DNA from: Candidatus Roizmanbacteria bacterium RIFCSPLOWO2_01_FULL_37_12
Lineage (GTDB): Bacteria > Patescibacteriota > Microgenomatia > UBA1406 > GWC2-37-13
DNA: 32,901 bases
Assembly: GCA_001789645.1 (NCBI GenBank)
Contig: MGAG01000009.1
Location: 35,512 to 68,412, forward strand
Reading direction: 5' to 3'
The position numbers were made by a program, and so were the translations under genes. This document shows, one piece after another, positions 1-32,901 of the stretch. Every line of letters begins with the position of its first letter. Within the stretch, counting starts at the first letter, position 1. A model generated the notes under the pieces. That model ran no database searches. It was not told the origin of the DNA and saw only the letters and a program-made list of their open reading frames with translations.

Positions 1-54
1 TCAAAGACAAATTCTCGACTTTTTGTGTCGACTGCACCCCCGACTATCCCGTCC

Positions 55-1473
55 CTACTGCCTCACCCACACCCAATCCCTGATTTTATCGTAGTTGCCT
101 AACATCCTTTCAATTCCTTTAATTTCTTTTATTCTTCCGTTCCAGGCAATCACTAATTTTGGTTTGTATTTTTTTATTATCGATTGAAATTTATCCGAAG
201 TTATATTTCCGGATCTGATCTGGACATAAGAAAGATCGGCCAGTTCCGGAGGAGGCAATCTTCCGGTCATCCCGTACAACGCAGCTTCATCGGAAATAAT
301 AGTGTCGTTTATATTCGTATTTTCTAAAATAAAATTCTTTGCGGTTTCTCTTTCTTTAAGGAATCTAGAATTTTGTCTTGCTTTCAAACCATTCAAATTG
401 TTTACAAACGAATACAATAAAACAACTGTTAAAACAATCAAGAAAGTTTTAATTAATTGACTTGTCCTGCTTGCCCAACGAAATTCAAGCGAAGTAGGAA
501 GTACAGTCGAAGAATTAATCGAAACGTTTGCGGAAAGAATGTAATTTGAGAATAATAAAACCGATGGAACAACAAGAAATAATAAATGGTGATGAAAATT
601 CGGTCGAAAAGAAATGACTAAAAAAAGACTGGAAATAAACCAAAGATAATAAGATTTAAATAAATAGTCTTTTTTTTGTTTAAAGATTAAAATCAAAATA
701 TTTATTGAAACCAAAACAAAAAGTAATAAATCATTCTTTAAGTACTCAAAAATCTTAAATGGTTCAAAAGGATAAACTAACAAAGCATTTTCTCTTAGAA
801 TTAGCACATTAGTCAAAACATTTTTCGGACCAAAAAAAATCAATGTAATAATAGTTGTTGTCAGACTAATTAGGGAAAACAAAAGGACGTTAAGCATTCT
901 ATTTTTCTTTTGAGTCAAAAATAAAAAACCTAAGGGCAGTACAAGCGAATAATCAAATTTAGTTAATAGCGCTAAAGAAAAAAATAATGCAGATAAAATA
1001 ACCCAAATATTGCTTCGTTTATTGTTCGAGCTTGTCGAGAACTTTATCAAAATAACGAAACTTAAAGTGGAAAACGCAACTGCAATAATATCTGACTGTA
1101 ATGTAATAGACTGGTTAAAATATGTCGGAATTGAGATTAATAAAGCAAGCGAGATTAGACTAAAAATAAGGTTTTTCTTAATATGTCCAAGCCAAACGAT
1201 AGATAATAAAGCAAGAGTTGACCAATAAAGAACTCCAAATCGTGCCGCAGCGATTGTACTACCGAAAAGTTTAAATAAACCGTAGATTGAAATAAAGAAT
1301 CCCGGCAACTGGGAAAAAGTAATCTCACTATAAAGCTTATATCCTTTATCAGCTAATAAAAATGTAACCCAATAAATCCCCTCATCATTTTCTACAATAT
1401 CCCTGTAGAGGAAAACTAATCCACTGATTAAAAACAGGGTTAAAATTAACAAAATTAATAGTTTTGTTTTCAT
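55..1473 (-). CDS. GT-C fold membrane glycosyltransferase (GT39/ArnT-like), 472 aa
   Basis: Polytopic membrane protein: hydrophobic N-terminal helix (residues 1-22), then about ten further hydrophobic segments, and a soluble tail of roughly 100 residues. Asp30-Glu31 in the first external loop (NDEGIYW), followed by a SQLPGF loop, fits the GT-C family (PMT_2/GT39/GT83), which moves sugars from polyprenyl-phosphate donors outside the membrane. The acceptor cannot be read from sequence. Two short palindromes lie inside the gene (466-498 and 1024-1042); both encode hydrophilic loops between membrane segments (SLEFRWASRTS and STSSNNKR) and look like tolerated insertions. It diverges from trpS across only 39 bp. 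Family assignment is fairly secure; substrate is unknown. Confidence 0.75.
   Translation of the reverse strand: MKTKLLILLILTLFLISGLVFLYRDIVENDEGIYWVTFLLADKGYKLYSEITFSQLPGFFISIYGLFKLFGSTIAAARFGVLYWSTLALLSIVWLGHIKKNLIFSLISLALLISIPTYFNQSITLQSDIIAVAFSTLSFVILIKFSTSSNNKRSNIWVILSALFFSLALLTKFDYSLVLPLGFLFLTQKKNRMLNVLLFSLISLTTTIITLIFFGPKNVLTNVLILRENALLVYPFEPFKIFEYLKNDLLLFVLVSINILILIFKQKKDYLFKSYYLWFISSLFLVISFRPNFHHHLLFLVVPSVLLFSNYILSANVSINSSTVLPTSLEFRWASRTSQLIKTFLIVLTVVLLYSFVNNLNGLKARQNSRFLKERETAKNFILENTNINDTIISDEAALYGMTGRLPPPELADLSYVQIRSGNITSDKFQSIIKKYKPKLVIAWNGRIKEIKGIERMLGNYDKIRDWVWVRQ
466..498. repeat. Short imperfect palindrome inside the GT-C gene
   Basis: The left arm CCTGCTTGC (466-474) pairs with the right arm GCGAAGTAGG (489-498), with one G-T pair and one bulge. 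On the coding strand it supplies the loop residues SLEFRWASR. It resembles small dispersed palindromes rather than conserved protein sequence. Confidence 0.5.
1024..1042. repeat. Short palindrome inside the GT-C gene
   Basis: GTTCGAGCTTGTCGAGAAC is an imperfect palindrome (GTTC/GAAC ends, TCGA internally). It encodes a Ser/Asn-rich loop between two membrane segments of the glycosyltransferase, consistent with an in-frame insertion of a small dispersed element. Confidence 0.45.
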
Positions 1474-1495
1474 TATTAATTATTACTCGAAATCA

Positions 1496-1503
1496 ATTAT
1501 AAT
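1496..1503. promoter_or_regulatory. Symmetric -10 element between the GT-C gene and trpS
   Basis: ATTATAAT is an 8-bp palindrome that reads TATAAT on both strands (1498-1503 on plus, 1501-1496 on minus). On plus it ends 9 nt before the trpS ATG, so the mRNA would be leaderless or nearly so. On minus it lies 22 nt before the GT-C ATG. No convincing -35 is visible for either. Confidence 0.45.
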
Positions 1504-1512
1504 ATTTACAAT

Positions 1513-2487
1513 ATGGAAAAACGCGTATTGTCAGGAATTCGGGCTACGGGTAGACTTCACTTAGGAAACTTTCTCGGAGCAGTTATGGGCATGCTTGAAC
1601 TTCAAAATAGTCCGGATTATGAAACGCTTTACATGGTTGCCGATGTACATACGATTACTACGCCCTTCAATATTGAAGAACTCAGAAAAAACAGAAGAGA
1701 GGTAATTATTGATTATTTAGCGGCTGGCCTTGATCCGGAAAAAAGCGTTATTTTCCAGCAATCAGAGGTCAGCGAACATTTAGAACTAGCCTTTTATTTT
1801 TCTTCTGTTGCCACTATTGCCAGAATGCAACATCTTCCAACATTCAAAGAAAAAGTAAAGCAATATCCGCATCATTCAACAATGGCACTTCTCAATTATC
1901 CAATCCTGATGGCTTCTGACATCTTAGTTTATAAAGCCGGATTGGTTCCTGTCGGAATTGACCAAGAACCACATCTTGAAGTCGCCCGCGAAATTGCCAG
2001 AAAAATGAATCAGCTTTATGGTACGGACTTTCCCGAACCGAAAAGATTTGCCACCAAAGGCGAATATATTCCCTCTTTGACTGGAGAAGGCAAAATGAGC
2101 AAAACCGTTGCCGGCAGTTTTATAAACCTGACTGACTCTTTAGAAGAAATCAGAAAAAAAATCCGCTCGATCCCCACAGCAACACACGCCGGTGGAGAAA
2201 TGTCCGAAGGTGTTAAAACCTTATTTAAATTTGCCGAACTTTACATTTCGAACGAAGCCGAGAAATATAAAGAAGAATTCAATAAAGGAACTTTGCAATT
2301 CGTAACTTTAAAAGACGCTATCTCTGAGGCAATATATAGAGACCTGCAACCTTTTCAGGAAAGACGAAAAAAAATTGAATCTGATCAAAAATACGTAGAC
2401 AAAGTAATCAAAGAAGGCGCACAAAAAGCCCGAGCAATTGCTTCAAAAACAGTTAAGGAAGTAAGAAAAAAGATGGGGTTACTTTAG
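1513..2487 (+). CDS. trpS: Tryptophanyl-tRNA synthetase
   Basis: Class I aminoacyl-tRNA synthetase, 324 aa, that charges tRNA-Trp with tryptophan using ATP in the cytoplasm. The HIGH-type motif is HLGN at residues 16-19 (within SGIRATGRLHLGN) and the KMSKS motif is KMSKT at 194-198. The tryptophan-pocket stretch GIDQEPHLEVAREIA (148-162) is typical of bacterial TrpRS. Length is normal for the family. The start at 1513 keeps the canonical N-terminus, and no Shine-Dalgarno precedes it; a TATAAT lies 9 nt upstream. The last 9 bp overlap tail-to-tail with the HAD gene on the other strand. Confidence 0.97.
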   Translation: MEKRVLSGIRATGRLHLGNFLGAVMGMLELQNSPDYETLYMVADVHTITTPFNIEELRKNRREVIIDYLAAGLDPEKSVIFQQSEVSEHLELAFYFSSVATIARMQHLPTFKEKVKQYPHHSTMALLNYPILMASDILVYKAGLVPVGIDQEPHLEVAREIARKMNQLYGTDFPEPKRFATKGEYIPSLTGEGKMSKTVAGSFINLTDSLEEIRKKIRSIPTATHAGGEMSEGVKTLFKFAELYISNEAEKYKEEFNKGTLQFVTLKDAISEAIYRDLQPFQERRKKIESDQKYVDKVIKEGAQKARAIASKTVKEVRKKMGLL

Positions 2488-3090
2488 TGAACTTAAAATT
2501 CTGTCTAATTTTTTTGCCGATCTCTCTGTATCGTTTGGATTTAATAAAAAAGTTTTCCAGCCTATGCTCTTCCCGCCCTCAATAAAATCCTCCCTATCAT
2601 CAACGAAAAATATTTCCTCAGCGTTCAAATTTACTCTTTTTGTGGCTAACTCATAAATCTCCCTTTCCGGCTTCCTAAATCCGGTTTCATATGAAGTGAT
2701 AATCGATGAATACGCGACATCCGGTATTAATTCTTTTGCCAATAGCATTGGAATCATTCCTGAATATAAATTGGATATTAAGCCGATTTTGTATTTATTT
2801 ATAAATTTTTTTATTATAGCATGGGTTGTTTTTATAGGTTTGTAATCTTCTACCCAGCTGGTTAAAAAATCAAATTCCTCCCCTTTGCTGATTTTAAATT
2901 CTTTTCTGACATTATTCCAGAATTCTTGTGGTGTCATTTTTCCTCGGGTAACTGGGTCATCGTGTTTCATCCAAACCTTTATAAAACTTTCATAAGGTAT
3001 GTTAAATTTATTAGTTGCAGTTTTAAAAGCATTTTTATAGTCAATCAATACGCCACCGATATCAAAATAAATAAATTTAATTTTAGGCAT
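2479..3090 (-). CDS. HAD-superfamily hydrolase (YihX-like phosphatase), 203 aa
   Basis: Haloacid-dehalogenase-type phosphatase of subfamily IA. Motif I is FDIGGVLID with nucleophile Asp10; the usual second Asp is Gly, as in YihX-type sugar phosphatases. Motif II is SNLYSG (Ser106), motif III has Lys140 in FRKPEREIYE, and motif IV is VDDREDF (Asp164, Asp165). The region between motifs I and II is a helical cap. Probable activity is hydrolysis of a small phosphorylated metabolite; the substrate cannot be told. It diverges from rarA over 37 bp, and a TATACT -10 lies 6 nt before its ATG, so it is probably leaderless. Confidence 0.85.
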   Translation of the reverse strand: MPKIKFIYFDIGGVLIDYKNAFKTATNKFNIPYESFIKVWMKHDDPVTRGKMTPQEFWNNVRKEFKISKGEEFDFLTSWVEDYKPIKTTHAIIKKFINKYKIGLISNLYSGMIPMLLAKELIPDVAYSSIITSYETGFRKPEREIYELATKRVNLNAEEIFFVDDREDFIEGGKSIGWKTFLLNPNDTERSAKKLDRILSSLK

Positions 3091-3096
3091 AAACGT

Positions 3097-3120
3097 AGTA
3101 TAGCAATTTTGTGTTAGAAT
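3097..3120. promoter_or_regulatory. Divergent -10 boxes for the HAD gene and rarA
   Basis: On minus, TATACT (complement of 3097-3102) ends 6 nt before the HAD ATG. On plus, TAGAAT (3115-3120) ends 7 nt before the rarA ATG. Both spacings leave essentially no 5' UTR. Neither has a good -35 at 17 bp, so the assignment rests on the -10 and on the same pattern at other genes in the window. Confidence 0.45.
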
Positions 3121-3127
3121 ATGCTCG

Positions 3128-4333
3128 ATGGGAATTCCTCTAGCAGAACAGCTTCGTCCTGAAACCCTTGAGGGATTTGTTGGTCAGGAACACCTTGTTG
3201 GAAAAAACGGGCCGGTCAGGAAAATGCTCGAGAATAAAAAAGTCACCTCGATGATTTTGTGGGGCCCTCCGGGCTGCGGAAAAACTACACTTGCAAAACT
3301 GATTGCCTATTATGTCAATGCAGATTACATAGCCTTTTCTGCCGTAACCAGTGGAGTGAAAGAAGTAAGAGATATTATTCATAAGGCCAAAGACAGGAAA
3401 AAGATGTTTAAGCAAGATACGGTTCTTTTTGTCGACGAAATCCACCGATTTAATAAAGCTCAGCAAGATGCTTTTCTCCCTCATGTCGAGGACGGAACAA
3501 TAGTTTTGATCGGAGCAACTACTGAAAATCCCGGATTTGAGGTTAATGCTCCGCTTATTTCAAGAAGTCAGGTCTATGTTTTATATTCTTTGAGCAATGT
3601 GGAAATAGAACAAATTATCAAAAAAGCTATCAAACTGTATCCAAAACATAAGTGGGAAAAAGATGCAATTAAACACTTTATTAAATATTCAAATGGTGAC
3701 GCAAGAACCGCTATAAACGCGATAGAATTGGCTGTCTCGATGAGTAAAAAAATTACCCTTAGAGTCGCTGAAGAAGCTATCCAAAGAAAAGCAATATTTT
3801 ATGACAAAAAAGGCGATTGGCACTACGATACTATTTCAGCCTTTATTAAAAGTATGCGTGGCAACGATCCTGATGCGACTCTTCACTATTTGGCAAGAAT
3901 GATCAAGGCCGGCGAAGATCCTGTGTTTATTGCACGTAGAATGTTAATATTTGCATCTGAAGATATTGGCAATGCTCAACCAACTGCACTGGTCCTGGCA
4001 ACTTCCTGCATGCAAGCGGTTCACATGATCGGCATGCCTGAAGCTTCTTTAATTCTTGCCCAAACGGCAACTTATCTGGCAAGCGCAAAAAAATCAATCG
4101 CTTCAACAAATGGCATTACGCAAGCTATGTCAGATATTGACGAGGAAAATCTGGATCCCATACCCCTTCATTTAAGAAATCCATCCAACAAAATTATGAA
4201 GTCTTTTGGATACGGCAAGGGACATACGAGATATCCCTGGCTTGTGGAAAAACAAACTGGAGAAAAAATTAAACAAGAATATCTGCCCAAAAATCTAAAA
4301 GGAAAAAAATACTACATTCCCGACTGGAAATAG
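3128..4333 (+). CDS. rarA: RarA/MgsA replication-associated recombination AAA+ ATPase
   Basis: AAA+ ATPase of 401 aa that acts at stalled replication forks together with SSB and the clamp-loader system. Walker A is GPPGCGKTT (46-54), Walker B is LFVDEIHRFNK (Asp103, Glu104), and the sensor-type stretch GATTENPGFEVN follows. The C-terminal half carries the RarA signature around ARRMLIFASEDIGNAQP and the family ending RYPWLVEKQTGEKIKQEYLP. Length is slightly short but complete. It is distinguished from RuvB and DnaX by the C-terminal tetramerisation region. It converges on the TrpR-family gene, with 80 bp of palindromic DNA between the two ends. Confidence 0.95.
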   Translation: MGIPLAEQLRPETLEGFVGQEHLVGKNGPVRKMLENKKVTSMILWGPPGCGKTTLAKLIAYYVNADYIAFSAVTSGVKEVRDIIHKAKDRKKMFKQDTVLFVDEIHRFNKAQQDAFLPHVEDGTIVLIGATTENPGFEVNAPLISRSQVYVLYSLSNVEIEQIIKKAIKLYPKHKWEKDAIKHFIKYSNGDARTAINAIELAVSMSKKITLRVAEEAIQRKAIFYDKKGDWHYDTISAFIKSMRGNDPDATLHYLARMIKAGEDPVFIARRMLIFASEDIGNAQPTALVLATSCMQAVHMIGMPEASLILAQTATYLASAKKSIASTNGITQAMSDIDEENLDPIPLHLRNPSNKIMKSFGYGKGHTRYPWLVEKQTGEKIKQEYLPKNLKGKKYYIPDWK

Positions 4334-4342
4334 TTTCTCTTT

Positions 4343-4401
4343 GTCATCCTGAATTTATTTCAGGAACTTTGACATTTTTACGCGTACGCGTCATTTTGTC
4401 A
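4343..4401. repeat. Half copy of a dispersed hairpin element plus a 12-bp palindrome
   Basis: Positions 4343-4365 are identical over 23 nt to one half of the paired-hairpin element at 30046 (CCTGAA, loop TTTAT, TTCAGG). Next comes ACGCGTACGCGT (4380-4391), a perfect 12-bp palindrome flanked by TGACA (4370-4374) and TGTCA (4397-4401). The stretch separates the convergent ends of rarA and the regulator gene and might serve both as a terminator, although no clear T-run follows. Confidence 0.5.
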
Positions 4402-4413
4402 ATTTCATGGGGT

Positions 4414-4728
4414 TTAGCCCTTTAGTACTTTCTGATATCCACCACAACCTTTATATAACCAGTGTGCAACTCGCGTAACTGTCGTTGTCGAAACTCCTAT
4501 TTTTTTAGCTATTCTTTGATAAGAACCACCCTCAAGCAGTAATATTGCTATTTCCAATCTATTGGCAAACTCCTCAATCTCAGGTAGAGTCATTAAATCC
4601 CTTACAAAATTAGCCACTTCTTTTTCATTTTTTAACTTTAAAAAAGCTCTAACTAGCGCCTTCTCTTTTTCATTTCTTGGTGAAAAGGATTCATTGCTCG
4701 CAAATCTTGTTTTTAGTCGTACACTCAT
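4414..4728 (-). CDS. TrpR/YerC-family transcriptional regulator, 104 aa
   Basis: Small all-helical repressor of the TrpR superfamily (YerC/YecD type). The family core FVRDLMTLPEIEEFANRLEIA is at residues 41-61, followed by the helix-turn-helix GSYQRIAKKIGVSTTTVTRV (68-87) and the typical GCGGYQKVL end. TrpR proteins bind palindromic operators as dimers in response to an amino acid. As I recall, a relative in Firmicutes (YerC, also called HisR) has been linked to histidine genes, which fits its place opposite hutH; that link is inferred here. Its TTGTCA-17-TAAACT promoter ends 6 nt before the ATG and overlaps the hutH -35, so autoregulation is likely. The effector is unknown. Confidence 0.85.
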   Translation of the reverse strand: MSVRLKTRFASNESFSPRNEKEKALVRAFLKLKNEKEVANFVRDLMTLPEIEEFANRLEIAILLLEGGSYQRIAKKIGVSTTTVTRVAHWLYKGCGGYQKVLKG

Positions 4729-4734
4729 GGATTA

Positions 4735-4763
4735 AGTTTATCAATAAAAAAATCGCTTGACAA
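4735..4763 (-). promoter_or_regulatory. Promoter of the TrpR-family gene
   Basis: Read on minus: TTGTCA (complement of 4758-4763), a 17-bp spacer, then TAAACT (complement of 4735-4740). The -10 ends 6 nt before the ATG at 4728, giving a leaderless mRNA. The -35 shares five positions with the plus-strand -35 of hutH. Confidence 0.6.
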
Positions 4764-4784
4764 ACTAAATTAATATGTTATTAT
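4757..4784 (+). promoter_or_regulatory. Promoter of the hutH operon
   Basis: Consensus TTGACA (4757-4762), a 16-bp spacer, then TATTAT (4779-4784). Transcription would start near 4791 and produce a leader of about 165 nt, unlike the leaderless starts elsewhere in the window. Its -35 overlaps the divergent -35 of the regulator gene, and its -10 runs into the palindrome at 4781-4802. Confidence 0.6.
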
Positions 4785-4802
4785 ATTAACACGTTAATAT
4801 AA
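4781..4802. promoter_or_regulatory. 22-bp perfect palindrome, candidate operator
   Basis: The arm TTATATTAAC (4781-4790) and its exact complement GTTAATATAA (4793-4802) flank an AC centre: a perfect 10+2+10 inverted repeat. It covers the expected -10 and start of hutH transcription and lies next to a TrpR-family gene, the classic place for that family's operator. A further partial repeat, TAATAT...ATATTA (4771-4788), overlaps it. Binding is inferred. Confidence 0.6.
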
Positions 4803-4845
4803 ATATACCGTTAGATCTATATAACAATATTTACTTTATAACTTT

Positions 4846-4905
4846 ATGAACTTGATAAACTTTACAAACTTATTTTTCCATCAAACCTCGCGTCCTGCGG
4901 GGTAA
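4846..4905 (+). CDS. Putative leader peptide, 19 aa
   Basis: A short frame, MNLINFTNLFFHQTSRPAG, ends with TAA inside the second strand of a possible attenuator. It holds three Phe codons and one His codon: a Phe-Phe-His run at 4873-4881 lies just before pairing strand 1. No good Shine-Dalgarno precedes the ATG, which is the main weakness. If translated, its role would be to couple ribosome position to folding of the hutH leader, not to make a working protein. It could equally be a chance frame in AT-rich DNA. Confidence 0.35.
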   Translation: MNLINFTNLFFHQTSRPAG

Positions 4906-4957
4906 TATTGTTATAAATTTTAGTTAACTCTACCCCGCCTCAAGCGGGGTTATTTTT
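4885..4957 (+). promoter_or_regulatory. Attenuator-like leader with terminator hairpin before hutH
   Basis: Four segments can pair in two exclusive ways. Strand 1 (4885-4891, ACCTCGC) pairs with strand 2 (4897-4903). Strand 2 (4897-4904, GCGGGGTA) pairs perfectly over 8 bp with strand 3 (4931-4938, TACCCCGC). Strand 3 (4932-4938) pairs over 7 bp with strand 4 (4944-4950), followed by the U-rich run TTATTTTT that ends at the hutH ATG. The 3:4 hairpin looks like an intrinsic terminator and 2:3 like its antiterminator. The GC hairpin could instead be a dispersed palindrome that landed here. Confidence 0.55.
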
Positions 4958-6520
4958 ATGAAAAAAATAAATGTGGTAAAACTTACAGGAGATTCATTAA
5001 CAATTAAGCAAATTAAAGCTGTAGCCAGAGATTATGCAAAAGTAGAGATTGATAAAAAAGCTTTTTCGAAAAGTAAACTGGGATATAATATTCTCAAGGA
5101 TAAAATAAATCAAAAGGAAAAAATTTACGGAGTAACAACAGGATTTGGTGAGTTTTCTCAAGTCTTTATCGATCCTGATAAAGCCGCTCAACTTCAGCTC
5201 AATCTTATTCGCAGTCACAGTGCAGGTGTGGGAGATCCAGCAAAAGAAGATGTAGTTCGCGCAACTATGCTTTGCCGAGCTAACTATTTGGCTTCTGGTA
5301 TGTCTGGAGGAAGGCCAATACTACTTCAAACTTTGGTTGAAATGTTAAATAAAAAAGTCACTCCACTGATTTTAGAGCAAGGCTCGGTTGGATCAAGCGG
5401 TGATTTAGCTCCTTTGGCAATGATGACTCTACCAATGATTGGTGAAGGTGAAGCTTTTTACGAGGGTAAAAGAATGCCTGGAAAAATTGCTATGAAAAAA
5501 GCCGGTATTCCTTTGATAAAGCTTCAAGCCAAAGAAGGTCTCGCTCTAATAAATGGAGATACATTTATGGCTGGATTGGGATCCCTTGAACTATACGACG
5601 CACTTCAAATTGCCAAATTATCTGAAATAGCTTGTGCAATGACTATGGAGTCGATTGAAGTAGTTCTCCAAGCCATGGATGAAAAAATAGCCAGAGCCAG
5701 AAAATTCGAAGGACAAATAGTAACTGCATCTAATCTTCGAAAGTTGATGAATAAAAGCGAAATTTTATCCGGCCCTCCAACACGAGTACAAGACTGCTAT
5801 TCAATTCGCTGCGCACCTGTAATCTTAGGTGCTAGTCGCGAATCTCTTCTCTGGGTTAAACGACAATTTGAAACTGAAATAAACGCTGCTCAGGATAATC
5901 CATTAGTTTTCTTGGAAACCGGAGAAGTATTGTCAGGTGGAAACTTTCACGGTCAACCAATCTGTATGCCATTAGAAACAATGGCGCAAGCAATCCAAGA
6001 ATATGCAAACGCTTCAGAGATTCGTCAAGAGAGGATGAATAACCCTTATTACAGCAAAATCTTGCCGGCTTTTTTGATCGAATCAGGAGGATTGAACTCT
6101 GGCTTCATGATGCCGCAATATGCTTCAGCCGCACTTGTTAATGAAAATAAAATTTTATGTTATCCGGGAATAGTTGATTCAATTCCTGTTTCTGCCGGAC
6201 AGGAAGATGATTGTTCTATGGGGACAAATGCGGCTCTAAAAATCCAGAGAATTATCAGGAATACCAGATATGTTCTTGCGATCGAACTAATGCTTGGTTG
6301 TCAAGCTTTAGATTTTAAAAAAGGTAAAAAGCCTGGAAAAGGAATTAAAGCCGCATATGATCTCATTAGAAATTATGTTCCTTATATTAAGGTAGATACG
6401 ATTTTATACAAATACGTTGAAAATATATTCAATCTTATTAAAAGTGAAAAATTAGTTGAAACAGTCGAAAAATCAATGGGACCACTTAAAGAACCGGAAG
6501 ATTTACCAAAACCACTATGA
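4958..6520 (+). CDS. hutH: Histidine ammonia-lyase (MIO-dependent)
   Basis: Removes ammonia from L-histidine to give urocanate, the first step of histidine breakdown (520 aa, normal length). The catalytic Tyr is in YGVTTGFG (Tyr57). The substrate His is in RSHSAGVG (His87), which argues against phenylalanine specificity. The MIO-forming triad is SSG (146-148) instead of ASG. Asn199 (ALING), RVQDCYSIRC (276-285), AAQDNPL (310-316) and Glu416 in GQEDDCSMG match histidine lyases. Two usual His residues are replaced: APLAH becomes APLAM, and the residue after QED is Asp418. A urocanase gene in the same run supports histidine as substrate, though tyrosine is not excluded. The gene overlaps the next by 4 nt (ATGA). 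Confidence 0.88.
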   Translation: MKKINVVKLTGDSLTIKQIKAVARDYAKVEIDKKAFSKSKLGYNILKDKINQKEKIYGVTTGFGEFSQVFIDPDKAAQLQLNLIRSHSAGVGDPAKEDVVRATMLCRANYLASGMSGGRPILLQTLVEMLNKKVTPLILEQGSVGSSGDLAPLAMMTLPMIGEGEAFYEGKRMPGKIAMKKAGIPLIKLQAKEGLALINGDTFMAGLGSLELYDALQIAKLSEIACAMTMESIEVVLQAMDEKIARARKFEGQIVTASNLRKLMNKSEILSGPPTRVQDCYSIRCAPVILGASRESLLWVKRQFETEINAAQDNPLVFLETGEVLSGGNFHGQPICMPLETMAQAIQEYANASEIRQERMNNPYYSKILPAFLIESGGLNSGFMMPQYASAALVNENKILCYPGIVDSIPVSAGQEDDCSMGTNAALKIQRIIRNTRYVLAIELMLGCQALDFKKGKKPGKGIKAAYDLIRNYVPYIKVDTILYKYVENIFNLIKSEKLVETVEKSMGPLKEPEDLPKPL

Positions 6521-7431
6521 AAAATTTAAAATCAATAACCCTCGGAGAAGGCAATACTCCACTCATTCGCCTTTTTAATATAGAGAAATTATTAAATTGG
6601 CAAGGAGAAATCTGGGCTAAGGCAGAATGTCAGAATCCCACAGGTTCTTTCAAGGACCGAGGTAGCGTTTCAGAAGTTAAAGAAGCCTTAAAACAAAAAA
6701 AGATGGGTGTAATCTGTGCTTCAACCGGAAATATGGCGGCTAGTTTAGCAGCTTATACGGCTAAGGCAAATTTAAAATGTTTGGTTGTTGTTCCGAAAAA
6801 TACACCCTCGGGAAAACTTAAACAAGCGTCTGTTTGCGGTGCAGAATTAATAGAGGCTGACGGAAATTATGACTTCTGCGTAACAAGAGCAAAAGAAATT
6901 GCAGAAAAAGAGAATTTACTTCTTTGCGGTGATTATGAATTAAGAAGAACAAGTCAACGATCATTGGGAAACGAACTGGCTGAGGCAAAAATAAAATTCG
7001 ATGCTTTTATCACCCCTGTGGGCAATGGTACTTTAGGATGCGCAATTATTGAAGGATTTGTTGGAAAAGGAAAATCGCCAAAGTTTATAGGCGTACAGGG
7101 ACAGGGTTCTGATCCGATCTATCAAGCCTGGAAACATAAATCAGAAATAACTCAAATAAATAATCCTGTGACTATTGCTTCTGCCATGAAAGTTGGTGAT
7201 CCACTCGATGGGAAATTAACCCTCGATTGGATTAAAAAAACGAATGGTCAAATGATTTCAGTTTCAGACAAAGAAATTATCGACGCCCAGGGACTACTTG
7301 CAATACTAGAGGGAACTTATGTCGAAACATCAGCCGCTTCGACTCTAGCCGCTTTAACGGTAAACAATATTAACACTAAATTAAATGTTGTCCTTATCCT
7401 AACAGGATCTGGATTAAAGGAAAATAATTAA
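6517..7431 (+). CDS. Threonine-synthase/threonine-dehydratase-like PLP enzyme, 304 aa
   Basis: Fold-type II PLP enzyme. PLP Lys46 lies in NPTGSFKDRG, the substrate loop is ASTGNMAASLAAY (68-80), and the phosphate-binding glycine loop is PVGNGTLG (167-174). It begins directly with GEGNTPLIRL, so it lacks the N-terminal region of long threonine synthases, and it has no regulatory ACT domain. Threonine synthase makes threonine from phosphohomoserine; relatives deaminate Thr or Ser to enamines. A RidA-family gene 2 nt downstream favours a deaminase or enamine-releasing role, since RidA clears such intermediates. Overlap with hutH by 4 nt implies translational coupling. The exact reaction is unresolved. 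Confidence 0.75.
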   Translation: MKNLKSITLGEGNTPLIRLFNIEKLLNWQGEIWAKAECQNPTGSFKDRGSVSEVKEALKQKKMGVICASTGNMAASLAAYTAKANLKCLVVVPKNTPSGKLKQASVCGAELIEADGNYDFCVTRAKEIAEKENLLLCGDYELRRTSQRSLGNELAEAKIKFDAFITPVGNGTLGCAIIEGFVGKGKSPKFIGVQGQGSDPIYQAWKHKSEITQINNPVTIASAMKVGDPLDGKLTLDWIKKTNGQMISVSDKEIIDAQGLLAILEGTYVETSAASTLAALTVNNINTKLNVVLILTGSGLKENN

Positions 7432-7433
7432 AT

Positions 7434-7832
7434 ATGATAAAAAAAATTAATCCAAAACAATTAACAAAGCCGCTAGGTAGTTATTCACAAGGTACAGCTG
7501 TAGATATTGACCGAATGCGTTTACTCTTTATAACAGGCCAGGTAGCCTTAAATAGCAAAGGAAATATTGTTGGAAAAAACAATATTACTAAACAGTCTGA
7601 CCAGGTATTCAAAAATATAGCGATAATCCTTACAGAAGCAGGCGGAAATTTTTCAAATGTAGTCAAGGTGACAAACTTCATAACCGATATTAAACTTTAT
7701 CCGAAATTTTCTAGAATCAGAAATAAATATTTAAAAAACTCCTTACCTGCGAGTTCACTTTTTGAAGTCCCAAAATTATTTAAAGAAGGACTATTAATTG
7801 AGGTCGAGGCAATCGCAATAATACCTAAATGA
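7434..7832 (+). CDS. RidA/YjgF-family protein lacking the catalytic arginine, 132 aa
   Basis: Small trimeric-fold protein of the RidA (YjgF/UK114) family, which hydrolyses reactive imines and enamines from PLP enzymes. Family landmarks are GSYSQG (15-20), FITGQVALN (32-40), the EAGGNFSNVVKVTNFI region and the closing IEVEAIA (122-128). At the position of E. coli RidA Arg105 (PARSCVEV) this protein has Ser107 (PASSLFEV). Members without that Arg generally lack classic imine deaminase activity, so this one may bind or process something else. It sits 2 nt after the PLP enzyme and 1 nt before the next gene; AAAGGA about 11 nt upstream can act as ribosome binding site. Confidence 0.88.
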   Translation: MIKKINPKQLTKPLGSYSQGTAVDIDRMRLLFITGQVALNSKGNIVGKNNITKQSDQVFKNIAIILTEAGGNFSNVVKVTNFITDIKLYPKFSRIRNKYLKNSLPASSLFEVPKLFKEGLLIEVEAIAIIPK

Positions 7833-7833
7833 T

Positions 7834-8952
7834 ATGAAAATCCTGGATAAATTCAAACAAATCGATTGGCAATTTTATATAAAACGTGAAGTCAATTTTG
7901 CTACCGAACAATTTATGCACGAGGGTTGGATTAAATTTACCAAAAAAACCTTTAAAAAACCATTACTTAAACGAATAAATTATTATACCAACGGATTCGC
8001 AAAAATATATATCAGTCAGGCTGAGAAATCACTATTTAAAAATTACTTTAAAAACCTTTTTGTAAAGAATAAATTGAATCAGCTATATATAAAATGTATT
8101 AACGATTGTAAAAAAGTTGAAAGTTGGTTACCAAAATTAAGTCGTATTAAATATCAAACCACAAGTAATTTTGAATTAGTTGATTTGTATAGCGAGATGA
8201 GAGAAAAAAGTAAAAGTCTGGCACTTTCTTTAATAGCGCCCAGGTTAGTCTCTCTTGCGCTAACTGAATTAGAGAATCCAGAGAATAAAGTTCAAATTAA
8301 TACTTTGCAAGATAAATTTTCAAAACTAAATGAGTATCGTCGTATTCTAACTTCAGAAAAACTCTATAAATTATGGTTGCCTTTATTTGAAGGAATCGGC
8401 AAAAGAAATAACTTAAATTTAAACGAAGTTCTTTTCTTGTTGCCTCAAGAAATAATTGATTTGTTGAATAATCGACTCGATCGGCAAACTACTAAAAAAT
8501 TATGCGAAAAAAGGTTAAAAAGTTGTATCTATATTTTTATAGATGGAAAGGTTGATGTTTTAGTCAAAAAAATTAAAAAATATGCTTCAGATTTACCAAA
8601 GGATAGAATTAGTAAAAGTAAAAAAGTTTTGGGTAACTGCGCTTCAGTCGGAAAAGTCAAAGCCAAAGCAAGACTCATCTTTAAAGCAAATGATTACCAA
8701 AAAATTAAATCTGGTGATATTGCCGTAACCTTTATGACACAACCTGAGATTTCTAAAGTTATAGATAAAGTTTCTGGAATTATTACAGATGAAGGCGGAA
8801 TTTTATGCCATGCTGCAATTATTGCCAGAGAAAATAACATCCCTTGCTTAACTGCGACTCAAATTGCCACAAGTATTTTGAAAGATAATGATGAGGTTTT
8901 GCTAAATGCCACAGAAGGTTACTTTATTAAAAATCAATCTAATTTATTATAA
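7834..8952 (+). CDS. Protein with C-terminal PEP-utiliser swivelling (His) domain, 372 aa
   Basis: The last 110 residues are the mobile phosphohistidine domain of PEP synthase, PPDK and enzyme I: GNCASVGKVKAKARLI near 267-282 and GGILCHAAIIAREN at 321-334, with phospho-acceptor His326. In those enzymes the His carries phosphate between an ATP-grasp domain and a PEP/pyruvate barrel. Neither partner domain is present. Residues 1-260 are a Lys-rich, mostly helical region I do not recognise, with nothing resembling an ATP-grasp motif. It might work with separate partner proteins or phosphorylate a small molecule. Its position inside the hut-like run suggests a linked function, which is inference only. 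Confidence 0.7.
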   Translation: MKILDKFKQIDWQFYIKREVNFATEQFMHEGWIKFTKKTFKKPLLKRINYYTNGFAKIYISQAEKSLFKNYFKNLFVKNKLNQLYIKCINDCKKVESWLPKLSRIKYQTTSNFELVDLYSEMREKSKSLALSLIAPRLVSLALTELENPENKVQINTLQDKFSKLNEYRRILTSEKLYKLWLPLFEGIGKRNNLNLNEVLFLLPQEIIDLLNNRLDRQTTKKLCEKRLKSCIYIFIDGKVDVLVKKIKKYASDLPKDRISKSKKVLGNCASVGKVKAKARLIFKANDYQKIKSGDIAVTFMTQPEISKVIDKVSGIITDEGGILCHAAIIARENNIPCLTATQIATSILKDNDEVLLNATEGYFIKNQSNLL

Positions 8953-9071
8953 AACTCATTCAAATTTCTTTTTTATCAAAAGTTTGGAATGAAGATTTAA
9001 ATAAAGCGATTGTTCAAGAGTTAACTATTAATTTATATCAAACTTTAAATCCTAAGAGAATAATCGTTTGG

Positions 9072-9815
9072 TTGCCAGGGATGAGCGACCAACCTTTTGC
9101 TAATAATGACAATCCACTTCTCCGAGCTTTAGTTGCAAAATCGATTGAAAATAGTCTTTCCGTTGCTGTGGTTGCCTTCCCAGGAACAACCAATAAAGGA
9201 TTTATCGAACAGAGAACTGTTGAAACCATGAAATCTAACGCTATTGACGCTATTAACGAACTAAAGAATATAATTAATAATTTTAAAAACTTGAAAAAAA
9301 TCTTAATCGGCAGAAGTGCGGGTGGAACTTTAGTTGGTGGTTTAGTAAATCTGAATTTTGAAAAATTTATTATCATAGCCGGCCGGTTAAAAACAAAAGA
9401 ACTATATGATCAAATTATCAAAAAACCAGGTTCTTATCCTAAATTAGTTAAAAACAATAAAAATTACTATGCTTTTGGTTTATCAAAACCATATATTAGA
9501 GCCGATAAAACTTTTAAAAATAAAAATTCGCTTTTCTACTGTTTATGTCAAAAATATGTAGATGAATTAATAAATGAAGAGTCGGTTATTCGAAATACTT
9601 TTAAACTATCCAACAAACAAGCCGAATTATTATTCCTGCAGTCGCGCGATGATAAAACTGTTCCATATCAAGTAAATGAGTGGAAAAAATTAGCTGATAT
9701 GAATAATTTAAAAAATGAAATTTATTCAATCAAATTTCCCTGCGGTCATATGTTTAATACAGAACCGGCTGTAAATGAAACTGTCGACAAAATTATAAGT
9801 TTTATTAATTGTTAA
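9072..9815 (+). CDS. Alpha/beta-hydrolase-fold protein with unclear start
   Basis: Serine hydrolase fold with a visible triad: nucleophile Ser82 in IGRSAGG, an acid in QSRDDKTVP (Asp193 or Asp194) and His226 in PCGHMF (numbering from the TTG at 9072). The substrate is unknown. The TTG is the first conventional start, but the open frame runs back to 8943 and encodes an amphipathic helix and the strand RIIVWLPG, which looks like the natural first beta strand. No ATG, GTG or TTG lies in that extension. An AUA at 8949 overlapping the previous stop as ATAA, or AUU codons at 8946 and 8958, are possible starts. The true protein may therefore be about 288 aa. Confidence 0.72.
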
Positions 9816-9823
9816 TAAAAATT

Positions 9824-11512
9824 ATGTCAAGACCAATGTTTTTTAATGAAAAACCAAAAGAACCAATAAAATCTCCTATTGGGTCTAGAATAAGTTGCAA
9901 AACCTGGGATACAGAAGCCGCAATGCGAATGCTGATGAATAACATCACTCCGGGTGTTGCCTTAAAACCAGATGAGCTAATCGTATACGGAGGAACAGGC
10001 CGAGCAGCACGTAACTGGCGGGAATATAACCGTATTATTAAAGCTTTAAAAAATTTAAAAAAAGACGAAACTCTTTGCATTCAATCTGGAAAACCTGTTT
10101 ATATTGCAAAAACTTATGAAGAATCTCCTCGAGTAATTTTAGCGAACTCAAATATAGTTCCAAAATGGTCGACTCAAGAGAATTTTGATAAATATGATCA
10201 GATGGGCTTAACAATGTATGGTCAAATGACAGCTGGTAGTTGGATATATATTGGCACCCAAGGAATTCTTCAGGGAACTTATGAAACATTAGCAGCTATA
10301 GGTAAAAATGATTTTAAAACCGACACTTTAAGAGGCAAGTTTATTTTAACTGCAGGTATGGGTGCAATGAGTGGAGCACAACCAATGGCGGCAACTATGA
10401 ATGAAGCTATAATTTTAGACATCGAGGTCAGAAGAGAAAGAATTCAACAAAAAGTCAATGAAGGTTACTGCAATATAATTACTGACAGTTTGGATGAAGC
10501 TTTAGAGTGGATAAATAAAGCTAAAAAAGATAAAACTCCGTTATCCATTGGTTTAGTTGGTAATGCAGCCGAAATTGAGCCGGAATTAGTAAGGAGAGAT
10601 ATTATTCCTGACATCGTGACTGACCAGACTTCCGCTCATGATCTTTTAAGTTATATTCCGGCAGGAGAAATCGAAAAAATAGATAAACTCAGAGAAGAAA
10701 ATCCTCAAGAATATAGAAAACTATCGCTAAAATCCATTGCCAAACAAGTAGAAGCCATTCTGGAAATGCAAAAAAGGGGGGCAATCGCAGTAGATTACGG
10801 AAATAATATCAGAGGTCAAGCAGAATTAGCCGGTGTAAAAATTAGAAAAAAAGACGGAAGTTTTAAATATCCTGGCTTTGTTCCTGCTTATATAAGGCCC
10901 TTATTTTGTCAGGGTAAAGGACCTTTTCGTTGGGCTGCACTATCTGGAGACAAAGAAGATTTGAGAGTTATTGACAACGCACTTTTCAAAACATTTCCCA
11001 ATGATAAATCATTACGAAGATGGATTACTATGGCTCGAGAAAAAGTTCCTGTGATCGGATTGCCTACTCGAATTTGTTGGTTAGGTTATAGAGATAGGGC
11101 TAAATTTGGATTGGTTATAAATAACTTAGTTAAAAAAGGCAAATTAAAAGCGCCAATTGTCATCGGTCGCGATCATTTGGATTGCGGCAGTGTCGCCTCG
11201 CCAAACCGAGAAACAGAAGGAATGAAGGATGGTAGTGATGCGATTGCCGATTGGCCATTGCTCAATTTTGCCTTAAATACTGCAGCAGGCGCAAGTTGGG
11301 TTAGCTTTCATAATGGAGGAGGCGTAGGTATCGGTAATTCATTACACGCAGGAATGGTTATTGTTGCCGACGGCACAAAAGAACGCGATGTTCGTCTTCA
11401 AAGGGTTTTGACAGTTGACCCTGGGATTGGTATTGCAAGACACGCTGATGCAGGATATAAAAAAGCTACTGAAACAGCAAAAAGAAAAGGTATAAAAATT
11501 CCAGAAAATTAA
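9824..11512 (+). CDS. hutU: Urocanate hydratase
   Basis: NAD+-dependent enzyme converting urocanate to imidazolone propionate, the second step of histidine breakdown. Nearly every family signature is present: [90 protein letters not shown], the active-site Cys418 in [29 protein letters not shown] and [15 protein letters not shown]. The ATG at 9824 gives 562 aa and begins at MSRPMFFN; a TTG five codons earlier is less likely. It lies 8 nt after the hydrolase. No imidazolonepropionase follows, so the product's fate is not explained here. Paralogues acting on methylated or thio-urocanate cannot be excluded. Confidence 0.95.
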
Positions 11513-11619
11513 TTTTCAATAATTGGATATTTTTTATTTTCTTTGCGGCTTTTTCGATATCTTTTCGCCATTTTTTAACTGAACATATAAAAGGTGGATT
11601 ATTATGTTATCATTTAGAC
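11513..11619. other. Intergenic region after hutU
   Basis: It begins in a 14-bp palindrome spanning the hutU stop (GAAAATTAATTTTC, 11504-11517) and continues into T-rich DNA, so it may be a weak terminator for the hut-like run. Read on minus, 11513-11591 is open and gives a Lys-rich helical peptide containing KKWRKDIEKAAKKIKN that has no start and looks like a possible gene remnant. TATCAT (11608-11613) lies 6 nt before the next ATG. Confidence 0.35.
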
Positions 11620-11979
11620 ATGGGAATGACTGATGTTAAACTGATCATTAAGAATCCTCTAAATACAGAAAAAAGCGTTGAAGAGAAATTTCTGGTAGAC
11701 TCTGGCGCTCATTATACTGTTTTGCCTTATGGAATAGTAAAAAAACTTGGGATTAAACCAGCCTGGACTCAAGAATTTTCGCTCGCCGATGGAAAAACTA
11801 TCAAAAGACAGATCGGTAGCGCCTTAATCAGATTTGAAAATAAAGAAGCGGCTGCAACGGTAGTCTTGGGTCAAAAAGGTGACGCTGCTTTGCTAGGAGT
11901 AACCACGCTTGAGAATTTTGGCTTGATGATTGACCCGTTTAAAAGAAAACTTTACCATTCTAAATTAATGCTGGGTTAA
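11620..11979 (+). CDS. Retropepsin-like aspartic protease domain protein, 119 aa
   Basis: Single-domain clan AA aspartic protease. The active-site motif is VDSGAHYTVLP (Asp27 in Asp-Ser-Gly), followed by LADGKTIKRQIG and the closing LLGVTTLENFGLMIDPFKRKL, the usual pattern of short archaeal and bacterial members that act as homodimers. The MGMTDVKLIIKNPLN beginning matches family starts, so 11620 is preferred. A strong AAGGTGG precedes a different-frame ATG at 11604, which would give only nine codons. There is no signal peptide, so it is presumably cytoplasmic. The biological substrate of these small proteases is not known. Confidence 0.75.
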   Translation: MGMTDVKLIIKNPLNTEKSVEEKFLVDSGAHYTVLPYGIVKKLGIKPAWTQEFSLADGKTIKRQIGSALIRFENKEAAATVVLGQKGDAALLGVTTLENFGLMIDPFKRKLYHSKLMLG

Positions 11980-12054
11980 ACTACTTTTTATGATTTCAAA
12001 AATAGTGGAAGAAACAGTTAAAAAGATCAAAACTTACGATATAAAAACTTTGGG

Positions 12055-12126
12055 TGTCAGCGACAGGATTCGAACCTGTGACGACACGCTTATGAAACGT
12101 GTGCTCTACCACTGAGCTACGCTGAC
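12055..12126 (-). tRNA. tRNA with CAU anticodon (probably elongator Met)
   Basis: Read on minus: acceptor GTCAGCG pairs with CGCTGAC; the D arm is GCTC AGTGGTA GAGC; the anticodon arm CACGT TTCATAA GCGTG has anticodon CAT; the T arm is ACAGG TTCGAAT CCTGT; discriminator A73. The 3' CCA is not encoded (the next bases are CCCA). It lacks the three G-C pairs of an initiator anticodon stem and has a normal 1-72 pair. Elongator Met is most likely; tRNA-Ile with a lysidine-modified CAU is possible. A TATAAT lies 9 nt upstream of the 5' end. Confidence 0.93.
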
Positions 12127-12130
12127 AATA

Positions 12131-12142
12131 CTATAATTATAG
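12131..12142. promoter_or_regulatory. Symmetric bidirectional -10 between the tRNA and the glycan operon
   Basis: CTATAATTATAG is a perfect 12-bp palindrome. On plus, TATAAT (12132-12137) ends 8 nt before the GT2 ATG. On minus, TATAAT (complement of 12136-12141) ends 9 nt before the 5' end of the tRNA. One element can therefore start both transcripts. No obvious -35 was found on either side. Confidence 0.55.
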
Positions 12143-12145
12143 CAA

Positions 12146-13048
12146 ATGTCTAAACCGGATCTCTCTATCATTATAATTTCCTACAACACTTTACAAATTA
12201 CTAAAGACTGCCTTAATTCTATTGATAAATCTCTAACAAAAACTAAGTTTAAAGTCGAAGTAATTGTTATAGATAACGATTCAAAAGATGGATCCGTAAA
12301 TATGCTGCAAAGTTACAAACCTAAAAATTTTGAACTTCAATTAATTTCAAACCGGGAAAATAGTGGATTTGGTAGAGCTAATAATCAGGGAGTCCGTGTA
12401 GCAAAATCTGAATATATTTTTTTTCTTAACTCAGATATTGTGGTATTAGAAGATGCAATTGAGAAATTGTATAACTTTTATAAGCAGAATGAAAATACGA
12501 TCAATTTTTTAGGTGGAAAACTTTTGAACAAAGATATGACTCCACAACCTTCTTCTGCTCCATTTTACTCTCTTTCTGTAGTATTTGCCGCTTTATTTTT
12601 ACGTGGTGACTATTGGGGTCTAACTCGCAACTCTCCGAATACGATAAAAGAAACCGATTGGGTATCAGGTGCATGTATAATAGCAAAAAAGGAGTATTTT
12701 AATAGAATTTCCGGGTTTGATGAAAGAGTTTTTATGTATATGGATGAAGTTGATCTGTTATACCGAGCCAAAAAAAAGGGGATGAGCGTCTATTTTTATC
12801 CAGAGGCCCGGTTTATTCATCTCGGTTCTGCATCAAGTAAAGGTAAAAAAACTTATCCGATATTGCAGGTTTTTAACGGTCTCATGTTTTTCTATGAAAA
12901 ACACCATTCAAAAACGAAACAGTTCATTTTAAAGATTATGTTAAAATTAAAGGCATTAATCGGCTTGGCAATAGGACAAATTATTAATGATGAATATCTG
13001 AAAGAAACTTATGGCAAAGCTTATCAAATGGTTAAGCTGGTTGGATAA
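12146..13048 (+). CDS. GT2-family glycosyltransferase (rhamnosyltransferase-like), 300 aa
   Basis: GT-A fold enzyme transferring a sugar from a nucleotide donor to a growing glycan on the cytoplasmic face. It opens with LSIIIISYNTLQITKDCLNSI, has the nucleotide-binding VIVIDNDSKDGS, NSGFGRANNQG and the metal-binding LNSDIVV. The acceptor part has WVSGACIIAKKEYFNRISGFDERVFMYMDEVDLLYRAKKKG, typical of the WcaA/WbbL-like group. There is no C-terminal membrane segment. It is the first gene of the polysaccharide operon, and the following gene begins 38 nt before its end. Donor and acceptor sugars are unknown. Confidence 0.9.
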   Translation: MSKPDLSIIIISYNTLQITKDCLNSIDKSLTKTKFKVEVIVIDNDSKDGSVNMLQSYKPKNFELQLISNRENSGFGRANNQGVRVAKSEYIFFLNSDIVVLEDAIEKLYNFYKQNENTINFLGGKLLNKDMTPQPSSAPFYSLSVVFAALFLRGDYWGLTRNSPNTIKETDWVSGACIIAKKEYFNRISGFDERVFMYMDEVDLLYRAKKKGMSVYFYPEARFIHLGSASSKGKKTYPILQVFNGLMFFYEKHHSKTKQFILKIMLKLKALIGLAIGQIINDEYLKETYGKAYQMVKLVG

Positions 13049-14504
13049 CAATCTGGTTAAAATACTAACCGTAGGATTTATTTTTTTAATTCCTCTATAT
13101 CCTAAATTTCCGCTTAAATTTATTGACTACACTTATATCTCAATCCGACTCGAAGATATCTATGTTGCTCTGATGACCCTAATCTTTGTAATTCAGCTCT
13201 TGCGGAAAAAAGTCAGCCTTAACAAGCAATTTTTGACTTTAATTCTCTTGTTTTGGCTTGCTACAATGCTTTCTTTTCTTTGGGGTGCCTACATACAAAA
13301 GACTGTAATATATAAACATCTTGGCTTTCTTCACTCTTTAAGGCGGATTGAGTATTCGGTTATCTTTTTTATCATTACTTCAACCATCAAATCTAAAAAA
13401 GATTTTCTATTCTACGTTATTTCTATAATGACCGCGCTGATTACTGTTTGCCTTTACGGTATCGGCCAGAAATTTTTTGGTTTACCGGCTGTTCAGACGA
13501 TGAATCCGGAATTTGCCAAAGGACATATTCTTTATCTGACTCCTGAAGCCAGGGTCTCCTCTACTTTTGCCGGCCACTATGACTTGGCAGCCTACCTTGT
13601 ATTCTTTTTGCCTATTTCACTGGGAATTTATTTATGGAAAAGAAAAATTGCTTATTTCCTAATTTTTGTCCTTGCCTTATTTACTTTAACATTAACTGCT
13701 TCCCGAAGTTCATCCCTGGCTTATTTGCTTTCCATTTGTTCATTTCTTATCTATCTCAGGAAGTTTAAAATGCTTTTATTTGTGATTACTCTATCGATCG
13801 GCTTAAGTTTTACTACAAATAATTTATCTTCCCGTTGGGCTCAAGCTTTGCGTGTCAAGCAAATTTATGTTAATGAACAAACCGGCCAAGTGGTTATTCC
13901 GCAAAAAATGACCACGAAAGAGCTACCAGCCGGTACTTTATACATGGAAATCGATAAGGCAACCGAAAAGACAACCGAGCAGACAAGAAAGTTACTAACT
14001 GAAAAAATCATTGAAGATCTGAGAGATGAAGCAAAAAAATCGGGTAATACTTTAACAGCCAGCGAAGAAGCTCAAATGGCAGCAACGATTTCCGCCGGTC
14101 TCAAACCGGTTAGTACAGTTGTCTCGGATATCTCTTTTGCCACACGGATTCAGGTCGAGTGGCCACGAGCTATTAAAGCTTTCCTAAAAAATCCCATACT
14201 CGGTTCCGGCCCATCAAGTATAACCGAAGCGACCGACGGAGATTATTTCAGATGGCTGGGAGAAGTAGGACTCATTGGTACTTCAATCTTTCTTTTTTTG
14301 TTGTTTTCAATAGTAAAACTAATCAGGCAAAAGATAAATACTTTTACTCTATCTGAAAAATATATTTATTTTGGATTTATATTTGGCTTATTTGGTCTTT
14401 TATTGAATGCCGTTTATATTGACGTTTTTGAAGCTTCCAAGGTAGCCTATACTTTTTGGACCGTTTCTGGAATTATTGTTGGATCGCTCAGAGGTGCAAA
14501 ATGA
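13011..14504 (+). CDS. O-antigen ligase/Wzy-family polymerase-like membrane protein, 497 aa
   Basis: Polytopic membrane protein with about a dozen hydrophobic segments and the Wzy_C-type region, including ASRSSSLAYLLS near residues 228-239 and the later loop NPILGSGPSS. Such proteins polymerise lipid-linked repeat units or ligate glycans outside the membrane. A hydrophilic stretch of about 110 residues (roughly 280-390, starting VNEQTGQVVIPQ) between membrane segments is rich in Lys, Glu and Thr; large external loops are normal in this family, although this one is unusually charged. The start overlaps the GT2 gene by 38 nt, and the stop overlaps the next start as ATGA. Ligase versus polymerase cannot be decided. 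Confidence 0.75.
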   Translation: MAKLIKWLSWLDNNLVKILTVGFIFLIPLYPKFPLKFIDYTYISIRLEDIYVALMTLIFVIQLLRKKVSLNKQFLTLILLFWLATMLSFLWGAYIQKTVIYKHLGFLHSLRRIEYSVIFFIITSTIKSKKDFLFYVISIMTALITVCLYGIGQKFFGLPAVQTMNPEFAKGHILYLTPEARVSSTFAGHYDLAAYLVFFLPISLGIYLWKRKIAYFLIFVLALFTLTLTASRSSSLAYLLSICSFLIYLRKFKMLLFVITLSIGLSFTTNNLSSRWAQALRVKQIYVNEQTGQVVIPQKMTTKELPAGTLYMEIDKATEKTTEQTRKLLTEKIIEDLRDEAKKSGNTLTASEEAQMAATISAGLKPVSTVVSDISFATRIQVEWPRAIKAFLKNPILGSGPSSITEATDGDYFRWLGEVGLIGTSIFLFLLFSIVKLIRQKINTFTLSEKYIYFGFIFGLFGLLLNAVYIDVFEASKVAYTFWTVSGIIVGSLRGAK

Positions 14505-15961
14505 AAAAACAAAATTTTCTACTTTACGATTATTTTTTTCTTCTAACTATTTTTCTTATCGCTTTGATTTTTCGGCTTTACAAGATTAATGCTCCTTTGG
14601 CGGATCTTCACTCATGGCGCCAGGCTGATACCGCAGCGGTTGCGAGAAATTATGTCAGGGACGGCATAGATCTTTTTCATCCGCATTATGACGATCTTTC
14701 TGGCCGCGAAGCAGGAATTGAAAATCCGCAGGGTAATCGCATGGTCGAATTTCCTCTTTATAATAGTATTTTTGCTTCTACCTACACACTTCTCCCTTAT
14801 TTTTCTTTGGACATCCATGGCCGCTTAACCAGTGTTTTTTTCTCATTAATTATTATTGGAATAATTTATTATTTGCTTCTCAAAGAATCCGGCCGCTTAT
14901 CTGCAATCATGGGTAGTTTTGTTTATGCGGTATTTCCTTTTTTTGTTTTTTTCTCACGCGTAATACTTCCTGAAACCACGGCAACCGGATTGACATTTAT
15001 CTCTATTCTTTTTTTGTATTTATATTTGACAAAAGACCTCACCCGACTAAAAGAAATTATTTACTTGGTTCTTTCATCTATTTTTTTTGCTTTAGGTCTG
15101 TTGGTAAAACCGACTATTATTTTTTATTCGATTGTTCTGATCTATTTATTTTTCAAAAAATACGGCCTAAATTCATTGAGAAAAATCGATCAATACCTAT
15201 TTTTTATATTAGGTTTTATCCCTCTAATCGCCTGGCGTCTTTATATCAAAAATTTCCCCGAAGGAATCCCCGCCAGCGACTGGCTGTTAACCAGTGTTAA
15301 TACTTTTGAGGGCCTCAAGACAATTTTTCTTCGTCCGGCATTTTTCCGTTGGATATTTTTTGAAAGATTAAATCACATGATCTTTGGAGGATATATGTCA
15401 GTCTTTTTTCTATTAGGAGTTCTACGAAAAAGCTCGAAATATTTTTTTCATAGCTTTTTAATCGGAATCCTTCTTTACTTATTTATTTTTGAAGGAGGCA
15501 ATGTACAACATGAATATTATCAAACAATTATTTTGCCGACCATTGCAATTTTTATCGGGTTGGGAGTGGATTTTTTATGGGGGCAAAGAAAAAATTTACA
15601 TTCACCTTTTTTAACGATTGCCGCTATTTTTATAATCTTCGTTGCCTCTTTTTTCTTCTCTTATTTCACTATTAAGGGATTTTATAGCGTTCCAAACGAT
15701 TTGGTTGTAATCGCTAAAATAATAAAAACAATTACAAATCCGGACGATAAAATTGTAACCGATCGATTAGGTGATACTACTCTGTTATATTTAGCTGATA
15801 GAAGAGGCTGGCCAGCCTATTCTGGAAACTTAGATTATCTTAAGGAAAAGGGCTATAAATACTTTGTTACGGCAAACAAAAATCTTATTTCCGAATTTAA
15901 GGTAAAAAAAATTTATAAAGCTGTATTTGAGAACGATCAATTCACAATATTTGCCCTATGA
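14501..15961 (+). CDS. GT39/PMT-type membrane glycosyltransferase, 486 aa
   Basis: GT-C fold protein with about eleven membrane segments. The first external loop holds HSWRQADTAAVARNYVRDG, a conserved Trp-Arg-Gln-Ala-Asp pattern of bacterial PMT_2 proteins, followed by ENPQGNRMVEFPLYN. The C-terminal soluble tail is short. It likely transfers a sugar from a polyprenyl-phosphate donor on the outer face. The start is placed at 14501, overlapping the previous stop by 4 nt, with AGAGGTG as ribosome binding site; an upstream in-frame ATG at 14456 would add 15 unlikely residues. Its stop codon lies inside the left arm of a 9-bp palindrome. Confidence 0.82.
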   Translation: MKKQNFLLYDYFFLLTIFLIALIFRLYKINAPLADLHSWRQADTAAVARNYVRDGIDLFHPHYDDLSGREAGIENPQGNRMVEFPLYNSIFASTYTLLPYFSLDIHGRLTSVFFSLIIIGIIYYLLLKESGRLSAIMGSFVYAVFPFFVFFSRVILPETTATGLTFISILFLYLYLTKDLTRLKEIIYLVLSSIFFALGLLVKPTIIFYSIVLIYLFFKKYGLNSLRKIDQYLFFILGFIPLIAWRLYIKNFPEGIPASDWLLTSVNTFEGLKTIFLRPAFFRWIFFERLNHMIFGGYMSVFFLLGVLRKSSKYFFHSFLIGILLYLFIFEGGNVQHEYYQTIILPTIAIFIGLGVDFLWGQRKNLHSPFLTIAAIFIIFVASFFFSYFTIKGFYSVPNDLVVIAKIIKTITNPDDKIVTDRLGDTTLLYLADRRGWPAYSGNLDYLKEKGYKYFVTANKNLISEFKVKKIYKAVFENDQFTIFAL

Positions 15962-15987
15962 TCCATTCGATAAACTCAGGATCATAG
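15956..15987. repeat. Palindrome between the GT39 and GT4 genes
   Basis: CTATGATCC (15956-15964) pairs perfectly with GGATCATAG (15979-15987) around a 14-nt loop. It includes the stop of the preceding gene. The flanking GAGTGAAATCGAA resembles common dispersed REP-like sequences. No T-run follows, so it is not an obvious terminator. Confidence 0.5.
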
Positions 15988-16003
15988 TGAGTGAAATCGA
16001 ACT

Positions 16004-17215
16004 ATGAAAATCCTCATGTTAACACCTTACCTGCCTTATCCGCCTGCCTCAGGCGGTCAGATAAGAACGCTAAATCTCCTGAAATATTTAAGTGTAAATA
16101 ATGAAATCACTCTTATTGCTCTTTATAAAAACGAAAAAGAAAAAACATATGCAAAATACTTAGAGTCTTACTGTAAAAAAATTTATCTCTGCAAGCGAGC
16201 AGAAAAACCCTGGCAGATAAAAAATATCTTAAAGTCGATTTTATCGCTTCTTCCATTTTTAATTGTCAGAAACTTCTCAGACGAAGCAAAATTAACGGTT
16301 GAGAAACTATTAAAGAACGAATATTACGACGTTATCCACGCCGAGACATTTTATATTATGCCTCATATTCCCGATACCAAAATACCCGTGTTCCTGCTTG
16401 AGCAAACAATCGAATACGAAGTCTATCAGCACTTTGTTAAATCGTTACCTTTTTACTTAAGACCGTTTTTTTACTTTGACATTCTAAAATTAAAACATTC
16501 CGAACGCTATTATTGGAAGCGGGCATTCCTTGTTGGAACGGTATCTGAAACAGATAGAAAACTTATAAATAATGTGGAACATCAAATACATCCTGTTGTA
16601 ATACCAAATGGTGCAGGAGACGAACTTATTTCATTTAAGCTGACAAAAAAGGATTTAAGTCAACCAATCGCTCTGTTCGTTGGCAATTTTGCCTGGCTGC
16701 AAAACACCGAAGCTGCGTCTTATTTATACAGATTGATTTTGCCAAATTTGATAAAAGCTATTCCAAATATCAAGCTCGTAATTGCCGGACAAAGAGCTAA
16801 AGAGAAATTAAAACTCAAAGAGGGTAAAAATATAGATATTGTTGACATCGATACAGATGATATTAGTCTGGTAAAAAAAATTTACGAAAAAGCTACCATC
16901 TTTATTGCTCCTATTTTTGGTCCTGGAGGGACCAGACTAAAAATTCTAGCTGCTATGGCAACAGGTTTACCTGTGGTTTCAACTAATACGGGTGTCGCAG
17001 GTCTGCTTGCAAAAGACAGCTACAATGTATTAATAGCCGATACTCCAGAGGCTTTTACTTTGAAGGTTAAAAATCTATTAGCTAATCGTCAACTCTATGA
17101 AAAATTAAGAACCAATGCTCACAAATTAGTAAATGAAATTTATAACTGGAAAAAGATCTCGCAGAAGTTAGAAATTGTTTACGAAGGAATAAAAAAGCAT
17201 GAACCTAGGAATTGA
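16004..17215 (+). CDS. GT4-family glycosyltransferase, 403 aa
   Basis: GT-B fold retaining glycosyltransferase. The N-terminal acceptor domain starts MKILMLTPYLPYPPASGGQIR, with the PYPPxxGGxxR signature of the sugar-transferase subgroup related to exopolysaccharide Stp1/WcaI-like enzymes. The donor domain contains LFVGNFAWLQNTEAA and FGPGGTRLKILAAMATGLPVVST. In most GT4 enzymes this last region carries the E-x7-E pair (typically ending LEAM); here the first position is Gly and the second Ala, so donor contacts differ or activity is reduced. It overlaps the next GT4 gene by 17 nt. The donor sugar is unknown. Confidence 0.87.
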   Translation: MKILMLTPYLPYPPASGGQIRTLNLLKYLSVNNEITLIALYKNEKEKTYAKYLESYCKKIYLCKRAEKPWQIKNILKSILSLLPFLIVRNFSDEAKLTVEKLLKNEYYDVIHAETFYIMPHIPDTKIPVFLLEQTIEYEVYQHFVKSLPFYLRPFFYFDILKLKHSERYYWKRAFLVGTVSETDRKLINNVEHQIHPVVIPNGAGDELISFKLTKKDLSQPIALFVGNFAWLQNTEAASYLYRLILPNLIKAIPNIKLVIAGQRAKEKLKLKEGKNIDIVDIDTDDISLVKKIYEKATIFIAPIFGPGGTRLKILAAMATGLPVVSTNTGVAGLLAKDSYNVLIADTPEAFTLKVKNLLANRQLYEKLRTNAHKLVNEIYNWKKISQKLEIVYEGIKKHEPRN

Positions 17216-18314
17216 CTTGTCCCAGATTGTTTATGAAGGAACAGGTATAGCTCGCTTTACCAAGGGATTGACAAACGCAATCCTCGATTTTGATAAAAAA
17301 AACAGTTGGACTTTCTTTTTTTCATCTTTACGTAAGAATCTTGATCCCGAAATTAAAAATAAAATTGAGTATAAAGGTCATAAGCTTATTAAATGGAAAC
17401 TCCCCCCCACTTTTCTATCCTTTTTATTCAACGATTTGCATAATCTTTTAAACCTAACCCCTATACCTCATATCCTTACCGCTAACTTGGATTGGTTCAT
17501 CACCTCTGATTGGAGCGAACCGCCATTGAATATAAAAAAAGCTGCTATTGTACATGACCTTGTATTCCTGCGCTATCCTGAAACAGTTGCTCCTAAAATT
17601 TTACAGACGCAAAAAAAAAGATTAAACTTAATAAAACAGGAGTCCAGGATAGTATTTACTGATTCTAACGCAACAAAATATGACTTGGCAGATTTACTTA
17701 AAATTGGTTCAAAAAAAATAATCGTAAATTATCCTGGTGTAGAAGTTAAAAAACCAACTATAGAACAAATTAATATAACGATAAAAAAATATCATCTGAA
17801 TCATCCTTTTATTCTAACAGTAGGTAAACAGGAACCAAGAAAAAATATAGATAGATTAATTTCTGCTTTTTCTAAATTGGAAGACAAAAAATTGGACTTA
17901 GTAATTGTGGGTCCAAAAGGCTGGGAGGCTGAAAGTATCAATTATCAATTATCAAATATCAAGTATCTGGGTTTGGTAAGCGATATTGAGCTCTTTTCTC
18001 TTTATTCTTCATGTTTGTTTTTTATTTATCCATCCCTCTGGGAAGGATTTGGATATCCGGTAGTTGAGGCTATGAATTTCGCTACTCCGGTAGCAACGTC
18101 AAATAATTCTTCCCTGAAAGAAATAGGTCACGATGCTGCTTTCTTATTTAATCCCTTAAAGGTTGATGAAATATCTCATTGTATAAAGGTAATGAAATCT
18201 AATATACGACTGAGAAAAGTACTGAGTAAAAAAGGCCAAGAAAGAAGTAAAATATATATATGGAAAACGTATTTCAATAAGTTGATCCATACACTTTATG
18301 ATCATCGGAGTTGA
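17199..18314 (+). CDS. GT4-family glycosyltransferase, 371 aa
   Basis: GT-B fold mannosyltransferase-like enzyme. The N-terminus MNLGIDLSQIVYEGTGIARFTKGL is the usual glycine-rich acceptor-domain start. The donor domain has TVGKQEPRKNIDRLISAF and YPSLWEGFGYPVVEAMNF with an intact E-x7-E pair. A GAAGGAAT ribosome binding site precedes the ATG, which lies inside the previous gene's end. At 17936-17963 the gene carries a 7-nt-period run (TATCAAT-type units) encoding SINYQLSNIK just before KYLGLVSD, probably an acquired insertion in a surface loop. It overlaps the next gene by 17 nt. Substrates are unknown. Confidence 0.9.
   Translation: MNLGIDLSQIVYEGTGIARFTKGLTNAILDFDKKNSWTFFFSSLRKNLDPEIKNKIEYKGHKLIKWKLPPTFLSFLFNDLHNLLNLTPIPHILTANLDWFITSDWSEPPLNIKKAAIVHDLVFLRYPETVAPKILQTQKKRLNLIKQESRIVFTDSNATKYDLADLLKIGSKKIIVNYPGVEVKKPTIEQINITIKKYHLNHPFILTVGKQEPRKNIDRLISAFSKLEDKKLDLVIVGPKGWEAESINYQLSNIKYLGLVSDIELFSLYSSCLFFIYPSLWEGFGYPVVEAMNFATPVATSNNSSLKEIGHDAAFLFNPLKVDEISHCIKVMKSNIRLRKVLSKKGQERSKIYIWKTYFNKLIHTLYDHRS
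17936..17963. repeat. Heptamer array inside a GT4 gene
   Basis: Four consecutive 7-nt units: TATCAAT, TATCAAT, TATCAAA, TATCAAG, then TATCTGG partly. The unit is the reverse complement of the TTGATAT heptamers at 28601-28628. Here it is translated, encoding SINYQLSNIK. Confidence 0.7.
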
Positions 18315-19392
18315 CGGCAACGAAGCAAACGTCTTAGAAAAAGTAGGAGTATCTGTTTACACCTTAAAACTGCTAGAATACTTTCAGAAAAAAGCAACCG
18401 CCGATCAACAATTTATTGTCTTTCTCAAAAACAAACCCGGCATTGATCTTCCGGTAGAAAATGAGTTTTATAAATATGACTTAATCCGAGGTAATATACT
18501 TTGGTCGCAAACGTTTTTACCCCTAGAACTCTATAAGAGAAAGGCTCTAGGTCAAGATATTAAAGTTTTTTTTTCTCCGGCACACTACATTCCTAGATTT
18601 TGCCCGATTCCATCTGTTGTCACGGTCCACGACCTCTCTTATTTTTATCACCCTGATGAATTTTTAAAAAAGGACCTCTTTCAGCTTAAGAACTGGACAA
18701 AATACTCTGTTGAAAAAGCCAAAAAAATAATTGCTGTTTCAAAAACTACTAAGAAAGATGTCGTAAAATTTTATCAAATTTCCGAAGAAAAAATTGAAGT
18801 TATATATAACGGATACGAAAGAAAAGCCAAAAGTGAAAAGTCAAAAACCAAAAGTCCGTTAAATAAATATATTTTGTACGTCGGAACATTACAACCAAGA
18901 AAAAACATTAATACCCTAATAGAAGCTTTTTCTCTATTCAAAAAAAATAATCCGGAGTTTAAATTAATCATAGTTGGTAAAAAAGGCTGGTTATTTGATC
19001 ATATTTTCAAAAAGGTGGAAGAATTAAACCTCAGTAAAGTTGTTTTGTTTAAGGGATATGTATCGGAAGAAGTTCTGTCAACTTTATACCAGAATGCCTT
19101 TTGTTTCGTTTTGCCTTCTCTTTATGAGGGATTTGGAATTCCGATACTCGAAGCTATGAGCTTTGATTGTCCTGTCATTTCTTCCTTTACCTCAAGCTTG
19201 CCTGAAATAGGTGGTGATGCTTGTCTATATTTTGATCCTAAAAATCCCGGGGAATTAGCGGAAAAATTGTCCGAACTCTCCAATAATAGAAAACTGAGAT
19301 CTGAACTTATCAAAAAAGGAAAAGAAAGGATAAAATTCTTTTCCTGGCAAAAATGCGCGGCAGACACCTTAAAAATTCTTACAGCAAAATGA
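18298..19392 (+). CDS. GT4-family glycosyltransferase, 364 aa
   Basis: GT-B fold enzyme similar in plan to its upstream neighbour, perhaps an old duplicate. It starts MIIGVDGNEANVLEKVGVSVY, continues with VVTVHDLSYFYHPD, and has the donor-domain motifs LYVGTLQPRKNINTLIEAF and PSLYEGFGIPILEAMSF with both Glu residues of E-x7-E. Residues of the type RKAKSEKSKTKS just before the LYVGTL strand are encoded by five 7-nt repeat units (18822-18856) and replace the usual short linker. The gene overlaps those before and after it (17 and 4 nt). Probably acts in the same glycan pathway; the sugar is unknown. Confidence 0.9.
   Translation: MIIGVDGNEANVLEKVGVSVYTLKLLEYFQKKATADQQFIVFLKNKPGIDLPVENEFYKYDLIRGNILWSQTFLPLELYKRKALGQDIKVFFSPAHYIPRFCPIPSVVTVHDLSYFYHPDEFLKKDLFQLKNWTKYSVEKAKKIIAVSKTTKKDVVKFYQISEEKIEVIYNGYERKAKSEKSKTKSPLNKYILYVGTLQPRKNINTLIEAFSLFKKNNPEFKLIIVGKKGWLFDHIFKKVEELNLSKVVLFKGYVSEEVLSTLYQNAFCFVLPSLYEGFGIPILEAMSFDCPVISSFTSSLPEIGGDACLYFDPKNPGELAEKLSELSNNRKLRSELIKKGKERIKFFSWQKCAADTLKILTAK
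18822..18856. repeat. Heptamer array inside a GT4 gene
   Basis: Five 7-nt units in phase: AAAAGCC, AAAAGTG, AAAAGTC, AAAAACC, AAAAGTC. They encode a Lys/Ser-rich linker in the glycosyltransferase. AAAAACC and AAAGT-type units recur in the intergenic array that begins at 28552. Confidence 0.7.
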
Positions 19393-20363
19393 TCAAAATA
19401 ATTAATTCTCCTGCAGAAAAAAATAATTTCAATGAGCTTGCCAATCATCCGTTACAGTCCTGGGAATGGGGTGAGGCAAGAAAAAAAATGGGTATTGAAG
19501 TCTTGAGACTGATCGAAGGCAAAAATTGCTTTCAATTAACCTTTCATAATATACCTTATATCAAATTTAAAATAGGTTATCTACCCCGTTCAATTATACC
19601 TTCAAAAGAAATGTTAATTTTTTTGCGGGATTACGGCAAAAAAAATAATATCATCTTCGTCAAATTAGAACCTTTCGTTCCAAGCAATGGGAAAATGAAG
19701 CAATGGAGCAATTTGGTAAAATCACCTCATCCTTTATTTCCAGACTGGACTCAAATTTTAGACTTAACTCCATCAGAGGATGAATTATTAAAAAAAATGC
19801 ATCATAAAACCCGCTATAACATCCGTCTTGCAGAAAAAAGAGGCGTTATAGTTAAAGAAATGTCAACGAATGAGGGATTTCAAATTTTTGCAAAGCTATA
19901 CTTTGAAACTTGCAAGAGACAAAAATATTTTGGCCACAATTACCCGTATCATAAAACCGTCTGGGAAAATCTCAAAAATGGAATTTCTCATATCCTTATC
20001 GCTTATTATAAGGATATCCCTCTTGCAGCATATGAACTTTTTTATTTTAAGGATGCTCTGTACTATGTTTACGGCGGAACTTCGGAGCAGCAGAGAAATT
20101 TAATGGCATCAAATTTGCTAATGTGGGAAACAATAAGGCTTGGTAAAAAGCTTGGAGCTAAAAAACTTGATATGTGGGGTTCTTTACCGCCAAAATACAA
20201 TCTCTCCGACTCTTGGGCCGGCTTTACCAGGTTTAAAGAAGGATTCGGCGGTAAGTTTGTCAAATTTATCGGAAGCTATGATTTAATAATAAATCCGTTT
20301 GCTTATCGACTTTATAATTTTCTGTTTAATTTTCGAAGTGTTTATTTAAAATTTATGAGATAA
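19389..20363 (+). CDS. FemAB-family (double-GNAT) aminoacyltransferase-like protein, 324 aa
   Basis: Two GNAT-like halves characteristic of Fem/peptidoglycan-bridge enzymes, which move amino acids from aminoacyl-tRNA to lipid-linked precursors. Visible landmarks are LQSWEWGEARKKMG near the start, the TRYNIRLAEKRGV motif, and the second-domain block YYVYGGTSEQQRNLMASNLLMWETIRLGKKLG with MWGSLPP and FKEGFGG near the end. The start is set at the ATG at 19389 (overlap ATGA with the previous stop); an in-frame ATG at 19353 lies within the upstream gene. Its place at the end of a glycan operon suggests decoration or cross-linking of the surface polymer or peptidoglycan. The substrate is not known. 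Confidence 0.85.
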   Translation: MIKIINSPAEKNNFNELANHPLQSWEWGEARKKMGIEVLRLIEGKNCFQLTFHNIPYIKFKIGYLPRSIIPSKEMLIFLRDYGKKNNIIFVKLEPFVPSNGKMKQWSNLVKSPHPLFPDWTQILDLTPSEDELLKKMHHKTRYNIRLAEKRGVIVKEMSTNEGFQIFAKLYFETCKRQKYFGHNYPYHKTVWENLKNGISHILIAYYKDIPLAAYELFYFKDALYYVYGGTSEQQRNLMASNLLMWETIRLGKKLGAKKLDMWGSLPPKYNLSDSWAGFTRFKEGFGGKFVKFIGSYDLIINPFAYRLYNFLFNFRSVYLKFMR

Positions 20364-20369
20364 AATAGC

Positions 20370-20453
20370 CATGCTGAACTAGTTTCACCGTGTCTGACTC
20401 GGTTTCAGCATCTGATTTTTAGATAGCAGATCCTGAACCAAGTTCAGGATGAC
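20370..20453. repeat. Paired-hairpin dispersed element, copy A
   Basis: Hairpin one: ATGCTGAA (20371-20378) pairs with TTCAGCAT (20404-20411) and encloses a GTCTGACTCGGT sub-palindrome. A short AT linker follows. Hairpin two: ATCCTGAA (20430-20437) pairs with TTCAGGAT (20443-20450). It is closely similar to the reverse complement of the copy at 30046-30131. It lies between the convergent FemAB-like and lon genes. Confidence 0.75.
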
Positions 20454-20468
20454 TTACGAATATGACTT

Positions 20469-22892
20469 TTAGTTAGGTTTTTGCAGTTGCGTGTAGTTTC
20501 TTTTGCTTAAAATAGGAAATCCCAGATGATTTTTAGGTAAAACCAAAGCTACCCTCAAGACCTCGTCCATATGATCCACAAATTTAAAATCCAGATCTTT
20601 AAGAACGTATGAGGGAATATCAATCAAATCTTTTTTATTGTCTTTGGGTAAAATCACTGTCTTTATGCTGGCTCTGTGGGCCGCAATTACTTTTTCCTTA
20701 ACTCCTCCAATCTCAAGAGCCCTACCCCTTAAAGTAATCTCGCCAGTCATCGCTACATCTCTTCTTACGGGAATTTTGGTGAGTGCCGAAACCATAGCGG
20801 TCGTAATGGCGATTCCAGCCGACGGTCCGTCCTTAGGTACGGCGCCTTCAGGAACATGAACATGAATGTCAATTTTATTAAAAAAATCTTTTGTTAAGCC
20901 AAATAAATCCCATCTGGATCTGATATAAGATAGAGCCGCCTGGCAAGATTCTTTCATCACCTCGCCAAGGTGTCCCGTTAATGTTAATCCGCCTTTTCCC
21001 GGCATGACGGCAATCTCGATAAAAAGAACGTCTCCGCCAGCCTGAGTCCAGGCTAATCCCGTCGAGATCCCAACCGTATCTTTTTCTTCAATCATCTGTG
21101 AAGAATATTTAAAAGGTCCGAGGTATTTCGCAACATCGCTAATCCCGACAATTTTCGTTGCAAATTTTTTTTCTATTATTTCGCGGCCTACTTTGCGGAA
21201 TATTGCCGCAATCTGCCTTTCCAGTTCTCTTACTCCCGCTTCGCGAGTATATCGACGAATCATTGTCCGCAAAGCATTATCGGTAATCTTTACCTCTTCT
21301 TGAGACAAACTGTGTGCTTCGAGTTGTTTTTTGATCAGATAGTCTTTTGCGATATTAAATTTTTCGTCCTCCGTGTATCCTGGGAAATGTATTACTTCCA
21401 ATCTGTCAAGCAGGGCATCGGGAATCGTATCCAAAATATTGGCTGTAGTCAGGAAAAAAACATCGGAAAGATCAAATGAAACCTCTAGATAGTGATCGGA
21501 AAATGAGTGATTTTGTTCCGGATCTAAAGCTTCGAGAAGCGCTGCCGAAGGGTCTCCACGATAGTCTCTGCCGATTTTATCAATCTCATCAAGCATAAAT
21601 ACGGGATTTTTTGTCCCGGCTTGTTTTATCCCTTGGACAATTCGCCCAGGAAGAGCTCCCACATAGGTTCTGCGATGGCCTCGAATTTCAGCTTCATCGC
21701 GAATTCCCCCGAGAGAAATTTTGATAAATTTTCTTCCCAGCGCACGGGCAATCGACTTACCAAGCGACGTCTTTCCCACTCCCGGCGGACCAACAAAACA
21801 AAGAATAGTTGGCTGGTGTTCCTTGTTCACAGTTTTGTCCTTCTCTTCCCTTCTTTTTCTTAACTCCATAACTGCCAGATATTCTAAAATTCTCTCTTTT
21901 ATTTTTTTTAATCCGAAATGGTCTTCGTTCAAAATTTTTTCGGCTATTTTAATGTCTACATTGTTTGAGGAAGCGATCGACCAAGGTAACTCGACTAACC
22001 AATCAAGATAGGTTCGGATATAAGAGGCTTCGGGATTAAACTGAGACATTTGGGAGAGTCGTTTAAGTTCTTTTAATGTCTTATCCTCAACGTTTTTTGG
22101 CATCTTGGCTTTTCTTATCTTTTCTCTATATTCCATAATGTCCCTGTCCTCGCTTTTTCCACCCAACTCTTCTTCAATTGTTTTCATCTTCTCTCTAAGA
22201 AAACTCTCTCTCATACCTTGCTCGAATTTTTGCTGTGTTTTTGAAGAAATATTTTTTTCGATTTCCAATATTTTTATTTCTCGATTAATATAATCAACTT
22301 CTTTTTTAAGTCTTGATTTAAGATCTGTCTCTTCAAGTAGATTCTGCCTTTCTTCGGTTTTGACATCTAAAACAACCGCGATCTGGTAAGAAAAATCTTG
22401 CGGATTAGAGATATTTAAAATATTCATTAAAAAAACCAGATCAACGGTTTTTCCGTAATTAATTGCTTTCTTAATCTGTGAAACTAAATACTTTGCCATT
22501 GCCGAAATTTCTTCATCTTCTCCAACCTTATCTACTAACGTTTCGGATCTTGCTTCTAAAAACGGGGATTCTCTTACGTACTCAATAATCTTTACCTTTT
22601 CACGACCTTTAACTAAAGCATTCATCTCACCTTTTTCGCCGGCTACTGTTTTTTCTATAGTTGCCAACACTCCCACGCTGTAAAGATCTTCTTTTTTAGG
22701 ATCGTCGAGCGAAGAATTTTTTTGCATTGCAAGGATTACTTTATTCCCCTTTTTAATACCCTCCTCAATTCCAGCCAGACTTTTTGGCCTACCAAATACC
22801 AAAACATTTTCTGTTCCCGGAAAGACTATAGCGTCTCGTACCGCTACAACTGGATAAACTGATTGATCTGAAGGTCTAGCTAAAATCGTCAT
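20469..22892 (-). CDS. lon: ATP-dependent protease Lon
   Basis: LonA-type protease of 807 aa, a cytoplasmic AAA+ protease for damaged and regulatory proteins. The N-terminal substrate domain begins [16 protein letters not shown] (residues 13-28), followed by a coiled-coil region around 195-260. Walker A is GPPGVGKTS (368-376), Walker [11 protein letters not shown] (432-441). The catalytic dyad is Ser691 in KDGPSAG and Lys734 in [12 protein letters not shown]. All domains are complete. The -10 lies 10 nt before the ATG, with a consensus -35. The gene starts 47 bp after the korB stop and has its own promoter. Confidence 0.97.
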
Positions 22893-22902
22893 CTTATTTA
22901 GC

Positions 22903-22931
22903 AGTTTAACATCCTAATTGCTAATTGTCAA
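22903..22931 (-). promoter_or_regulatory. Promoter of lon
   Basis: Read on minus: TTGACA (complement of 22926-22931), a 17-bp spacer, TAAACT (complement of 22903-22908). This is the best sigma-70-type match in the window. The start site would be only a few nt before the ATG, so the 5' UTR is very short. Confidence 0.7.
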
Positions 22932-22939
22932 TACCTATT

Positions 22940-23794
22940 TTAGGCAAAATCCGCATATAAATTTTCAAATGATTGAAATCTCTCTCTCTCTAACAAAGTT
23001 GTCTGTTGTAACTGTGATAATTGATCGGTAAAAGTCGGTCTTTGTACTTGATAAAGGATTCCTAGTGGAAATTTTTCAATTGTAGTCATCTCGATCCCTT
23101 TTACCAAAGCTTCCTCCAGATTTTCTTTTTTATGCTCTTCAGGAAGTCTATAACTATGTTGCATATAGTATTGATAAGTATTTATTTTGTTAAAAGTAAC
23201 ACAGGGTTGAAGCACATTAACCAAAGAAAAGCCTTTATGCTTCATCCCTTCTTTTATCAACTCAATCACATTGTTCACATTGCCCGCAAAAGTCTGGGCT
23301 ACAAAAGTGGCCCCCTGTGTCAGCGCCAATGTTAAAGGATTGATCGGTGTTTCTATGATTCCAGAAGGCGTTGATTTTGATTTAAATCCTTTTTGGGCGG
23401 TTGGCGCCACTTGTCCGGTTGTCAAACCATATACTCCGTTATCATGAACAATTACGGTGATATCATGGTTACCGCGGCAGGCGTGCACAAAATGATTTCC
23501 TCCTTCTCCGTAGCAGTCACCATCACCAACAATCGCAACCACCGGCATATTGTGATTGGCGAGTTTTGCTCCAATCGCATTTGGCAGAGCTCTGCCGTGT
23601 AAAGCATGGATAGCATAAGCATTTAAAAAATCGTTCATATTTCCAGAACAACCGATGCCAAAAATCACCATAACCGATGACGGGTCCAAACCCGACTGGA
23701 CCATCGCAGTTTTTATCGCAATGCCAATTCCCCAATCTCCGCAACCCGGACACCATGTTGGAGTATATCCGCTAAAATCCTGAATACTAGTCAT
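22940..23794 (-). CDS. korB: 2-oxoacid:ferredoxin oxidoreductase, beta subunit
   Basis: TPP-binding beta subunit (284 aa) of a 2-oxoacid:ferredoxin oxidoreductase, which oxidatively decarboxylates a 2-oxoacid to its acyl-CoA and reduces ferredoxin. The TPP site is GDGDCYGEGGNH (90-101) with DNGVYGLTTGQ. Cluster-ligand Cys residues are Cys15 and Cys18 (WCPGCGDWG), Cys49 (GIGCSGN) and one in LQPCVTFN. The layout and the fused gamma-alpha partner upstream match the KorAB-type two-subunit form, so 2-oxoglutarate is plausible, but pyruvate or branched-chain acids are not excluded. Separated from korA by a 94-bp heptamer array. Confidence 0.87.
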   Translation of the reverse strand: MTSIQDFSGYTPTWCPGCGDWGIGIAIKTAMVQSGLDPSSVMVIFGIGCSGNMNDFLNAYAIHALHGRALPNAIGAKLANHNMPVVAIVGDGDCYGEGGNHFVHACRGNHDITVIVHDNGVYGLTTGQVAPTAQKGFKSKSTPSGIIETPINPLTLALTQGATFVAQTFAGNVNNVIELIKEGMKHKGFSLVNVLQPCVTFNKINTYQYYMQHSYRLPEEHKKENLEEALVKGIEMTTIEKFPLGILYQVQRPTFTDQLSQLQQTTLLERERFQSFENLYADFA

Positions 23795-23806
23795 ATGATT
23801 AAATTA

Positions 23807-23869
23807 AAAAATAAAAATGAAAAAGGGAAAAATTAAAATTCAAAGTTAAAAATTTTTAAATTTTAAATG
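23807..23869. repeat. Degenerate heptamer array between korA and korB
   Basis: Nine consecutive 7-nt blocks keep the same phase: AAAAATA, AAAATGA, AAAAGGG, AAAAATT, AAAATTC, AAAGTTA, AAAATTT, TTAAATT, TTAAATG. The sequence is very AT-rich, so part of the periodicity could be chance, but it resembles the clearer array at 28552. Confidence 0.5.
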
Positions 23870-23888
23870 TCGTTTTTACTTTTTAAAT

Positions 23889-25607
23889 TTAACTTTTTAA
23901 GTTATAAACAATCTCTTCCGGTAGAAACGGTCTTCCATCATATTTCAACATTTTTTCTTTTAACTCAATTCCTGTTTCCATTAATAATAATTTCCCAAAC
24001 TGGGCATGCGAATTATTTTCTATCAAAACATAACGTTTGGTATTATCCCTAAATAGAGAAACTATGATTTCTCTCTTCATTGGAAATACGTGTGTAAAAT
24101 GCATCAAGGCTGTCTCTTTCCCGTTTTGCTGCAATATTTTTTGAGCTTCCAGAATTGGTCCTTTGTTTGAACCCCACGATACAAATATTATTTCGGCGGT
24201 TTCTATATTGCCGAATATTTTTGGCGGTCGAAAATCATTGGTAAGGTAAGTATCCCATTTTTTATTTCTTTTTTCTACTTGCTGCTTTCTTGCTTGAGCA
24301 TCTTCAGTCGTATGACCGTCCTCAATATGTTCATAAGAGTTCGCCTGATAAAAATGACCTTTTGCGCCGGGAATTAATCGAGGTGAAATTCCATCATCTG
24401 TTAATTTATAACGTAGATATTTGTTGATCGTTGTGAAAATTGTTTTTCCTCGATTGACTTTATAAGTTTCTATCAACTCTTCAATGAATTTTTTTGAAAT
24501 CGATTTGTGCGATTCGGAAAGAAACATGTCAGACATAATAATCACCGGAGTCTGATAAACGTCAGCCAGATTAAAGGCTTTAGCCGTCAACTCTAACATT
24601 TCTTCAATATCTCCGGGCGCAAATACCATTTTGGGGAACTCCCCGTGCCCGGCATGAACTGCAAATAAAAGATCTCCTTGCTCTGTCCAGGTTGGCATTC
24701 CGGTTGCAGGTCCTGCGCGTTGGGCAAGAAAAATGACAATAGGTATCTCTGCGATTCCGGCAAAAGATACTGACTCAACCATCAGGGCAAATCCTCCACC
24801 GGATGTTCCGACTGCCGATCTAACTCCGGCAAACGACGATCCCAAAGCGGTATTTATGACAGAAATCTCATCCTCCGCATGCCTGACAACCATACCGGTC
24901 TTTACTTGCCACGAGGCCATCGTAGTCAGGACGGTTGAAGAAGGTGTCATCGGATAAGCACAATACAGCCTGCAGTCAGCAATAGCAGCTCCCAAACAAA
25001 ACGCATCATTGCCTGAAATTACTAATTTTTGTTCGGACTCCTTCTTCTGCAAATAAGTTTTTATGTGTTGGGAAAAATTCCGCTTAACTTGATCAAAACC
25101 CAGTGAGGCAAATTTCTTGTTAAAATCAACTATTTCCTGGCCTTTTCTTAAAAACTGATCTTCCATGATTTTATTTAGTATTTCAAGATCTGAACCTAAT
25201 ACGGCAAGACTCGCCCCCATTGCAATGGTATTTTTCATAACCGGTTGACCTTTTAAGTCGGAAAGAATTTTTTTGAAAGGAACGGAGATTTTTAAAATAT
25301 TATTTTCTTGAGGTGAAAATTCGTCGGGATCAAACAAAACATGTGCCTGTGGAGCCAACCTGTGCTTATGGTGTTTATAAGTATCCTCATTTAAACAAAC
25401 CAAAAAATCAATATCTTTTTTTAAAGCTCCAATCGGCTCATCGGATACTACAACTTCAAGAGCATTATGTCCGCCACGAATCAGTGAAGGATACTCGATA
25501 TAATCAAAAGTGAAATAACCCAGACGGTTCGCAATCTTCGAAAAAACCAACCCTGACGTAAGTATCCCAAACCCAGCCTCTCCGCCGATTTTCCAGGTAA
25601 ATTTCAT
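23889..25607 (-). CDS. korA: 2-oxoacid:ferredoxin oxidoreductase, fused gamma-alpha subunit
   Basis: 572-aa protein joining the gamma domain (residues 1 to about 190, starting FTWKIGGEAGFGILTSGLVFSK, with EYPSLIRGGHN) to the alpha pyrimidine-binding domain (from about 195: SGNDAFCLGAAIADCRLYCAYPMTPSSTVL, GGFALMVESVSFAGIAEIPIVIF). This gamma-alpha fusion plus a separate beta is the usual KorAB arrangement. It forms a cytoplasmic complex with the beta subunit and passes electrons to ferredoxin; a ferredoxin gene lies just upstream in the same direction. It starts 2 nt after the preceding small gene. Substrate choice is inferred only from family form. Confidence 0.88.
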   Translation of the reverse strand: MKFTWKIGGEAGFGILTSGLVFSKIANRLGYFTFDYIEYPSLIRGGHNALEVVVSDEPIGALKKDIDFLVCLNEDTYKHHKHRLAPQAHVLFDPDEFSPQENNILKISVPFKKILSDLKGQPVMKNTIAMGASLAVLGSDLEILNKIMEDQFLRKGQEIVDFNKKFASLGFDQVKRNFSQHIKTYLQKKESEQKLVISGNDAFCLGAAIADCRLYCAYPMTPSSTVLTTMASWQVKTGMVVRHAEDEISVINTALGSSFAGVRSAVGTSGGGFALMVESVSFAGIAEIPIVIFLAQRAGPATGMPTWTEQGDLLFAVHAGHGEFPKMVFAPGDIEEMLELTAKAFNLADVYQTPVIIMSDMFLSESHKSISKKFIEELIETYKVNRGKTIFTTINKYLRYKLTDDGISPRLIPGAKGHFYQANSYEHIEDGHTTEDAQARKQQVEKRNKKWDTYLTNDFRPPKIFGNIETAEIIFVSWGSNKGPILEAQKILQQNGKETALMHFTHVFPMKREIIVSLFRDNTKRYVLIENNSHAQFGKLLLMETGIELKEKMLKYDGRPFLPEEIVYNLKS

Positions 25608-25609
25608 TG

Positions 25610-25840
25610 TTATTTTTTTAAGTTTTTTTTATTAATAAAATAATATTCGTAAGCAAAAACACCCATTCTGGCAAACACACTAATTCCTATAATAGTTAAT
25701 TCACCTAAAGCTAAATTATTTTCTCCTTGATTAAGATGATAAATTGATAGACCAGCAAGTGCCAAACGACCTAAATTGTAAATTCCATTTCCCCAACTTA
25801 GTTGTGTTTCCGACTCTATATAGGCTTTAAATAATTCCAT
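25610..25840 (-). CDS. Small hydrophobic protein of unknown function, 76 aa
   Basis: I do not recognise this protein. It has two hydrophobic stretches (about residues 19-36 and 43-69) separated by a polar QGENN turn, and ends in a Lys-rich tail, so it may be a small membrane hairpin. It lies 2 nt before korA on the same strand, which supports it being a real translated gene coupled to korA. No cofactor motif or conserved Cys/His is visible. Function is unknown; a membrane anchor for the oxidoreductase would be speculation. Confidence 0.55.
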   Translation of the reverse strand: MELFKAYIESETQLSWGNGIYNLGRLALAGLSIYHLNQGENNLALGELTIIGISVFARMGVFAYEYYFINKKNLKK

Positions 25841-25898
25841 AAAATTAATCGTAACAACTTAAAGAAAACATTCCATATTGCTGACATTCTCGTGTATT

Positions 25899-25964
25899 GT
25901 CATGCTGAACTTGGTTCAGCATCTGGTTTTTAGATTGCAGATCCTGAAATGAATTCAGGATGAC
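25899..25964. repeat. Paired-hairpin dispersed element, copy B (short form)
   Basis: Two hairpins as in copies A and C: ATGCTGAAC...GTTCAGCAT, then ATCCTGAA...TTCAGGAT, joined by a TCTGGTTTTTAGATTGCAG linker. The first hairpin lacks the internal GTCTGACTCGGT sub-palindrome of the long form. Outer ends are GTCAT and ATGAC. Confidence 0.75.
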
Positions 25965-25974
25965 ACGAAAATTA

Positions 25975-26250
25975 TTAGGCGGGAAAGATTTTATTCCCAT
26001 TTTGATCTTCAATAATTATAGCGGCAACCGGACAACCTTTGGCAGCATCAATAATCACACTGTCTTGATCCTGATCTGCAGATGCAAGAATTATAGCTTT
26101 TGCTTCAGAATCTAAAACAAAAGTTTTGGGGGCAATGGCAACACAGGTAGCCGCTCCAATACAGAGATCCCTGTCAACATGAACTTTTAAATTGCGAATA
26201 GTAACAGGGCCCGATGGATTTACCGGATCCTTGAGTTGTTGATTATCCAT
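25975..26250 (-). CDS. Single-cluster ferredoxin with Cys-to-Ala change, 91 aa
   Basis: Small electron carrier of the single [4Fe-4S]/[3Fe-4S] ferredoxin family. Cluster residues are Cys30 and Cys36 in CIGAATCVAIAP and Cys73 in KGCPVAAI. The canonical C-x2-C-x2-C has Ala33 in place of the middle Cys, leaving three Cys in total, a pattern usual for [3Fe-4S] ferredoxins. An N-terminal extension of about 20 residues precedes the fold. It sits between sufU and the korA/korB genes in the same direction, so it may accept electrons from that enzyme, although a [3Fe-4S] protein would have a higher potential than usual for that role. Confidence 0.85.
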   Translation of the reverse strand: MDNQQLKDPVNPSGPVTIRNLKVHVDRDLCIGAATCVAIAPKTFVLDSEAKAIILASADQDQDSVIIDAAKGCPVAAIIIEDQNGNKIFPA

Positions 26251-26284
26251 AAAAATTTTACTAATTTACAAATATTTACGAATA

Positions 26285-26322
26285 TACGAATTCGTAAATT
26301 CGTATTGATTCGTACATTCGTA
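26285..26322. repeat. ATTCGTA repeat cluster between sufU and the ferredoxin gene
   Basis: Four copies of ATTCGTA at 26290, 26298, 26308 and 26316, spaced 8-10 nt. The first forms the palindrome TACGAATTCGTA (26285-26296) with a preceding inverted copy. It fills most of the 72-bp gap and ends at the sufU stop. Confidence 0.6.
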
Positions 26323-26682
26323 CTAAACTATTAACTTATGCAACGCCTCCAACGATAATAAAGCGCACTTAATTCTATTCGGACCTAATTCTATACCCAA
26401 TAATTTAATCATAAAGTCTTTGTCGAGCTTTTTCAAATCATCCTTTACTTTTCCCAAAACAAAGTCGGTCAAAATAGAGGCGGACGCTTGTGAAATAGCG
26501 CACCCCCGTCCTTTAAATTTAATTTCCTCTACTTTATTTTTTTTAAATAAAATCGCGATCTCAATCTCATCACCGCACAAAGGATTTGCTGCAGAAGTTT
26601 TCTTTGTCGGATCTTTGATTGTGCCAAAATTATGGGGATTTTTATAATGCTCTAAGATAATCTCTTGATAAATTGAATTCAT
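26323..26682 (-). CDS. sufU: SufU-type Fe-S cluster scaffold / sulfur acceptor
   Basis: 119-aa IscU-like protein of the SUF system; receives sulfur from SufS and passes it on for cluster assembly. The three key Cys are Cys36 (NPLCGDEIE, with Asp38), Cys61 (GRGCAISQASAS) and Cys106 (RIKCALLSLEAL). The N-terminus IYQEIILEHYKNPHNFG is the usual SufU start. The insertion typical of SufU between the second and third Cys is present but short. It follows sufS after an 89-bp repeat-rich gap. Confidence 0.93.
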   Translation of the reverse strand: MNSIYQEIILEHYKNPHNFGTIKDPTKKTSAANPLCGDEIEIAILFKKNKVEEIKFKGRGCAISQASASILTDFVLGKVKDDLKKLDKDFMIKLLGIELGPNRIKCALLSLEALHKLIV

Positions 26683-26771
26683 AAGTCATAAAGTTATAAA
26701 GTCCCTAAAGTCTTTAAAGTCCTAGTCCGTTTGGATTCTCTTTATGATTTTTGACTTTATAGACTTTTAGA
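26683..26771. repeat. Inverted AAAGTC/GACTTT repeat cluster between sufS and sufU
   Basis: Left half: AAAGT-type units (AAAGTTAT, AAAGTCCCT, AAAGTCTTT, AAAGTCC) spaced 8-9 nt. Right half: the complement GACTTT or GACTTTT at similar spacing (26752-26772). The two halves could form a long imperfect stem around 26720-26740. Confidence 0.5.
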
Positions 26772-28001
26772 CTACTTTAATACATTTTCAACTTTCTTCA
26801 GTCCCCTTACTAACTTATCAATATCCTCCAATGTATTATAGAGATAAAAGCTTGCCCTGGCGGAGGCGGCCACTCCCAGTCTTTGGTGTAACGGCATAGC
26901 GCAGTGGTGTCCGGCGCGGATGCATATATTTTCTTCGTCTAAAATCTGGGCAATGTCATGTGCGTGATAATTACCAAATGTAAAACTGACAATTCCTCCC
27001 CTGTCGTCTGCTTCTTTAGGACCAAGAATTCTGATTTTTTTACCGAATGTAGACTGAAATTTTTTTAAAATATATTTTACAAGAGCTTTTTCGTGCTCCC
27101 TTATTTTAGGCATTCCTATTTTTTGCAAATATCGGATCGCTTCTTTAAGGGCAATAACACCTGCAATATGCGGGGTACCGGCTTCGAATTTGTGTGGCGG
27201 TTGTTTAAAAATTGTTTTATCGATATATACCTCCTGAATCATCTCGCCCCCGTAATTAAAAGGAAACATCTCATCCAGAAGTTCAAATCTTCCCCACAAA
27301 ATACCAATTCCGGTGGGTCCCAGCAATTTATGAGAGGAAAAAGATAGAAAATCACATCCTAAATCTTGAACATCAATTTTCATATGCGGTGCCGCCTGCG
27401 CTGCGTCAATTACTATAATTAATTTCGGATTAATATTTTTCGCGGTTTCTATAATTTGTTTCAGCGGATTAATTGTTCCTAAGACATTAGAAATATAAGT
27501 CAAGGCTAAAATTTTTGTTCTTTTTGTGATTATTTTATCCATGTCTAAAGCGGCCTGGTTCAAAAATCCGTCATTTGTCACGTCGATTACTTTAAAAACT
27601 GCACCGTTCTCTAAAGCAAGTTGTTGCCAGGTTACAAAGTTAGAATGGTGTTCCATCACCGATGTAACAATTTCATCACCTTCGCTTATTATTTTTCTAC
27701 CCATTGAGTAGGCCACCAAATTCAACGACTCTGTTGTACTTCGTGTAAACACCACCTCTTCTGTTCTTTCCGCGTTTATGAATTCGGCGACAATTTTGCG
27801 CGTCTCCTCATATTCTTCGGTTGCTTTTTCCGAAATTTTATAGACACCCCTGAATACATTTGCCGAGTATTTTTGGTAATATTCCAGCAATTTATCTGTC
27901 ACGGAATTCGGTTTCAGTGAAGTTGCCGTAGAATCAAGATAGACCAAGCCGGGTAGATTTTTGAATATCGGAAAATCCGATTTATATGATTTTAAATCCA
28001 T
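26772..28001 (-). CDS. sufS: Cysteine desulfurase SufS
   Basis: PLP-dependent group II cysteine desulfurase (409 aa) that takes sulfur from cysteine as a persulfide for Fe-S cluster assembly. PLP Lys225 lies in SFSSHKLLGPTGIG; His119 follows the MEHHSNFVTWQ motif; the persulfide Cys367 is in RAGHHCAMP, the short-loop form typical of SufS. The N-terminus DLKSYKSDFPIF is standard. It overlaps the end of sufD by 20 nt, implying translational coupling. The partner scaffold SufU is encoded next. Confidence 0.96.
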   Translation of the reverse strand: MDLKSYKSDFPIFKNLPGLVYLDSTATSLKPNSVTDKLLEYYQKYSANVFRGVYKISEKATEEYEETRKIVAEFINAERTEEVVFTRSTTESLNLVAYSMGRKIISEGDEIVTSVMEHHSNFVTWQQLALENGAVFKVIDVTNDGFLNQAALDMDKIITKRTKILALTYISNVLGTINPLKQIIETAKNINPKLIIVIDAAQAAPHMKIDVQDLGCDFLSFSSHKLLGPTGIGILWGRFELLDEMFPFNYGGEMIQEVYIDKTIFKQPPHKFEAGTPHIAGVIALKEAIRYLQKIGMPKIREHEKALVKYILKKFQSTFGKKIRILGPKEADDRGGIVSFTFGNYHAHDIAQILDEENICIRAGHHCAMPLHQRLGVAASARASFYLYNTLEDIDKLVRGLKKVENVLK

Positions 28002-28542
28002 GTTGAGTTATTTTGTTGGGAATTTCCTGAATAAATCCGTCGATTAATAAATTTTCAGCCGTTTTTTGATCCAACTTTCTGGTTTTAAGATAGTATATTT
28101 GGTTTTCGTTTAGTTTTCCAGTCGTCGAGCCGTGGGTGCAAAATACGTCGTTGGCTAATATCTCTAAAAAAGGTCTCGAATCAACAAAACATTTATCAGA
28201 CATTATTATATTTTGATTTTTCTGATAGGCGTGTGACTTCTGGGCTTTTTTCTCAAGACGGATCAACCCTTGATAGATAAATTTGGACTCATCATAGAAA
28301 ACACCTTTGATTAATAAATTAGAGGTGGAATCCGGAGCCAAATGACGCTGTATTGTTTCTAACTTAAACTGATCCTTGTTTTTTCCAACAAATAAACCGT
28401 AAATATCCAGATCTATTCCTCTAGAATTTAGCTCAAAAATGAATTTTCCCGACAAATTTTGGAAAAATACGATGTATTTTCCTGAACTATTTATCTGTAT
28501 ATTTGTTTTTTTTTCTTTATTGAGATTTATAAACGTAACCAT
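27982..28542 (-). CDS. sufD: Short SufD-like Fe-S assembly protein, 186 aa
   Basis: Corresponds to the C-terminal part of SufB/SufD: a beta-helix region (GKYIVFFQNLSGKFIFEL onward), QRHLAPDSTSNLLIKGVFYDESKFIYQGLI, and the helical end FLEILANDVFCTHGSTTGKLNENQIYYLKTRKLDQKTAENLLIDGFI. Full-length SufD is about twice as long, so this is a compact form that keeps the SufC-binding end. The start is set at the ATG at 28542; a TTG six codons upstream is possible. SufD forms SufBC2D with SufB and SufC. The preceding gap is a heptamer array. Confidence 0.85.
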   Translation of the reverse strand: MVTFINLNKEKKTNIQINSSGKYIVFFQNLSGKFIFELNSRGIDLDIYGLFVGKNKDQFKLETIQRHLAPDSTSNLLIKGVFYDESKFIYQGLIRLEKKAQKSHAYQKNQNIIMSDKCFVDSRPFLEILANDVFCTHGSTTGKLNENQIYYLKTRKLDQKTAENLLIDGFIQEIPNKITQHGFKII

Positions 28543-28551
28543 GGATAAATT

Positions 28552-28628
28552 AAAAACCAAAGTAAAAAGTAAAATTATTTTTAATATTTAATATGTAGTT
28601 TTGATATTTGATATTTGATTTTTGATAT
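28552..28628. repeat. Phase-locked heptamer array between sufB and sufD
   Basis: Eleven 7-nt blocks in one phase: AAAAACC, AAAGTAA, AAAGTAA, AATTATT, TTTAATA, TTTAATA, TGTAGTT, TTGATAT, TTGATAT, TTGATTT, TTGATAT. Neighbouring identical pairs inside the array suggest growth by local duplication of single units. It ends 2 nt before the sufB stop. Confidence 0.75.
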
Positions 28629-28630
28629 TG

Positions 28631-30034
28631 CTATCCCACACTCCCGCTCATCTCCAAGTTTATTAATCTATTAAGTTCTATTGAATACTCCAGCGGAATT
28701 TCTTTAACGACGGGTTCTATAAATCCGTTTACAAGCAAACCTTCGGCGTCGGACTTGGATATTCCTTTCGACGTTAGATAAAATAACTTTTCCTCTCCCA
28801 GCTTTTCCACTGTTGCCTCATGTTGAACTGTAACATCGTTCTCTTTAATTTTCATATATGGGTATGTGTCTGATCGAGATTTTTCATCCAGGATTAAGGC
28901 ATCACAACTGACAAACACAGAGGATTTTTTTGCCTTAGGAAAGACTTGGACTAAACCGCGGTAAGAAGTTCTGCCGCCAGCTTTGGAAACTGATTTGGAA
29001 ATTATCCGTGAAGAAGTATTGGGAGCAAAATGTAACATCTTTGCACCCGCGTCCTGATGCTGGCCGCGGCCGGCAAAAGCAATCGATAATACTTCGCCGC
29101 GCGCGCCTTCACCCATCAAATAAACACTGGGATACTTCATTGTTACTTTACTCCCTATATTACAGTCAACCCATTCCATGACGGCATTTTCCTCGGCTTT
29201 TGCTCTTTTGGTAACCAGATTATAGACATTATTACTCCAATTCTGAACAGTCGTATAGCGGACTCTGGCATTTTTATGGACAAAAATTTCAACAACAGCC
29301 GAATGAAGCGAATTAGTAGTATATATAGGAGCCGTACAACCTTCGATATAATGAACATAACTTCCCTCTTCTGCTATAATCAGTGTTCTTTCAAATTGAC
29401 CAAATCTTTCCGAATTAATTCTAAAATAAGCCTGCAGCGGCATAGGGACTTTAGCTCCTTTTGGAACATAGACGAATGATCCGCCCGACCAAACCGCAGA
29501 ATTTAAAGCTGCAAATTTGTTGTCATGCGGTGGTATTAATGTTCCGAAATATTTTCTTACAATATCGGGATATTTTTTAAGTGCCGTATCCATATCACAG
29601 AAGATTACGCCGATTTTTCCCAGTTCTTTATTGATACTTTCATATACAACTTCAGACTCATATTGGGCTGAAACTCCGGATAGAAATTTTTTCTCAGCCT
29701 CCGGCACTCCGATCCGGTCATAAGTTTCTTTTATTTCTTTTGGCAGTTTATCCCATGAGTTAACCTGCTTATCAGTTGGTTTAATGTAGTAATAGATGTC
29801 ATCAAAATTGATTCCTGAAAGATCTGCTCCCCAGTCCGGCATTTTCTTTTGCCTGAAAATTCCATATGATTTTAGTCTGGATTCTGTCATCCAGACCGGT
29901 TCCTTCTTCATAAAAGAAATACTTTTTACAATTTCTTCGTCCAGTCCTTTTCTGGACCTGAAGGAATAATTATTCGGCATTGAAAATCCGTATTTATATT
30001 CAAAATCTAAATTTGAAGCTGTTGGATCTGACAT
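28631..30034 (-). CDS. sufB: Fe-S cluster assembly protein SufB
   Basis: 467-aa scaffold of the SufBC2D complex on which clusters are built. Characteristic blocks: [20 protein letters not shown] at the N-terminus, [78 protein letters not shown], and [36 protein letters not shown] near the end. Length is complete. It is read after sufC across a 111-bp gap holding a paired-hairpin element, and before sufD across a heptamer array. Confidence 0.97.
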
Positions 30035-30045
30035 ATTTGACTCTT

Positions 30046-30131
30046 GTCATCCTGAATTTATTTCAGGATCTGCTATCTTAAAATCAGATGCTGAAACCGA
30101 GTCAGACTCGGTGAAACTAGTTCAGCATGAC
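30046..30131. repeat. Paired-hairpin dispersed element, copy C (long form)
   Basis: Opposite orientation to copy A. CCTGAA, loop TTTAT, TTCAGG at the left; ATGCTGAA...TTCAGCAT at the right, enclosing the nested palindrome ACCGAGTCAGACTCGGT. Ends are GTCAT and ATGAC. It lies between sufC and sufB, so it must be transcribed if the two are one operon. Confidence 0.75.
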
Positions 30132-30145
30132 ATTTACTAGAACAT

Positions 30146-30862
30146 TTAATTTTTGATAATTTTCTCATATCCATTCTTTTCAATTTCTTCCGCTAACTTT
30201 GCACTACCTGTTTTAATCAACTTGCCACCTATTAAGATCAAAACTTTATCCGGCTTAATATAATGCAATATTCTATTATAGTGAGTTATTATTAAATAAG
30301 TTTTTCCGTCCTTAGTTTCATTCATGAATTTGGCAATTTTTCTTAATGCATCTACGTCGACTCCGGTATCAATCTCGTCAAATATGAGAAGTTTTGGATC
30401 CAATACCGCAGCCTGCAGCATTTCGAGTTTTTTCTTTTCTCCGCCCGACGCTCCTTCATTTAAAGATCTTTCAGTCAAGTCTTTTTTAATGCCGAGTTTT
30501 TTTGCAATCTCCTCGATTTTTTTCTTCAATTCCAACGGGTCTTTTTTCTTGTTTAGTGCTATCCGCAAAAGTTGAAAAACCGTAACCCCCGCTAAAGCCA
30601 AAGGCGTCTGAAAAGATAAAAAAATTCCCAGTTTAGCCCTTTTATCAGGACTTAATAATGTAATTTCTTTATCTTCCATCTTCATACTTCCAGCTTCCAT
30701 CTTATAACTAGGGTGTCCTGCAACCGTAAATGCCAAAGTAGACTTGCCTGATCCGTTCGGTCCCATAATCGCATATACTTTGCCTTTTTCAAAATTAAAA
30801 CTGAAGTCTTTCAAGATTGTAGTTTTACCTGCGCTTACGCTTAATTTTTTTATCTGTAACAT
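30146..30862 (-). CDS. sufC: Fe-S cluster assembly ATPase SufC
   Basis: ABC-type ATPase of 238 aa that drives the SufBC2D complex; soluble, with no transport role. Walker A is GPNGSGKS (34-41), the Q-loop FQTPLAL (84-90), signature SGGEKKK (139-145), Walker B LLIFDEIDTG (158-167), and the switch His in IITHYNRIL. A TATAAT -10 lies 7 nt before the ATG, so sufC probably starts its own transcript although it follows tsaD by only 28 bp. Confidence 0.97.
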   Translation of the reverse strand: MLQIKKLSVSAGKTTILKDFSFNFEKGKVYAIMGPNGSGKSTLAFTVAGHPSYKMEAGSMKMEDKEITLLSPDKRAKLGIFLSFQTPLALAGVTVFQLLRIALNKKKDPLELKKKIEEIAKKLGIKKDLTERSLNEGASGGEKKKLEMLQAAVLDPKLLIFDEIDTGVDVDALRKIAKFMNETKDGKTYLIITHYNRILHYIKPDKVLILIGGKLIKTGSAKLAEEIEKNGYEKIIKN

Positions 30863-30869
30863 AGATCAC

Positions 30870-30875
30870 ATTATA
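30870..30875 (-). promoter_or_regulatory. -10 box of the suf operon
   Basis: TATAAT on minus (complement of ATTATA), ending 7 nt before the sufC ATG. The 17-bp position upstream reads TTTCAT, a weak -35 overlapping the tsaD end. This predicts a leaderless suf mRNA. Confidence 0.5.
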
Positions 30876-30890
30876 CTTAAATTCCAGATG

Positions 30891-31952
30891 CTATGAAAGC
30901 CTTAGTCGCGGAACTCTATCGAAGTTTAGATCTTTTACAAAGTTTCCTTTTTCTTTTTTATAAAATGCTGCGACCCCGATCATTGCCGCGTTATCCCCGG
31001 TTAAATATTTATAAGGAGGGAATAATACTTCACCATCGTTTTTTCTAACTAAATCCCTAAACAGCTTTCTCAAATAGAAATTAGCAATTACTCCACCTCC
31101 GACTACTAATCTATTGATCCCAGTTTTTTTTATTGCTAACTCAGTTTTTAAAAGCAAAGTCTCAAAAACAGCTTCTTGAAAAGAACTTGAAAGTTCACGG
31201 ATTTTTTTAACTGGGGATGTTTTCATATTGCATAAGTAATAATAAAAAGATGTTTTTAAACCAGAGAAGGAAAACTCAAGACTTTTAGTTTTAATCATCG
31301 GGCGAGGAAAATGAAAAAAATCTTTATTATTAACTTCAGACGCCAATCTCTCAATAATAGGACCTCCCGGATAGCCTAATCCTAACATTTTTGCGGCTTT
31401 ATCGAGCGCCTCTCCCGCTGCATCGTCCCTTGTTTCACCCAGAATTTGATATCTTAAATGACCTTTCCACAAAACAATTTCAGTATGCCCACCAGATATG
31501 ACTAAGGCTAAATAAGGAAATTTAAATTCTCGTCTTGGATTACCTTGACTATTCTGGACAAATGGCGAGTATATATGACCTTCCAAATGATTTACAGCTA
31601 TCAGTTTTTTGTCGTATCTTCTGGCCAACTCAACCGATTTTTTGATACCAACTTCCAGTGCAACTGCCAACCCCGGTCCTTGCGTCACGGCAAGATAATC
31701 AATTTTTTGCATATTTCGTGCCTGCGCACCCTCAGGGTGTATAGGTTCAACTTTTGCAAAATTCGCAATTGCTTTTTCTACCACCCAATCAATTCTCTCT
31801 TCATGGGCTCTTTTTGCCAGAGAAGGAAAAATTCCTCCCCATTTTTTATGCAAAAGTATTTGAGAATAAATTATATTCGATAAAACTTTTCTTTCCGATG
31901 TCACCGCCGCGGCAGTTTCATCCGCAGATGTTTCTATCGCAAGAATCAACAT
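30891..31952 (-). CDS. tsaD: tRNA t6A37 threonylcarbamoyltransferase TsaD
   Basis: 353-aa ASKHA-fold protein that attaches threonylcarbamoyl to A37 of ANN-decoding tRNAs, working with TsaB and TsaE. Signatures: ILAIETSADETAAAV (3-17), VTQGPGLAVALEVG (89-102), metal-binding His122 and His126 in NHLEGHIYSP, VISGGHTEIV, and GGGVIANFYLR near the end. Residues about 69-81 (EPIHPEGAQARNM) are extra relative to usual family members and are encoded around a short perfect palindrome at 31727-31739. It starts 2 nt after the upstream TsaC-TsaE gene. Confidence 0.95.
   Translation of the reverse strand: MLILAIETSADETAAAVTSERKVLSNIIYSQILLHKKWGGIFPSLAKRAHEERIDWVVEKAIANFAKVEPIHPEGAQARNMQKIDYLAVTQGPGLAVALEVGIKKSVELARRYDKKLIAVNHLEGHIYSPFVQNSQGNPRREFKFPYLALVISGGHTEIVLWKGHLRYQILGETRDDAAGEALDKAAKMLGLGYPGGPIIERLASEVNNKDFFHFPRPMIKTKSLEFSFSGLKTSFYYYLCNMKTSPVKKIRELSSSFQEAVFETLLLKTELAIKKTGINRLVVGGGVIANFYLRKLFRDLVRKNDGEVLFPPYKYLTGDNAAMIGVAAFYKKEKGNFVKDLNFDRVPRLRLS
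31726..31740. repeat. CACCCT-C-AGGGTG palindrome inside tsaD
   Basis: A perfect 6+1+6 palindrome (31727-31739), extended by a G-T pair to 15 nt. It encodes IHPEG on minus. It shares the 14-nt core CACCCTCAGGGTGT with the palindrome inside the neighbouring tsaE part. Confidence 0.65.
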
Positions 31953-31954
31953 AT

Positions 31955-32901
31955 TTAGTATTTAACTTGAATTTCTCTAGTTTTCTCGTCAACATATTTC
32001 ATCTTTACATAAATAATTTTCCCTTTGTTTTTTAGTGAATTTATTATTTCTCCTGCCTTTTCTCCCCATTCAAAACATAATAAATTTTCTTTTTTTAAAT
32101 ATTTTTCCAATCCCAGATGCTGCAACTCTTCCGGATCCTGAATATTATATAGATCAATATGTATCAGTTTGTTCTTAAAAAACACACCCTCAGGGTGTGT
32201 AGTCACGGAATATTCATAATAGATAACAAAAGAGGGAGAGATGATATTTTTTATTCCTAAAGATTCCGCTATGCCCTTTACAAAAATTGTTTTACCAACA
32301 CCCAATTCCCCTTCAATAATAAAAACAACCGGACTTAAAATTTGGCTTTTCTGACTAATTAATTTTTTCAAAACATACTGGGCAATTTTTTTTGTTTGTG
32401 ATGGAGAGTCTGAAGTGTATAATTTTTTATCTTTAAAAACAATGTCTCCCTGTCTGACTATTTTAATTTTTGGAGATGTCAAATCAATGACGGTAGACGG
32501 TTTATTTCTTGGTAGTTGCCCCGCATCTATAATAAAATCTATTAGTTTTTTTTTCTTTTCCGGAAGCTCGTTCATCAGTGAAACTACCGAATAATGCGGG
32601 TGACGCCCTGACAGATTCGCAGACGTCGCGCTAACGGGTTTTCCAATCTTTTTCACCAAATCGATTATATTTTTATAGTGGGGAATTCTCACGCCTAGTG
32701 TTCCTTTTTCCGACTCAAGCAAGATGGAAACATTATGTTTAGAAGGCAGGATAACCGTGAAGGGTCCGGGCAACAACTCCTCTACTAATCTAAACTGTTG
32801 TTTTGAAATTATCACCTGATTTTGCAGCATACTAAAATCCGAAACAAAAACTGATATTGGTTTACCCGGTGGGCGGTTTTTAAATTGAATAAGTTTTTTA
32901 A
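31955..32901 (-). CDS. TsaC(YrdC/Sua5)-TsaE fusion protein, 5' end beyond the window
   Basis: Two t6A-pathway enzymes in one chain. The N-terminal part is a YrdC/Sua5 domain that makes threonylcarbamoyl-AMP; the frame is open to the window edge and there encodes LIQFKNRPPGKPISVFV, the family's basic motif, so the ATG at 32830 is internal. Further YrdC motifs are LLPGPFTVILP, GVRIPHY and VSATSANLSG. The C-terminal part is TsaE, an ATPase supporting TsaB-TsaD, with Walker A EGELGVGKT and IHIDLYNI. The extra TsaE segment SVTTHPEGVFFKNK is encoded around a 19-bp perfect palindrome. It pairs functionally with tsaD, 2 nt downstream. Confidence 0.9.
   Translation of the reverse strand, partial: KKLIQFKNRPPGKPISVFVSDFSMLQNQVIISKQQFRLVEELLPGPFTVILPSKHNVSILLESEKGTLGVRIPHYKNIIDLVKKIGKPVSATSANLSGRHPHYSVVSLMNELPEKKKKLIDFIIDAGQLPRNKPSTVIDLTSPKIKIVRQGDIVFKDKKLYTSDSPSQTKKIAQYVLKKLISQKSQILSPVVFIIEGELGVGKTIFVKGIAESLGIKNIISPSFVIYYEYSVTTHPEGVFFKNKLIHIDLYNIQDPEELQHLGLEKYLKKENLLCFEWGEKAGEIINSLKNKGKIIYVKMKYVDEKTREIQVKY
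32182..32200. repeat. Perfect 9+1+9 palindrome inside the tsaE part
   Basis: ACACACCCTCAGGGTGTGT pairs over nine bases around a central C. It encodes THPEGV on minus, within a segment that ordinary TsaE proteins lack. The central 14 nt match the tsaD palindrome. Confidence 0.7.

Follow-up and report, generated by a model that had tools for sequence, protein, structure and literature searches.

Attenuators in which the position of the ribosome sets the fold of the leader are known from the gammaproteobacterial His operon leader (RF00514) and from the trp, phe and thr leaders. They combine segments 1 to 4 with a U-tract terminator, and the His leader carries tandem His codons. In bacilli, hisS* and hisZ are known to carry histidine leader peptide attenuators (PMC2965389), and the his operons of some Firmicutes have His attenuators as well (PMC9413887); furthermore, histidine is the corepressor of a Firmicutes HisR (PMC9413887). 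Regarding histidine degradation, hut operons are under HutC or HutP and are induced by histidine or urocanate.

The locus described here lies in a stretch of 32,901 nt (the window) of a Candidatus Roizmanbacteria genome (1.34 Mb, around 91% complete), a member of the Patescibacteria (CPR), and its closest named orthologues are found in Candidatus Roizmanbacteria too. Our main reading is that a ribosome-mediated transcription attenuator sensing charged tRNA-His controls its hutH operon, which we consider very likely (probability around 0.85). The locus resembles the leaders mentioned above in its segments, its U-tract terminator and, in relatives, its tandem His codons. However, an Rfam search of the window gave a tRNA as the sole match and no known leader, RF00514 not being matched at the gathering score. 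There are one to four His codons instead of seven, and the controlled gene encodes a histidine-consuming enzyme, in a genome of the phylum Patescibacteria in which no histidinol dehydrogenase was detected. What it shares with the bacillar and Firmicutes attenuators is that histidyl-tRNA synthetase genes, nine CPR hisS genes in our case, also have a His-codon leader, but a HAL operon is not reported as a target there. Moreover, PMC9413887 looked for attenuators in lineages lacking HisR, whereas the attenuated HAL gene described here has a HisR-like gene as its neighbour. With the HutC and HutP operons it shares hutH, plus hutU in the window; in contrast to them, histidine should act as a repressor according to both devices found here, and no hutI turned up in the window's genome at its completeness of about 91%. 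The attenuator itself is thus of a known kind. We found no report of a His attenuator in the CPR or on hutH in the open-access literature searched, and, as far as that literature shows, the phylum, the HAL operon as target and a merged regulator-leader in one relative (L021) appear to be new.

The regulated genes of the window are:

4958..6520, + strand: hutH, histidine ammonia-lyase (HAL), the first regulated gene (TIGR01225, 553.9 bits, cut-off 539.15)
6517..7431, + strand: PLP-dependent threonine-synthase-like enzyme (PALP; PF00291, 1.6e-71), overlapping hutH
7434..7832, + strand: RidA-family enamine/imine deaminase (PF01042, 2.7e-27), likely a member of the operon
9809..11512, + strand: urocanate hydratase, hutU (TIGR01228, 837 bits), downstream and possibly in the same operon

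The gene order 3' of hutH is PLP enzyme, RidA, a PEP-utiliser-domain protein, another protein and urocanase, and a PALP-type gene adjoins HAL also in L018-L022 and L024. The best PDB matches of the hutH product are HALs. Read by eye from the alignment, its motifs YGVTTGFG, RSH, LING, RVQD, SIRC, GGNFHG and QED correspond to the active-site residues Y52, S81-H82, N194, Q274, R280, F325 and E411 described for HAL (PMC11432326), and its triad is SSG, not ASG. Since the catalytic and substrate-dyad residues are present, histidine or urocanate is the likely ligand. Upstream, at 4338-4380, there is a palindromic repeat-like stretch (GTCATCCTGAATTTATTTCAGGAACTTTGAC), 3' of a replication-associated AAA ATPase gene (3128-4333).

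The following elements precede hutH:

4846..4905, + strand: leader peptide frame of 19 codons (MNLINFTNLFFHQTSRPAG; ATG 4846, TAA 4905)
4879..4884, + strand: regulatory codons, CAT CAA (His-Gln) in the window, CAT CAT or CAT CAC in aligned relatives
4885..4892, + strand: segment 1, pairing with segment 2
4896..4904, + strand: segment 2, pairing with segment 1 or with segment 3
4931..4938, + strand: segment 3, forming the antiterminator with segment 2 or the terminator with segment 4
4944..4950, + strand: segment 4, the 3' arm of the terminator
4951..4957, + strand: U-tract TATTTTT, immediately 5' of the hutH ATG (4958)

Stem 1:2 is formed by ACCTCGCG (4885-4892) and TGCGGGGT (4896-4903), with 8 pairs when G-U is allowed. 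Stem 2:3 is formed by GCGGGGTA (4897-4904) and TACCCCGC (4931-4938), with 8 bp and perfect. Stem 3:4 joins ACCCCGC (4932-4938) and GCGGGGT (4944-4950) by 7 pairs. The three stems are mutually exclusive and 3:4 carries the U-tract. The His codon (4879-4881) lies directly 5' of segment 1, and the stop codon lies at the end of segment 2. These elements and their geometry are plain in the sequence, and here the original prediction held completely: four segments forming 1:2, 2:3 or 3:4, a perfect 2:3 stem, a GC hairpin with its tail directly before the ATG and a 19-codon frame ending in segment 2. A clear Shine-Dalgarno site is absent for the leader frame. A perfect 12-bp inverted repeat (4819-4832 / 4905-4918, TATAACAATATT / AATATTGTTATA) flanks the frame and is paired in the minimum-energy fold; it was not noticed in relatives.

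The simplest objection is chance: an ordinary terminator, or GC palindromes of a dispersed kind, may have landed here, and indeed other palindromic repeats occur in relatives (e.g. L018, L011). Nevertheless, this explanation is all but excluded. None of 300 dinucleotide shuffles attained the three-stem score obtained for the last 160 nt before hutH, and in eight relatives, too, the score exceeds all 300 shuffles. There are 2 terminator-like sites in 4700-5000 as opposed to 0.1 in shuffles, and the fold of the 176-nt stretch 4800-4975 has z = -4.1. The exact CCCCGC-N5-GCGGGG occurs at only two other sites in the whole 1.34 Mb genome, so the dispersed palindrome, which the original prediction had kept as its null, was rejected. 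Furthermore, the anatomy is conserved at orthologous genes, with co-variation.

HAL genes were located in Roizmanbacteria, Gottesmanbacteria, Paceibacterota and further genomes. In a strict count within 230 nt, a tandem-His frame precedes 14 of 18 HAL genes, 0.83 being expected from shuffles, and none of the 28 other genes of the window used as a control. The four exceptions are the window itself with its one His codon, L106, L013 and L105, and L106 was missed by the strict count as its frame begins further upstream. The leader peptides are MKKIKSQVSLHHTLPQAGSPFM (L018), MIQSSDIKFSFSFHHSLPQAGFPKM (L019), MDQFNDKKNYFNEVHHALPLAGLPNM (L022), MNLINLTNLNSHHSLPQAGSAFM (L009), MNFIDFTNFMNLSVHHPSPRAGSPFM (L010), MDFIDFTNFLTTSFHHSPPRAG (L012), MLNICVQNKANHHNLTNLVG (L024), MKQNNCSSEILCTGILPVTSACLHHHHTAG (L020), MSNHTAVRVHHYSHHLS (L101), MFEINPQTSIAHHHPQHKMAGVVFVI (L102) and MSSMTVLQTNAAHHRPQHKVAGVVFAA (L103), and leader peptides occur also in L106, L107 and L108. 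The leader was not found before the distant aromatic lyases L014-L017 (29-30% identity) nor before the HAL-like L013 and L105. Most relatives have a U-tract, plus a spacer of tens of nucleotides from the terminator to the ATG.

Pairing of the stems is kept despite sequence change, as in L021 (GGGGAG:CTCCCC), L024 (TTTAGTGGGGTG:CATCCCGCTAAA) and the hisS leaders. For 19 leaders, the within-genome pairing energies of 1:2, 2:3 and 3:4 beat 5000 of 5000 between-genome permutations. This figure is optimistic, because segment limits were set by hand and the leaders are related and not independent. The cross-genome permutation was used instead of a MAFFT-based covariance model, which was dropped because the 3:4 register varies and L021 misaligns. 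Conservation and co-variation are shown: a check on orthologous hutH leaders, set beforehand, found the frame and the three stems kept with strong co-variation. The proposal of a trp/his/phe-like attenuator is supported by the relatives' leaders, and that of Phe-Phe-His as the sensed run had to be refined, since the tandem CAT/CAC of the relatives points to histidine.

Some further observations concern these loci. A second HAL subfamily (L009:1501-3033, L010, L012; 42-44% identity to the window's) has the same His attenuator, and the L009 HAL has Ala-His in place of the Ser-His substrate dyad. On the far side of HAL and its neighbouring PLP enzyme, L018:3260-5595 and L022:7591-9752 encode an M20 peptidase and a HisRS-like protein that has diverged and scores below the Pfam cut-off; L019 has two aminotransferases at their place. 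A palindromic repeat (CCCGCCGAAGTTT..ACGAAGGCGGG), which could be a dispersed repeat by its resemblance, lies between terminator and gene in L018:735-775 and L011:105-140 and in L034 near a hisS leader.

The same device is present on hisS genes of relatives. A tandem-His frame followed by a terminator was found in 9 of 65 hisS upstream regions in the same family, more than for any other amino acid; the runner-up tandem residue was Gly (6), arising from the GGG of segment 2. His is likewise the commonest tandem residue before a terminator in the HAL regions (8 of 10). The genomes of L020, L021 and L024 yielded a single hisS each, and it sits just downstream, in the HAL cluster. Since an attenuator of this kind also precedes nine hisS genes of the same family, we conclude that what it senses is charged tRNA-His.

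In the mechanism that we propose, plentiful His-tRNA would let the ribosome pass the His codon(s), reach the stop and cover segment 2; 3:4 would then form and transcription would end before hutH. With scarce His-tRNA, the His codon(s) would hold the ribosome up in a position covering segment 1, and 2:3 would form, blocking the terminator, so that hutH would be transcribed. Termination, ribosome stalling and the direction of control are inferred, without expression data. When the part covered by the ribosome was left out of the folding, 2:3 was preferred in the window, L019, L022, L024, L009 and L011; with the one offset that was used, this did not hold for L018, L021, L012 and L010, so that the exact stall position matters. 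Against the main reading stand the missing Shine-Dalgarno site and single His codon of the window, its hisS without the device, and induction at low histidine, which is odd for a lyase. This paradox, already raised in the original prediction for a catabolic gene, is real and common to the relatives.

An alternative that would bring back ordinary catabolic logic is a tnaC-like arrest peptide, on which free histidine or a product would stall the ribosome and induce the gene. No result of the analysis supports it and we consider it very unlikely. The peptide 5' of the His codons varies in sequence and length, and only the His codons and the RNA-constrained residues are kept; since it is not conserved, codon sensing is favoured and an arrest peptide disfavoured. 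Moreover, hisS bears the same device, and the peptide of L021 coincides with the end of a regulator protein.

A further alternative, which appears unlikely to us, is that the hairpin mainly controls translation of hutH, with 3:4 hiding the GCGGGG upstream of the AUG and 2:3 freeing it. In its favour, the 3:4 tail of the window ends at the hutH ATG, and another family (L020, L106, L107, L108) has His leaders before HAL without a U-tract terminator. The latter also counts against our main reading, and the output stage in this family may differ from termination. However, the U-tract and the spacer found in most relatives fit termination. The sequences downstream of the leaders in this family are mutually alike (GCGTGGTTGAGGC-like).

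Regarding initiation of transcription, three more features lie upstream of the leader:

4757..4784, + strand: sigma-70-type promoter TTGACA-16-TATTAT (11 of 12 consensus matches)
4781..4802, no strand: operator-like palindrome TTATATTAACACGTTAATATAA of 22 bp (10-bp arms, 2-nt spacer)
4414..4728, - strand: TrpR-family regulator, YerC/YecD-like and HisR-like (PF01371, 2.5e-18; TIGR02531 above cut-off)

The promoter is kept in six relatives (L009, L010, L012, L018, L019, L022). The transcript start predicted from it lies upstream of the leader, so that a start downstream of 4905, which would have refuted the attenuator, is not what is predicted. The palindrome spans the -10 region and the predicted start, and its core ATATTAACACGTTAATAT is kept in relatives. 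The regulator gene lies upstream of hutH and is divergent from it, its product has the Trp_repressor domain (PF01371) above cut-off, and a similar gene is near HAL in L009, L010, L012, L018, L019, L021, L022 and L024. As in the HisR regulons (PMC9413887), there is a TrpR-family gene, and L018, L022 and L021 have, close to the promoter, TTTA-N6-TAAA palindromes that agree with the HisR consensus of that work; in contrast, none of these boxes is in the window and the most conserved palindrome here, ATATTAACACGTTAATAT, is of other sequence. A HisR-like repressor at the promoter palindrome would be a second layer of control. If histidine were its corepressor, as inferred by analogy with PMC9413887 and without histidine-binding data, it would have the same sign as the attenuator, and both devices would turn the operon on at low histidine.

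In L021 the HisR-like gene is on the hutH strand and its C-terminus (...KKAHHTSLT) runs straight into the stems (L021:4563-4923). We infer from this sequence, one example only, that the regulator's own tail would double as leader peptide. In L075 a HisR-like gene is immediately 5' of hisS and is preceded by ACTTT-N6-AAAGT-like boxes; its tail HH was considered as a second case of the L021 type and rejected, because no attenuator stems follow.

The window copy shares promoter, operator, frame and stems with relatives of 85-87% identity, and differs from them in CAT CAA for CAT CAT/CAC, in the stop inside segment 2 and in lacking a spacer between terminator and ATG. As the more distant HAL genes of L020, L021 and L024 have tandem His, the simplest account of the single His is a secondary loss, and the response may be weaker with one His codon instead of two. 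A less likely possibility is that the window copy, descended from a true His attenuator, is in decay after losing one His codon and would by now act mostly as a constitutive partial terminator or as a leader under repressor control. The CAT CAA, the absence of such a leader from the same genome's own hisS and the presence of urocanase in this genome alone among the 11 HAL genomes speak for it. Nevertheless, the frame and all of the three stems remain intact and strong, and a single regulatory codon could still stall the ribosome where it shields most of segment 1. A single case cannot tell whether the single-His change and urocanase are linked.

Histidinol dehydrogenase was not found in the 11 HAL genomes, several of them incomplete assemblies, and histidine auxotrophy is thus indicated with that reservation. 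Urocanase was not found in the ten others with the leader, and none of the 11 showed a complete Hut pathway. Given the missing histidinol dehydrogenase and urocanase, HAL is probably outside the normal Hut pathway. We infer that HAL is grouped with histidine supply and charging and not with substrate-induced catabolism, its role there remaining open. A bolder reading, which is no more than possible, is that in these reduced, probably histidine-auxotrophic CPR, HAL and hisS form a histidine-starvation regulon serving histidine supply, jointly under a HisR-like repressor and a His attenuator. As examples, HAL might run in reverse, aminating scavenged urocanate, or, together with the neighbouring PLP enzyme, act on a different derivative of histidine, both being open. 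The reverse HAL reaction is thermodynamically unfavourable, and therefore the amination direction is a question and not a claim.

Thus, there is strong comparative evidence for leader-peptide coupled control of transcription and translation in the candidate phyla radiation, where regulation has been little studied. The predicted control, which is inferred, would be the reverse of textbook logic, with a gene that normally destroys histidine being on when histidine is scarce. If histidine shortage turns a lyase on, degrading histidine is unlikely to be its purpose, and what this gene with its catabolic annotation does becomes a direct question.
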